Part shown: in pieces, positions 1-47,258 of the stretch | Layout of the letters: the number at the start of each line of letters is the position of its first letter | Numbering within the stretch: position 1 is the first letter of the stretch | Source of the DNA: a virus | Virus record (IMG/VR): IMGVR_UViG_3300037560_000029 | Coordinates: 1-47,258 of that record | Reading direction: 5' to 3' (one strand) | DNA length: 47,258 bases | Program-made: the position numbers and the translations under genes | The notes under the pieces: model-generated | The model's database searches: none | Seen by the model: the letters and a program-made list of their open reading frames with translations, nothing else | What the model was told of the DNA's origin: nothing

Positions 1-114
1 ACCTCACTCTCCCCTGCACTTTCTGTGCCTTCAGCTGTCGGTACACTAGGTGGTTCCTCTGTAGCATCTTCGGGTGCATCTAGCATCCCCCAGATGGTAG
101 ACAGGATCTCTCTT
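1..114. repeat. Terminal direct repeat, left copy (114 bp)
   Basis: Bases 1-114 are identical, in direct orientation, to 47098-47211. Identity stops at base 115 (T here, A after 47211). A repeat at both ends of a phage contig is expected from a circular assembly or a terminally redundant virion genome. The sequence alone cannot say whether 114 bp is a physical terminal repeat or an assembler overlap. A gene reads through it in frame, which supports real continuity of the molecule across the join. Confidence 0.9.
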
Positions 115-521
115 TCCTTCTGCAGGTTTTCGACCGCTGTGACGAGTCTGATCTGTTCATCCCCGATCTCAATAAGCCTCCGTGTGACGCTCGAAAGATC
201 CATGGGGTTAACAACCACAGCTTCTTGAGTTCCTTGTGTACCTTCCGGAACGCTTTCGGGTTCCCTCTCGTCAAATCGTACGCGACTTGCCTGAGCAGCT
301 TGCTCTGCTTTCCGTTCACCATACTCTCCTCGTGCTAGTTCACAAAACTGGGTCATACTGTCCGCATTCATCTTCTCTACCGCAGCCACGAAGTTTTCTC
401 CTTCCGGCATGACTAGAGTTATTAGTGTTCCCTGCTCATGTGACCCTGTAGTTATGCGTCCCAGTATCTGAGCATCACTCAGCAACCAGCGGGCATCTTC
501 ATCGTAGCCTTCTTCAATCAT
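1..521 (-). CDS. Hypothetical acidic protein, N-terminal 173 residues (gene continues across the contig join)
   Basis: The frame opens with ATG at 519-521 and stays open to base 1, so it has no stop here. Bases 1-114 equal 47098-47211, and the same frame continues there to a TAA at 47028-47030, giving a complete protein of about 196 residues. The ATG overlaps the stop of the upstream exonuclease gene (ATGA), which suggests translational coupling. The protein begins MIEEGYDEDARWLLSD, has a charged, probably helical middle (RLIEIGDEQIRLVTAVENLQKE) and a Glu/Thr/Ser-rich tail. No family is recognised. It is the last gene of the leftward transcription block and meets the rightward block tail to tail. 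Confidence 0.75.
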   Translation of the reverse strand, partial: MIEEGYDEDARWLLSDAQILGRITTGSHEQGTLITLVMPEGENFVAAVEKMNADSMTQFCELARGEYGERKAEQAAQASRVRFDEREPESVPEGTQGTQEAVVVNPMDLSSVTRRLIEIGDEQIRLVTAVENLQKEREILSTIWGMLDAPEDATEEPPSVPTAEGTESAGESE

Positions 522-1273
522 GACAGCACCTGTGGTGAATCCTTACCACCCTTCACTCTGTACCTACCACGGCCATTCCAGCCACAAGCCATACATTTAT
601 ACCGCAAGTAGGAGGCTACGTTCAATGCCTGCCATCCTCTCTGTTGTACCTTGCTACTGCCGCAGGCCCGGCACACTGGCTTCTTCTGGTCTTTAACGTA
701 CAGACCATGGTTAGGATGGCCCGGTATCCATGGACGCAGTAGAATGTACAGCTTCTCTGTCAACCTGACATCTTGGATGTTGTACTTCTTCATCATGTCC
801 CAAGACTCTTGGTAGTTGTTAACCAAGCAGTTCCACCACAACTCGAACCCTCTTGGCAACACTGCCTTCTTCTCGTCCAGTAGCTCCCCTGCTACGTAGT
901 CCAGCTTGTTGCTGGGGAAACGGAAGCGGCGCTTCACTGTGCGCAGTAGGTCTATGTTCTTAGGGGTGAACGGGGGCGTCATACCAGCGCGCACGAACTC
1001 CATGTTCAAGTAGCGCATGTCGAAGGACGTACCGTTGTAGTGTACCACGGCATCCGCACTGTCAACCAAGTCATAGATCTTAGTGAGGAAGTCCTCGTCC
1101 TCGAAGTCACGGTAGTAGACCTTCTTCTCACCTAACCACTTAGCTGCCCAACAGATTACCCCTGTGGGTTTCACTATCATGTCTATGCCTATGAACTGAT
1201 TGAACAGTCCCCACGCATACACTAGGTTAGGGCTGGTTTCTATGTCCAGCGTCAGTATCCTCATGTCACTCAT
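518..1273 (-). CDS. DEDDy-type 3'-5' exonuclease (RNase H-like) with C-terminal zinc ribbon
   Basis: A 251-residue protein starting MSDMRILTLDIETSP. The exonuclease motifs are visible: Exo I D10-x-E12, Exo II in HYNGTSFDMRYL (Asp85) and Exo III YNIQD (Tyr164, Asp168), the YxxxD form of DEDDy nucleases. After the nuclease domain comes CxxC (201, 204) and CxxC (227, 230), a zinc ribbon that could bind DNA. Start 1273 is chosen because it overlaps the preceding stop as ATGA; the longer frame upstream reads into the neighbouring gene. It resembles the YprB/DnaQ-like exonucleases of phage replication modules, so a role in end processing or host DNA breakdown is likely, though the substrate is not shown. 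Confidence 0.8.
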   Translation of the reverse strand: MSDMRILTLDIETSPNLVYAWGLFNQFIGIDMIVKPTGVICWAAKWLGEKKVYYRDFEDEDFLTKIYDLVDSADAVVHYNGTSFDMRYLNMEFVRAGMTPPFTPKNIDLLRTVKRRFRFPSNKLDYVAGELLDEKKAVLPRGFELWWNCLVNNYQESWDMMKKYNIQDVRLTEKLYILLRPWIPGHPNHGLYVKDQKKPVCRACGSSKVQQRGWQALNVASYLRYKCMACGWNGRGRYRVKGGKDSPQVLS

Positions 1274-1509
1274 AGTATTAGTTCCTCTACACTTACGATG
1301 TATTTTGTAGGAATGATTAATATATTGCGCCCTCTGTCCTCGTTGTCCTCCGTTATAGACTGCGAGAGTACTAGAGACTCGTCTGTGTACTCCATCTCGA
1401 AGCCGACCGACTGGCACAGCAGGGCTGTGTGGTCATTATTAGAATAGTAGTAGCCTTGTGTAGCCCACGCGTCCTCCCACGTTACTAGCAGTATGGGTTT
1501 AATCTCCAT
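1270..1509 (-). CDS. Hypothetical protein, 79 aa
   Basis: Begins MEIKPILLVTWEDAWATQGYYYSNND and ends VEELIL. It overlaps the exonuclease start by ATGA downstream and the 49-residue gene by 11 bases upstream, so it sits in a continuous coupled chain. No signal peptide, membrane segment or metal motif is visible, and no family is recognised. The aromatic N-terminus and acidic middle suggest a small globular accessory protein. Confidence 0.65.
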   Translation of the reverse strand: MEIKPILLVTWEDAWATQGYYYSNNDHTALLCQSVGFEMEYTDESLVLSQSITEDNEDRGRNILIIPTKYIVSVEELIL

Positions 1510-1648
1510 ATAATTTATCCTCTATGATTTGTAGTGCAATCTTTAAGTCGTCTTCATCTCGCGCACTCACCGTCTCCGGATAGTTCTCGATGTAGTACTT
1601 GTAGTTATCAAGTGCTGTGAACACGTTCCACAGATCTGCTTTTGTCAT
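1499..1648 (-). CDS. Small hypothetical protein, 49 aa
   Basis: A short frame, ATG at 1646-1648 and TAA at 1499-1501, encoding MTKADLWNVFTALDNYKYY and ending IEDKLYGD. It follows an excellent Shine-Dalgarno sequence (GGGAGGAGGAAG directly before ATG) that lies inside the end of the upstream gene. Its stop overlaps the next gene by 11 bases. Function unknown; the strong ribosome binding site and fit in the overlapping chain are the reasons to call it. Confidence 0.6.
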   Translation of the reverse strand: MTKADLWNVFTALDNYKYYIENYPETVSARDEDDLKIALQIIEDKLYGD

Positions 1649-1973
1649 CTTCCTCCTCCCTGAGCATGAGTTCTAATCGTGCAAGTGCGTTCCACGCGGC
1701 GTGTGCAGCATGGAGTAAATCGCTGTCTCTATCCAGTACTTCGTAATGTTCTTGATACAAATGACGCAAGAGCGCCGCTGTATACCTTTGTGTCCCATCA
1801 GGTACGGCTTGCCAGCCTCCTCGCGTATACTTCCTTGCGCCGAAGGTTCCGACAGCAGATACAGCGGTAAGAGCTTTGCCAAACATGAGTAACAAACTGG
1901 CGTCTGGTTTTCCGGAGTCCATCTTAGCCCCCGCCTCGTGTTGTTTGATTCCATTAGGGTCCTCCTCACTCAT
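1608..1973 (-). CDS. dATP/dGTP diphosphohydrolase-like protein (DUF5664 type)
   Basis: A 121-residue protein from ATG 1971-1973, which overlaps the RusA stop as ATGA. The middle reads KPDASLLLMFGKALTAVSAV, then TFGARKYTRGGWQ, RYTAALLRHLYQE, and LLHAAHAAWNALARLELM. This spacing of KPD, FGARKY, LLRH and AHAAWNAL matches the phage DUF5664 domain, described as the N-terminal domain of dATP/dGTP diphosphohydrolases. A role in adjusting the dNTP pool during replication fits the RusA, exonuclease and polymerase neighbours. The start is far inside a longer open frame, and the upstream part of that frame is a shadow of rusA. The catalytic reaction is inferred from the family only. Confidence 0.7.
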   Translation of the reverse strand: MSEEDPNGIKQHEAGAKMDSGKPDASLLLMFGKALTAVSAVGTFGARKYTRGGWQAVPDGTQRYTAALLRHLYQEHYEVLDRDSDLLHAAHAAWNALARLELMLREEEDDKSRSVERVHST

Positions 1974-2362
1974 ATATCTATCTCCTCCGGCTCGCTCCGG
2001 ATGGTCACAGTAATAAACCCGTCCCGGCCATGAGCCACGAATCTCTTCCTCCACGTGCAAGTAGTTATCAGTCGGTCGTCCTCCAGATATCCCTTCTTCT
2101 GCAGCATATCGAATAGAGCTTTCTCGAAGTTGTCTCCGTCTCCCACTGGTGTTATCAGCTTGCTGTTCTTGCTTCGCGGGATTGCAAACAGAATAGAGAT
2201 AGTGACGGGCTGTTGCCAACTCTCTTTGGATTTGGGAAGCAAAGCCGCAGCGTCTGTCATCCATTGTGCGTACCTCTTGCCGTAGTAGGTTGACCATCTA
2301 GTAACTCTAGGCCGACTTGCTGGTACCGGAGTCAGGGGTATTACTATTATCTGCGACTTCAT
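1970..2362 (-). CDS. rusA: RusA-like Holliday junction resolvase
   Basis: A 130-residue protein of typical RusA length. It starts MKSQIIVIPLTPVPASRPRV, the usual N-terminal strand with a PxPxSRPR turn, and contains GDGDNFEKALFDML followed by GYLEDDRLI, the conserved acidic residues (DxDN and DDR) that bind metal in RusA dimers, plus a following KR-rich strand. RusA resolves four-way junctions made by replication and recombination, which phages need before packaging. It overlaps the upstream 101-residue gene by 56 bases and the downstream gene by ATGA. Confidence 0.9.
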   Translation of the reverse strand: MKSQIIVIPLTPVPASRPRVTRWSTYYGKRYAQWMTDAAALLPKSKESWQQPVTISILFAIPRSKNSKLITPVGDGDNFEKALFDMLQKKGYLEDDRLITTCTWRKRFVAHGRDGFITVTIRSEPEEIDI

Positions 2363-2612
2363 TAGCTGTCATCTCCGCCCAGTCTGCATAGTAGGTGTCC
2401 TCGAATGCATCATCCACAGGTTGTCCATAACGAATCTTTAACTCAGCATCAGCATGCACCCGAGCCCCATTGGGTGCAATCTTGTACCCAAGCATAGTCA
2501 TAAGAGATACGTAGAAGGTAGGAGTCAGTTGTATTTTTGTTAGCTCTGCTCCCTCTATGAACTGACGAATGACTGCCTCTTGGTCTCTATTTACGGTTGG
2601 TGTTCGCGCCAT
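2307..2612 (-). CDS. Hypothetical protein, 101 aa
   Basis: Begins MARTPTVNRDQEAVIRQFIEGAELTKIQLTP and ends SGTSKSA. The N-terminal half is predicted helical and the C-terminal third is Ser/Thr/Asp-rich and probably unstructured. It overlaps the rusA start by 56 bases and the upstream 85-residue gene by 26 bases. No known family is recognised; its position between nucleotide-metabolism and recombination genes suggests an accessory role only. Confidence 0.6.
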   Translation of the reverse strand: MARTPTVNRDQEAVIRQFIEGAELTKIQLTPTFYVSLMTMLGYKIAPNGARVHADAELKIRYGQPVDDAFEDTYYADWAEMTANEVADNSNTPDSGTSKSA

Positions 2613-2844
2613 AACGGTGCTCCTTTAACATTAATGCAATCCTTGTTGAGAATAGATCAGCTAGCTCTTGGGCTGAGTCTTCAGGAGCACCCGCTGCATA
2701 CACAGCTGCTTCCATCTCAATAAGAGCACTGGTCATTGCTTCTACTACCTTCCCTACTGTTTCTGGTACAGCTACAGGGTAAGAGTCGAACCCATCCTGT
2801 GCTGTTAGGAACAGTGGGGCTGTTCTATTGAAGTATATATTCAT
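2587..2844 (-). CDS. Hypothetical protein, 85 aa
   Basis: Begins MNIYFNRTAPLFLTAQDGFD, with an Ala/Glu-rich helical middle (EAMTSALIEMEAAVYAAGAPED) and the tail EHRYGANTNRK. It overlaps the DUF4406 gene upstream by 4 bases (ATGA type) and the 101-residue gene downstream. No membrane segment or metal site is seen. Function unknown. Confidence 0.6.
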   Translation of the reverse strand: MNIYFNRTAPLFLTAQDGFDSYPVAVPETVGKVVEAMTSALIEMEAAVYAAGAPEDSAQELADLFSTRIALMLKEHRYGANTNRK

Positions 2845-3284
2845 GATGCTTCCTCATACCTAGACACATCGCCCTGATCAACCACATAGCCAGCAATCAG
2901 CTTGGCCGCAGTCGAGGGGTCCATAACTTCTAAGCATCCACGAGTGTACCTCATGACTGGCTTCTGCACAGTGAGAGCAATGAAGGCCTCTAGCCTAGCC
3001 CCACGAGAGTTGGTCCAGCCCGGTAAGAGTACTACTCCATCTACCTCGTCCGCTACAATCTTCACATCACGAGCAAGGAAGTCACCCCATGTGCTGTCAG
3101 AGTTAAACTCACTTAGGTTGCCGTGCTCACTAGCCATAGCTATGTGTCGTACTGCCTCGGAATCCATCTCTGCAGGGGACATGACTTCGTGCCCCATGTC
3201 ACGTATCTTGTCTGCCATCTTATCGAAGGCAGGGTAGTTAAACTGTGGTATCCCACTCATAGGTCCTGCTATGTAGTATTTCAT
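2841..3284 (-). CDS. DUF4406 protein (nucleoside 2-deoxyribosyltransferase-like fold)
   Basis: A 147-residue protein with the family signature at the N-terminus (KYYIAGPMSGIPQFNYPAF) and a second conserved block GVVLLPGWTNSRGARLE that ends with the Glu used by deoxyribosyltransferase-like enzymes. The fold binds nucleosides or nucleotides, but for DUF4406 no substrate is established as far as I know. The pairing with a dATP/dGTP hydrolase-like gene 1 kb away suggests nucleotide metabolism. It is immediately adjacent to the 5' nuclease gene upstream (one-base overlap). Confidence 0.75.
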   Translation of the reverse strand: MKYYIAGPMSGIPQFNYPAFDKMADKIRDMGHEVMSPAEMDSEAVRHIAMASEHGNLSEFNSDSTWGDFLARDVKIVADEVDGVVLLPGWTNSRGARLEAFIALTVQKPVMRYTRGCLEVMDPSTAAKLIAGYVVDQGDVSRYEEAS

Positions 3285-4213
3285 CAGTACATCTCCAATT
3301 GTATGTCATCATCTAGTTGTCCACCACCCAGTTCCTTGAACTCTTCGGGGAATGTGAACAGGTCGTCTGTCTCTCGCTGTATCCACAGCAGCTGTGCTTG
3401 CTCTGTCATGTACGCAAACCAGTCCTTCTTGCCAGACTTAGCAGCGTACTGCCGTGCCACCTCTTCCAGTAGATCACCGTGCTCCAGTCCATCTAACATC
3501 TTCTCTGCCTTTGCAGACCCTATGCCTTTGAGGCCGGGGATGTTATCGGTGGTATCTCCTGTCAACACCTGCTTACAGAAGCACTTCCATGCATCATCTG
3601 TGGTTACTTCATAACTCACGTCATGCATGAAATTGTAGTGTAGGCCGGGGATCATGTCAAGGTCCTTGTCAATGGACACTATGCATGTATCTTCCATCGG
3701 AGATGGATTAGTGCGGTTGCGTGTCTGTTCTATGCCCAGAGCATCATCAGCTTCAATACCATCAGTGACTACCGTCTCCCACTTACTCCTGATGTACTTA
3801 CGGATAGCCTCTTCATGTTGTGGTCGGTGAGCATCGTCACGGTTCCCTTTGTAGGGTCGTGTCTTAGCTATGTCATAACGGTAATTCTTACCCCCGGACA
3901 GGTACATGGTGACATCAAACTCAGTACATGACAGTGCTTCCAATATCTTGTTCACCTGACCATTGAGGTTATGTAGGGCGTTCTCAACGGGCTCCAAGTA
4001 CCTCTCTGACCACAGCTGGTAGTCCTCACCCTCTACACGAGAGTACTTGCCGGGCAGTGCTTCGTCAAGAGCAGCTAGGGCTTCCTTCTTGTACGCATAC
4101 TGCTCCGGTACGGCTTCGAAATTGCCGCTGTCTATGTTCAGGAACCATACGTTACGTTCCGCAGCGAACCCACTGCGGAACACCAGTATGTCTGCATCAA
4201 TGAGTAAGTGCAT
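3284..4213 (-). CDS. Phage 5'-3' exonuclease / flap endonuclease (T7 gp6-like)
   Basis: A 309-residue 5' nuclease of the PIN/FEN superfamily. The metal ligands are in order: LIDADIL (D6, D8), IEADDALG (E154, D156, D157), SIDKDLD (D182, D184) and LTGDTTDNIPGLKGIG (D220, D223), the last merging into the H3TH DNA-binding turn. The basic YKGNRDD segment (121-127) is the arch that contacts the 5' end. In T7-like phages such an enzyme removes RNA primers and degrades host DNA, working with a family A polymerase that lacks its own 5' nuclease, as is the case here. Confidence 0.9.
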   Translation of the reverse strand: MHLLIDADILVFRSGFAAERNVWFLNIDSGNFEAVPEQYAYKKEALAALDEALPGKYSRVEGEDYQLWSERYLEPVENALHNLNGQVNKILEALSCTEFDVTMYLSGGKNYRYDIAKTRPYKGNRDDAHRPQHEEAIRKYIRSKWETVVTDGIEADDALGIEQTRNRTNPSPMEDTCIVSIDKDLDMIPGLHYNFMHDVSYEVTTDDAWKCFCKQVLTGDTTDNIPGLKGIGSAKAEKMLDGLEHGDLLEEVARQYAAKSGKKDWFAYMTEQAQLLWIQRETDDLFTFPEEFKELGGGQLDDDIQLEMY

Positions 4214-4467
4214 TAGTGTACACTGTCCTCTATAATACTATCTTCGGCATCAGAGATTTCGGCTTGCTCGTCTAGTTGAGACAGAGCCCCCGCCAGTGCG
4301 TCAGCTTGGAACAGAGCCTGCGGTAGCATTGTGGTTGTGTGCTCAATAACATCTGTCTCTTTATTGACGACAGAGTAGCCACGTCTCCCGTATTTGTTGT
4401 CTTCTCCAAGTGCATTGTGTGTGACTTCTACACGATACTTTTCATTCTCGTAGATAGGTTTATTCAT
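4213..4467 (-). CDS. Hypothetical protein, 84 aa
   Basis: Begins MNKPIYENEKYRVEVTHNALGED and has an acidic C-terminus (EQAEISDAEDSIIEDSVH). The N-terminal half looks like a small beta-rich domain. It overlaps the flap endonuclease start by one base and the upstream gene by 8 bases. No family is recognised. Confidence 0.6.
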   Translation of the reverse strand: MNKPIYENEKYRVEVTHNALGEDNKYGRRGYSVVNKETDVIEHTTTMLPQALFQADALAGALSQLDEQAEISDAEDSIIEDSVH

Positions 4468-4924
4468 TATTATTAGCCTCTACTAGTTGTTGTGTAATTT
4501 GATTAACCATCCCTAAGATTATATCAAGCTTCTTACCCTTAGCTGACCCTAGAGCAAGCACGTCGTTGTCGAGTGCAGCACAAACTAAACGCGTCGCGTC
4601 AGCCCTTGCATCTCGCCAAGCAAATGTATCTTCCTTCTTCAGGTCATGCATCTGTTTCCAGCGCCAGTAATCAGGGCTACTGGTAGGAGGTACCTCACCC
4701 TGCGCCTCAGCAGCTTGCTGGACAGCCTCAGCGGCCACTGGCTGGACGCTAGTGATCTTGTTAGGGGTATCCCCTTCTACCTGATAGAACTCCTCCTCAG
4801 TGAGCTCTGGGTCGAACTCAGCACGGAACCATAGGTTGGCTCCAGCGAACTGCCATGAGTACAGTGTTTTTGTACCCCAGTCTCGTGAACTAGTCTTTAT
4901 TACCTTTCCGCTCCATACACTCAT
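4460..4924 (-). CDS. Hypothetical replication-region protein, 154 aa
   Basis: Begins MSVWSGKVIKTSSRDWGTKT and continues with alternating polar and aromatic residues (LYSWQFAGANLWFRAEF), a beta-rich stretch reminiscent of an OB fold, then a Glu/Ala/Gln-rich linker, a DYWRWKQMHDLKKED segment and a helical C-terminus. The OB-like reading is weak and is an inference from pattern only. The gene sits between DNA polymerase and the 5' nuclease. Its ATG overlaps the stop of the 59-residue gene as ATGA. Confidence 0.6.
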   Translation of the reverse strand: MSVWSGKVIKTSSRDWGTKTLYSWQFAGANLWFRAEFDPELTEEEFYQVEGDTPNKITSVQPVAAEAVQQAAEAQGEVPPTSSPDYWRWKQMHDLKKEDTFAWRDARADATRLVCAALDNDVLALGSAKGKKLDIILGMVNQITQQLVEANNNE

Positions 4925-5100
4925 AATCCTGCGTCCTTTAGTAATTTGTTAATACGCTGTGCTTCTCCTTCAGCCTGTTCATGTTCTTCTTCTGTAGCAT
5001 GGTAGAAGTTACCTATCTTCTTATCATACACCACATGTGCAGTTGTCCCACCCTCTCCATGACCTGACCAGTGTCGGCGCACCGCCTTGACTCGTATCAT
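4921..5100 (-). CDS. Small hypothetical protein, 59 aa
   Basis: ATG at 5098-5100, TGA at 4921-4923. The product begins MIRVKAVRRHWSGHGEGGTT and ends INKLLKDAGL, with a basic N-terminus and an acidic helical C-terminus (ATEEEHEQAEGEAQRINKLL). Both ends overlap their neighbours as ATGA, which is the strongest support for this short frame. Function unknown. Confidence 0.6.
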   Translation of the reverse strand: MIRVKAVRRHWSGHGEGGTTAHVVYDKKIGNFYHATEEEHEQAEGEAQRINKLLKDAGL

Positions 5101-5282
5101 ATCATTTCTCTCCTCATTTGTTCCTCAATTCGTAGGGTATCGCCCAGTACCTTGTCAATAATCCCCAGCTCTCGGTCAGACAATTCATCCTCACTCTTAA
5201 GAGTGAGGTAATAATCGCCCCGACGTTTATAAATCTCGTGGTATAGATACTCCATCCTATACCGTTGCTCTGCAGGTTTCAT
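5097..5282 (-). CDS. Small hypothetical protein, 61 aa
   Basis: Begins MKPAEQRYRMEYLYHEIYKR and is highly charged and predicted helical throughout. Both ends overlap neighbours by 4 bases (ATGA): DNA polymerase upstream and the 59-residue gene downstream. No family is recognised. Confidence 0.6.
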   Translation of the reverse strand: MKPAEQRYRMEYLYHEIYKRRGDYYLTLKSEDELSDRELGIIDKVLGDTLRIEEQMRREMI

Positions 5283-7213
5283 ATCATGCCCTCCTTAATT
5301 GCTGCTGGTTTCCACAACTCTTCTGGTGCTTCGTACACTACCTCACTATCCTTCGCTTCTTTGTTGGACCAGTGTGTCCCCACCATCACCCCCGCACCTA
5401 AAGGTACAGTTAGGTTAACGCCGTAGAGTTGGGAAATCATGTTATAACAGTCCACTATCAGGCACTGCTTTGCTAGGCAATGCCAGAGTTCCTTTTCGTT
5501 CGGTGCAATCTCTGCAATAATTGAATCGTGGACCGTGTTTACCAAGAATGAGGACGCATCCTTCATCCGGTGCCATGCGGCCACAATCGCACACGGTATG
5601 ATTTCGGCAGTAGCCAAAGCCTGTACCGGGTAGTTGTAGATGGACGTCGTGTTCGTGATGTACCCGCTCTTCTTCATGTGTGTGTCTGGCCAATAGTATC
5701 TAAGCCCCCATTCAGTAGTTAGATGTTTATCCCGTAGTACTTGCTGCGTCCATCCTTGCTGCGTGTCAGCAATGCTTCTATACTTTTCCTTAAAAGCTTT
5801 GTAGTACGCTTGCTCGTTAGGAGACCCAGAGGTCCCTCCATACAGAGGCTTAAATGTATGGGGCTTTGCTTCCTGTCGTGAGCACCCAATGATAGACGCA
5901 GTGTAGCTATGGATGTCTGTTCCTTGTACGATATCACTAAGCGCCACTCGGTCACGTCCGAGGTGGGCGGCAACACGAAACTCAAGTTGGGCTCCATCAG
6001 CCTCTCCCATGACCCAACCACTGTTACGAGTTGTAAAAAGTGGCTTGAAGTTTCTATTGAGGTTCTGGAATTGGACTCTGTATTGTAACCCTGTACTAGA
6101 GAGACGATGTGTTCTCGTACTGCACTGGTTAAAACTTGCCCGTAACAACCCCCCGTCCACATCAACACATTCTCCAAACTTTCGGAGGTACTTGGTGATA
6201 TCACTGTGGAGTTGTCGCCATGTAGTATGGAGACTGAGGAATCCTCTTTGTCTCTTCGTCGTAGCCACCAACTGCGCCAGAATGGGAGCCGCCACGGACG
6301 GGTCACCAGCAGGGGTAAGAAGTTCGTGTCCTCGAAAGTCTCGGGGGACATTGAATCCAAGATCACCGAAAATGAACTGTCGCATTTGCTTTGGACTGCT
6401 CGGGCTTGCTCCCCCGCAGTACTGTTGGAGTTTAGTAGTAAGTCGTTCATAGCGTAGTTCCTCCGCAGCCAGTGTCTCAGTGACTGCTACATTATCCAGC
6501 TGCATCCCGTTAAACTCTATGTCTGTAAGCGCCGGGGTGACTAGGTTGCGTTGGTAATTTACAGCCTCCAGCCCTCTGTCTTTGAGCAATGCTCTCTGTC
6601 TGAGGAACAGTTCACCCGCAGCTTCGACGTCGCGGATACAATAGTCGAGCAACCATGACTCTGGTATATCCTCGGTTGGTACGCCGTTCTTTATGAGTGC
6701 AGAGACTAGGTCTTTCTTACCCTCTAGTCCATGCCTCTTCAAACATGCTGATAGTCCTAGCTCATGTAGTGCGAAGCGATTGCCTCCCAGTACATAGTCA
6801 GCTATCAGTGTGTCAAATGTTACTACCCGGCGTAAGTCGACGCCACAACGTCTGAGCCACCCGAGCTCAAACTTGGCGTTGTGGGCGACCACGAAATCCG
6901 CTTTGGCGATATCATTGACAAGTTCTTCAAGATTGTATTCGCTTCCAAAGCAGTATTGCACGGACCCACCTGTACTGTGAGCTCGTCGTCCATTGGGAGG
7001 CCTAAGTGAATTGGAGTCATTTGTTTTATTAACACGCCAGCAGGCAAGGATGATTCGATTTCCCTCAGCAAGCGGAGACCCTTTGAGTTCAGTTGTAGTT
7101 TCAAAGTCAAGCGTAACATAGTTATCACTCCAATAGATAGATGGATCAGGGGCCGCCACGTGTGGTGGCAGCCCCGCTAGCTCAACCAAAGTCAGACCAG
7201 AACGCAGCACCAT
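5279..7213 (-). CDS. Family A DNA polymerase with 3'-5' exonuclease domain
   Basis: A 644-residue PolA-type replicative polymerase, the size of T7 gp5. The proofreading domain carries TLDFETT (D36, E38), VAHNAKFEL (111-117) and YCIRD (Y191, D195). In the polymerase domain, motif A is EADGAQLEFR (D406), motif B is RQEAKPHTFKPLYG (R446, K450, F454, Y458) and motif C is VHDS (H562, D563). The dNTP-binding O-helix position (E. coli 762) is Phe. There is no N-terminal 5' nuclease domain; that activity is the separate gene at 3284-4213. The start overlaps the ssDNA-binding gene by 32 bases. It should act with the primase, helicase and SSB encoded just upstream. Confidence 0.95.
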   Translation of the reverse strand: MVLRSGLTLVELAGLPPHVAAPDPSIYWSDNYVTLDFETTTELKGSPLAEGNRIILACWRVNKTNDSNSLRPPNGRRAHSTGGSVQYCFGSEYNLEELVNDIAKADFVVAHNAKFELGWLRRCGVDLRRVVTFDTLIADYVLGGNRFALHELGLSACLKRHGLEGKKDLVSALIKNGVPTEDIPESWLLDYCIRDVEAAGELFLRQRALLKDRGLEAVNYQRNLVTPALTDIEFNGMQLDNVAVTETLAAEELRYERLTTKLQQYCGGASPSSPKQMRQFIFGDLGFNVPRDFRGHELLTPAGDPSVAAPILAQLVATTKRQRGFLSLHTTWRQLHSDITKYLRKFGECVDVDGGLLRASFNQCSTRTHRLSSTGLQYRVQFQNLNRNFKPLFTTRNSGWVMGEADGAQLEFRVAAHLGRDRVALSDIVQGTDIHSYTASIIGCSRQEAKPHTFKPLYGGTSGSPNEQAYYKAFKEKYRSIADTQQGWTQQVLRDKHLTTEWGLRYYWPDTHMKKSGYITNTTSIYNYPVQALATAEIIPCAIVAAWHRMKDASSFLVNTVHDSIIAEIAPNEKELWHCLAKQCLIVDCYNMISQLYGVNLTVPLGAGVMVGTHWSNKEAKDSEVVYEAPEELWKPAAIKEGMI

Positions 7214-7727
7214 CGCTGCTTCCTGATACTAACTCATGTACCTGCACTGAGCGTAACCGGAGGGTAACACCTACTGCCTTGCTCGCTGCGTTGGTGTAAG
7301 GTACGATCTGTCCCTTGAGACGAGCCATTGTGCCACCGTAGACAGGCGCAGTAACAGCAGTCCCATCCGCAGCGTCAAATACAACAGGTCTCTGATAGAA
7401 TGGGTCTCCTTCACGCGGTGTGACTCGTGCTTTGAGCTTAACCCGGAACAATACGTTGCCCGTAGTGTTGCCCTCGTCATCAGTCTCTTCCTCATACACG
7501 GGTGCAGGAGCGTAAGAGTTCTGTTGCTTCACATCAAGGGTGCCAATGAAGTCGTTCAATGTACCTTCAAGACGTGCAATAAGCTCTTGTGCATTCTCAA
7601 AGGGAAGGAGTAACTTGGTTTGGAACACACCTTCAGGGTCGTAGCGTGTATCTGCACGTGTGAGCCACGGGTAGACTAGCTCTCCTACTGGTGTGGTGAA
7701 TACTTCTAGCGTTGGTCTGTCTGACAT
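7182..7727 (-). CDS. T7 gp2.5-like single-stranded DNA-binding protein
   Basis: A 181-residue protein with the features of phage gp2.5-like/DUF2815 proteins: an opening TPVGELVYPWLTRADTRYDPEGVF followed by TKLLLPFENAQEL, a Pro- and charge-rich insert (EEETDDEGNTTGN), and beta strands of an OB fold including FRVKLKARVTPREGD. The C-terminus FWSDFG ends in an aromatic residue close to an Asp, a weak version of the acidic tip that SSBs use to contact polymerase and helicase. It lies directly upstream of the polymerase gene and overlaps it, as expected for a replisome partner. No Shine-Dalgarno problem is seen at start 7727. Confidence 0.85.
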   Translation of the reverse strand: MSDRPTLEVFTTPVGELVYPWLTRADTRYDPEGVFQTKLLLPFENAQELIARLEGTLNDFIGTLDVKQQNSYAPAPVYEEETDDEGNTTGNVLFRVKLKARVTPREGDPFYQRPVVFDAADGTAVTAPVYGGTMARLKGQIVPYTNAASKAVGVTLRLRSVQVHELVSGSSDGAAFWSDFG

Positions 7728-7728
7728 G

Positions 7729-8220
7729 TTATTGTTCTCCAGTTATTATGTCTCTAGCTCGTTGTAATCGTTTGTATATCACAGCCTCAGTACACGCGTA
7801 GTCCATGGCAAGTTGCAACACAGTACGTCCGTCAATGTAATGAGAGTGTGCGGTAGCATACACCAGAGGAGACAGGTCCAGCAATCTGTTCCTAACCTCC
7901 TCTGATATGATTATTTCGTCAGGCGCTGCCGACATGTGCTCTGCACTTTGTCCGGTCAAGTTCCTGTTGATTGATTTGCCATGCTCTTGCTCTATCTCCC
8001 TACGCCTCTTGTCTTTGTTGTGTAGGTTAGCAGCTTGTTGGTGTGCTATTACTTCAATCATCTTGAAGGCTACAAACCTAGTTGCTACCCTTCCGGCTCG
8101 GTCTAACTCCATGAGTTTGATGTACGCGTCCTGCGCTATGTCCTCTGCCTCTTCGGTACCGCTTACTGTTGCTCTCGCAACTGCAATTAAATCTTTAGCG
8201 TATTCTTCTGTTATAGTCAT
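7729..8220 (-). CDS. ECF-like RNA polymerase sigma factor
   Basis: A 163-residue protein laid out like an ECF sigma factor. Region 2 is seen at about residues 22-75 (EEAEDIAQDAYIKLMELD, then FVAFKMIEVIAHQQAANLHNKDKRRRE), and region 4 with its helix-turn-helix at about 112-160 (LLDLSPLVYATAHSHYIDG, then LAMDYACTEAVIYKRLQRARDII). Such factors replace the host sigma on core polymerase and direct it to phage promoters; phiEco32 is the known example. The gene follows the only sizeable gap in this stretch of the operon, and that gap holds a copy of the repeated 31-35 bp motif. No single-subunit RNA polymerase is present, so middle or late transcription probably depends on this protein. Confidence 0.8.
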   Translation of the reverse strand: MTITEEYAKDLIAVARATVSGTEEAEDIAQDAYIKLMELDRAGRVATRFVAFKMIEVIAHQQAANLHNKDKRRREIEQEHGKSINRNLTGQSAEHMSAAPDEIIISEEVRNRLLDLSPLVYATAHSHYIDGRTVLQLAMDYACTEAVIYKRLQRARDIITGEQ

Positions 8221-8240
8221 GTTATTCCTTGTTGTTATAG

Positions 8241-8271
8241 AAAGAACAGGTGAGTCACCCTATTCTGACAT
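8241..8271 (-). promoter_or_regulatory. Repeated two-part motif, copy 1 (upstream of sigma-like gene)
   Basis: Read on the minus strand it is AATGTCAGA, then nine variable bases, then CTCACCTGTTCTTT. The outer parts are identical to copies at 10702-10736 and 22364-22398, while the nine inner bases differ. It lies in the 51-base gap between the helicase stop and the sigma-like ATG, ending 20 bases before that ATG. It can be read as a promoter in the gene direction, as an ECF-type promoter in the opposite direction (GAAC, 16 bases, TCTGAC), or as an imperfect hairpin. Confidence 0.6.
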
Positions 8272-9480
8272 TCAATCTAACGGTATGAGTTGACTCAGTG
8301 CAGGATCAATGAGTACAGGGAAGAACTCATGCTTCCCACTCACCTTGTTTTTAGGTAGGGAGATTACTATCTCTCCTCTTTGCTTGTTCTTTTCGTTCGC
8401 CCCAATACCTATGATTACATCACATGCACCGGGAATACCAGTGTTGGACCAGTCTACATCACCCATGTCGAGGACAGCCTTGCCCTCAGCACTGTCACCA
8501 GCCTGTGTTACACTCACTACCACGCAAGAGTATCGTTTAGCCCATTCACGGGCCTGTCGGGCCGCCTCCTCCAGTGCCAGCACACGGTTGTCGTTCTTCA
8601 TATCGAGATTGCGTAGCTGATCCAACACCAGCACATCGGGTGCGTGTGTGTCAATCAATCCGGTTATTTCTCGTACAGTTCCCGGGGCAAGAGAGGCCAT
8701 TATAAGTAACTCGTAATTAGCCTCCCTCGCCCTAGCGTCCGCCCTTGCAGGATCATTAAGCACGTCAAACTTGTTCATCTGCGTGAGTCTATTGATCACA
8801 CGCATGTTAATGTCATCTATCGGGTCCTCATTACCAATGTACAGTGTCGTAAGACCTTGGCGTAGAAACCCAGCCATCAATTCAATGACGAGTAGAGTCT
8901 TGCCCATCTCAGGACGTCCGAACACTACTATATGATGCCCGGGCTTGACTCCTCCATCCATCCTGTCATTCAGAGAGGTAGGATATAGTTGTATCAATCC
9001 TTCTGGATCGAAGCCTGTAGTACATAATTCAGTGACACTGAATCCTTGACGGACCTCCGGTACTGACGCTTCATCAAAGCTTTCCATAGCCATGACGGAT
9101 TGGTAGGTATCGAGTAACCCGTTGACTTTGCCACCAGTGAGCAGGGCAGAGGCCAAGAGTTGACCAGCGACCTCTCGCTTGGTCGCGAGTAGGTCATCAA
9201 CGACGTTAGCTGGGCTCGTGTCAAATTCCACCAACCCGAGTACCAACGCCTCGAACATTTCTTTATGTGTATTTGCTGAGACTTGTCTCGATACGTCTGC
9301 TGCCAACAACTCTCCATCACAACGGGTGGTTTCGCTGTCAGCAAGTCCGTAAAATGCTGCAATCCGCTGCCAAATGAGCCATCCTTGTTCACTAAGATCA
9401 GTACTTTGTACATGGTCCGCGATGGCATTGTAGGCTTCCCGTGATTTAATGACACTAGATAGGACATGTTTTTCCCTCAT
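8272..9480 (-). CDS. DnaB-type replicative DNA helicase (RecA-like ATPase)
   Basis: A 402-residue protein with an N-terminal helical domain (about 1-140) and a RecA-like motor. Walker A is GRPEMGKT (188-195), with Glu220-type chemistry nearby in YIGNEDP, and Walker B is DVLVLDQL (282-289), followed by VSVTQAGDSA and a C-terminal basic loop (LPKNKVSGKHEF) typical of DnaB-family helicases. Primase is a separate gene just upstream (9886-10680), unlike the fused T7 gp4. It should unwind DNA at the fork with polymerase and SSB. It is separated from the sigma-like gene by a 51-base regulatory gap. Confidence 0.9.
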   Translation of the reverse strand: MREKHVLSSVIKSREAYNAIADHVQSTDLSEQGWLIWQRIAAFYGLADSETTRCDGELLAADVSRQVSANTHKEMFEALVLGLVEFDTSPANVVDDLLATKREVAGQLLASALLTGGKVNGLLDTYQSVMAMESFDEASVPEVRQGFSVTELCTTGFDPEGLIQLYPTSLNDRMDGGVKPGHHIVVFGRPEMGKTLLVIELMAGFLRQGLTTLYIGNEDPIDDINMRVINRLTQMNKFDVLNDPARADARAREANYELLIMASLAPGTVREITGLIDTHAPDVLVLDQLRNLDMKNDNRVLALEEAARQAREWAKRYSCVVVSVTQAGDSAEGKAVLDMGDVDWSNTGIPGACDVIIGIGANEKNKQRGEIVISLPKNKVSGKHEFFPVLIDPALSQLIPLD

Positions 9481-9497
9481 TTAGCTCTCTCTTATTA

Positions 9498-9749
9498 TTA
9501 TAGTTCATTAGGAACAAGCTCCTCAAAGGGCAGTACCGTGCCAAAAGGAGCTCCATCGTCATAATGTAATTCTTTGTCCATAAACCAAGTTCCAAACTTA
9601 TACCGCAGACCGTTAAACTCCTTGCCGTCCCATATTGCGTAAGAGAAATTCCGTGCGCTTACGTAGTAAGCTCGCCCTACCTTTAGCTCTTCTTTATGTA
9701 GATATCTCTGGTTTGACCCAGTATATATGGGAATGTATTCTTTACTCAT
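9498..9749 (-). CDS. Hypothetical protein with YTGSNQRYLH repeat domain, 83 aa
   Basis: Starts MSKEYIPIYTGSNQRYLHKE from ATG 9747-9749, which overlaps the upstream stop as ATGA. The rest (LKVGRAYYVSARNFSYAIWDGKEF) looks like a small beta barrel. Its first residues after the start repeat the upstream protein's IYTGSNQRYLH, and at DNA level the two share a 32-bp identical direct repeat. Function is unknown; small proteins with a similar opening occur in other phages, but I cannot name the family. Confidence 0.65.
   Translation of the reverse strand: MSKEYIPIYTGSNQRYLHKEELKVGRAYYVSARNFSYAIWDGKEFNGLRYKFGTWFMDKELHYDDGAPFGTVLPFEELVPNEL
9697..9728. repeat. 32-bp perfect direct repeat, copy 1
   Basis: Identical to 9855-9886, spaced 158 bp start to start. 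It begins TGTAGATATC and ends CAGTATATAT on the plus strand. It encodes the shared peptide IYTGSNQRYLH of the two neighbouring genes on the minus strand. Exact identity, including synonymous positions, points to a recent duplication or gene conversion. Confidence 0.9.
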
Positions 9750-9934
9750 GCGAACCACGCAGTAAAGATAGGTAGTGGTATTTCATCGTAATCCCTCAGT
9801 TCGTGGGGTCTGACAGGTGCGTACCACCATGACTTCCAGTACACACTGCCGTTGTGTAGATATCTCTGGTTTGACCCAGTATATATCAGTCTCCAATAGT
9901 CCCCCTTGAAGTCTGTGAGGTCAATAACGAGCAT
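9746..9934 (-). CDS. Hypothetical protein with YTGSNQRYLH repeat, 62 aa
   Basis: Begins MLVIDLTDFKGDYWRLIYTG and ends FTAWFA. It carries the same IYTGSNQRYLH segment as the next gene, encoded by an identical 32-bp stretch, but outside that segment the proteins differ (NGSVYWKSWWYAPVRPHEL here). It overlaps the primase stop upstream by 49 bases and the next start by ATGA. Function unknown. Confidence 0.55.
   Translation of the reverse strand: MLVIDLTDFKGDYWRLIYTGSNQRYLHNGSVYWKSWWYAPVRPHELRDYDEIPLPIFTAWFA
9855..9886. repeat. 32-bp perfect direct repeat, copy 2
   Basis: Second copy of the repeat at 9697-9728. The flanking base differs on each side (A versus G before; C versus G after), so 32 bp is the full identical length. 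Confidence 0.9.
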
Positions 9935-10680
9935 AATTCTGTCTCCTCCATATCTTTTAGGTCCTCTTCTAGTGGGAGTACCTTCACATCATCCCACAAG
10001 AGGGCATATTTCTGTGCTAACTGGAACGCCTTGCGTGTTACATCTTGATCCAGTGCTACAATAATAGGTCGCGGGGCATACTCAGCTATTTCACGAGCCC
10101 GGTCAAGCCCGATTCCATGGCCGAGCAGTGCCACCGCATTGATGTACACAGAGGCTCGAACGGCGGAGGGAATGTCCTCAACTATCACAGTACCACTGTG
10201 CGGTGTGGTCTTGTACCAACTGAGTCCTTCTCCCTTCTCTACGTACGTGAGAGCCTTGGTACGCGACGTTGTGTTCAGAGCACGTAACACCCACCCCCTG
10301 TGGGTATCGTTCGCTGCACGGACACTCATAGCCACTCGGCCCCCATATTCGGTTGTCCAGTACCAATTAGGTACATCACGGAGCAACCATTTATCATAGA
10401 TGGCATCTGCCACCTTCGGTGGGACTTCGAACAATACTCCGTCCCACGTCTTTGGTAAAGACTGTGTCTTACTCTTAGAAGTCGTAAATCCAACACTATG
10501 GGTTGCACCCTTAGCGCCACATTTAGCTCTAAAGCACTGCCATACCAACCCTTGGTTCCTTGTAATGGAGAGTGTCTTCTCCTTAGACATACCTCCCCCA
10601 CAAATAGGGCAGATCACTCTGAGTGATTCTCCCTCGGAGAGATTACTACCAAGGATAATAATTTCTGAGTTAAAACTCAT
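9886..10680 (-). CDS. DNA primase with zinc-binding and TOPRIM-like domains
   Basis: A 264-residue protein. An N-terminal zinc site is formed by CPIC (24, 27) and CFRAKC (49, 54), as in T7 gp4 primase. A TOPRIM-like core follows: VIVEDIPSAV (E168, D169) and IIVALDQDVTRKAFQLAQ (D211, D213). It would make RNA primers for the family A polymerase together with the separate DnaB-type helicase. Its ATG lies 21 bases after copy 2 of the repeated regulatory motif. No helicase domain is fused to it. Confidence 0.85.
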   Translation of the reverse strand: MSFNSEIIILGSNLSEGESLRVICPICGGGMSKEKTLSITRNQGLVWQCFRAKCGAKGATHSVGFTTSKSKTQSLPKTWDGVLFEVPPKVADAIYDKWLLRDVPNWYWTTEYGGRVAMSVRAANDTHRGWVLRALNTTSRTKALTYVEKGEGLSWYKTTPHSGTVIVEDIPSAVRASVYINAVALLGHGIGLDRAREIAEYAPRPIIVALDQDVTRKAFQLAQKYALLWDDVKVLPLEEDLKDMEETELCSLLTSQTSRGTIGD

Positions 10681-10701
10681 GTATTACTTCAACTTACGTA
10701 G

Positions 10702-10736
10702 AAAGAACAGGTGAGATGGGTGTTTCTGACATTATT
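10702..10736 (-). promoter_or_regulatory. Repeated 35-bp motif, copy 2 (upstream of primase)
   Basis: All 35 bases match, inverted, the stretch 22364-22398 in the hinge. On the minus strand it runs from AATAATGTCAGAAACACC to CACCTGTTCTTT. The first bases overlap the stop of the 88-residue gene, and the last lies 21 bases before the primase ATG. With copy 1 it marks one of the few intergenic gaps in the leftward block, which fits an internal promoter or an operator. Confidence 0.65.
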
Positions 10737-10998
10737 CGCTGATATATTCTTCAATGTTTTCAATTAGACCCCGCGCCGCGTGTCCTGCGCGTCTTTCTTG
10801 TGGCTCAATGACAGGGTACAGTGTAAATGCATCGTCAGGGTGCCATCCTAGTTGCAGCCGCTTGCGCACTGTGATCTCTAACAAACCGTCAGGACTCTCT
10901 GCCCGCCAAGCCTGTCTGACATTATTATAAGTGTTACCGTTAACTACTACTGGTATGTGATTAGGCACTGGAATTCTCCTCTGAAAATATACTGTCAA
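10732..10998 (-). CDS. Small DNA-binding-like protein (NUMOD/AP2-type segment), 88 aa
   Basis: Begins MTVYFQRRIPVPNHIPVVVN. The middle (NTYNNVRQAWRAESPDGLLEITVRKRLQLGWHPDDAF, residues about 22-58) follows the pattern of small phage segments that pair a YxSVxxAWR helix with an xTVRxRLxxGWxPxxAF helix, seen in NUMOD or AP2-like DNA-binding modules. Here there is no attached nuclease. It is probably a small DNA-binding or accessory protein; the call rests on pattern only. It overlaps the 55-residue gene upstream by 38 bases. Confidence 0.55.
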   Translation of the reverse strand: MTVYFQRRIPVPNHIPVVVNGNTYNNVRQAWRAESPDGLLEITVRKRLQLGWHPDDAFTLYPVIEPQERRAGHAARGLIENIEEYISE

Positions 10999-11128
10999 AT
11001 CTTGATTGTAAGTCTATTTTTAACAGACATGCTGCGTAAGACCACGCTATGGCCTCCCGCTCATGTTGTGTGAGCGGGTATTTATTCCTGATGTCCGTCA
11101 AGAGCTGCATCTGTTCCTCTTTGTTCAT
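10961..11128 (-). CDS. Small hypothetical protein, 55 aa
   Basis: ATG at 11126-11128 and TAA at 10961-10963. The product begins MNKEEQMQLLTDIRNKYPLT and ends FSEENSSA. Its ATG overlaps the stop of the 70-residue gene as ATGA. It overlaps the downstream gene by 38 bases. The strand also contains an 8-bp inverted repeat (CCCGCTCA / TGAGCGGG around 11058-11080) inside the coding region. Function unknown. Confidence 0.55.
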   Translation of the reverse strand: MNKEEQMQLLTDIRNKYPLTQHEREAIAWSYAACLLKIDLQSRFDSIFSEENSSA

Positions 11129-11337
11129 ACAGGCCTCCATGTATCGCCCACATCACTGTAGAATCGGAACGTTAAGGGTGCTCCATCTACGTTAACTAGG
11201 GCAGTGAATTGTGTACTAAGCGTGTCTACAATGGTCGCTGTCACCCATACTGGCACATTGTGCCCCATCACCCAGTCTATCAATACTGTAATCCCGGGGT
11301 GCAGGTAATGGTTCTTCTTCTTGTATCGTATCTTCAT
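11125..11337 (-). CDS. Hypothetical protein, 70 aa
   Basis: Begins MKIRYKKKNHYLHPGITVLI and ends DVGDTWRPV. Alternating hydrophobic residues (VWVTATIVDTLSTQFTALVNV) suggest an SH3-like small beta barrel. It overlaps the ATP-grasp stop upstream by 4 bases and the 55-residue gene downstream as ATGA. No family is recognised, and whether it belongs to the amide-ligation cassette is unclear. Confidence 0.6.
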   Translation of the reverse strand: MKIRYKKKNHYLHPGITVLIDWVMGHNVPVWVTATIVDTLSTQFTALVNVDGAPLTFRFYSDVGDTWRPV

Positions 11338-12167
11338 CCTGCTCTCCTCCGTCTCTGATAAGCCCCGCCCTGTAAGACTGGTAAAAGTTCAATGAAGGCT
11401 CGTCGATAGCTGTCAATTGTCGCTCCCTCAAGACCCGGGGCTGTATTGACCTCATACACGTATCCTTGTGCTTCATGACGATTCCACCCAATATCCACAG
11501 CGCCAAAATCAAGACCAACAGCAGCAACAGCGGCGATAGCAAGAGGGCCAAGGCTATCAGGGCAAGATATTTCATCACGACAATACACCCAACCATTATT
11601 GACGTTCCGAATCTGATAATTAATGGAATCATTATCTACTCCTCCTCGTCTTCGCTTATGCTGAGTGTCGATGGTAACTCCACTGAGAACGTGGATTCGG
11701 TATTCCTCGGACTTCTTGACGTATTGCGTGTAGAGCGGGGCCTCGTCAAGGGATTCGTTGCCCAGCCTAGCCCGTGAGTTTGTTGGGCGGTGGACGCTTG
11801 TGGGGCGGTAAAGTCGTAGACCCCGGGCCTGAGAGGCGCGGAGGAGTCTTCTGGCAACAACGGTTCTTCCATCGTCATACCACCTCTGCGCCTCGGATTG
11901 ATCGGTGGTAAAGGCGGGTTGTCTGACACCGGCCTCGGCGAACGCTCTTGCACTTCTAAGCTTGTCGGACGCAACGGCAACGGCTTCCGGGTTATTAATG
12001 TACGTGGCATTTGGGAACCTCCTTTCTGAGCAACCCCAGTTAATGATAGTGTTAAATGTACCATGACGAGCTACTTGTGCGTCTGTAGCTAGTAGTATTC
12101 CTGTAGCACGGGCTAGTGATTTAGCACCCCTACTGCGTAGGTTGTATGACTCAATTCGTAAGCTCAT
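11334..12167 (-). CDS. ATP-grasp ligase
   Basis: A 277-residue RimK-like ATP-grasp protein. The N-terminus NPEAVAVASDKLRSARAFAEAGV (59-81) is the usual lid region, with Lys69 the likely nucleotide contact. EYRIHVLSG (155-163) and LDFGAVDIGW (219-228), with YVYEVNTAPGLEG (237-248, Glu239 and Asn241), are the metal-binding signatures. ATP-grasp enzymes join a carboxylate to an amine through an acyl phosphate. It overlaps the amidotransferase stop as ATGA, and its neighbours are two amidoligases and a gamma-glutamylcyclotransferase, so it probably forms a peptide-like bond in a shared pathway. The true substrate is not evident. Confidence 0.85.
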   Translation of the reverse strand: MSLRIESYNLRSRGAKSLARATGILLATDAQVARHGTFNTIINWGCSERRFPNATYINNPEAVAVASDKLRSARAFAEAGVRQPAFTTDQSEAQRWYDDGRTVVARRLLRASQARGLRLYRPTSVHRPTNSRARLGNESLDEAPLYTQYVKKSEEYRIHVLSGVTIDTQHKRRRGGVDNDSINYQIRNVNNGWVYCRDEISCPDSLGPLAIAAVAAVGLDFGAVDIGWNRHEAQGYVYEVNTAPGLEGATIDSYRRAFIELLPVLQGGAYQRRRRAG

Positions 12168-13603
12168 GAGTTAGCCTCGGTGTACTCCTCAACGCACCCA
12201 AAGCATAGAGGTTGGTTATTCATCTCCCCACCCCATGTGAGGTCTTCTGCGTCGGTAGCGGGGAATAAGGGTACACTACACATATTACATCCATCCGCAC
12301 ATAAGAGTTTCCATGCCTCCACGGTGATATCGCCATGTGGTCCTCGTAGTAGTGTGCCTTTCTTTTCTTCTTCTTCCTCCTCCTCCTCTTCGTTATACTC
12401 GTACATATCTTTTGGAGGCAGGTCTCCATTCCACGAATACCATTGAGGCCGTACTATAATCACTGGATCATTCGAGTCTTCACTCTTGCTTACGTGTGAT
12501 ACTCCGATTGGGCACACAGTCCATGACTGGTCTTTGAACTGATTTAGCATTGATCTTCGTGTGCAATACATTACAGATTCCATCCATGTCTTCCACTCGG
12601 GGTGCCACAGCAATCCTCTCGTCATACCTTCTGAGTAATCTTTTATGTTCCACGTTTCGAAAGATTCTGGTTCAAAGAGATAATTCTCTTTGACATCGAG
12701 CTGGTACCATTCTTCCAGCATTACCTTATGACCGTCCGGTATATTTCTACGTTCCCCGTTGATTACAATACGTCCAGCAAGATATCCTTCTCTATTGAGT
12801 ATGCTTGCACTCTCTCTTCGTCGCTGCGCAACAGTATCTCTGTTAGGCCAAGTGTACCCACCAGTGTTCCCATAATGGGAAGTCGCTGGCTTTGGGGTGA
12901 TCTCAGTGACCTCTGGTGTTAAGTCCCCCTTTATGTACTTCAACAGTTGATACGTTCCCAACTGCCATATGTTAGCTGGCTTCTGTTGTGAGGTCTGGAA
13001 CCTATGGAAGATGGAGTTCAGCATGTGTCCCTCACTCATTAAGTATAAGATATCATTTTGAGGACCAAGAGCTAGATGTAGTGGTCTCTCCGGGTTGCGT
13101 ACTATGTTGATTGACTTGTCCCGTAAGTCAAACCAAACTAGAGCATACGCGCCCTCCAATTTACCCAGTAAAGTTCCCGCTTCTTCGGGTGCTACTTTGT
13201 TTAAGCTGTGTGCTATCTGCTCACTGTCTACTTTAAACTTAAATTCTCGGTGTGGTACAGTATGTAGACTGCGTAATGTACCGTTGTGCATAAGAATGAT
13301 ATTCTCGTGGTGAAAAGGATGTGCATTGTCTGTAGTGATATCACCTACAGTAGCATGACGAGTGTGACCCATCATACACCACGAGTTCTTCTCCCTTTCC
13401 TTAAAGGAGGCACTCGACAAGAATCTAGCAGCGGGCATAGCATTTTTAGCCCACGACCACTTGAAGTCTTCACTCACTCCCATGATTCCAGTACTGTGCA
13501 TTCCTCGTAATGCACTCATGTACAGGGCCTCCGCAAAGAACTTATCCTTTACGAAAGGCTTAGTCTTGTTGTCGAGGGTAATAAATCCTACAATTCCACA
13601 CAT
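12164..13603 (-). CDS. Class II glutamine amidotransferase with C-terminal extension
   Basis: A 479-residue protein starting MCGIVGFITLDN, so Cys2 becomes the N-terminal nucleophile after Met removal. GHTRHATVGDITTDNAHPF and HENIILMHNGTLR are the conserved glutaminase blocks that bind Gln and form the oxyanion site. This Ntn-hydrolase domain (about 1-230) frees ammonia from glutamine. The rest is unusual: it carries a run of nine Glu (about residues 396-404), and a Cys-rich end (CADGCNMC and CFGC) that looks like a zinc ribbon. No GlmS, PurF or AsnB synthase domain is seen, so ammonia is probably passed to a separate ligase of the cassette. It is directly adjacent to the amidoligase gene (TAAATG). 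Confidence 0.85.
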   Translation of the reverse strand: MCGIVGFITLDNKTKPFVKDKFFAEALYMSALRGMHSTGIMGVSEDFKWSWAKNAMPAARFLSSASFKEREKNSWCMMGHTRHATVGDITTDNAHPFHHENIILMHNGTLRSLHTVPHREFKFKVDSEQIAHSLNKVAPEEAGTLLGKLEGAYALVWFDLRDKSINIVRNPERPLHLALGPQNDILYLMSEGHMLNSIFHRFQTSQQKPANIWQLGTYQLLKYIKGDLTPEVTEITPKPATSHYGNTGGYTWPNRDTVAQRRRESASILNREGYLAGRIVINGERRNIPDGHKVMLEEWYQLDVKENYLFEPESFETWNIKDYSEGMTRGLLWHPEWKTWMESVMYCTRRSMLNQFKDQSWTVCPIGVSHVSKSEDSNDPVIIVRPQWYSWNGDLPPKDMYEYNEEEEEEEEEKKGTLLRGPHGDITVEAWKLLCADGCNMCSVPLFPATDAEDLTWGGEMNNQPLCFGCVEEYTEANS

Positions 13604-14482
13604 TTATTGTTCTCCAAGTACATTCCAGTTAAGAGTTTCCCAATGAGGTATCATACGGCCCACCATAAGGGCGGCGGCATCCTCTGCTTGTTCCTGAATA
13701 TCAGGGTGTATTTCGTATGCGCCGCCAAATAAATCTTCCTGCACCTTGGCAAGGCCCACGTTGCTGTAATGATCTAATACTCCTATGGGGTCTCGGTAGT
13801 TGCACCCCTGTTGTTGTAGCCGAATCACGAAGTCGCACCAACTTCGAATAGCGTCAAAGTCATTAGTGCAGTACGGCTGTCGCATCTCGATTGTACCGAA
13901 TCGTACAAGGGACTGGAAATTCAATGCACTGTACTTATCAGTTTGTATTATAGATAACGAAGGACGTACTTTCACCTTTTGGTCCGCGCCGCCCGGCTCA
14001 TAAGACCGTATACGAGTCATGTCCCGGCCTAAGGCTTGAATTATAGGACGATTTAGCCATAATGGAACAGCAAATGTGTTTTCTTCACGATTAACAGCGT
14101 ACGTGGCATAAATTGTAGGTTCTACAAGGATGTAAAGCGCCGCAACACTCCATATCTGTCCCACGGAGAAGGGGCGCATATTAATATGTACGTGTAATCC
14201 ACATCTATGCGTAGCAACAGCCGCCATGTAGTCTACTGTGGCCTCTGCCACGCTAAGTGCGTTCTCTATCTCACCGTACCATAGAGGATTAGAGATGAAC
14301 TCTACCCCACCAGTGCGTAGAGACCCATCACCTTCAATGCGCCATGGGCTCGGGTTTATCCGTGGCATCCTTCGTGTCCTTTCGTATTCTAACTCAATAC
14401 CTAAAGCAGGTGTTGTATTTAACCCGTTACGCAGGACACCGCGTTGCGCGGAGAATTTAGAGAGTTTTTGGTCTATAAGCAC
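13604..14482 (-). CDS. Amidoligase of the Amidoligase_2 family (glutamine synthetase fold)
   Basis: A 292-residue protein with the family signatures in order: GIELEYERT (E30, E32), GDGSLRTGGVEFISNP (D52, E61), HRCGLHVHIN (H97, H99) and EMRQPY (about 197). These residues bind metal-ATP in the GS-like fold that activates a carboxylate and joins it to an amine. It overlaps the 201-residue gene by 10 bases and abuts the amidotransferase. It is probably one of two carboxylate-amine ligases of the cassette; the substrate is unknown. Confidence 0.85.
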   Translation of the reverse strand: MLIDQKLSKFSAQRGVLRNGLNTTPALGIELEYERTRRMPRINPSPWRIEGDGSLRTGGVEFISNPLWYGEIENALSVAEATVDYMAAVATHRCGLHVHINMRPFSVGQIWSVAALYILVEPTIYATYAVNREENTFAVPLWLNRPIIQALGRDMTRIRSYEPGGADQKVKVRPSLSIIQTDKYSALNFQSLVRFGTIEMRQPYCTNDFDAIRSWCDFVIRLQQQGCNYRDPIGVLDHYSNVGLAKVQEDLFGGAYEIHPDIQEQAEDAAALMVGRMIPHWETLNWNVLGEQ

Positions 14483-15078
14483 AGTAAACCTTCCTTTTGT
14501 AACTTAAATTCAGTGCGCGCACTCATTAACGGATCAGCTTCGAGTGGTTCGTACCGATATCCGTTAGATTCTCGGATTATTTCTCCTACCATTCGCCCAT
14601 GGCATCGAATATTCACCGCTCCTACTCCCTCTGCGCTTAGGATGAAGTCCTTCGAGACTGCCACACTTCGTTGTCCTCCCTGACTTATCATGTCGAACGC
14701 TGTCCCCATCAGAGGATAGAGTAATGGAGTCAGTAATAAAGACATGTGTCCTGCATTAATTCCATCAATGCCGTCAGGCGGAGCGTACTCGGACCACAGG
14801 ACGTAGTAGTGTGCAAGAGTAGCAGACCGCCGTGCAGATCGTGTAGACCGCCTCGCTATCTGTACCGCTCCGTCGCGATAGTTTATTGCTCGTGGTATAG
14901 GGAACAAGCACTCTAACATAGCAGGGTCCGTATTTCGATAGTTTTGAGAGGGGTTTTTACGAGCTAGAAGAACACCATCCCTCGCTGTTACGTACACAGG
15001 TCCACGTTTAGCGTGGAGCATGTAGGTATTGTTGTAGTAGAGTGCAAAATCTCGTGAAGGTACGTTGAGCGGGTTCAT
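14473..15078 (-). CDS. Uncharacterised cassette protein, 201 aa
   Basis: Begins MNPLNVPSRDFALYYNNTYM and shows a basic stretch ARRSTRSARRSATLAHYY and a helical LLLTPLLYPLMGTAFDM segment too short and polar at its ends to be a clear membrane span. It lies between the two amidoligase genes and overlaps both (10 and 4 bases), so it was probably selected as part of the same pathway. A substrate-delivery, acceptor or second-subunit role is possible. No family is recognised. Confidence 0.65.
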   Translation of the reverse strand: MNPLNVPSRDFALYYNNTYMLHAKRGPVYVTARDGVLLARKNPSQNYRNTDPAMLECLFPIPRAINYRDGAVQIARRSTRSARRSATLAHYYVLWSEYAPPDGIDGINAGHMSLLLTPLLYPLMGTAFDMISQGGQRSVAVSKDFILSAEGVGAVNIRCHGRMVGEIIRESNGYRYEPLEADPLMSARTEFKLQKEGLLCL

Positions 15079-15923
15079 ACCATCAGCCCCGCTAATTTGA
15101 CCTGATCCATAATGATATGAGCACGTTCCAATTTATCTTCTCGGGGCACATCGCTCTCGTATGAAAGTAATTGTTTTACTTCAAGCCATGGAATCTTAGC
15201 AATGCTGCTACGTATTGTAGTGCCTGTGTGTGCTTCTAGGTACTGTACAAGACGATCTGCAGTCATTCCGATATAATTACCAAAACTTTCATCAACGCAC
15301 CACCACGTGCTGGGAGTTCTGTATTCAATACCATAAGGCTTAGGCCGAAAGATGCCGGGCCGCCCGTAATGTTTCATGCGGGTGTGGCTTCCAAGAGTAC
15401 TCTGTGGATTGTAGCCGTCAATATATGGCTTAACGCTCAAGAATACATCACATAATAGGGCAACAACAAAGGGAGGACAGTTAAAGTTGCCTCCAAGATG
15501 AATATGCCCTCCGGCACTACGCCAATTGCTCTTTTTGAGTGAATTTGGAATGTCTCGCACCTTTCCAGCAGTGTAAGCATCGAAATCTGGCTCACAACCA
15601 AATGTTTGGGCCTGTTCTGATGTCAATTGAGTTGGAGTAAATTCAATAGACGACGCATTAGCATATAACGACTGGTTTGAACTGAGGAATTCTTCTGTAA
15701 TTAGACGTTTACCATAAGAAATAGCGTTCCCAAGATTTTCCCCCTGCGTGAGAATAGGTATGCCTAATTCAATGGTGACATTATCTTCATGACAGAAATA
15801 CCCCTCTCCATCGTCGTCGCCAAGTAGGTGAGGTGCTTGCTTTGTGCCCGGAATAATTCCTATCGACGGCACGATACGCCCGTTATCATACAGGAAGAAC
15901 TCTGGATCAGCTCCAATAGTCAT
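15075..15923 (-). CDS. COOH-NH2 ligase, phiEco32-type amidoligase
   Basis: A 282-residue protein of the 'phiEco32-like amidoligase' type. Signature blocks: GADPEFFLYDNGRIVPSIG (Glu8), EDNVTIELGIP (Glu52), AGGHIHLGG (H140, H142) and GIEYRTPSTWW (Glu200, Arg202). The GS-like fold, DPEF opening and HIH pair set it apart from the Amidoligase_2 protein 1.5 kb away, so the phage has two different amidoligases. Enzymes of this family are predicted to link carboxyl and amino groups in peptide-like molecules. Its start overlaps the upstream stop as ATGA. Confidence 0.85.
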   Translation of the reverse strand: MTIGADPEFFLYDNGRIVPSIGIIPGTKQAPHLLGDDDGEGYFCHEDNVTIELGIPILTQGENLGNAISYGKRLITEEFLSSNQSLYANASSIEFTPTQLTSEQAQTFGCEPDFDAYTAGKVRDIPNSLKKSNWRSAGGHIHLGGNFNCPPFVVALLCDVFLSVKPYIDGYNPQSTLGSHTRMKHYGRPGIFRPKPYGIEYRTPSTWWCVDESFGNYIGMTADRLVQYLEAHTGTTIRSSIAKIPWLEVKQLLSYESDVPREDKLERAHIIMDQVKLAGLMV

Positions 15924-16315
15924 ATTGTACTCCGTTTGTCTTTGATTTTCACAGTGTTAAAGAGTTTAGAGGTCTCAAAGTCTCTTGTCCATGGTGCATT
16001 TGCGTATAAATCTCCAAGTTTTGGTGGTGGTGTGTATATAGGCGTAGCCACCACAGGGAGATTCTTGTTCATGTCTCGTCTTACTGCTACAGTTCCCGGT
16101 GTACTCTCATAGATGAGGGGTGTTCGTGAGCGTTCCCCTGACTTATCTAACGAATAGAGGCCTATGAAGTTCAACTTGGTAAAGTTCCAAGTGTTTTTCA
16201 TGCCTACAAGAGCATTCCATGCTGCTTCATCACATCCTGCGTCGATAGTTCCAGTTAATGTAGCTAGTTGTCCACTTGGGGTGTAACCAGCTGCACGATA
16301 TTCATACTTAAGCAT
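15920..16315 (-). CDS. Uncharacterised cassette protein, 131 aa
   Basis: Starts MLKYEYRAAGYTPSGQLATL from ATG 16313-16315, which overlaps the last codons of the cyclotransferase gene by 8 bases; earlier in-frame ATGs lie deep inside that gene and are rejected. The N-terminus LKYEYRAAGYTPSGQLATLTGTIDAGCDEAAW has a beta-alpha pattern, and the C-terminus is Pro- and Lys-rich. Its place between the gamma-glutamylcyclotransferase and the COOH-NH2 ligase suggests a pathway role. No family is recognised. Confidence 0.6.
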   Translation of the reverse strand: MLKYEYRAAGYTPSGQLATLTGTIDAGCDEAAWNALVGMKNTWNFTKLNFIGLYSLDKSGERSRTPLIYESTPGTVAVRRDMNKNLPVVATPIYTPPPKLGDLYANAPWTRDFETSKLFNTVKIKDKRSTI

Positions 16316-16856
16316 TAATTTCGATGCCGTCTTGGGAGTTCCAGAACTTGAGTTCAGGTTCAGTGGGTCGCCAGATACATGATTCGACACGATCATACCT
16401 TGTAGCATCGAGGTAGCCAGCTCCGCGAGGTAGTGTATACATCCATACGCGACGACTATGGATATCAGAACGGTACTTAAATCGTTCATACCAGTTGGGG
16501 TGTGATTCTAGTAAATCCAGACATGCTAAACCCTCCTCATCTGTCGCGTACACTTCACCAAATATGGTACACAGTGGTTCATTGGGGTCAGCATGGACTA
16601 CCCCGGGGAAGCCTCCAAAAGATATCATTGCAAATGATCCCGTAATGGAGTCCATCCCCATGTATTTGGCATCAATGTTCTTCATCAAGACATTGTTACC
16701 TTGATGGGATTTCAGAGAGCCATAGACCAAGACTCGCACAGAGCCTTGCTCGTCGTTATTGTCCCCATCCGTCGAGGACTGTTGCTGCGAGTCGCCGGGC
16801 GTCGTGGACTCGTTCGTTGATTCTGCTTTGATTAATGCTTTTGATTCTTGGATCAT
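16308..16856 (-). CDS. Gamma-glutamylcyclotransferase-like protein (GGCT/AIG2)
   Basis: The core has the GGCT signatures: VLVYGSLKSHQGNN (Tyr45-Gly46-Ser47-Leu48, which bind the gamma-glutamyl group), GEVYATDEEGL and CLDLLESHPNWYERF, with Glu117 in the catalytic position. The enzyme would release 5-oxoproline from gamma-glutamyl compounds, or bind such groups. The ATG at 16856 has a good AAAGGA sequence 8 bases upstream but overlaps the preceding gene by 101 bases and gives 39 low-complexity residues first. An alternative GTG at 16737-16739, with AAGG just upstream and no overlap, would give a 143-residue protein of normal size. I list the longer form. Confidence 0.8.
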   Translation of the reverse strand: MIQESKALIKAESTNESTTPGDSQQQSSTDGDNNDEQGSVRVLVYGSLKSHQGNNVLMKNIDAKYMGMDSITGSFAMISFGGFPGVVHADPNEPLCTIFGEVYATDEEGLACLDLLESHPNWYERFKYRSDIHSRRVWMYTLPRGAGYLDATRYDRVESCIWRPTEPELKFWNSQDGIEINA

Positions 16857-17439
16857 TATTAGTATCCTTTACAAATTGTAAGAGTTTCTCATGTTCTATT
16901 TTGATCAGTTTGTTAATAGTGGGCCAGTTGGGGGTGAGTATCCAGCCTTGTATTTGTTTTTGTGTACGCGTACTTGTTACTGGGCCTGATGTAACAATAG
17001 CTCCGAGTTCATTATCCACATACCATTTCTTGAAGCTCCGCGTGGTAAAGCTACCCAGATAGACGTCTCCTTCCCCCGACATATTATCTGTTAGATATAT
17101 GAGGGCTTGTTTTGGTACAGACTGTAACACAGCTGTAAACATAGTATCTAAAGGAACTGCTGTTCTTATTGCCGGTATGTCTGTCCTCTGCCAACATTTC
17201 GATTTCTGTGTTAAAGTTCTAACCATGAAACTGAGAGATGATTCAACAGATTGTTGATTTTGTGGAGAACCCAACAACCTCCCCGGCCTCTCTTGGTCTT
17301 TGCACGCATTCAACAATCCGTTTAGTTCTACTAGGTGTGATGTCTTTGTGATATTTACCCCAAATAAGCGATAAAGTACATGAACGCCACAACAGCCGGG
17401 CATGCCTTGTCCTTGCCACACACTATTTTTGATGTACAT
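16756..17439 (-). CDS. PGCC-motif protein B (paralogue), 227 aa
   Basis: Starts MYIKNSVWQGQGMPGCCGVH from ATG 17437-17439, which overlaps the upstream stop as TAATG. The PGCC motif (about residue 13-16) is followed by a helix (VHVLYRLFG), and later by ALIYLTDNMSGEGDVYLGSF, TTRSFKKWYVDN and QKQIQGWILTPNW. The upstream gene has the same blocks in the same order, so the two are tandem paralogues. Paired cysteines next to a conserved Asp-Asn and Gly-Asp would fit a thiol enzyme or metal site, but no catalytic triad can be assigned. It leads into the GGCT gene and so probably works in the amide-ligation cassette. Confidence 0.7.
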   Translation of the reverse strand: MYIKNSVWQGQGMPGCCGVHVLYRLFGVNITKTSHLVELNGLLNACKDQERPGRLLGSPQNQQSVESSLSFMVRTLTQKSKCWQRTDIPAIRTAVPLDTMFTAVLQSVPKQALIYLTDNMSGEGDVYLGSFTTRSFKKWYVDNELGAIVTSGPVTSTRTQKQIQGWILTPNWPTINKLIKIEHEKLLQFVKDTNNDPRIKSINQSRINERVHDARRLAATVLDGWGQ

Positions 17440-18005
17440 TAGAGTATGCCCCCCCAAAGCGAACTGCCGGGTCTGCGCACTCGTCTACGAAACTGTGTGT
17501 ACAGTTCGCATCCTGCTTTGATGCGCACGTTGCAGAGTTTTGGTTTAAGAATGACGCAGTAACCCTCTAACCTACGAGCAGACTTCTTACTTGTTGTGGT
17601 GTCAGCTAAGTTGTTCTTACTGAGCCATAACACAAAGTTCTGTGTACTAAACGGACCTTTATGCGTATCTCCAACGCGGGTTACATTGTCACACATAAAC
17701 CACAAAAGCCCACCGTAACGATCTTTCATGTCTTTTAATACAGCGCAGAATGCAACCTCAATCGGGATAGAGCGGCCAACGACCTGTGTCATGTTCGTGT
17801 CTCTGATAGAATCCACAAGACGGGAAGGTTTTATCTGTGTAACAGGAAAGTTTGGTCCTTTTCGTTTAGCTTTCTTTTGTAGGTCTGCAAGAGCAGTTCC
17901 GGAAGGATACATCGCGCCTAACCGAAACAGTATCTTTGATTGACAACACCCCGGAAATTCTCTTATCCGCCAGTGTGGTCTGTAAATGAGTTTTCCTGTA
18001 TCCAT
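17439..18005 (-). CDS. PGCC-motif protein A (paralogue), 188 aa
   Basis: Starts MDTGKLIYRPHWRIREFPGC. It aligns with the next gene: EFPGCCQSKILFRLGA against GMPGCCGVHVLYRLFG; GLLWFMCDNVTRVGDTHKG against ALIYLTDNMSGEGDVYLG; FSTQNFVLWLSKNNL against FTTRSFKKWYVDNEL; and RRLEGYCVILKPKL against KQIQGWILTPNW. Overall the conserved parts are PGCC, hydrophobic-DN-x-GD, and FxTxxFxxW. The family is not one I can name. The C-terminus is Arg-rich (QFRRRVRRPGSS). The gene begins the cassette and is translationally coupled to its paralogue. Confidence 0.7.
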   Translation of the reverse strand: MDTGKLIYRPHWRIREFPGCCQSKILFRLGAMYPSGTALADLQKKAKRKGPNFPVTQIKPSRLVDSIRDTNMTQVVGRSIPIEVAFCAVLKDMKDRYGGLLWFMCDNVTRVGDTHKGPFSTQNFVLWLSKNNLADTTTSKKSARRLEGYCVILKPKLCNVRIKAGCELYTQFRRRVRRPGSSLWGGIL

Positions 18006-18127
18006 ATAGGTTCCTCTGTTTCTGTTTTCTTACGGTTATAGGGGCGGGAGTAGCGCGCACGCCACCGACGTTTACGACTTTTAGACGCTGATCGCGCCTT
18101 TTGCTCACACCGTGTGAGGTGTGCCAT
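17963..18127 (-). CDS. Small basic protein, 54 aa
   Basis: ATG at 18125-18127 overlaps the stop of the membrane-protein gene as TAATG. The product starts MAHLTRCEQKARSASKSRKR and continues with RRWRARYSRPYNRKK, an extremely basic stretch likely to bind nucleic acid, then an acidic tail ending DHTGG. It overlaps the PGCC-A start by 43 bases. An operator-like palindrome (18103-18119) lies inside its first codons. Function unknown. Confidence 0.55.
   Translation of the reverse strand: MAHLTRCEQKARSASKSRKRRWRARYSRPYNRKKTETEEPIWIQENSFTDHTGG
18103..18119. promoter_or_regulatory. Operator-like palindrome, copy D
   Basis: CTCACA-CCG-TGTGAG with one arm base changed (G for C) compared with the three hinge-side copies. 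It is located within the 5' codons of the small basic protein gene. It shares the 3-bp spacer arrangement with copies at 20518, 21701 and 21833. Confidence 0.4.
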
Positions 18128-18279
18128 TATGAGAAGAGGAGAAAAAGCACCACCACACAGAGAGTAAGAACAACACCGCCAACGAAGATTTTCAAGGCAA
18201 GTTGTAACAAACTCAACAGTGTGGTGGGAATCAAGATCGCCAGAAGGATTAAAATCAGTAGTACAGTGGTTATCGACAT
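18127..18279 (-). CDS. Small two-span membrane protein, 50 aa
   Basis: ATG at 18277-18279, TAA at 18127-18129. The product MSITTVLLILILLAILIPTT continues with a second hydrophobic stretch (FVGGVVLTLCVVVLFLLFS), so almost the whole protein is membrane embedded. Stop and next start overlap as TAATG. It could be a holin-like or superinfection-exclusion protein or an anchor for the cassette. The short length and position among early genes do not decide between these. Confidence 0.6.
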   Translation of the reverse strand: MSITTVLLILILLAILIPTTLLSLLQLALKIFVGGVVLTLCVVVLFLLFS

Positions 18280-18500
18280 GCTCTCCGTCCCAAGAACTCA
18301 CGGTTTGTAACTCGCACCAGTACATGTAGGTCACGATCAGTTAAGTTATCACCTACGACGTAGCGCATACGTTTCGCGAAGCGATGCATCTCAGCGGTCT
18401 CCCATCGCGGTAAATCCATTGTAGCAAGCATCTCGTTTACTCGTGTTTGTAGACGGAGTACGAAACGCTCACTCATCAGTTCCTTTTCATTGGAAGTCAA
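18270..18500 (-). CDS. Hypothetical protein, 76 aa
   Basis: Begins MTSNEKELMSERFVLRLQTR and is charged and helical, ending REFLGRRACR. A second Met at residue 9 could be the start. It overlaps the membrane-protein gene downstream by 10 bases and the upstream gene by 14. No family is recognised. Confidence 0.6.
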   Translation of the reverse strand: MTSNEKELMSERFVLRLQTRVNEMLATMDLPRWETAEMHRFAKRMRYVVGDNLTDRDLHVLVRVTNREFLGRRACR

Positions 18501-18732
18501 GAGAGGGCCTACACTCGATACGATCAGGATTGGGCAGAAATACAGCTCTCATGCCTTTGTCGTAGCACTCATTAGTGAGTTGTGCTGCTTTCCTTAAAGT
18601 TAAACTGTGTGGGGGCTCGTCTATGAAAAATATCGCAGCTACGTTTAGAAACACTGCGAGCCCTAGTAGCGCAAAGAAAAAAATAGCTACCCATGTTCTG
18701 CGAAAGGATTCTGGTCGTACTACACCCATCAT
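18487..18732 (-). CDS. Single-span membrane protein, 81 aa
   Basis: Begins MMGVVRPESFRRTWVAIFFF and has one clear membrane span (WVAIFFFALLGLAVFLNVAAIFF, about residues 14-36) preceded by Arg residues, so the N-terminus is probably cytoplasmic and the 45-residue C-terminal domain periplasmic. Two cysteines in that domain could pair. It precedes a lipoprotein gene's product in transcription order reversed (the lipoprotein is upstream), an arrangement also seen in spanin pairs, but the distance from the lysis genes makes that uncertain. Confidence 0.65.
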   Translation of the reverse strand: MMGVVRPESFRRTWVAIFFFALLGLAVFLNVAAIFFIDEPPHSLTLRKAAQLTNECYDKGMRAVFLPNPDRIECRPSLDFQ

Positions 18733-18739
18733 CTATCTC

Positions 18740-19099
18740 CTACCAGCATTGAAAATCAATCTGCTGTGCGCCGCGAGGAATGTATATCTGTCCCTTACGG
18801 TCAGCTTTACGCATTTTGTAGATTTCAGTGGCGGAGCAAGACCTGCACGTGTACATGATTCTACCACCTATTTCTTTACAACCTATAATGAACGCGATCA
18901 GCCGTTCTTTGCGCTTTGTTTTACGATCTAAACGAGTGTATTCTTGTTCTTCTTTCACGGTTGTTTCTGCTTTTTCGTAGCACTCCTCTACATCAGGAGT
19001 CGTGGGGTCACAAAGCGCCTTGAGTTCGTCGAGTCGAGCAGTACTGGCACACGCAGCTAAACTGAGTGCTACCAGAATGCTTAGGTACCAGTGTTTCAT
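18740..19099 (-). CDS. Lipoprotein, 119 aa
   Basis: The N-terminus MKHWYLSILVALSLAACAST is a textbook lipoprotein signal: basic start, hydrophobic core and the lipobox LAAC with the modified Cys at 17. The mature part is rich in charged residues (KAETTVKEEQEYTRLDRKTKRKER) and has two CxxC-like cysteines (CRSC) near the C-terminus. It would be anchored in the outer or inner membrane facing the periplasm. Roles in superinfection exclusion or as an outer-membrane spanin are possible. It indicates a Gram-negative host. Confidence 0.75.
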   Translation of the reverse strand: MKHWYLSILVALSLAACASTARLDELKALCDPTTPDVEECYEKAETTVKEEQEYTRLDRKTKRKERLIAFIIGCKEIGGRIMYTCRSCSATEIYKMRKADRKGQIYIPRGAQQIDFQCW

Positions 19100-19101
19100 G
19101 A

Positions 19102-19509
19102 CTAACTCCGTGAGCGACGAGTAGCTTTCTTTTTCTTGGCTACTTTCTTCTTGGCAGGCTTCCGTGTCGCTTTGTAGGCATCAACAGTTATCTCAGTTAT
19201 TGAGATTCGTTGTGCTAACGCGCCGGAGAGGGTGTCATTTCTCTTACTTAGACCAGACAAACCGTTACCGTTGTCGTTGAACCGATAGTAATGACCACCC
19301 TCGGTGGAAATGATAACAGTCCCGGCGGGGAGAGTACGTTTTTCTTTTGCGGCGCGCACAATATCCGTCCCATAACGGTTGTAAGGAATGACAAATTCTG
19401 CTGCGAGTCGATATGCACCATCAGGCATACTTGTTGATAACACAATAATGCCTTTAGGCAAACTTGCCGGTGTGACCGCTTTGAACGTTTTTGCGATAGT
19501 TTGTTTCAT
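19102..19509 (-). CDS. Hypothetical protein with Lys/Arg-rich tail, 135 aa
   Basis: Starts MKQTIAKTFKAVTPASLPKG from ATG 19507-19509, overlapping the upstream stop as ATGA. The N-terminal part looks like a small beta domain (GAYRLAAEFVIPYNRYGTDIV). The C-terminus (TRKPAKKKVAKKKKATRRSR) is histone-like and should bind nucleic acid. Whether it acts on host or phage DNA cannot be told. Confidence 0.65.
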   Translation of the reverse strand: MKQTIAKTFKAVTPASLPKGIIVLSTSMPDGAYRLAAEFVIPYNRYGTDIVRAAKEKRTLPAGTVIISTEGGHYYRFNDNGNGLSGLSKRNDTLSGALAQRISITEITVDAYKATRKPAKKKVAKKKKATRRSRS

Positions 19510-19685
19510 GGTATCTCCCGATATCCTATGCCTTGACAATGTATACAACCACTGCCTTGGGCTTTAGTGATGTGTCGGCGTCTATCTTTGCCTTCACTGT
19601 CTTGGTACTGCTCAAATACCACAACAGGACGTGATGCTTTGTCATGGCCCGTGCCTTTGCAGGCCTTACAAATCTGTTTAGTCAT
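19506..19685 (-). CDS. DnaJ-like zinc-finger protein, 59 aa
   Basis: Starts MTKQICKACKGTGHDKASRP from ATG 19683-19685. It carries CKACKGTG near the N-terminus and CIHCQGIG near the C-terminus, two CxxCxG half sites typical of the DnaJ zinc-binding domain, here without the rest of DnaJ. It probably binds one zinc ion. It overlaps the upstream gene by 8 bases and the downstream gene by ATGA. Confidence 0.6.
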   Translation of the reverse strand: MTKQICKACKGTGHDKASRPVVVFEQYQDSEGKDRRRHITKAQGSGCIHCQGIGYREIP

Positions 19686-19950
19686 CGAGACTACAGTCTC
19701 CCATGTGTACTTCACAGTCTTGGTCGCGAGTACACTTATGTCGTCGTCCCGACTCCTGAATGCAGGGAGGGGCATCACGCCACACACCAGTCCTGAGGTA
19801 CTGGAACTTACCTGCTCTGACCAAGAGCATATAGCGAGCTTCACTGGCAGGATAACCACAGTTAGGACACTCAACACGAGCCTTGACGCGGGGACATGTA
19901 TTCATTGTAGTGAACAGAGGTTCTTGGTACTTGATGAGCTTAGTAGTCAT
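19678..19950 (-). CDS. Cysteine-rich hypothetical protein, 90 aa
   Basis: Begins MTTKLIKYQEPLFTTMNTCP and contains ECPNCGYPASEARYMLLVRAG followed by further cysteines and histidines (PPCIQESGRRHKC, CEVHMGDC). The spacing suggests one or two zinc sites. It overlaps the neighbouring genes by 8 and 4 bases. No family is recognised. Confidence 0.6.
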   Translation of the reverse strand: MTTKLIKYQEPLFTTMNTCPRVKARVECPNCGYPASEARYMLLVRAGKFQYLRTGVWRDAPPCIQESGRRHKCTRDQDCEVHMGDCSLDD

Positions 19951-20138
19951 GTAGCTCTCTTCCTACGGTAACATACTCCCCTATTTGTAGGAATACGTGC
20001 AATCTTCCATGCTCGCAGATGTGCGTTACACTCCACAAGAGTCTTGTACTGCCCATGCACCACATAATCACCTGTCTCGCAACTTGGATCAATAGCAGTA
20101 CATAAGGAGGACCAAATTATAAGGGTAAATAATAACAT
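19947..20138 (-). CDS. Small secreted-type protein, 63 aa
   Basis: Begins MLLFTLIIWSSLCTAIDPSC, a likely signal peptide with possible cleavage after CTA, followed by a mature part of about 48 residues with three to four cysteines (CETGDYVV, VECNAHL, GVCYRRK) and a basic end. It would be exported to the periplasm. Its stop overlaps the next ATG as ATGA. Function unknown; superinfection control is one possibility. Confidence 0.55.
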   Translation of the reverse strand: MLLFTLIIWSSLCTAIDPSCETGDYVVHGQYKTLVECNAHLRAWKIARIPTNRGVCYRRKRAT

Positions 20139-20139
20139 G

Positions 20140-20352
20140 TTATTCTACTATCTCAACCTCCTGCCATGCGACTAAATGTACGGGATTGTTGTCCTTGTCA
20201 TAACAAAGGGAGTACATACCATCAATGTGTGAGAATGTAAGTACTTCGTTTGGTATGAAGTCACGATGTGCTGGTGGGTGCTGGGTGCCGTCTGCTTCAA
20301 GTACGCGTACTTTGACACCTTGACGTTCAGGGACTTCGTGTAGTTCTGGCAT
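20140..20352 (-). CDS. Hypothetical protein, 70 aa
   Basis: Begins MPELHEVPERQGVKVRVLEA and ends AWQEVEIVE, with a beta-rich pattern (EVLTFSHIDGMYSLCYDKDNNPVHLVAW) that resembles a small SH3-like barrel. No family is recognised. It sits 1 base upstream of the secreted-type protein and 7 bases downstream of the small membrane protein. Confidence 0.6.
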   Translation of the reverse strand: MPELHEVPERQGVKVRVLEADGTQHPPAHRDFIPNEVLTFSHIDGMYSLCYDKDNNPVHLVAWQEVEIVE

Positions 20353-20359
20353 CAGTCTA

Positions 20360-20500
20360 CTACCTCTGTCCTTGTAGCGCTCCAGCCAACGAAGAAATCA
20401 ATCCCCATATCGTGAAGTAATACCAGATATCAGGCGCAAGAAATACCATAACAAGGCCAACTAGCGTTAGGGCGATGCCAAGTGTTGTACATGTGTTCAT
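20360..20500 (-). CDS. Small membrane protein, 46 aa
   Basis: ATG at 20498-20500, TAG at 20360-20362. It begins MNTCTTLGIALTLVGLVMVF and has two hydrophobic stretches with a short aromatic turn between them (APDIWYYFTIWG). An AGGAG Shine-Dalgarno lies 9 bases upstream, and palindrome A is directly before that. It is the first gene after the terminator and tRNA-like element, so it may be the first of a separately controlled transcript. Confidence 0.6.
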   Translation of the reverse strand: MNTCTTLGIALTLVGLVMVFLAPDIWYYFTIWGLISSLAGALQGQR

Positions 20501-20517
20501 GTTGTACTACTCCTAAA

Positions 20518-20536
20518 ACCTCACATCGTGTGAGGT
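20518..20536. promoter_or_regulatory. Operator-like palindrome, copy A
   Basis: ACCTCACATCGTGTGAGGT, a perfect 8+8 palindrome with a 3-base centre. It ends 17 bases before the ATG of the 46-residue membrane protein, right before its Shine-Dalgarno sequence. A TACAAT -10-like hexamer lies just upstream on the minus strand. It could be an operator over a promoter, or an mRNA hairpin next to the ribosome site. Confidence 0.55.
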
Positions 20537-20555
20537 ATTGTATTTGTGTACTCTT

Positions 20556-20619
20556 TGGTGATGCGGTTAGCAGGGATTCGAACCCTTCCGGCAACCATTG
20601 CACGGTGTCTAACCGCATC
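20556..20619 (-). ncRNA. tRNA-like element with extended acceptor stem
   Basis: On the minus strand, 64 nt starting GATGCGGTTAG and ending CTAACCGCATC plus ACCA. The two 11-base arms pair perfectly. A T-arm with loop TTCGAAT (AGGG / CCCT stem) comes before the 3' arm, and a GTGCAAT 7-base loop with a 3-bp stem sits in place of the other arms. It lacks room for both D and anticodon arms, so it is not an ordinary tRNA. It could be an RNase P processing site, a tRNA mimic or a relic of a tRNA attachment site. Confidence 0.45.
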
Positions 20620-20640
20620 AACAAAATACACGCACAAGAA

Positions 20641-20664
20641 AGCCCCGCCTGTTAGGGCGGGGTG
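20641..20664 (-). terminator. Rho-independent terminator after the 246-aa gene
   Basis: On the minus strand CCCCGCC-CTAACA-GGCGGGG forms a strong 7-bp GC stem followed by CTTTCTT. It lies 19 bases after the stop of the 20683-21423 gene. It would separate that first leftward gene from the rest of the block. Confidence 0.7.
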
Positions 20665-20682
20665 TCCTAGTCGCTTGCTATC

Positions 20683-21423
20683 TTATCCGGATGCAGCGAT
20701 TGCTTCCGCGTCGTCCGACTGGCCGCTGTCCTCGTCGGCACTCTCGGCCTCTGCTTCAGTTTCTTCAGACTCAGCTCCAGACATGAGATGCATCTCAGTG
20801 AGCGCATCTTGAATCGGAACCAGACTCTTGATCGTGTCATTGATCAAGTCGATGTCGTTGCCATCAACTGCCATGCTGCGAACATCCGCAAGCGTATCAG
20901 TGAGCAACTGCTTGGCCTCAACCAATGCCTTGGCTGCTGGTGTCAGGTCCTCGGCCCGTCTTGCTTGCACGGCCTCACGACATTCGACAAAGGTTTCAGC
21001 ATCCGCAGCATGCACCCCAACGTCGGAGTACTGGCAATAACCACGGGCGATAGAGTTCACGTTCATGCCGTAACCCGACATGGTATAGCGCGTGCCCTTG
21101 TCGTCCTTCTTGACCTTGACGAAGGGTGAACCCTCCTTAGCCAAGACAGGCAACATCATCCGCACGTTAGCCGACCATCCCTTGTCAATCTCGGTAGCGC
21201 CAGTATCCCGGCTTGCAATGGCTACCGACTCAGCATGGCGACACAGTTCGAGTGCTGCTTGTGAGCGTATGCCTTTTGCCTTGTCACTGTCATTGACACT
21301 GGCACCCATCGTGGTGAACAGGCCATGAACAACGGCAGAGTCGAAACCAGTCAGAGCTTCCCGATTGGCATCAAGTACCGCTTGCGCAGCGTTGGCTGCT
21401 GACTTGTCTTTCTTGCTAGTCAT
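20683..21423 (-). CDS. Uncharacterised early protein, 246 aa
   Basis: Begins MTSKKDKSAANAAQAVLDAN, is helical and Ala-rich, has a central GTRYTMSGYGMNVNSIARGY segment and a long acidic tail (ESEETEAEAESADEDSG). A clear AAAGGA ribosome site lies 8 bases before the ATG. It has its own terminator and an upstream gap of 117 bases, so it is a separate, probably strongly expressed early unit. Its codons look more GC-rich at third positions than the small genes around it. A role in taking over the host or binding DNA is plausible but unproven, and I do not recognise the family. Confidence 0.7.
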   Translation of the reverse strand: MTSKKDKSAANAAQAVLDANREALTGFDSAVVHGLFTTMGASVNDSDKAKGIRSQAALELCRHAESVAIASRDTGATEIDKGWSANVRMMLPVLAKEGSPFVKVKKDDKGTRYTMSGYGMNVNSIARGYCQYSDVGVHAADAETFVECREAVQARRAEDLTPAAKALVEAKQLLTDTLADVRSMAVDGNDIDLINDTIKSLVPIQDALTEMHLMSGAESEETEAEAESADEDSGQSDDAEAIAASG

Positions 21424-21540
21424 ATCAATATCCTTTCAAGTGCTGGCATTGGTCACGGCTGCCAGTTAGCCGCTGGTAATAAGACTGTGATCCTCTGATC
21501 CATTATATTCAGCACCCTGTCACGATGCTGGTATAAGGGA

Positions 21541-21687
21541 CTAGCGCGGTGTCGATGTGAACATGGTCAGTTGATCAACCTCTGGCTTGCGCCATTGCCA
21601 AGCGACTGCGAAGGCATCACGACGGGACCAGCGGCCAAGGTCACGATGCAAACGATAGGCACGATAGATACGGGTGATGCTGTTCAT
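21541..21687 (-). CDS. Small basic protein, 48 aa
   Basis: ATG at 21685-21687, ending at 21541. It begins MNSITRIYRAYRLHRDLGRW and is rich in Arg and Trp (SRRDAFAVAWQWRKPE), which suggests nucleic acid or polymerase binding. GGAG lies 6 bases before the ATG, and palindrome B is directly upstream of that. It is the first gene of the leftward arm. The longer frame upstream runs through the palindrome and is rejected. Confidence 0.6.
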   Translation of the reverse strand: MNSITRIYRAYRLHRDLGRWSRRDAFAVAWQWRKPEVDQLTMFTSTPR

Positions 21688-21700
21688 GTTGTTCTCCAAT

Positions 21701-21719
21701 ACCTCACACCATGTGAGGT
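21701..21719. promoter_or_regulatory. Operator-like palindrome, copy B
   Basis: ACCTCACACCATGTGAGGT, a perfect palindrome apart from its 3-base centre. It ends 13 bases before the ATG of the first leftward gene. Same arm sequence and spacing as copy A. Confidence 0.55.
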
Positions 21720-21832
21720 TACTAATGTGTTGGGCAGGAGTGCGGTCATTCGTCAAGTATACTCCTATCCTCAGCCATTGCAACTCAATCAGTGCATCAC
21801 CATCAACCTACTGCGTAGTCGTGGTGCCCACT

Positions 21833-21849
21833 CCTCACACCATGTGAGG
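21833..21849. promoter_or_regulatory. Operator-like palindrome, copy C
   Basis: CCTCACACCATGTGAGG, 7-base perfect arms with a 3-base centre. It lies at the edge of the non-coding hinge, 114 bp from copy B start to end. Two copies flanking a promoter region are typical of cooperative repressor binding, but no repressor gene is recognised. Confidence 0.5.
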
Positions 21850-21915
21850 TTAGGCAACACACCATGATTGACTTGACATCTCAGGTTGGCATGACTATTG
21901 CATGTGCCGGGGGTG

Positions 21916-21967
21916 TGTCAAGAATCGTGCCAACATTCAATAACTCCTTAGATATCAATGACTTACG
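21916..21967. repeat. Degenerate 52-bp direct repeat, copy 1
   Basis: Opens TGTCAAGAATCGTGCCAA and ends ATCAATGACTTACG, with a fixed offset of 38 bases between these blocks. The same blocks with the same offset occur at 22038-22089. A third copy of the ending block (ATCAATGGCTTACG) is at 22000-22013. Confidence 0.6.
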
Positions 21968-22037
21968 ATGGCCCTATCCATTTGCGCAACTCCAATGAAA
22001 TCAATGGCTTACGTCTGGTGTACCGTGCTGTTTCCAC

Positions 22038-22089
22038 TGTCAAGAACCATGCCAAGTCGGAATAATGTCAATGAAATCAATGACTTAGG
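22038..22089. repeat. Degenerate 52-bp direct repeat, copy 2
   Basis: Opens TGTCAAGAACCATGCCAA and ends ATCAATGACTTAGG, 122 bp downstream of copy 1. The bases between the two conserved blocks differ, so selection or recombination has kept the ends. Confidence 0.6.
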
Positions 22090-22242
22090 CCACCCTCCCC
22101 CCCTGCCTATTGACATTCCGCGACGAGTCCGGTAGGGCGAGGACCTTTGTGCGTACAAAATACGTAAAATACCCCCAAAATACCCCTATTTGACCCCTAA
22201 ACGAGGGGCACCTGGGGCAAGAAGGCCCTCAGAGTGGCAGAA

Positions 22243-22288
22243 GCACCTCTGGTGCGGATATCCGAAGGATAGTCGGCCCTCCCGGGCC
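22243..22288. other. Three consecutive small hairpins
   Basis: GCACC-TCT-GGTGC (22243-22255), TATCC-GAA-GGATA (22259-22271) and GGCCC-TCCC-GGGCC (22275-22288) follow each other with 3-base gaps. Each is a perfect 5-bp stem. No T-run follows in either direction, so these are not ordinary terminators. Structured RNA leader, origin or protein-binding array are all possible. Confidence 0.45.
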
Positions 22289-22363
22289 TTCTAAAACAAC
22301 GTCCTCGTGATTTCTACTGGCATAATACAGGATATTGTGAAATAAGTGTAAATACTTACATAT

Positions 22364-22398
22364 AATAATGTCAGAAACACCCATCTCACCTGTTCTTT
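22364..22398 (+). promoter_or_regulatory. Repeated 35-bp motif, copy 3 (facing the late arm)
   Basis: Identical over 35 bases, in inverted orientation, to 10702-10736. Read on the plus strand it runs AATAATGTCAGAAACACC to CACCTGTTCTTT. It lies 124 bases before the first rightward GTG start. In all three copies the motif points toward the downstream genes, so a phage-specific promoter or regulator site is likely. It overlaps a TATAAT hexamer at 22361-22366. Confidence 0.65.
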
Positions 22399-22453
22399 AA
22401 GTAAACACTTAGAGTTTAGCTCATGGTTAACCTTCAGAGTAATATATACTAGG

Positions 22454-22469
22454 GGTGAGGCAACTCACC
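22454..22469 (+). other. Hairpin with GNRA-type tetraloop in late leader
   Basis: GGTGAG-GCAA-CTCACC forms a perfect 6-bp stem with a GCAA loop, a very stable RNA tetraloop of the GNRA class. It lies between the repeated motif and the first rightward gene. No U-tract follows, so it is more likely an mRNA leader structure or a processing site than a terminator. Confidence 0.5.
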
Positions 22470-22502
22470 TTAGTACACCTGACCTAAACTGGTATGAGTG
22501 AT

Positions 22503-22524
22503 ACTCTAAGTAAGGAGTTAGAGT
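22503..22524 (+). promoter_or_regulatory. Hairpin presenting the Shine-Dalgarno sequence of the first late gene
   Basis: ACTCTAA (22503-22509) pairs perfectly with TTAGAGT (22518-22524), leaving the loop GTAAGGAG, which is the ribosome binding site. The GTG start codon (22523-22525) is at the base of the stem. An upstream GAGT (22496-22499) can pair with ACTC of the same arm, giving a competing hairpin. Confidence 0.5.
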
Positions 22525-22666
22525 GACGACATTTGGTAAAATTGCATTATACGCATTACTCACAGCATTGTTCGTGGGTATCTTTCAGGTGCTCTATGAC
22601 TTACTGGTCTCATCTCTCATACATGAGTTGGTACGCCAAATGGCAGTACCACCTATTTCTACATAG
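22523..22666 (+). CDS. Small membrane protein, 47 aa (GTG start)
   Basis: GTG start with AAGGAG 5 bases upstream; TAG at 22664-22666. The product begins MTTFGKIALYALLTALFVGI and continues FQVLYDLLVSSLIHEL, a single membrane span with a short amphipathic tail. It is the first gene of the rightward arm and its start lies in a hairpin that displays the ribosome site. Function is unknown; early inner-membrane roles such as superinfection immunity are possible. Confidence 0.65.
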   Translation: MTTFGKIALYALLTALFVGIFQVLYDLLVSSLIHELVRQMAVPPIST

Positions 22667-22772
22667 AGCGCGCCGTACTGACGGACCTCTCTTCACCGAG
22701 TACGCCCTTCGTGGCTACTCACCCGTGGGCTGGCTCGGGGTGCCCCCTTCTTCGGGTCGGCCTGCACTTTAA
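22623..22772 (+). CDS. Possible small protein, 49 aa
   Basis: ATG at 22623-22625 to TAA at 22770-22772. The product begins MSWYAKWQYHLFLHRARRTD and contains GYSPVGWLGVPPSSG. No ribosome binding site is seen, but it overlaps the upstream gene's end, so reinitiation could start it. The composition looks protein-like. Weak call; it could be chance. Confidence 0.3.
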   Translation: MSWYAKWQYHLFLHRARRTDGPLFTEYALRGYSPVGWLGVPPSSGRPAL

Positions 22773-22782
22773 GGGGATAACT

Positions 22783-22866
22783 ATGACTAACAGTACCCAA
22801 CAAATTTTAGATTTCACACTTGGTATAGCTATTGGATTTGTTATTGGGTTATTGATATTCTTATGA
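22783..22866 (+). CDS. Very small membrane peptide, 27 aa
   Basis: ATG at 22783-22785 after AAGGGGA, stop TGA at 22864-22866 overlapping the next ATG (ATGA). The peptide begins MTNSTQQILDFTLGIAIGFV and ends IGLLIFL, a single hydrophobic span. The strong ribosome site and overlap support it despite its size. Confidence 0.55.
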   Translation: MTNSTQQILDFTLGIAIGFVIGLLIFL

Positions 22867-23240
22867 GTGAATCAGGACAATTAACCAAAAGACGTAAGGA
22901 CGGGACCTTCATGAAAGGTACGTCTGGTAATCCCAAAGGTAGGCCCGAAGGGTCCAAGAATGTCATAACCCTGCAGAAGCTTGCACTGGAGGAAGCCTTC
23001 AGAGAGTCTCTAGGGGACGATATGGCTGATGTGCTATCCCTGATAGTGAAGCAGGCGTTAGACGGACACGGAGCCTCTCAGAAGCTTATATGGGATGCTA
23101 ACGTATCTAAGCAGAATATCAGTGATGATAAGTCTGCGGGGGTTAAACAAGAGATAAGGGTTCGTACGATGAATATTAATCGTGGGGACGTTGTTGACGG
23201 TGATTTCACCGAAGTAAGCGAGGATAAAGAAGATGAGTGA
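22863..23240 (+). CDS. DUF5681-containing protein, possible small terminase subunit
   Basis: A 125-residue protein with the DUF5681 signature near the N-terminus (FMKGTSGNPKGRPEGSKN, residues about 17-34), a basic Gly/Pro segment found in mobile-element and phage proteins. A helical middle follows (ALEEAFRESLGDDMADVLSLIVKQAL) and an acidic tail. Small terminases are often this size with N-terminal DNA binding, but the large terminase gene is 5.7 kb away, so this role is only a possibility. The start overlaps the 27-residue peptide gene. Confidence 0.65.
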   Translation: MSESGQLTKRRKDGTFMKGTSGNPKGRPEGSKNVITLQKLALEEAFRESLGDDMADVLSLIVKQALDGHGASQKLIWDANVSKQNISDDKSAGVKQEIRVRTMNINRGDVVDGDFTEVSEDKEDE

Positions 23241-23379
23241 AGCAAATCAAAGCAGAAGTGAGCAGTATCGCCCTATCAAGGCGAACAAGCCGCCTCAGCG
23301 TAGAGCTCCGAAGCTGTCTCCGGGTCAGCCGGTCAGCTCCAGCCAGTCGTCTAACCGTGGGAAGCAAGGTAACGGTTAA
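23233..23379 (+). CDS. Small basic, Ser/Pro-rich protein, 48 aa
   Basis: ATG 23233-23235 overlaps the previous gene's end, and TAA overlaps the next ATG as TAATG. The product begins MSEANQSRSEQYRPIKANKP and is rich in Ser, Gln, Pro and basic residues, so probably disordered. No family is recognised; translational coupling on both sides is the main support. Confidence 0.55.
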   Translation: MSEANQSRSEQYRPIKANKPPQRRAPKLSPGQPVSSSQSSNRGKQGNG

Positions 23380-24200
23380 TGAGGATAGTAGGTTATTTGA
23401 GGGGGAATAACCGAAGTTCAGCCAAAGTCAAACACTTTGGGGATGCTCTTGGGGCTGAGTACAGATTACGGCAAGATCCTGTAGATGCGGACCTGATGTT
23501 CCAGTGGGGCTTTGGGATATCCCATGCGCTTAACCATGCCTTTGAGAACCACATCCCTTTCATCATTCTTGAAAACCCCGTCTGGGGTGCTAGAGGAGCC
23601 ACGTACACGTGGGCCTATGGAGGACAAAATGGATTGGGGATTATCCCGAATACTGATGGATTGCCTGAGCGACCACGTCCGGAGCTCGCGCCGTGGAAAG
23701 AAGAAGAAACCGGCCAAACGACGATATTTGGACAAATGCCAAGAGATAAGGCTCTCCACGGACTAGATACTAACGAATGGATTAAGCAATGTTCTGCAGT
23801 ATTACCGGAGAGCCAAATAAGAGAACACCCCGGGACACTAAGAAGTATAGGCGAAGAGCTCCAGCCGTGCCTCGACAGAACAAACCTAGCCGTAACGTAT
23901 AGCTCTACTGTGGGGTCTGAGACTGTTATTGCAGGAATACCAACCATCGCTATGCACCCAGCTAGTCTGGCATGGGATGTAACCACACATAATCTGAGTG
24001 ATGAACCGATTCGTCCTGATAGAGAAGAATGGCTTCATGCACTTAGCTACCGACATATATACAGGGATGGAGACGTACCTACTGACTTCATTCTGGGGGG
24101 ATACGATGCACAGCGAGCAATATGCGAAAGACTTGAAGACGTACCGTTCAGAGAGATCGTTGAATTGGGGTTCTACCGGAGCACGCAACTTCGGAACTAG
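23379..24200 (+). CDS. Glycosyltransferase-like (GT-B fold) protein, 273 aa
   Basis: Begins MRIVGYLRGNNRSSAKVKHF. The block TYSSTVGSETVIAGIPTIAM (about residues 169-188) is the pattern by which GT-B and capsule-type glycosyltransferases bind a nucleotide-sugar (Ser-Ser-x-x-x-Ser-Glu-x-x-x-x-G-x-P). The first half (FQWGFGISHALNHAFENHIPFIILENP) fits the N-terminal Rossmann domain. Phage proteins of this kind often lie beside a methyltransferase and ParB-like genes, as here. The donor and acceptor are unknown, and it may be a non-catalytic relative. Confidence 0.5.
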   Translation: MRIVGYLRGNNRSSAKVKHFGDALGAEYRLRQDPVDADLMFQWGFGISHALNHAFENHIPFIILENPVWGARGATYTWAYGGQNGLGIIPNTDGLPERPRPELAPWKEEETGQTTIFGQMPRDKALHGLDTNEWIKQCSAVLPESQIREHPGTLRSIGEELQPCLDRTNLAVTYSSTVGSETVIAGIPTIAMHPASLAWDVTTHNLSDEPIRPDREEWLHALSYRHIYRDGDVPTDFILGGYDAQRAICERLEDVPFREIVELGFYRSTQLRN

Positions 24201-24663
24201 GGTAGTAGGGCTACTCAGTAGATATCCCCAGATACAGACAGTTCTTGATTTTGGCGCTGGTAAGAGCACTCTAGGTAACTTTGTGAAGCAATATTTAGAT
24301 CATGAGGTAGAATGGACTGACTACGACCCGGGAGTCGATGGAATTGACCGGCTCCCCAAGGGCAAGTTTCATCTAATCGTGAGTTCTGACGTGATGGAGC
24401 ACATAGAGCCAGACCACCTGAATGATGTGCTAGAGTGGCTCACACACCACGCAACGAAGTTCCAGTACCACTTGATAGCATGTTCTCCTGATCTGGGGCC
24501 ACCTCTGCCTGATGGTAGAAATGCTCATCTGATCGTTCAAACCCCAGAGTGGTGGAGGGAGCAGTTCCAAGATCGAGGAATCATGGAGTATTGGTCACAT
24601 GAGGAAGTATTGAAGCGTGACAGTTTTTATGCGCCTTATTGCTGCATACAGCTAGCATATTGA
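24106..24663 (+). CDS. Class I SAM-dependent methyltransferase, 185 aa
   Basis: Starts MHSEQYAKDLKTYRSERSLN from ATG 24106-24108, with a GGGGGG ribosome-site stretch just upstream; the start overlaps the GT-like gene by 95 bases. VLDFGAGKSTLGNF is motif I (SAM binding), WTDYDPGVDGID supplies the acidic motif II, and FHLIVSSDVMEHIEPDHL is the post-I/IV region typical of small-molecule methyltransferases. No DNA-methylase (N/D)PPY motif is visible, so a sugar or metabolite acceptor is more likely than DNA. Confidence 0.75.
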   Translation: MHSEQYAKDLKTYRSERSLNWGSTGARNFGTRVVGLLSRYPQIQTVLDFGAGKSTLGNFVKQYLDHEVEWTDYDPGVDGIDRLPKGKFHLIVSSDVMEHIEPDHLNDVLEWLTHHATKFQYHLIACSPDLGPPLPDGRNAHLIVQTPEWWREQFQDRGIMEYWSHEEVLKRDSFYAPYCCIQLAY

Positions 24664-25175
24664 AGGTTCGGTACGGATGGGTCAAGATTGACGGGATAAA
24701 GGGTAAACTCATACGTAACCCAGCATATCCCGGCCCCAAGGTAGGACTCAATGGGTGGGTCTCTACGGATAGAATAGGCACAAAGGATAAACCAGAGTTC
24801 CAACTGGCTCTCACAGAGTCCATAGCCAAGGAAGGGGTTAGAAACCCAATCATTGTCTATGCACTTGAATCAGGGGATTATCTTGGATTTGGTGGGTCTA
24901 GGCTCAATGCAGCACGGGATGCTGGCTTAGAGCGAATACCAGCCTTAATCAATGACCACTGTAACAGATATCGGTATCTTCGTGAGATTACTCCAGAGAA
25001 CTGGCAAGACGTATTTACTGACATACCTCGGTACTTCGAGTTTACGGAGGATGGGGTAGACTACCATTACTCCTTAGAGAAGAATAGACGAATGCATTTT
25101 GATCCCGCAGGTATAGTATGGCGTAAAGGTGAACCCCTCTCGGAGTTTAGCTGGATTAAATCATGGGAGGGTTAA
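24639..25175 (+). CDS. ParB-like (ParB/Srx fold) protein, 178 aa
   Basis: Contains SIAKEGVRNPIIVYALESGD followed by YLGFGGSRLNAARDAGLERIPALI, the ParB/sulfiredoxin-like core with its G-x-R/S-x-x-A pattern that binds and hydrolyses nucleotide. The C-terminus (YHYSLEKNRRMHFDPAGIVW) is different from ParB. It overlaps the methyltransferase by 25 bases. An alternative TTG at 24660, overlapping the methyltransferase stop as TTGA, would begin directly at KVRYGWVKI and may be the true start. Phage ParB-like proteins of this kind often accompany methyltransferase and glycosyltransferase genes. Confidence 0.6.
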   Translation: MLHTASILKVRYGWVKIDGIKGKLIRNPAYPGPKVGLNGWVSTDRIGTKDKPEFQLALTESIAKEGVRNPIIVYALESGDYLGFGGSRLNAARDAGLERIPALINDHCNRYRYLREITPENWQDVFTDIPRYFEFTEDGVDYHYSLEKNRRMHFDPAGIVWRKGEPLSEFSWIKSWEG

Positions 25176-26974
25176 TAGGAGCAGGTCCGGGTATAGTTCC
25201 ACCGAATAATCCTCCAGAATGGATCAGTACGCCCTCCATTTCAGTCACAGAGTCGGTGGGCGGCACACACGATCTAAAAACAAATACCTTCGATCAAGAG
25301 GACGACACCCTTACGTTTGTTAAAGTAACAGGCACATTTGAGGCGTGGATGAGCTTGGACAGTGGTGGTGTAATTACAATCACCAGTTCGGCGGTAGCGG
25401 GGACATACACGGGATTTTCTTTCAGTGCAGATGATGGTACAAACAGCCCAGTAACAAGCGACACGTTTAGCATTGTTGTTAACGCCGTCGTTCCCTTGGC
25501 CGCGTTCCCAGGGGCCGAAGGGTTTGGCACTGATACTACCCACGGTAGGGGCGGTATAGTTGTTGAGGTAACAAACCTAAACGAGAGCGGTGCGGGTAGT
25601 TTCCGTGCTGCCTTAGAGATGACCGTCCCAAGAATAGTTATATTCACGGTTTCTGGAACAATAGCATTAGAGGATCGTATTATACTGCTTGCCGCTAATT
25701 CTGATGTTTTTGTGGCAGGACAAACAGCACCGGGCGACGGCATATGTATAAAGAGTGATTCTGGCGAGGAACTATTATCTTTTAGTCGTAAGGCTGCAAC
25801 AACACCGTTTCACGATGGGCTATTTCAGCATATTCGTATGCGGCATAGTGCGCAGTGGCGGAATGATGATACTACCAATACTGTTCTGGCCGATAATTTC
25901 GTCGCTGCGATGGGAACGCACGACCTTGTGTTCGATCATTGTTCATTCACTTGGCATGGCGATGAGGCATTTAGTCTTTATGGTGGCATAGTCAATGATT
26001 TTAGTGGTGGTATCTTCAATATTACAATTTCGCATTGCATTATTGGTGAAGGCGCTATAACTTCGACTGAGCATAATTATGGTCCGTTGATGAGTGGTAT
26101 GTGGAGAATAAATCAAGACCAGTACAATATATCAATCCACCATAACTTGTGTATTCACTCCTTTATAAGAAATTTCAAGATGGATGCTGGATCAGGAGAG
26201 GACAATCGAGGCCACCAGTTCAGTAATAATATTCATTACAATTGCTATGGTCAAAACTACAGCGCCTTCGTTAATTGGAACTCCGGCGACAGCAGAATGT
26301 GGATTGATGTCATAAATGACTATTATCAAGTGGGACCACAAGATACCAGCAATACAAGGCCATTTAGAGTTGGACAATCGCCCGCACCAAAAGATGTTCC
26401 TCCCGGCGGTACAGTTTATCAACCCTCGTTATATTTAGTTGGCAGTACGTGGCGCAACCAAGACGGCACCAACAGTACGAATAACAACGAGGCAGACAAC
26501 TTTACAGAAAGTGATGTTTCGCCTCTAGGTTATATTAAGAGTCAATACACGCCGAGACTAGGATGGGTTGAGCGAGGAACAGCACAGACAACGCAGCCCG
26601 CTAATCCGGTAACAATCCAATCAGCACAGGCGGGATATGATTCTGTTGTGGTTGGAGAGGACTGTGGTGCCAAGCCGCACGATTCTGTTGATGCAAGGCT
26701 GGTGGGCGACCCGGAAGATGAGGGCGGCTACAGCATGACAAATGTTGGCCCTCCTTGGGGAACCGGCTCCTATCCAACACTATCAACTGCCGCCTTTTAT
26801 GCGGGCGATGAAGCGAAACCTGTAGGCGATACCAGTGGTAATGGACTGCCTGACTATTATCAAGTAGATGTTCTTGGAAAAGACATTGGTGATGCTTATA
26901 ACCCAGCCGATACTTTCACTGTAGGTAATGACTATTCTGATATTGAGAACTGGATCATTAGTGTGACGCTATGA
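25163..26974 (+). CDS. Tailspike/depolymerase with pectate lyase-like (PL1) beta-helix
   Basis: A 603-residue protein. Residues about 15-110 look like a cadherin/Ig-type repeat (TFDQEDDTLTFVKVTGTFEAW, FSFSADDGTNSPVTSDTFSIVV). From about 113 the pectate lyase pattern begins (AFPGAEGFGTDTTHGRGGIV, VTNLNESGAGSFRAAL, IVIFTVSGTI), running through repeated short beta turns with DHCSFTWH, ISHCIIGEG and IHHNLCIHS, as in a right-handed beta-helix. Near the C-terminus GNGLPDYYQ is a calcium-type loop. It probably cleaves an acidic host polysaccharide. The gene lies upstream of terminase, far from the tail genes, which is unusual. Confidence 0.75.
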   Translation: MGGLIGAGPGIVPPNNPPEWISTPSISVTESVGGTHDLKTNTFDQEDDTLTFVKVTGTFEAWMSLDSGGVITITSSAVAGTYTGFSFSADDGTNSPVTSDTFSIVVNAVVPLAAFPGAEGFGTDTTHGRGGIVVEVTNLNESGAGSFRAALEMTVPRIVIFTVSGTIALEDRIILLAANSDVFVAGQTAPGDGICIKSDSGEELLSFSRKAATTPFHDGLFQHIRMRHSAQWRNDDTTNTVLADNFVAAMGTHDLVFDHCSFTWHGDEAFSLYGGIVNDFSGGIFNITISHCIIGEGAITSTEHNYGPLMSGMWRINQDQYNISIHHNLCIHSFIRNFKMDAGSGEDNRGHQFSNNIHYNCYGQNYSAFVNWNSGDSRMWIDVINDYYQVGPQDTSNTRPFRVGQSPAPKDVPPGGTVYQPSLYLVGSTWRNQDGTNSTNNNEADNFTESDVSPLGYIKSQYTPRLGWVERGTAQTTQPANPVTIQSAQAGYDSVVVGEDCGAKPHDSVDARLVGDPEDEGGYSMTNVGPPWGTGSYPTLSTAAFYAGDEAKPVGDTSGNGLPDYYQVDVLGKDIGDAYNPADTFTVGNDYSDIENWIISVTL

Positions 26975-27684
26975 GTTATAAAGCATTTTCTTCCACAAAG
27001 TTTCTTGATGCCACTATTACTGCTATGACGCATCCCTTAACTGTTTGCATTTGGGTTAAGAAGTCTGCCACTGAGTGGGCCGCGTCCAGCGATGATATAG
27101 CTGGTCACCTGTCGGACAACTTTACAGATGACAACGAGGCGATTGAAATTTATACGAGAGCAGATACTTTTCGCGCCTCTTGGAAACAGGGTGCCAGCGC
27201 CCAGATTAGCTCCGAGCATGTCTTTACTGACGGTGACTACGACGATGTTTGGGTGCCGCTAATCGTAAAATACACGTCGGCTACTTCTTATATCGTTTAT
27301 ATTGAAAACACAAGCAACGCAGGTGCTTTGAAAACTACATCGAGAAATTTAACAGGGCTTGATTCGTTCCGTTTGGGCGAATATATGAGTTTGAGCGTAC
27401 CTTTTGAGGGAAAACTTGGTGAGGTTACTGTTTGGGATGTTGCCCTCTCAGATGCAAACATAAATTTGATTAACCCCACGGCAGGAACGGGACCGGCAGG
27501 AAACACCATCGCCAGTGCTAACTGCGTCGGTTACTGGCCGCTGGTTGTTGACCAAAGCACACACGTAGATGAATCTGGAACCGCCAATGGCTCCTTCGTA
27601 CTCACAGGCGCACCAACTTTTGATTCAGACCACCCAGTAATCACAAGTTCGGGCAACCCGTGGTATCACTATGCACAACAATAG
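26971..27684 (+). CDS. Concanavalin/LamG-like carbohydrate-binding structural protein, 237 aa
   Basis: Begins MSYKAFSSTKFLDATITAMT. Alternating strands with FTVCIWVKKSA-like, VPLIVKYTSATSYIVYIENTSN and GKLGEVTVWDVALSDANINLI are the marks of a LamG/jelly-roll sandwich (the 'EVxVWDxALS' motif is characteristic). The start overlaps the tailspike stop by 4 bases. It probably helps the spike bind a glycan or sits on the virion next to it. No catalytic residues are evident. Confidence 0.65.
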   Translation: MSYKAFSSTKFLDATITAMTHPLTVCIWVKKSATEWAASSDDIAGHLSDNFTDDNEAIEIYTRADTFRASWKQGASAQISSEHVFTDGDYDDVWVPLIVKYTSATSYIVYIENTSNAGALKTTSRNLTGLDSFRLGEYMSLSVPFEGKLGEVTVWDVALSDANINLINPTAGTGPAGNTIASANCVGYWPLVVDQSTHVDESGTANGSFVLTGAPTFDSDHPVITSSGNPWYHYAQQ

Positions 27685-27693
27685 GAAAATATA

Positions 27694-28728
27694 ATGGCAG
27701 ATATCTGGATGGATGTAGACGCAGCAATTTCGGAGTGCCCGATAAATTTGCTTGCGCTCACGGACGACACAGACTTTAAAACCCGAGAAGAGTCCGTGAC
27801 CTATGACCAGTCAGGACTTGACCTGCTGTGGAACTTTACGACGACAGCAGGAGCGTTTGCACAGACGGCAGTCACACCTACAGACACTGCTGGTGTGTAT
27901 GACTGGGTAAATCAAGGTAACGGTTACTACACGATTGAAATACCCGCTAGTGGTGGTGGCACCATCAATAATGATACCGAGGGGTTCGGGTTTTTCTCAG
28001 GATTTGCTACAGGTGTATTGCCTTGGCGTGGTCCTATTATTGGATTCCGAGCCGCAGCACTCAATAATGCACTGATTGATGGCGGCGATGTTCTTGACGT
28101 TAACCTAACGGAATATCTCGGAGTTGCTGTTACAGGAACGTTGATTACAGCCGATCAAGTTGGGCTCATGTATCAATCTGTTATTACTACAGTGACTTCT
28201 CAAACTGAGTTTATAATGACTACTGCCTTTGGCGTTGATGACGCATGGATAGGCTGTGCAGTTGCTTTGAAGGATGACTCAACTGGATTATTCTTCCCCG
28301 GTAATGAGGGCAAGACAACCAGCATCTATATAACTGACGTTCTTCAAGCAACCAACACAATCAAAATAAGTACTGCTTTTCCTGTTACGGCTACCACTTC
28401 GGATTCTCTGTTGATTTATAACCAACAGCACCCAATGTATGCCTTAACACAATGGTCAGGAGCGACTGCCGCAGAAGTTACAGCGGTTCAGACTGCCGTG
28501 ATTGACGATGCACTTATAAACGTCCAAGTACTCGCTCGAAGTGACGCGGCTAATACCACGGATAATGCTAATAAGTTCACGGACGTCAATGCCAATAACG
28601 GAAGTGGTGCTGGTGATTACGGAGTAGGAGACTCACTTGAAGCAGGTAATGTAGGTAGTATTAATGACCAAGCTGTTAAGGGCGATGGCACCGAAGCAGA
28701 TAAGTGGCGCTCGACGTTAATCTCGTAG
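27694..28728 (+). CDS. Virion structural protein, 344 aa (fibre-associated)
   Basis: Begins MADIWMDVDAAISECPINLL. The N-terminal 120 residues (LTDDTDFKTREESVTYDQSG, then DWVNQGNGYYTIEIPASGGG and GVLPWRGPIIGFRAA) match a domain I know from marine phage and bacterial fibre-like proteins, in which the DLxxxWNF and TNDTEGxGFFxG blocks recur. The rest is Thr/Ala/Asn-rich, like repeated tail-fibre shafts. It follows the LamG-like gene by 9 bases and probably forms part of the same adhesion complex. Confidence 0.6.
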   Translation: MADIWMDVDAAISECPINLLALTDDTDFKTREESVTYDQSGLDLLWNFTTTAGAFAQTAVTPTDTAGVYDWVNQGNGYYTIEIPASGGGTINNDTEGFGFFSGFATGVLPWRGPIIGFRAAALNNALIDGGDVLDVNLTEYLGVAVTGTLITADQVGLMYQSVITTVTSQTEFIMTTAFGVDDAWIGCAVALKDDSTGLFFPGNEGKTTSIYITDVLQATNTIKISTAFPVTATTSDSLLIYNQQHPMYALTQWSGATAAEVTAVQTAVIDDALINVQVLARSDAANTTDNANKFTDVNANNGSGAGDYGVGDSLEAGNVGSINDQAVKGDGTEADKWRSTLIS

Positions 28729-28935
28729 ATGTCTTCATTTGACTCAACTAGTTTTGATGAGAATTCTTTCTCTGATGATTCTTTCTCTTTCTCGTTCTAC
28801 GGGAATCTATCAGAAGAGGAGTGGTTTAGACGTAGGCGCATAGTTGTAAGTAATGAAGAACGTAACGAAGAACGGCCTCGCCGACCCCGAAGAATTATTC
28901 GCCGTTATATCATTCGACCAACACGGATCAAATAG
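28729..28935 (+). CDS. Small Ser/Phe- then Arg-rich protein, 68 aa
   Basis: Begins MSSFDSTSFDENSFSDDSFS, a Ser-Phe-Asp repeat of about 26 residues, and ends in a very Arg-rich segment (RPRRPRRIIRRYIIRPTR). The start directly follows the previous stop. This bipolar arrangement, an acidic/aromatic repeat and a basic tail, occurs in short phage virion proteins near terminase. Function unknown; nucleic acid binding by the basic end is likely. Confidence 0.6.
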   Translation: MSSFDSTSFDENSFSDDSFSFSFYGNLSEEEWFRRRRIVVSNEERNEERPRRPRRIIRRYIIRPTRIK

Positions 28936-30260
28936 TGGACGTAGCACTACACGATAAACAATCTATAGTATTTGATGACAGTCACCGCTACAAGGTGGTG
29001 GCCGCCGGACGTCGATTCGGTAAGTCATACCTCGCAGCAGTAATGCTCTATATTGAAGCTGCTAAGAAGACTAAGATACGTTCTGATGGATCAGAGATTG
29101 ATCTACTGAATGAGGTTGTTTACTACGTAGGACCTACGTTTAAGCAAGCCAGAGAGAATCTCTGGAATGTTATGATGGATCTAGGGCAAGGACTCATCAA
29201 GAGTGTACGGCAGAATGAAGGTGAGATTATGCTCACCAACGGCAGACTCATACGATTTAAAGGAGCAGACGACCCTGATTCTTTACGTGGTGTTGGTCTC
29301 GCATTTGTTGTTATGGACGAGTACGCATTCATGAAGCCTTCAGTCTGGGAGTACATCATACGTCCTGCTCTCGGAACAGCAGAGGGTGGTGCTATGTTTA
29401 TTGGGACACCTGCTGGTAAGAATCATTTTTACGATATGTGGACAGCGGCAGCAGCTAAGATTGATCCTTCGTCTAATAAAGTATCAAAAGACTGGATAGC
29501 ATTTCAGTTCATGAGTGCAGACAACCCATATCTAACACGAAACGAAATACAAAGTCTCTATGACTCTACCTCAGAAGAGGCACAGTCGCAAGAACTGGAA
29601 GCATCATTCGAATCAACAGGTGGTAAAGTCTTTACTTATGAACAATTTCCAATTGTACCTTGCCCGTTCCCCGGAGAGGTCGTGCTCGCATGTGATCTCG
29701 CAGGCTACGCCGCTGCCGAGGGACGGAATAAACCAAAGGCCATATTGGATGATCACGCGCTTGCCTTGGTTAAGGTCCACGAGAAAGGGTATCACATTCT
29801 GAGAATTATTCATGGTAAGTGGGACGTCAGAGAGACTTCTCTTCGTATCATGAAAGCATGGAAGGACTACGACTGTGTGAAGATGGGTATTGAGGTAGGT
29901 ATGGCTAAGAACGCCGTCACCCCATTCATTGAAGAACTTCAGAACAAGCACGGCTGGTACTTCGAAGTGGAGCAACTTCGCCATATGAATAATCGTAAAG
30001 AAGACAGAATCAAATGGGCGCTGCAAGGTAGAGCAGATCAAGGAAAGATTACATTGGAGTCAGATCAGCAGCTCAAACCAGATGATAAGTGGATAGGTAA
30101 ATTTCTTGGCCAAGCCGTGGACTTTCCCAATCCTCTTGCACATGATGATTTACTAGATGCAGTTGCCTACGCAATTGATCAACTCGCTGAACAAGGAATG
30201 GGGTGGTCGATAACGACGCAGGATGAATGGCAACCTCTCGATGATCTATCAGGATACTAA
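28935..30260 (+). CDS. terL: Terminase large subunit
   Basis: A 441-residue packaging motor, starting with GTG at 28935 just at the end of the previous gene. Walker A is AAGRRFGKS (residues 23-31), Walker B is AFVVMDEYAF (about 119-128), and the C-terminal RNase H-like nuclease has ACDLAGYAAAEGRNKP (Asp about 251), MGIEVGMAKN and AHDDLLDAVAYAI, the last with the third acidic pair. It cuts concatemers and drives DNA into the prohead through the portal encoded next. Packaging strategy cannot be read from the sequence. Confidence 0.92.
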   Translation: MDVALHDKQSIVFDDSHRYKVVAAGRRFGKSYLAAVMLYIEAAKKTKIRSDGSEIDLLNEVVYYVGPTFKQARENLWNVMMDLGQGLIKSVRQNEGEIMLTNGRLIRFKGADDPDSLRGVGLAFVVMDEYAFMKPSVWEYIIRPALGTAEGGAMFIGTPAGKNHFYDMWTAAAAKIDPSSNKVSKDWIAFQFMSADNPYLTRNEIQSLYDSTSEEAQSQELEASFESTGGKVFTYEQFPIVPCPFPGEVVLACDLAGYAAAEGRNKPKAILDDHALALVKVHEKGYHILRIIHGKWDVRETSLRIMKAWKDYDCVKMGIEVGMAKNAVTPFIEELQNKHGWYFEVEQLRHMNNRKEDRIKWALQGRADQGKITLESDQQLKPDDKWIGKFLGQAVDFPNPLAHDDLLDAVAYAIDQLAEQGMGWSITTQDEWQPLDDLSGY

Positions 30261-30263
30261 CGT

Positions 30264-32240
30264 ATGGCTAGTACATTACAAATAAACGAGCCCCTCAATG
30301 CTAACATTAGTATAAATCAGGGCGCGAAGAAGGGCCGCCTTCCGTTAGTTGCGTGGGTTATGAACCTTGTTGAGAACAGTCGGAGGACTCGTGATCGTGT
30401 ATATAAAGCTAGATGGGATGCTTACGAACGTACCTTCCGGGGTCGTTTCTCCACGCAGGACAAGACACGGGACGGAGAGCGTTCGAAACTTATAGCACCT
30501 GCACTCCTACAGGCAATTGATTCAATCAGTGCTACGATAGAAGATGCTATCTTCTCACGTAATCAATGGTTTGATGCTCTCGACGACATCAATGATCCTG
30601 AGCGTGAAGATGTTGAAAAGATGAGGTTGTTGCTCAATGAGGACTTAGACATAGCAGGTGTTCCTGATGCTATCTCTAAGATCGTATTGAACGGATGCTT
30701 GTATGGTACTGGAATTGGTAAGATTAACGTAATCCAGAAAGAGATCAGAACGATCTCTTCGAGCCAACAAGGACCACAAGTACAGAAGAGTGTACGTCCT
30801 CTCGTGACGTTAGAGCCAATCCCACCGTGGGAGTTTGTGATTGATTCACAGGCTCGTAGGCTAGAGGATGCTCTGTTCGTTGCGCATGAGACACATGTGC
30901 CTCGTACTGTTGTTTGGAATAAGATCAAGAAGAAAGTATATCGGAATGTTCCTGTCACTGGTTTCAATGCCACTAAGGTTCCTACACCGGGAGGTCGTCA
31001 ATCAGTGGACCTCACTAACGCCTATAACAAGGATGATGGCTCTGTGTGGGTTACAGAGTACTACGGTAAGGTTCCACAAGAGCATCTTCGAGCATATCTC
31101 AAAGTTAAACCTGAAGATGTAGAGGGCAACGGTATGGTGGAGTGCATCATAACGATTGCTAACGAGAATGAATTACTACGAGTGATGGTTAACCCCTTCT
31201 TCATGAAGGACCGTCCCATCATAGCGTATCAGCACGATATCGTACCCGGCAAGTTTTGGGGACGCGGCGTAGCAGAGAAAGGCTGGAATGCTCAACGGGC
31301 CTTGGATGCAGAACTACGCGCACGAATGGATGCGTTAGGGCTGCTTACTTCTCCGATGATGGGAGCCGATATTACACGGCTACCACGCAACCCCGACATG
31401 CGAGTACGTCCGGGGAAGGTGTGGCTGACGAGAGGGCGACCATCCGAGGTTCTTGAGCCCATCATACTAGGTAACATAGATCCAAGTACCTTCAATCAGA
31501 GCTCCGAGATGGAGAGACTGGTACAGGTAGCAACTGGATCAGTAGAATCGAATGCCCCGCTGAATAGTGATCGCCGTAATGAGACGGCATCTGGTATCTC
31601 TATGATACAGTCATCGGCGCTGAAGAGGATGCGTCGTACCATGTGGAACTTGGAACGTCAGTTCCTTAATCCCCTCATTAGGAAGGCCACATGGCGATAC
31701 ATTCAGTTTAACCCTCGTCGGTACCCGCAGGACTTAGAGTTCGTAGTGAAGGGTACGATGGGTATTGTAGCCCGTGAGTTTGAACAGTCGAACCTAACTG
31801 CCTTACTTTCCGTTGTGTCCCCTGACTCCCCCTCCTATCAGATCATACTGAAGGGAGTGGTGGAGCTCAGTGGAACACCAAAGAGGGACGAGTTACTCAA
31901 GGCGATTGATCAGGCCAACCAGCCCGACCCAGAGGCGGAGAAGCTTCAGAAGATGCAGATGCAGATGCAGATGGACGCACTGCAACTAGCGAACGAGAAA
32001 GAGAAGAAAGAGATTGAGAAGTTACAGGCTCAGATTGCACTAATTGCTGCTGAAACTGAGCATGAGAAGGTAGTAACAGACCTCGAAGATGATAAGATAG
32101 AAATACAGGCTGCTAATGCAGTTATTGGGCGAGAGAAGGCTAAGATGGGCCATCGCCAGAATGAGATCGCTGCAGAGCGTAACGAGATCGATAAGATTGC
32201 AGCCAGAGCTAAGAGTAAGGAGACGAAGAGTGGCAAGTAA
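30264..32240 (+). CDS. Portal protein
   Basis: A 658-residue protein directly after terminase, the usual place. It has the podovirus portal pattern: a helical N-terminal region (NLVENSRRTRDRVYKARWDAYERTF), a long beta/alpha core with YGTGIGKINVIQKE and PIIAYQHDIVPGKFWGRGVAEK, and a long C-terminal coiled coil (residues about 560-650: KLQKMQMQMQMDALQLANEKEKKEIEKL). It forms the dodecameric ring through which DNA enters and leaves. It is larger than T7 gp8 (about 535 residues), partly because of the coiled coil. Confidence 0.88.
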   Translation: MASTLQINEPLNANISINQGAKKGRLPLVAWVMNLVENSRRTRDRVYKARWDAYERTFRGRFSTQDKTRDGERSKLIAPALLQAIDSISATIEDAIFSRNQWFDALDDINDPEREDVEKMRLLLNEDLDIAGVPDAISKIVLNGCLYGTGIGKINVIQKEIRTISSSQQGPQVQKSVRPLVTLEPIPPWEFVIDSQARRLEDALFVAHETHVPRTVVWNKIKKKVYRNVPVTGFNATKVPTPGGRQSVDLTNAYNKDDGSVWVTEYYGKVPQEHLRAYLKVKPEDVEGNGMVECIITIANENELLRVMVNPFFMKDRPIIAYQHDIVPGKFWGRGVAEKGWNAQRALDAELRARMDALGLLTSPMMGADITRLPRNPDMRVRPGKVWLTRGRPSEVLEPIILGNIDPSTFNQSSEMERLVQVATGSVESNAPLNSDRRNETASGISMIQSSALKRMRRTMWNLERQFLNPLIRKATWRYIQFNPRRYPQDLEFVVKGTMGIVAREFEQSNLTALLSVVSPDSPSYQIILKGVVELSGTPKRDELLKAIDQANQPDPEAEKLQKMQMQMQMDALQLANEKEKKEIEKLQAQIALIAAETEHEKVVTDLEDDKIEIQAANAVIGREKAKMGHRQNEIAAERNEIDKIAARAKSKETKSGK

Positions 32241-32367
32241 AGTGAGGTACCAGCAAGGCGCAGCCCCCACACCAACTGTGAAGGGCAAGCGTCCTAAGAC
32301 ACCGAAGGGTCCAACGTTCAAGCATAAGAATGCTTCCGTTGACCCCGAGCTTAATGCACCTAGATAA
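32230..32367 (+). CDS. Small basic protein, 45 aa (GTG start)
   Basis: GTG at 32230-32232 overlaps the portal stop by 11 bases; TAA at 32365-32367. The product begins MASKVRYQQGAAPTPTVKGK and continues RPKTPKGPTFKHKN, a basic, Pro-rich and probably disordered peptide. Its place between portal and the scaffold region suggests a head-assembly accessory. Support is moderate because the start is a GTG inside the portal frame. Confidence 0.5.
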   Translation: MASKVRYQQGAAPTPTVKGKRPKTPKGPTFKHKNASVDPELNAPR

Positions 32368-32387
32368 CACACACTAAGGGGAAATCT

Positions 32388-32669
32388 ATGGATCAGTACG
32401 ACCAAGCTTATTACGAAAAGATGATAACTCTCACTGGGTACCCAGAGTTCCATGACTGGACCGAGGAGATTAAGAAAGAGATTTACCAGCTGCAGGCCAA
32501 TGTGTTGCAGAGTAGTAAATCATGGGAGCAAGTGTGTTTTGCCAAGGGCTACGCTGCAGGATTATCTGCAGTCATTAACCTTCGCAGCACTACACTTGCT
32601 ACTAAAAAGAACGCAGAAGAGCAGGACGTTCTCGACGCACTTGAAGATACCGGCGATGCCAACGTATAG
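32388..32669 (+). CDS. Hypothetical protein, 93 aa
   Basis: Begins MDQYDQAYYEKMITLTGYPE and is helical, ending in an acidic tail (EEQDVLDALEDTGDANV). It follows the small basic protein by 20 bases, with GGGGAAATCT as a modest ribosome site. The pattern is like small phage proteins encoded between portal and scaffold. No family is recognised with certainty. Confidence 0.65.
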   Translation: MDQYDQAYYEKMITLTGYPEFHDWTEEIKKEIYQLQANVLQSSKSWEQVCFAKGYAAGLSAVINLRSTTLATKKNAEEQDVLDALEDTGDANV

Positions 32670-32886
32670 TTATAGATGTGAGAACCACGGTTCTTTTGAA
32701 TACTTTCAGAAGATGAAAGATAGGTCTACGGCAAGTTGTCCTGAATGTGACAATACATGTCAACAGATCATAACACACGCCCCCGGCCTCGATATGGAGG
32801 CAATGGCACGACTTGGTATGCCCACCGCTTTTGAAGTAGTGGGGGACCGTATCACGAAACGCCATAAAGATGCAGGGCAATACTAA
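32656..32886 (+). CDS. FmdB-like zinc ribbon protein, 76 aa
   Basis: Starts MPTYSYRCENHGSFEYFQKM from ATG 32656-32658, overlapping the previous gene by 14 bases. YRCENHGSFEYFQKMKDRSTASCPECDNTCQQII is the FmdB/CxxC-CxxC-SSSS family ribbon: the first metal half is CENH and the second is CPEC. Zinc-ribbon proteins of this kind are common in podovirus head gene clusters; a direct role is not established. The C-terminal half is unremarkable. Confidence 0.75.
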   Translation: MPTYSYRCENHGSFEYFQKMKDRSTASCPECDNTCQQIITHAPGLDMEAMARLGMPTAFEVVGDRITKRHKDAGQY

Positions 32887-32972
32887 GAGGGCTACTATAC
32901 ACCGATCCTCGGGAGTAGTAGTAATTAACCATACACTCGTAAGAGAGTGGTTCACTAAGAGGAGTCATAGAC

Positions 32973-33734
32973 ATGGCTAAGTATGAAGATTATATAGTAG
33001 AAGAGATAATTATCGAAGACGAGATCGTCGATGCTGGTGCCCAACAGGAGGACCGAGAAGAGTCTACACTTGAAATCAATTGGGAAAAACGCTACACGGA
33101 TATGGAAGTAGCGTTCAGTCAGCAAGGACAGCAGATGGGCGACTATCGTAAGTTAATCGATGACTTTATCTCCACTCCTGCTACAGAATCAGCCACGGAT
33201 TCAACTGAAGTAAGTCCCATAACACCGGACGATATTTACGAGAATCCTGATGAAGCAATCCGAAGGGTTGTTGATTCACATCCAACAGTTCAACGAGTTA
33301 AGGATCTCGAAGCAGACTTATTGCAACGGTCTAGGGCAGCTGATCTAGCTGAGTTTAGACTACGGCATCCGTCTTTTGGAGAGACTGGCCAAGTGCCACC
33401 TGACTTTGGGGACTGGGTTATGAAGAGTCCGATGCGGGTTGAGCTTGCTCGACGCGCTGATGAATTTGACATGACCGCAGCGGATGCCTTGTTTAGCTTG
33501 TACGAAAGCGAGCATCCGACTACACCTAATGAAGCTGAAGCTGCTGTGCTTGACGCAGCAGGACTAGAGTCCAGCACCGGAACGGAGCTTCCTGAGCCAG
33601 AACGCTACTCTCGTAGCCAAATGCTAGCACAGAAGATCCGAGCCAAGCAGGGTGATATAGAAGCTATTCAATATGTGAAGTCTCATGCAGAAGCTTATCG
33701 TCACGCGCTGATACAGGGAACTGTCCGTGACTAA
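32973..33734 (+). CDS. Capsid scaffolding protein
   Basis: A 253-residue acidic, helical protein starting MAKYEDYIVEEIIIEDEIVD, placed directly before the major capsid gene as in other podoviruses. The composition is Glu/Asp/Gln-rich with a basic C-terminal helix (RYSRSQMLAQKIRAKQGDIE, then SHAEAYRHAL), which in scaffolds contacts the capsid protein. AGGAG lies 9 bases upstream. The family is inferred from position and composition rather than a specific motif. Confidence 0.7.
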   Translation: MAKYEDYIVEEIIIEDEIVDAGAQQEDREESTLEINWEKRYTDMEVAFSQQGQQMGDYRKLIDDFISTPATESATDSTEVSPITPDDIYENPDEAIRRVVDSHPTVQRVKDLEADLLQRSRAADLAEFRLRHPSFGETGQVPPDFGDWVMKSPMRVELARRADEFDMTAADALFSLYESEHPTTPNEAEAAVLDAAGLESSTGTELPEPERYSRSQMLAQKIRAKQGDIEAIQYVKSHAEAYRHALIQGTVRD

Positions 33735-33773
33735 CTTTTAATAAACCACTACCACGCAATGAGGTAAATTACT

Positions 33774-34730
33774 ATGGCCGCAACATTTGCTGCAACTAAT
33801 GCAGTAACTACGTCCACTGCTAGTAACTTTATACCAGAGTTGTGGAGTGATGAGGTACTAGCTGCTTACAAAGCTAACCTTGTCATGCCTCAGCTTGTTA
33901 CTACGATGGACTTCCACGGCGAGAAGGGTGATACAATTCACATCCCTCGTCCGACTCGTGGCTCTGTGACAGCTAAAGCCGGTGCTAATGCCGTAACGCT
34001 AATCGCTGAGTCTAATACGGTCTTTGATCTGACGATTGCTACTCACTACGAGTACTCTCGCTTGATTGAGGACATCGCAAAAATCCAAGCTATGGACAGT
34101 ATGCGTCAGTTCTACACTGATGACGCTGGCTATGCTTTGGCTATTCAGGTTGATTCAGACCTACACACTCAGGGCGCACTCTTTGCTGCTCCTGACGCCA
34201 CGCCGACTACGGCTGGTTCCAACTATTCGAAAGCTGTTATTGGCGGCGACGGTTCAACCGTCTGGTCGCAAGCAACTTCGGGTAATGGTTCCGCTTTGAC
34301 CGACGCTGGTATCAGGCGAGCAATTCAAGCCCTTGACGACAGCAACGTCCCGGCACGCATGCGTGCTCTCGTTGTTCCGCCTATCGAGAAGCGTAAGCTG
34401 ACAGGTATCGCTCGGTTTACTGAGCAGGCGTTTGTTGGTGAGGTTGCGGGTTCTAACACAATCCGTAATGGTCTGATTGGTGACATCTACGGTATTCCCG
34501 TGTATGTCTCAACCAATGTCGCTTCGCTTGAGTCTAACGACTCGACGGTGTATCGTGCATGTCTGCTCTTCCAGAAGGAATCAGTAGTACTTGCCGAGCA
34601 GCTGTCCCCGCGTACGCAGACGCAATACAAGCAGGAGTTCCTTGCTGACTTGTTTACCGCTGACCAGATCTATGGTTTCGGTACGATGCGTCCGGAAGCA
34701 GGTGTTGGTCTGATTGTTCCTAACTCATAA
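33774..34730 (+). CDS. Major capsid protein (HK97 fold, N4/P22-like)
   Basis: A 318-residue protein with strong expression signs (AGGTAAATT ribosome site and uniform codon use). It opens MAATFAATNAVTTSTASNFI, continues with PELWSDEVLAAYKANLVMP, GDTIHIPRPTRGS and the E-loop region VTLIAESNTVFDLTI, and has the P-domain-like blocks ALVVPPIEKRKLTGIARFTEQ and GDIYGIPVYVSTNV. This pattern fits HK97-fold capsid proteins of podoviruses. It follows the scaffold gene. Confidence 0.88.
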   Translation: MAATFAATNAVTTSTASNFIPELWSDEVLAAYKANLVMPQLVTTMDFHGEKGDTIHIPRPTRGSVTAKAGANAVTLIAESNTVFDLTIATHYEYSRLIEDIAKIQAMDSMRQFYTDDAGYALAIQVDSDLHTQGALFAAPDATPTTAGSNYSKAVIGGDGSTVWSQATSGNGSALTDAGIRRAIQALDDSNVPARMRALVVPPIEKRKLTGIARFTEQAFVGEVAGSNTIRNGLIGDIYGIPVYVSTNVASLESNDSTVYRACLLFQKESVVLAEQLSPRTQTQYKQEFLADLFTADQIYGFGTMRPEAGVGLIVPNS

Positions 34731-34742
34731 GAGGAATTAATC

Positions 34743-35123
34743 ATGGCTATTGAAACAGCAACTACGTCTGGAACTACGAGTGTATCGAGAGATGACGCTC
34801 GTCAGTTTGGGGCCTTGTTTACGACTGTTATCGTTTGTCAAGTAACGTTTGAGGAAGACTCAATCGCTGCTGGGCTGGCGTCTGCCGCTGTCTATACTGG
34901 TGTAACTGGTGCAAGACAAGGTGACTTCGTTCTCGTATCTGCTTTATCTGATCTTGGGGATGATATATCCTTTACGGCTCAGGTTACGGCTGACGATGAA
35001 GTAACAGTTATCGCGCAAGACCAAACTGAGGCGACGAATACATCCGCCGCTACAGTCGGTAACCTGAACTTAGTGATTCTTCGGGTTGATCCGGCGATGT
35101 TCCTAGGCGCATCGTTGAACTAA
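34743..35123 (+). CDS. Head-associated structural protein, 126 aa
   Basis: Begins MAIETATTSGTTSVSRDDAR and is Thr/Ala/Val-rich with beta-sheet periodicity (TTVIVCQVTFEEDSIAAGLA, SFTAQVTADDEVTVIAQD). It follows the capsid gene by 12 bases with its own GAGGAA ribosome site and is ended by a terminator. A capsid decoration or head-fibre role is likely from position and composition, not from a specific family. Confidence 0.6.
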   Translation: MAIETATTSGTTSVSRDDARQFGALFTTVIVCQVTFEEDSIAAGLASAAVYTGVTGARQGDFVLVSALSDLGDDISFTAQVTADDEVTVIAQDQTEATNTSAATVGNLNLVILRVDPAMFLGASLN

Positions 35124-35130
35124 GGTTTAT

Positions 35131-35160
35131 GGGGGGTTCCTTAAAAACCCCCCTCTTATT
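35131..35160 (+). terminator. Rho-independent terminator after the head genes
   Basis: GGGGGGTT (35131-35138) pairs with AACCCCCC (35146-35153) around a CCTTAAA loop, followed by TCTTATT. The tail is T-rich though interrupted. It lies 8 bases after the 126-residue gene's stop and would lower transcription of the tail genes relative to capsid, as at T7 Tphi-type sites. Confidence 0.7.
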
Positions 35161-35174
35161 ACTGAGGCAACAAA

Positions 35175-35702
35175 ATGCCAGACCGTTACGCATTAAAAAA
35201 TCAAGCGAAGTTTCCTGCTTTTGTTGCTGCTGATCAAACAGTTGATGGTAACTGGAGTTTTAGTGCTCATTTAATATTAGCACAAGATGATGATCCCGTA
35301 ACACCAACTCTTGCATTTGGAGATGGGGATACTGGGTTCTATGAAATTGCCGATGATAATTTAAGAATAGCTATTGGAGGTGCGACTAAATGGCGCTACC
35401 TAGTTAATAATTTTGAAGGCCTTGCAAGTGGTGCTCCTGCAATTATTAATATAGATAGCACTGAAACAGTGCCTACCCTCTGTCCTGATCGCGCAGACTT
35501 AGACACCGGTATAGGAAGACGCGGGGCTGACCTAGGAACGTTAATTGCAGGAGGTGTAAACGTACTGGAGTTTGGTGAGGGTAGTGCAGCACCGAGGTTA
35601 GGATTTTTTGGAACGGTATCAGTCGCACAACCAACTGGTGTTGCTGTAACAGCGGCAGCTATCCACGCCGCATTAGTCACATTAGGCTTAATTACCGCTT
35701 AG
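35175..35702 (+). CDS. Fibre-like structural protein, 175 aa
   Basis: Begins MPDRYALKNQAKFPAFVAAD. The sequence FGDGDTGFYEIADDNLRIAIGGATKWRYL, then IGRRGADLGTLIAGGVNVLEF, is a repeat type found in tail- and head-fibre shafts. The C-terminus (VAVTAAAIHAALVTLGLI) is the trimerisation-like helix used at fibre ends. It follows the terminator by 15 bases. It could be a head fibre or neck-appendage protein. Confidence 0.6.
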   Translation: MPDRYALKNQAKFPAFVAADQTVDGNWSFSAHLILAQDDDPVTPTLAFGDGDTGFYEIADDNLRIAIGGATKWRYLVNNFEGLASGAPAIINIDSTETVPTLCPDRADLDTGIGRRGADLGTLIAGGVNVLEFGEGSAAPRLGFFGTVSVAQPTGVAVTAAAIHAALVTLGLITA

Positions 35703-35711
35703 GGAATATAG

Positions 35712-36458
35712 ATGGCGACACAACTACAAACAGTTAATCGAATTCTAGTACGTTTGCGAGAGGATGAAGTGAGTACTGTGGCTGCCTCTGCCTACTCAAA
35801 GCTTATAGCAACCTTTGTGAACGACGCTAAAGAAGAACTAGAAGATATGTGGTTCTGGACTGCTAATGAATCGGAGATTGATACCTCTATTCTTTCAGAT
35901 GGCACTCGTGTATATGATCTTACGACAACTACTGACCGTTCTTTCTTAGTACGACAGGTTGAAGACCAGAGTCCTCTTGCATTTGACATTACTGATGGAC
36001 AAGAGGGATGTTTGTTCGACATTCCTCTAAAGCAGCTTCAAGAGTGGCGTGAGTCCTTCAAAGGAACACCGGACGATGTCGCACAGCCTAATATATTTGC
36101 GATTAAACCGGATAGTGATGGTCGAGGGTACTCAATTGAGATGCAACAAGGGTCAAGTACGGCAAGAACATGGCGCAGTCACTGGTATATCCCACAAGCT
36201 ATACTTGCTACGGATGGTACAGATGATAACACTGTAATCATTTTGCCAGAACGTCCCATATATCTACGCGCTCTCTTTACAGCCTTGAATGAACGAGGGG
36301 AAGAGATGGGCGAACCGGGCGGTGTGGCAGAGCGTCGGTCAGAGTTTTCTGCAGCTGCTGCAATGGAACTAGACACACAAGTTCACAAGAAGTCTGATGA
36401 GAAAGACATGACTAACTTAGAGCGTCTACGTAATGCTACGCTTGGAGAGTTTATCTAA
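35712..36458 (+). CDS. Tail tubular protein A-like (head-tail adaptor), 248 aa
   Basis: Begins MATQLQTVNRILVRLREDEV. This opening, with the helix FVNDAKEELEDMWFWTANES, is the pattern of T7 gp11-like 'tail tubular protein A', which forms the ring below the portal. The remaining beta-rich segment (RVYDLTTTTDRSFLVRQVED) and helical C-terminus also fit. It precedes the tail-hub gene, as gp11 precedes gp12 in T7. Confidence 0.75.
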   Translation: MATQLQTVNRILVRLREDEVSTVAASAYSKLIATFVNDAKEELEDMWFWTANESEIDTSILSDGTRVYDLTTTTDRSFLVRQVEDQSPLAFDITDGQEGCLFDIPLKQLQEWRESFKGTPDDVAQPNIFAIKPDSDGRGYSIEMQQGSSTARTWRSHWYIPQAILATDGTDDNTVIILPERPIYLRALFTALNERGEEMGEPGGVAERRSEFSAAAAMELDTQVHKKSDEKDMTNLERLRNATLGEFI

Positions 36459-38014
36459 TGCCAACACAGCGCGCCCATGGTGGCGCTGCTCTTATACCCA
36501 TCAACCTCACGGCTCCCGCTTTTGCAGGGCTAAACACTGAAAGAGAGGCTACGTTGCTGGGACAAGAGTGGGCGACGGTTCTCAAGAATGTTATTTTTGA
36601 CAGTTCAGGACGAGTATCTGTGCGCACAGGATGGACTTCTAGTACTACTTCTGCAGTTGCGGGCGTAGTCCTAAGAATTCATGAATACGTAAAGGCTGAT
36701 GGTACGTCAGAAATAATTTCCAGTACGGACGCTGATATCTTCTCAGGCACAACGTCCCCGTCAAGTGTAGAGGGAACCCTCGGGATCTCAGAAGGACACA
36801 TCAAGTTTGTTAACTTCAATGATAAGTGTATTGCTATTGGTGTAGGAACGAGCGGTAACCCTGCTGTCTACACTGGGACGGGAAACTTTACGACGATCAC
36901 GGTCAATAGTGGAACTGCTCCAACTGGTACGGTTGGTACTGCTGCTTTTGGCAGGCTGTGGTGTGTTGACACTGACGGTAAAACTATTCGCTACAGTGCC
37001 TTGCTAGACGAGACCCGTTGGGCAGTCGTTGACGGCGGCGGAACTATCGACATGTCTAAGGTCTGGCCTTCAGGACAAGATGCTATTACTGCTATCGCAG
37101 AGCTTGCAGGAGACCTTGTAGTTTTTGGTAAGGAAAATATAGTAATTTGGACAGACGGGTCTGGGTCCGCACTGGGCATTGATCCAACTACTATCTATGT
37201 GTCAGACACATTTCCGGGTATGGGGTGTATCTCTCAGTTTGCGGTGACGCGAGCAGTAGGAGACTTATGGTTTGTGTCTTCATCAGGGCTCCAAAGTATG
37301 AGGCGAGCACTACAAGATAGAACAACTCCTACTAACAATGTAACACAGAACGTACAGTCATCATTTCTTCAATACGTAGATGCAGAGTCTGATCCAAATG
37401 ATATGACTCTTGTCTATTCTCCTAGAGAAGACTTTGTTCTTGCCGTATTCCCTACATCTAATAAGATTATGTATTTTAATACGAAGAGGGTAATGCAAGA
37501 CAGAACGTATCGAACAGCTGAGTGGACAGGTGATCTACAAACTGCCACCTATAGAGCTTCCACACGAGGCCTTCTGGGATCTCTTACAGGGACTGTTGGG
37601 GAGATCATGACGTATAGTGGTTTTGATGATGATGGAACCACTTATGATTTCTCTTACGAATCGGGATGGCTTGACTTCGGGGAAGAGTTAAATGGATACA
37701 TTAAAATCATCAAGAAGATGTCTAGCTTTGTGTTTATACAGTCGGCTACTTCTCTTAATTTTACGATTAAGTATGATTTCAATACGAATCCCCGTACTAC
37801 TTCAATTACCGTAGAAGGTGGGGGTGGGGCAGAATACAGTTTGGGCGAATGGAGCCTCGGAGAATACTCTGGAGGCACTTCAATTAGAACTCTCTCGATA
37901 CCGGGTCAAGGTAGTGGGCAGTTCGTAAAAGTAGGTGTTAACTTGAATACAACGAATTCTCGTTTCGCTCTTCAACAAATTAATCTTTATGCTAAAGTAG
38001 GAAGGATAGCCTAA
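36458..38014 (+). CDS. Tail tubular protein B-like tail hub, 518 aa
   Basis: Begins MPTQRAHGGAALIPINLTAP and contains FAGLNTEREATLLGQEWATVLKNVIFDSSGRVSVRTGW, the typical opening of phage tail-hub/beta-propeller proteins (T7 gp12 and P22-type tail needles' neighbours). The middle shows repeated beta blades (DIFSGTTSPS, VYTGTGNFTTITVN, IRYSALLDETRW, GDLVVFGKENIVIW). It overlaps tubular A by one base (ATG shared) and should form the nozzle of the short tail. Confidence 0.75.
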   Translation: MPTQRAHGGAALIPINLTAPAFAGLNTEREATLLGQEWATVLKNVIFDSSGRVSVRTGWTSSTTSAVAGVVLRIHEYVKADGTSEIISSTDADIFSGTTSPSSVEGTLGISEGHIKFVNFNDKCIAIGVGTSGNPAVYTGTGNFTTITVNSGTAPTGTVGTAAFGRLWCVDTDGKTIRYSALLDETRWAVVDGGGTIDMSKVWPSGQDAITAIAELAGDLVVFGKENIVIWTDGSGSALGIDPTTIYVSDTFPGMGCISQFAVTRAVGDLWFVSSSGLQSMRRALQDRTTPTNNVTQNVQSSFLQYVDAESDPNDMTLVYSPREDFVLAVFPTSNKIMYFNTKRVMQDRTYRTAEWTGDLQTATYRASTRGLLGSLTGTVGEIMTYSGFDDDGTTYDFSYESGWLDFGEELNGYIKIIKKMSSFVFIQSATSLNFTIKYDFNTNPRTTSITVEGGGGAEYSLGEWSLGEYSGGTSIRTLSIPGQGSGQFVKVGVNLNTTNSRFALQQINLYAKVGRIA

Positions 38015-39123
38015 TGTCAGATTATGCAAGAGCCAACAGTGGTGGTGCTACCCACTTTACAGATAAAGACGGCCTTAGTACCGGAGATGCCAATAAGCTT
38101 ATTGTAGGTTCAGAACATGACTCTGAGTTCAACGCTATTCTTACTGCAGCTAATTCTAAGTATGATTCAGATGATATAGCTAGCCAAGCAGAGGCTGAAG
38201 CAGGCTCTAGCAACACTAAGGTCATGACACCTCTCCGAGTTCAGAACTGGGGAGATGCAAACTCAGGTGCAGTTGGAGATTTACAAGCTCTTGCTGACCC
38301 AAATGCCGACACCCTTTTTGGGTGGGACGATAGTGCAGGTGCGGGGATTGGGTTTACCGCGGGTACGGGCATGGGCTTCAGTACTACTACCTTTGAGATG
38401 TCCCACCTAGGCTTTGAGGATCTCGTTGATCCCGGAGCAGATCGTATTGCTTTCTGGGACGACGGCGCGTCTAAGTTTGACTGGCTTGTGCCGGGCGACG
38501 GCATTGAGATTAGTGGTACGAATCTACAACTACCAGCAGCAGTTGCTGGTGCTGGCCTGACCCTAACATCTGGAGTTCTTGCAGTTGTTGGGGGTGATGG
38601 TATCACAGCTAATGCTAATGATATCGAACTAACCGCTGCAGGTGCTTCAACGACAAATCCGGTAGACATTGCCAGTGGTGTTGTCTCTCTTGATGTAGAG
38701 GCGCTAACCACCATAGAGGGCAATGCACTCGCTGCTACCGATACGTTCTACGTTGAAGATGGCGGAGTATCCAAAGGCATAGAGGTGCAAGCGGCGGGCC
38801 TTCGAGTCCAGACTGGTCAGGCAACACAGACGTTAGCCGCTGCAGATATGAATTCCATCATGGAGTTTACTGCAACAGCAACACTCACACTGCCTCTGAA
38901 TGCTACGGCAGCTCTGCCTGTTGGCGTGCCAATTGTGCTGAACGTGAAGCATGCGACACAAGTACTTACCGTAACAGCAGATACATCTGTAACATTAGTT
39001 AGTATCTTTCATCCGGGAGGAGGATCAGCAGCATCAGACGTAGTTAGTGCGGGAGGCAGTGCTCTACTCTATAAGACTGCAGCAGACGTGTGGGCGCTGA
39101 CTGGAAATATTGTAGACTCATGA
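38014..39123 (+). CDS. Tail fibre protein, 369 aa
   Basis: Begins MSDYARANSGGATHFTDKDG. It has Ala/Thr/Gly-rich repeats such as GDANSGAVGDLQALADPNAD, GFEDLVDPGADRIAFWDDGA and VGGDGITANANDIELTAAGA, the last type found in shaft modules of phage fibres. The C-terminus (TLPLNATAALPVGVPIVLNV) is a beta-rich tip. There is no recognisable chaperone or depolymerase. It overlaps the hub stop by one base and is probably an adhesion fibre. Confidence 0.7.
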   Translation: MSDYARANSGGATHFTDKDGLSTGDANKLIVGSEHDSEFNAILTAANSKYDSDDIASQAEAEAGSSNTKVMTPLRVQNWGDANSGAVGDLQALADPNADTLFGWDDSAGAGIGFTAGTGMGFSTTTFEMSHLGFEDLVDPGADRIAFWDDGASKFDWLVPGDGIEISGTNLQLPAAVAGAGLTLTSGVLAVVGGDGITANANDIELTAAGASTTNPVDIASGVVSLDVEALTTIEGNALAATDTFYVEDGGVSKGIEVQAAGLRVQTGQATQTLAAADMNSIMEFTATATLTLPLNATAALPVGVPIVLNVKHATQVLTVTADTSVTLVSIFHPGGGSAASDVVSAGGSALLYKTAADVWALTGNIVDS

Positions 39124-39560
39124 GTTTATTCTTCAATCTTATGGCTGTTGGCCTCAACGCCGTATATTCTCTTTCCAACTTGAATGGATCGTATGTCGAT
39201 ACAGATTTTGGTGCTAATACTTATGGTGTGACGATAAGATTTGGAACAGATGGTACTGTTGATGTTTTACGCACCGTCGCGGCTGACCAATTGGATGAAG
39301 AACAACATACTGATCCCGGCGTGCTGTCGGGTGGTACTTCTATTAGAGTTACTAATACAGCAGGCAGTGACATGACTGCTGGCGAAGCACGGGGGACATG
39401 GCTTGCTATTACAGCTAATCGTAGTTTCACTATGAGCTATGTAGCAGCTGGTGGACCAGATACCATAAGTGGAACATTCACACTTGAGCTCTCCAATGAT
39501 GGCGGTAGCACTATTGTTGCTACTGATACGGGACTTGTAATAACGGCGGGATCACTATGA
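39120..39560 (+). CDS. Hypothetical structural protein, 146 aa
   Basis: Starts MSLFFNLMAVGLNAVYSLSN from ATG 39120-39122, overlapping the fibre stop as ATGA. It is beta-rich (VTIRFGTDGTVDVLRTVAAD, GTFTLELSNDGGSTIVATDT), with the pattern of a small jelly-roll or Ig-like domain. It probably belongs to the tail or fibre. No family is recognised. Confidence 0.6.
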   Translation: MSLFFNLMAVGLNAVYSLSNLNGSYVDTDFGANTYGVTIRFGTDGTVDVLRTVAADQLDEEQHTDPGVLSGGTSIRVTNTAGSDMTAGEARGTWLAITANRSFTMSYVAAGGPDTISGTFTLELSNDGGSTIVATDTGLVITAGSL

Positions 39561-39757
39561 TGTTAACAGATAAAGGCGCACTAACTCTACTTGTTGCAAG
39601 TCCTGCAGCCGCAGCAAGTATGTCGTGGGTAGACACAGCGACAGGGTTCGTTGAGTTTGCGGTTGCAATAGCATCTCTCATAGGGTTAATATGGGCAGCC
39701 CTGTATCACTATGAAAGGTGGACTAAACTCCGTAAACAACGGAAGGAGAAAAAGTAA
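39557..39757 (+). CDS. Holin-like membrane protein, 66 aa
   Basis: Begins MMLTDKGALTLLVASPAAAA. One or two membrane segments are seen: LLVASPAAAASMSWV (weak) and FVEFAVAIASLIGLIWAALYHY (strong), followed by a highly basic C-terminus (KLRKQRKEKK). Size, topology and charge are those of small phage holins. A second holin-like protein is encoded at 46696-47031. Start choice between two adjacent ATGs is uncertain. Confidence 0.65.
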   Translation: MMLTDKGALTLLVASPAAAASMSWVDTATGFVEFAVAIASLIGLIWAALYHYERWTKLRKQRKEKK

Positions 39758-40893
39758 TGCCTGAGCCAATCCAAGATGTAATCCCTGGATTTAATCTCCT
39801 GATGGGATTGTATATGAACAATCGCTTCAGGCAGACCAACAGTGATATCAGTGACTTAACTACGTTTCAACCGCAGGGCTTTCAATCTCCGTCTGGTTTT
39901 GGTATTACACCCGGAGGTGCTGGACTTCAAGGGCAGCAGCAAGGAAATCTAAGTTCGTTGCTTGGACAGCAGGGTGCGGGTCTCTTAGGTGGGGGTTTGT
40001 TTAACGACCCCAACTTCCAGTCAGCTTTCCAGAATAATGATATCTTTGGAGCACAGCAAGGTGCTCAACAAGGGTTACAGCAGGGCATAGGACCGCAAGC
40101 CTTTGGAGGTCTACAGGGACTGTTCGGTCAGAATCAAGGCCTATCCAACCTATTTGCACAACAGACAGCGCAAGGTCCACAGGACTTCTCTGGTGGTGCG
40201 CAAGGTGGTTTGTTTGGTGCAGGCTTCAATGCCATCAACCAAGCAGGAAATGTGAGTGGTCTGGTACAACAGAACCTTGATGCTTCTAACGCACTGGCAC
40301 GTCCGGGCGAAGACCGCTTGATTAATCGATTCAACAACCAAGAGTTCCTCCGCACGGGGGGAGCGACTTCTGGTGCGCAGGAACGGCAAGGTCAACTCTT
40401 TGACAGTCTTTTCGGAGCTCAAAACCAACGTGTTCTTAGCGCACAACAGACTGGTTTACAGGCACAGCAGCAGTTAGGCCAGTTCGGACTAGGAGCTACT
40501 GGACAAGGTGCAGGTCTTCTAGGACAGAACCTCAGCCAGTTTAACCAAGGTGCGGGCTTTGCTAATCTATTCGGACAGGGCGCACAGGGTGTTGAGGGTC
40601 AGGCATTTGGACAAGGTCTGCAGTCCCTACAACAGAACCAGAGTGCAGGACAGCAACGTCTGTCTAACGCTATGAACCTATTCGGACTCGGAAACCAAAC
40701 GTTCGGACAGAACTTCGGACTTGGTCTTCAAGCACAGGGCTCCCTTACAGACAGAGATCAGATGTTCGCGAACCTGTTCCTTGGGCAGCAGAACGCAGCA
40801 GCTAATAGAATAGGAGCCACGGGACTACACGCAGGAGCCTTGGCCGAAAATACTAGGAACCAAGGTGGTTTCCTTTCTAACTTATTTGGGTAA
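39757..40893 (+). CDS. Gln/Gly-rich internal virion protein with FG/GLFG-like repeats
   Basis: A 378-residue protein that is rich in Gln, Gly, Phe, Leu and Asn. Short motifs repeat throughout: LFGQ, FGQG, GLFGAG, SLFGAQ, LFGLGNQTFGQ. The composition is like intrinsically disordered Q/G-rich regions and FG nucleoporins. The order hub-fibre-holin-this-internal proteins matches the ejection protein region of T7-like phages (gp14-16), so it is probably part of the internal core or DNA-ejection tube. The first helical segment (PEPIQDVIPGFNLLMGLYMN) could anchor it. Confidence 0.6.
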   Translation: MPEPIQDVIPGFNLLMGLYMNNRFRQTNSDISDLTTFQPQGFQSPSGFGITPGGAGLQGQQQGNLSSLLGQQGAGLLGGGLFNDPNFQSAFQNNDIFGAQQGAQQGLQQGIGPQAFGGLQGLFGQNQGLSNLFAQQTAQGPQDFSGGAQGGLFGAGFNAINQAGNVSGLVQQNLDASNALARPGEDRLINRFNNQEFLRTGGATSGAQERQGQLFDSLFGAQNQRVLSAQQTGLQAQQQLGQFGLGATGQGAGLLGQNLSQFNQGAGFANLFGQGAQGVEGQAFGQGLQSLQQNQSAGQQRLSNAMNLFGLGNQTFGQNFGLGLQAQGSLTDRDQMFANLFLGQQNAAANRIGATGLHAGALAENTRNQGGFLSNLFG

Positions 40894-40898
40894 TCTAT

Positions 40899-42503
40899 AT
40901 GGCCGATAACAATATCCAAGGATTACTTCAGGAGCTCGGGGTGCAGAGTACTGCCGAGCTTGAAGCTAAGATCCTTCAACAAAAAGTAGGAGGTGGAGGA
41001 CGGAGAGACGTAGCTGGTCTTTTCGCTGGTATTAAAGGACTCTTCACAGGGTCCAGCTCTAAGGATGAAGGCGGCTTTGGAAAAGGAGGACGAGGATTCA
41101 GAGAGTTCTTCCGCGATTATAAACAAGCTACAAAGCTAGCAGACGATAGGTTTGTAGCTGAAGGCATGGGCCTCCCCGGTGGCGCAGACGAGCTCCGTAG
41201 GAAAAGAGCTACTCAGCAGGCTATATCCTCAGCTAAATTCCAGAACACTGGCAATGCTTTTGAGGATCAGATGGCTTCTTTGAAGCAGATAACTCAGATA
41301 GCACAGACTAATGGGGACGTTGGACTGTTGTTCAAGACGCAGAAGAAGATCATGGAGCTTCGACAAGAGAAGCTAGCCTTCGACCGACTTGAGAGCAAAG
41401 AACGACGCACTCGTATTGAGTTCAATCGTGACCTAACTACCGGCGTTGACATCATCCCACAAGGAGTGAATGCGCTCGCTGATGGATTCCGACCTTCCTC
41501 TGCTGTCTATGTAGAAACAGGTGGAGACGATGAGCAGGGTGCGTGGCTAGTAACACATCCAGATGGAACATCTGGCTGGCAGGACCAAATCCAAGTATAT
41601 GATCCCCTCGTTGACCCCTTTGGTAAGACGGGTACACGTGTGTCAGAGAGTTTGCAGAAGGTTGCTATCTCACAAGCAGGGGGAGGTAAGTCCTACGCAG
41701 CACGACGTGATGGACTGCTCAATCTAACCCAGATAGCGGAAGCGACGGGCGGGGTTACTGACCTCTTCTTGTCCTTCCAAGACCCACAAGCCATCACTGC
41801 CTTCTTTGGTAGTGGCGCGGTGTTAGCAGACAAGGTTGTCCGGTTCGGAGAGTCTATGCACGGAGCCTTCACAGGTAAGGGTGTAGGAGACGGCACATAT
41901 ATAGACAACTTCTCTGGAAGATCATTCAAAGATGATACCTTTGTGTGGAATGGCAGACCTGTATCCGAGAGCAAACAGAAAGCTTTGTTTATGGAGTCCG
42001 CCCGCAAGGTTGATATATCTATACCCGAACATCTGAGAGCCACCCTAGCTGAGGTTGCCAATGGTGCTGCACAGTACAGGGCGCTCATCATGGAGATGGC
42101 CTACATGGACGCACGTCAGCAAGAACCTTCGAACCGTGGTCTATCTGATAATGACATTAAAGCTGCTTTGGAGCGCATTGGTGGCTACGCAGCCAACCCC
42201 GTAACTTTCCTTGATCGACAGGTATCTGTGGCTCAAAGGAACCTACGGAAGATGGAAAACCTTGGAGCAGAGCTCTCACCATATGTAGTTAAAGGTCCCA
42301 GTGGTGAAGAGGTGCTGTGGGACAAGGTACAGATTAAAGATAATATATATGACCCCGGGCTGGTAACTAAGACTATTGACGACATTGAGAATAGTATAGC
42401 GAAGATGACAGCTGCTAAAGACACCATTATACAGAGGCAATTAGGTACAGAATCTCCAGACGTCTCTGATGAAACTGATGAAGACTTCTTGAGTGGATTC
42501 TAA
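40899..42503 (+). CDS. Internal virion protein, 534 aa
   Basis: Begins MADNNIQGLLQELGVQSTAE, with a Gly-rich segment (KDEGGFGKGGRGFREFF), then long charged helices (QKKIMELRQEKLAFDRLESKERRTRIEF), a middle with WNGRPVSESKQKALF and a helical end rich in acidic residues. It follows the Q/G-rich gene and precedes a 916-residue gene, as T7 gp15 lies between gp14 and gp16. No enzymatic motif is visible. An ejection-core role is inferred from position and composition. Confidence 0.65.
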   Translation: MADNNIQGLLQELGVQSTAELEAKILQQKVGGGGRRDVAGLFAGIKGLFTGSSSKDEGGFGKGGRGFREFFRDYKQATKLADDRFVAEGMGLPGGADELRRKRATQQAISSAKFQNTGNAFEDQMASLKQITQIAQTNGDVGLLFKTQKKIMELRQEKLAFDRLESKERRTRIEFNRDLTTGVDIIPQGVNALADGFRPSSAVYVETGGDDEQGAWLVTHPDGTSGWQDQIQVYDPLVDPFGKTGTRVSESLQKVAISQAGGGKSYAARRDGLLNLTQIAEATGGVTDLFLSFQDPQAITAFFGSGAVLADKVVRFGESMHGAFTGKGVGDGTYIDNFSGRSFKDDTFVWNGRPVSESKQKALFMESARKVDISIPEHLRATLAEVANGAAQYRALIMEMAYMDARQQEPSNRGLSDNDIKAALERIGGYAANPVTFLDRQVSVAQRNLRKMENLGAELSPYVVKGPSGEEVLWDKVQIKDNIYDPGLVTKTIDDIENSIAKMTAAKDTIIQRQLGTESPDVSDETDEDFLSGF

Positions 42504-45253
42504 TGGCTAGAGAACTAGCATCTGAAGAGGAAGCACAACGGCTGCATGGACTCATGGCCGCGCCCGGTGCCCGGGACTCTATGGATTCAGCGGACTGGGA
42601 TCGTCGTATGAATACGCTGCGTAATTGGCGAGAGAGTAACCCTCGCCTATTGGGGCAGCCGGGAGCATCTGATCCTCGTATAGATACGTCTCCTATGCCT
42701 ACAGGTATTGAAGCTATAGACTTCGCAGGGCAGACAGTACGACGTACCGCACCACACACCCCCTCCTTTGACGAAAAGATTCCATCAATGGATGACCTTC
42801 CCTTCGACCACCCCTCCCGCCTGCGTAAACAGGTGGCTGATGAGGGCGTGGATATGCAAAAGGGTGCCCCGTTCTGGCAACGTATGCAGCTAGCTCTGAA
42901 GCCCAACATACCAGAAAGACGTGGTCGTGCCATGCCTCAGATCATGGCGGAGGCTTTCCAGCAGGTGCCTGATGACTTACCTAAATTCAGGTACGACTCA
43001 AGACTTGGTGAGTTCCAGATCATGCGACCTACCAACGATGGCAGGTTCCGGTGGACGAGCATGGACGGCACGGGCATAGAGATGGGCGACCTCGGGGATA
43101 TGTTTAACCTTGGAGAGATAGGTAGCATATCAGGCAGTGTTGTAGGTGTTGGTAAGGGCAAGGTATTTACCTTTGGCAAGCTAGGACCACGCGGCCAGAC
43201 AGCCGTAGGTGGGTTCGCAGGCGGCAGTCTTGGTCGTATGACCGGAGAGATGGCGTCTATAGTGGCCGACTACATAAGTTCCGGGGGCGAAGAGTTCCCC
43301 ACGCTACAACAGTGGCAAGAATTAGGACTCACAGGAGCACAGCTAGAGGGACTAGCTACAGTGTTCGGTGAGCTTGGTGCTAAGATACTACGCAGTGGTA
43401 GCACTGCTATACAGGAAGGTGCAGCCCGCCTTCAAGGAAAGCAGGCAGTATTTGGAGACGCAGACCAGCTAGCCTTTCATAACAAGAACCTGAAAGAAAC
43501 ACAAGAAGATATGATACGCATCAAGGACACTCTCGGGCGAGAGGACCTTGCAGTTACAGAAGGGACGGCCTCACATAGCATTGATCTCATTGAAGGGGAG
43601 AACTTTGCACTAAAGAATGCAGCGAAGAATACTCAGCGTGGGTTTAACAAAGCGCAGGCTAGGAGTAAGCGAACCTTTAGCGACTACGTCAATAAAGTGT
43701 GGGGCGGTAATGAGAAGTTCTTAGGGAATAAGTTCGGTACCATTCGAGCAGCTAATGATACGTTGACAGACGCCAGTGTGGTTGTGGCACAGAACACAGA
43801 CGGGGTACTTCGTTTCTCTTCAAAAGCAGACCCTACCTTTGGTCTTAACGTGAATCCACAAGGAACTGTGTGGCAGGCAAAGCTGCTTGATAATGACGGA
43901 CTTGATATAGTTGCTCACGGCCTTAACGGTACAGGAATAGATAATAAGTTATATATTGCAGCTGCTGAAGAAGCAGGAACGTATGGCAAAGCTCTAGCTT
44001 CGGACAATAGTGTTACAGGAGAAGCTTACGATGTGTGGAAATCTCTCAATGGTCACCCCAGTATAGGGAAACTAGAGTGGAATCCCACTGCACGATGGGA
44101 CTCAAGCATCGAACGTTGGGTTACTAACGACTTTGGTCCTGTTGTTAAGATGGCGGACCCTACACCTATATCTCCTTTACTACTGAAAGAAGGTGTTAAG
44201 GTAGGACGGGGAGCAGAAGGTAAATTTGTAGCTCATAAGGACCTCACGCGTGTCATGCGGCAGCCGGGGCGTAAAGAATTGGGTACTATTGGCGAAGAGA
44301 TTAAGAATCCTTTCATCAAGCAGGACTGGAAGGAGGCTGTTCTCAAAGACTACGAAACCAACGTCAATGTCAAGGGTAAGTTCAGTGAAGCAAACTTTGA
44401 TATCTGGAAGAAGGAAACTCGTCGTTTCAATGAAGAGATATTCAACCCCAGTGAGATGGCGCGCATCAACCAAGTTGGAGGTCTTCGCGCTGTTGTAGAG
44501 GGCGGTCGTGGGGCAGCAGACAACAGTCTCAGTACCCTCGCTCGTAACATAAAAGTAGAGCCTTCTAATAAGATGCTCAAAGACCCTTCGCAACGTCCTC
44601 TCTGGAACCAGATGAAGTCGCTTGACCGTAGATCACGTCAGCGTACGATGAAGATACTAGATGCTCAAGGACAGGGTGACGGAATACGAGCACTCTTTAA
44701 GGATGAGCTACGCCTCGACCTGTTGAACAGGACGAAGGGCAGTAATATCACAGGATTTGATAAGTGGTTGGAGCTCAACCGTGACCTCATCACTGATGTA
44801 ATGGGTGAGCAACGAGCGGTTCCTTATCTAGCACACCTACGTACTATGGGTAATGTAGTTAAGAGACGTAGTGACCGTGCTATGGTGGTAGGCAGTGCAG
44901 CGGAAGCCAACCCTACTATGCTAGGTCTGACTCGTGTACTGTTCGGCCCATTGTCCAGAGCCCAGAGGTTCTTCTCTGCTGCCCGTAAGGGACAGGTACG
45001 TGCCCGCAGTGCTACGATTGGTGACATCATCACTGACCCTGACTTGCTCAAGGAACTGGTCAGAATACAGACATCTCCGGTAGCATCCGTACAAGCTGCT
45101 CGTATGATGCAGCGTACTGGCCTAGTTGATGCCTTCTGGAAGGACGCAGATACGTTCAGTGCCGACAACCCAGAACATAGGCGCACACTAGCACAAATAG
45201 TCTATGAAGAGCTCCAGACTGAGTTCGCAGAAGCGGATGCAGCACGTGAATAA
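42503..45253 (+). CDS. Large internal virion (ejection) protein, 916 aa
   Basis: Begins MARELASEEEAQRLHGLMAA and is the largest protein in the window, with long charged helices throughout (ARSKRTFSDYVNKVWGGNEKFL; KKETRRFNEEIFNPSEMARI) and a Gly-rich potential membrane-entry stretch (GQTAVGGFAGGSLGRMTGEM, about residues 230-250). T7 gp16 is the position counterpart but has a lytic transglycosylase domain; none is seen here. Its end overlaps the endolysin start. It probably forms part of the tube through which DNA is ejected. Confidence 0.65.
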   Translation: MARELASEEEAQRLHGLMAAPGARDSMDSADWDRRMNTLRNWRESNPRLLGQPGASDPRIDTSPMPTGIEAIDFAGQTVRRTAPHTPSFDEKIPSMDDLPFDHPSRLRKQVADEGVDMQKGAPFWQRMQLALKPNIPERRGRAMPQIMAEAFQQVPDDLPKFRYDSRLGEFQIMRPTNDGRFRWTSMDGTGIEMGDLGDMFNLGEIGSISGSVVGVGKGKVFTFGKLGPRGQTAVGGFAGGSLGRMTGEMASIVADYISSGGEEFPTLQQWQELGLTGAQLEGLATVFGELGAKILRSGSTAIQEGAARLQGKQAVFGDADQLAFHNKNLKETQEDMIRIKDTLGREDLAVTEGTASHSIDLIEGENFALKNAAKNTQRGFNKAQARSKRTFSDYVNKVWGGNEKFLGNKFGTIRAANDTLTDASVVVAQNTDGVLRFSSKADPTFGLNVNPQGTVWQAKLLDNDGLDIVAHGLNGTGIDNKLYIAAAEEAGTYGKALASDNSVTGEAYDVWKSLNGHPSIGKLEWNPTARWDSSIERWVTNDFGPVVKMADPTPISPLLLKEGVKVGRGAEGKFVAHKDLTRVMRQPGRKELGTIGEEIKNPFIKQDWKEAVLKDYETNVNVKGKFSEANFDIWKKETRRFNEEIFNPSEMARINQVGGLRAVVEGGRGAADNSLSTLARNIKVEPSNKMLKDPSQRPLWNQMKSLDRRSRQRTMKILDAQGQGDGIRALFKDELRLDLLNRTKGSNITGFDKWLELNRDLITDVMGEQRAVPYLAHLRTMGNVVKRRSDRAMVVGSAAEANPTMLGLTRVLFGPLSRAQRFFSAARKGQVRARSATIGDIITDPDLLKELVRIQTSPVASVQAARMMQRTGLVDAFWKDADTFSADNPEHRRTLAQIVYEELQTEFAEADAARE

Positions 45254-45650
45254 GTGGGGCGCAGAATCACTAGCAGTTAGGGCCACTCTAGATGAGAGGC
45301 TCCAGCTGCTAGTGGATAAACTACTGTGGTACATGGACGTATCATTACTTGATGGGCACCGCGATGAGCGGGAGCAGAGTACTCTTTACGGACAAGAGAA
45401 GACACAGGTCAAGTGGCCTAACAGCAAGCATAACGCAACACCTAGTCTGGCTGTAGACATGCAGCCTTATCCCCGACCAGAGAAAGAAGAAGAACTCTGG
45501 GCTGGGCTGGGGTACATGGCTGGATTGTGCTTTATGATTGCTGCGCAGCATGGGTTTGCTGTAAGGTGGGGAGGCGACTGGAACAGAAACGGTTCTGTCG
45601 CTGACAATAACTTCGATGATTTATTTCACATAGAGATATACAACCTCTGA
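45237..45650 (+). CDS. M15-type peptidase endolysin (L-Ala-D-Glu / D-Ala-D-Ala class)
   Basis: A 137-residue peptidoglycan hydrolase from ATG 45237. SKHNATPSLAVDMQPYP (63-79) provides zinc ligands His65 and Asp74, and DDLFHIEI (127-134) provides His131, the H-x(6,8)-D...H set of the M15/VanY family. The middle (LLWYMDVSLLDGHRDEREQ) is the hallmark of the T5-type endopeptidase. There is no signal peptide, so release needs a holin. An earlier ATG at 45204 lies in the previous gene and gives a longer N-terminus with no obvious function. Confidence 0.85.
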   Translation: MQHVNKWGAESLAVRATLDERLQLLVDKLLWYMDVSLLDGHRDEREQSTLYGQEKTQVKWPNSKHNATPSLAVDMQPYPRPEKEEELWAGLGYMAGLCFMIAAQHGFAVRWGGDWNRNGSVADNNFDDLFHIEIYNL

Positions 45651-46153
45651 ACCATAATTTATTTAAATATCTAACGAACGACGGACTTGTGTCTGATGGT
45701 AGTAATCTTGAAATGGCTACTACTGCAGATAAGTATTACATGGGACCTCCAGCTGGAGAAATATGGGCGATCAGTCGTATGATTATGTTCATCGAAGATT
45801 CAGGCCACGGAGATACTTCTGATTACGGAGCTGGATCGGCTCTTACTAATGGTGTGCAGCTGTACATCACACGCGGAGGTCCTGATGGGACAACGATCCT
45901 TGATCTCATGGACGGCGGCACAGTTAAAACTAATGGTGGTTGGGCAGCTTTGTGTTTTGATCTAGCTATTACTGCTCCCGGAGCAGGGAACCCCGGTGCT
46001 ATTGGGATTGCTATACGATATACGTTTGCTAAATCAGGAGCTCTTGTGGTTCTTTGTGGACATAGAGATGAAAAAATAGTAATGAATATACAAGATTCTT
46101 TAACAGGTCTTGTAACACAGACTGCATTTATTCAAGGATATAGAGAAGCATAA
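45647..46153 (+). CDS. Paralogous structural protein copy 1 (start codon uncertain)
   Basis: Similarity to the next gene extends upstream of the first ATG-like start (GTG at 45689): NHNLFKYLTNDGLVSDGSN here against ESIFRYLTDDGLVADGTN there. The open frame for that extension begins at CTG 45647-45649, which overlaps the endolysin TGA (CTGA). Either a CTG start, ATA or TTA start, or readthrough is needed. The remainder (ADKYYMGPPAGEIWAISRMI, LTNGVQLYITRGG, TILDLMDGGTVKTNGGW) aligns with copy 2 along its length. Function is unknown; both are probably virion or lysis-region proteins. Confidence 0.65.
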   Translation: MNHNLFKYLTNDGLVSDGSNLEMATTADKYYMGPPAGEIWAISRMIMFIEDSGHGDTSDYGAGSALTNGVQLYITRGGPDGTTILDLMDGGTVKTNGGWAALCFDLAITAPGAGNPGAIGIAIRYTFAKSGALVVLCGHRDEKIVMNIQDSLTGLVTQTAFIQGYREA

Positions 46154-46686
46154 TGGCACGAGTAGCTGAAAGTATATTTAGATATTTAACCGATGATGGT
46201 TTAGTTGCAGACGGAACCAATGACGATATGCATGTTGATGGGTCATCTACCACTGTCCCATTCTATATAGGTCCCCCATCAGGAAAGTACTGGGACATCC
46301 ATCGTATGATTATCTTCATACAAGATGGCGGCGCTGGTAAGGTAGGGGATTACGGCTCTATCACAGGCGGTCTGACAAATGGTATGACTGTTCACGTACA
46401 TACCGGGGGGATTGGAGGCACAGATATACTTGATCTTCTTGATGGGGAAACTATTAAAACAAACGGAGAGTGGATATCTATTTGTTATGACGTTACGATT
46501 GCGCAGCCCGGGGCTGGTGATACTTATGTGGGCGCACGTTGGACCTTTGAGAAATCAGGAGTTCCACTACGGCTGTCTGGACACAGAAACGAAGTACTTA
46601 TTGTAGACGTTAACGATAATCTTACTGCCTTAGTTGATCACCGTGCATTTATTCAGGGCGTCGAACTAGATTCTAATACTACTTAG
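46153..46686 (+). CDS. Paralogous structural protein copy 2, 177 aa
   Basis: Begins MARVAESIFRYLTDDGLVAD and aligns with copy 1 over its whole length, including PPSGKYWDIHRMIIFIQDGG against PPAGEIWAISRMIMFIEDSG, LTNGMTVHVHTGG and ILDLLDGETIKTNGEW. It shares one base with the stop of copy 1. The proteins are beta-rich and look like small receptor-binding or appendage domains. The 50-base stretch 46629-46678 is repeated at the contig end. Confidence 0.65.
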   Translation: MARVAESIFRYLTDDGLVADGTNDDMHVDGSSTTVPFYIGPPSGKYWDIHRMIIFIQDGGAGKVGDYGSITGGLTNGMTVHVHTGGIGGTDILDLLDGETIKTNGEWISICYDVTIAQPGAGDTYVGARWTFEKSGVPLRLSGHRNEVLIVDVNDNLTALVDHRAFIQGVELDSNTT

Positions 46687-46695
46687 AGGAATAAT

Positions 46696-47031
46696 ATGGG
46701 ATTTCTTTCAGCACTTAATCCATTTCGGGACACAATTAACAAGGCAATTGACCTAGCTGATCAAGCCATCACTGACAAGGATGCTCTCAATGAGCTCAAG
46801 TATTCATTAAGTGAGCTCAAAGAGAATACATATCAGATGGAACTTCAGACTAAGACCGTGCCTTGGGTTGACGGACTACATAAGATGGGACGTCAGATCA
46901 TCAGTCTGGTGTCCATCCTCGCTATCGTGGGGCTCAAGCTAGCGGACGTTGACCTCTCGATGGAGGAGATGATCGCACTAGCTGGCCCCGGCGGTGTGTA
47001 TAACTACGTTAAAGGGAAGGGTGAGGCTTAA
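46696..47031 (+). CDS. Holin of the 3TM/GTA holin type, 111 aa
   Basis: Begins MGFLSALNPFRDTINKAIDL. The sequence NPFRDTINKAIDLADQAITDKDALNELKYSLSELKENTYQ, then TKTVPWVDGLHKMGRQIISLVSILAIVGLKLAD, fits the holin family with three membrane segments used in gene transfer agents and phages: a long charged helix, then a hydrophobic stretch of about 20 residues. With the endolysin 1 kb upstream it would form the lysis pair. The stop is 4 bases past the stop of the oppositely oriented gene, so transcripts converge here. Confidence 0.75.
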   Translation: MGFLSALNPFRDTINKAIDLADQAITDKDALNELKYSLSELKENTYQMELQTKTVPWVDGLHKMGRQIISLVSILAIVGLKLADVDLSMEEMIALAGPGGVYNYVKGKGEA

Positions 47032-47211
47032 TCATTTTTCCCAGTAGTTTCCTGTCCGACAGCGACAGATTCTTCTGAACGTGTTGTTGTATCCACAACC
47101 TCACTCTCCCCTGCACTTTCTGTGCCTTCAGCTGTCGGTACACTAGGTGGTTCCTCTGTAGCATCTTCGGGTGCATCTAGCATCCCCCAGATGGTAGACA
47201 GGATCTCTCTT
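47028..47211 (-). CDS. C-terminal part of the junction-spanning hypothetical protein
   Basis: Same frame as 1-521 minus: bases 47098-47211 duplicate 1-114, and the frame continues to TAA at 47028-47030. The C-terminal residues are LREILSTIWGMLDAPEDATE..., ending TTGKND. The apparent start at 47226-47228 lies in the artefactual tail after 47211 and is not real. The stop overlaps the holin stop on the other strand. Confidence 0.7.
47098..47211. repeat. Terminal direct repeat, right copy (114 bp)
   Basis: Identical to bases 1-114. In the circular reading, 47097 continues into base 1. The following bases (47212-47258) do not match base 115 onward. Confidence 0.9.
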
Positions 47212-47258
47212 AGTTGATCACCGTGCATTTATTCAGGGCGTCGAACTAGATTCTAATA
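47209..47258. repeat. 50-bp repeat of 46629-46678 at the contig end
   Basis: Identical, in direct orientation, to a piece of the paralogous gene 2, and joined to the terminal repeat through the shared bases CTT. It ends exactly at the contig end. This looks like an assembly or read-chimera tail rather than genome structure. Confidence 0.8.

Follow-up and report, generated by a model that had tools for sequence, protein, structure and literature searches.

A divergent, apparently intact amidoligase cassette in a virus genome, and acidic-tail protein arrays in related phages as a possible clue to its substrate

Introduction

The amidoligase cassette of phiEco32 and other phages has been named the 'peptidoglycan modification cassette', and superinfection exclusion has been predicted as its role (PMC5498523, PMC6256558, PMC11945000). 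In phage PSA-HP1 the cassette is expressed immediately after infection (PMC7082346), and in PaP3 the range ORF22-56, which spans a COOH-NH2 ligase recognised by its match to family E of the present locus (ORF48), has been classed as 'middle' (PMC4707531). Hundreds of phages sequenced so far have cassettes of this kind, among them candidates for therapy directed at Pseudomonas and E. coli, and variants of their gene order are seen in phiEco32, Bas88, PA11, Bjorn and phiM6 and in Klebsiella, Vibrio and Proteus phages. Iyer 2009 and Hardies 2013 are said to be the founding papers behind the published peptidoglycan view. The cassette was proposed in 2009, and no experimentally tested product was found in the literature searched, a search outside which the two founding papers lay. 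This agrees with a preliminary description of the present locus, which had noted related sets in phiEco32 and a product that is not established.

Here we analyse the locus in its complete virus record of 47,258 bases (the window), which also carries portal, terminase and family A DNA polymerase genes. The locus is almost certainly a divergent copy of the phage amidoligase cassette, and its sequence predicts that the copy is catalytically intact.

Results

Gene content and gene order

Nine coupled ORFs run on the minus strand from 18005 to 11334, upstream of the primase, helicase and DNA polymerase genes, in the order gA-gB-gC-gD-gE-gF-gG-gH-gI. Families of homologues are called below by the letter of the gene in the window, and GGCT stands for the gamma-glutamylcyclotransferase.

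17439..18005, minus: gA, PGCC protein of 188 aa, paralogue of gB (BLASTP with gB, E 4e-12)
16756..17457, minus: gB, PGCC protein of 233 aa (226 from the next ATG, M7), divergent member of the GNAT-like CCG family (CCG profile, E 1.7e-4)
16308..16739, minus: gC, gamma-glutamylcyclotransferase (GGACT/AIG2), 143 aa from GTG 16739 (PF06094, E 1e-14)
15920..16315, minus: gD, lineage-specific protein of 131 aa (weakly similar ORFs occupy the corresponding position in L012-L015)
15075..15923, minus: gE, COOH-NH2 ligase, GS-like fold family (phrog_3815, E 6e-36; PF14395, E 4e-7)
14473..15078, minus: gF, conserved core protein of 201 aa found together with gE (family profile, E 3.6e-15)
13604..14482, minus: gG, Amidoligase_2, GTG start (PF12224, E 1e-15; phrog_7469, E 2e-31)
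12164..13603, minus: gH, class II glutamine amidotransferase with a C-terminal Zn-ribbon-like motif (GATase_6, E 6e-14; phrog_4736, E 2e-64)
11334..12167, minus: gI, RimK-like ATP-grasp ligase (phrog_2599, E 1e-66; RimK-family structures by profile)

Thus COOH-NH2 ligase, Amidoligase_2, class II amidotransferase and RimK-like ATP-grasp ligase all lie in one coupled block, to which the GGCT gene is linked. The preliminary description had read from these letters seven to nine consecutive coupled genes with a Cys2 amidotransferase, an ATP-grasp ligase, a GGCT, two amidoligases of different families and a PGCC paralogue pair, together taking up one seventh of the genome. All of this stands: every ORF was found, the enzyme identities were confirmed by Pfam and PHROG profiles, the two amidoligases fall into separate families, gA and gB are paralogues, and the 6.7 kb of the cassette make up 14% of the record.

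From gA to gI the junctions of the ORFs are -19, -101, -8, -4, -4, -10, 0 and -4 nt. The value of -101 belongs to gC as an ORF of 182 aa from ATG 16856, the form in which it had been described; translation probably starts instead at the in-frame GTG 16739, which removes this odd overlap and leaves 143 aa, and neighbouring gC ORFs in related loci have 147-168 aa. Domain and PHROG profile searches gave no family match for gD. None of the cassette proteins has a strongly hydrophobic segment by hydropathy.

Two other ORFs of the window may be recorded here. A small protein at 19506-19877 (minus) has a DnaJ-like cysteine-rich motif (CKACKGTGH...CIHCQGIGY), and a pectate-lyase-like protein at 25163-26974 (plus), probably a tail spike, lies directly ahead of the packaging genes.

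Active sites of the enzymes

Judged from alignments of 27-90 homologues, and thus from sequence only for E, G, H, I and C, the cassette enzymes appear to retain nearly all family-invariant catalytic residues, and the active sites do not look destroyed. In the alignments gE keeps D6, E8, E52, H140, H142, E200 and R202, gG the Glu/His/Arg set of its family, gH C2, R82, N107, G108 and D126, gI the ATP/Mg-binding residues K69, D225, E239 and N241, and gC the VYGSL motif and E117. Departures were also seen: T206 and H45 at near-invariant positions of gE (H45 otherwise only in L012), A138 in gG where 61 of 62 sequences have Cys, and A114 and L117 at near-invariant positions of gI, the glycine-rich loop of which is partly altered. 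Both profile similarity and ATP/Mg-binding residues place gI among the RimK-like ATP-grasp ligases.

The C-terminus of gH carries a CxxC...CxxC motif (residues 439-470), in which C439, C467 and C470 are kept in 85-93% of 60 homologues. The database name of this family, 'glutamine-fructose-6-phosphate aminotransferase', is a misnomer by domain content. A GlmS identity was rejected, with Pfam giving only GATase domains and no C-terminal sugar-isomerase domain, and the best glmS-type match, NCBIfam glmS, falling far under its cut-off.

Distribution of the cassette

Linked cassette genes recur in hundreds of phages. About 310 deposited phage records match E, and likewise about 310 match I, which also has relatives in 548 IMG/VR stretches. 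Hosts listed for the E-bearing phages are Proteobacteria. At the DNA level the cassette has no similarity to deposited phages, and a search of plasmids found no carriage of it. The ATP-grasp query gave 24 matches among bacterial and archaeal contigs, the best of them mostly on short contigs from MAGs that are possibly phage.

A reduced variant, G-H-I without E and F, occurs in L033, L036, L038, L042, L043, L044, L077, L082, L083 and L088, and Arthrobacter phage Wheelbite (L117) has GGCT-amidoligase-GATase.

Protein F, a core component beside E

The preliminary description had left two proteins unrecognised. This holds for the 131-aa gD, and it does not hold for the 201-aa gF, which belongs to a conserved core family of the cassette found in this work. 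A profile of F from which the window and its closest relatives had been left out picked out gF among the ORFs of the window with E 3.6e-15, the next ORF having 0.03. In 60 of the 70 loci whose sequence extends far enough upstream of G, E and F precede G (in two of them with the GGCT gene between), and the ten loci that lack E all lack F as well; several of these ten look closely related, so that they represent fewer independent losses. The co-occurrence suggests that E has a dedicated partner in F. Searches for related loci that started from gF or gB alone came back empty, as the two proteins change too rapidly in evolution.

A confident AF2 model of gF was obtained (pLDDT 92). Profile searches of PDB with F or E gave no match, and the best hit of a PDB fold search with the F model (E 0.23, TM about 0.22) was discarded. 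Against viral models, the strong matches were uncharacterised phage proteins, for example of Salinivibrio phage CW02. In PHROG, 40 of 48 members of the F family fall into phrog_11055, a group of no known function, and the window's own gF has no match.

The PGCC pair and the CCG family

The PGCC pair is part of a fast-evolving, GNAT-like family adjoining such cassettes, which we call CCG after its N-terminal CCG motif; its second trait, a C-terminal NxNSxN-type motif, cannot be made out in gA or gB. Of 89 loci, 22 have CCG proteins, between one and three in each. With a profile built without gB, gB ranked at the top of 254 window ORFs, and gA matched weakly (E 0.38). One member, L037:5126-5530, was modelled in place of gB (pLDDT 89), and its top PDB matches were GNATs, with probabilities up to 1.0 but marginal E-values (0.02 or worse) and TM up to 0.58; the acetyl-CoA loop R/QxxGxG/A after beta-4, read by eye, is absent from this member. 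In L086, a CCG protein (9755-10240) and amidoligase G (6864-7811) have a common C-terminal tail (TSVEVLADYIIAQLGE, TPVEAMADYIISQLGE).

Arrays of acidic-tail proteins in related phages

In nine phages the cassette genes alternate with genes for 7-17 small KOW/SH3-like proteins per phage, which have a common acidic C-terminal tail. The carriers are five IMG/VR records of 66-71 kb (G001-G005; the records of L035, L052, L055, L074 and L079) and the isolates phiM6 (L138) and RHph_N3_13, N3_19 and I3_11 (L160-L162). Within one phage the tail is nearly uniform, and it differs between phages (YDPxQMGDRDDDI, YSPxQNGDTDDDI, YDPxQEPDDEDDV, YKxDQEPxEEEETL, YDPxQxGDTEDDI). In RHph_N3_13 a tail protein follows most cassette genes, and the tail proteins of phiM6 are SmphiM6_83-97. 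Tail genes lie at a median of 4-246 bp from a cassette gene in the five records and of 815 bp in phiM6; other ORFs are 7-19 kb away, and the permutation P values assume independent ORFs and ignore shared gene order.

The tails were met during clustering of small ORFs, and their pattern was defined only afterwards; independent of this post hoc pattern are only a tail-only scan and the Rhizobium phages, both within the same lineage. The scan returned nine further contigs. Eight of them have cassette genes beside tail genes, five of these being fragments with GGCT as the sole cassette gene, and the ninth is a fragment of 5.7 kb. A control with internal segments gave 0 groups, compared with 7 tail groups, six of them of the acidic kind. 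The relative HMO-2011 has neither cassette nor tail array in 50 of its 55 kb, and it is the only cassette-free control for the arrays.

In the tail codons positions 1 and 2 are conserved and position 3 is free, and the bodies of the proteins are at chance identity. The tail is thus conserved as peptide, not as DNA. A cause at the DNA level, such as a promoter or ribosome site serving the gene that follows, was rejected because third codon positions are free.

Near the cassette of the window, no group of three or more ORFs has a common C-terminal tail, and arrays of this type are absent from most cassette phages. Another shared tail, AILRKAQEK, is found in G-H-I loci, and the proteins of L044 start with MNNEPVAW; these look like a separate modular family.

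Discussion

According to the enzyme set, glutamine would be the source of ammonia released by H. The ATP-dependent activation of carboxylates, and their joining to amines or ammonia, would fall to E (with F), G and the RimK-like I, while C would strip or edit gamma-glutamyl groups. All cassette enzymes are predicted to be cytoplasmic and would act ahead of late gene expression.

What these enzymes act on is a matter of our judgement, and the ranking of substrates below reflects no computed values. Arrays of shared-tail proteins are interleaved with the cassette in relatives, and therefore we narrowly favour, as a tentative choice, acidic protein tails, to which amino acids or ammonia would be ligated, over peptidoglycan precursors. 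There are precedents for such chemistry: RimK glutamylates ribosomal protein S6 at its C-terminus, and LysW has an acidic tail that is the target of LysX-type enzymes. In a fuller form, which we regard as doubtful, E-F, G and I would recognise the array tails and modify them with glutamine-derived ammonia or amino acids, F and CCG would serve as dedicated partners, and one phage or host protein would be the substrate in lineages without arrays. Since the window and most cassette phages have no tail array, the tail model does not directly explain them. Moreover, the array phages apparently form one lineage, and the adjacency to the cassette may reflect shared descent. The arrays may nonetheless be a newly found clue to the substrate, and they offer a concrete candidate in phages of culturable hosts (Sinorhizobium, Rhizobium). 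Another candidate, a conserved carrier protein among the small ORFs between H and I, was rejected: such a protein is shared by only three loci, and the window has none.

In the peptidoglycan alternative, unusual gamma-glutamyl, amide or peptide linkages would be placed on peptidoglycan precursors, and the altered envelope would block superinfecting phages. Peptidoglycan of Proteobacteria has gamma-D-Glu-mDAP stems, a fitting target for the E-bearing phages with their proteobacterial hosts. The proposal is the published prediction (PMC5498523, PMC6256558, PMC11945000), and immediate expression in PSA-HP1 is consistent with exclusion (PMC7082346). However, no supporting experiment was found in the literature, enzymes that look cytoplasmic would reach only precursors, and the interleaved arrays of tail proteins are left unexplained. 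We consider modification of peptidoglycan possible, though not probable.

An unlikely product is a soluble metabolite, gamma-glutamyl or amidated, that might inhibit the host, act as a signal or counter a defence. The ligases are accompanied by GGCT and, in some relatives, by a C26 gamma-glutamyl hydrolase, which would suit such a compound, and the title of Iyer 2009 reportedly concerns novel metabolites in part. However, RimK-like ligases more often use carboxylates of peptides or proteins, and no transporter or tailoring enzyme is linked to the cassette.

It is very improbable that the cassette comprises auxiliary genes which aid the host in incorporating ammonia into amino acids, as proposed for the Planctomycete phage-ZRK32 (PMC10945688). 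The available part of that paper suggests a Pseudomonas origin of the cassette genes and describes better growth on nitrate or ammonium after addition of the phage, but it reports no single-gene tests; moreover, the ZRK32 record (OP650935.1, L115), flagged UNVERIFIED_ORG, covers only part of a genome, the module is seldom met outside phages, and two ligases, F and I would be superfluous for assimilation. DNA modification is not favoured, as genes for modifying bases were not seen next to the cassette.

The pairing of E and F names a partner that is probably required for reconstitution in vitro.

Among known systems, the cassette of PSA-HP1/RIO-1, known here from the paper alone, has the same enzyme set and the same predicted function (PMC5498523). 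Sinorhizobium phage phiM6 has E, F, G, H, I and GGCT in common with the window, and Rhizobium phages RHph_N3_13, N3_19 and I3_11 have these six by annotation and order. Unlike the window, phiM6 has the order H-E-F-G-I-H-C, and these four phages encode a C26 hydrolase as well as 13-17 proteins with the shared C-tail, which flank the cassette or alternate with its genes.

In phiEco32 (phi32_86 to phi32_77) and its Kuravirus relatives, E, a protein at the F position (205 aa), G, H, I and GGCT are present as in the window. The phiEco32 cassette is a single block adjoining primase and helicase and also contains small ORFs, as does that of Bas88; its G, H and I proteins are larger than those of the window, GGCT follows I, and no PGCC pair was found. 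Alcaligenes phage vB_Af_QDWS535 additionally has a class I amidotransferase-like ORF (judged by eye), unlike the window. In this phage the order E-F-G-H-I is identical to that of the window, GGCT is located upstream as in the window, two CCG proteins lie between GGCT and E-F-G-H-I, and the proteins of the two phages are 36-43% identical.
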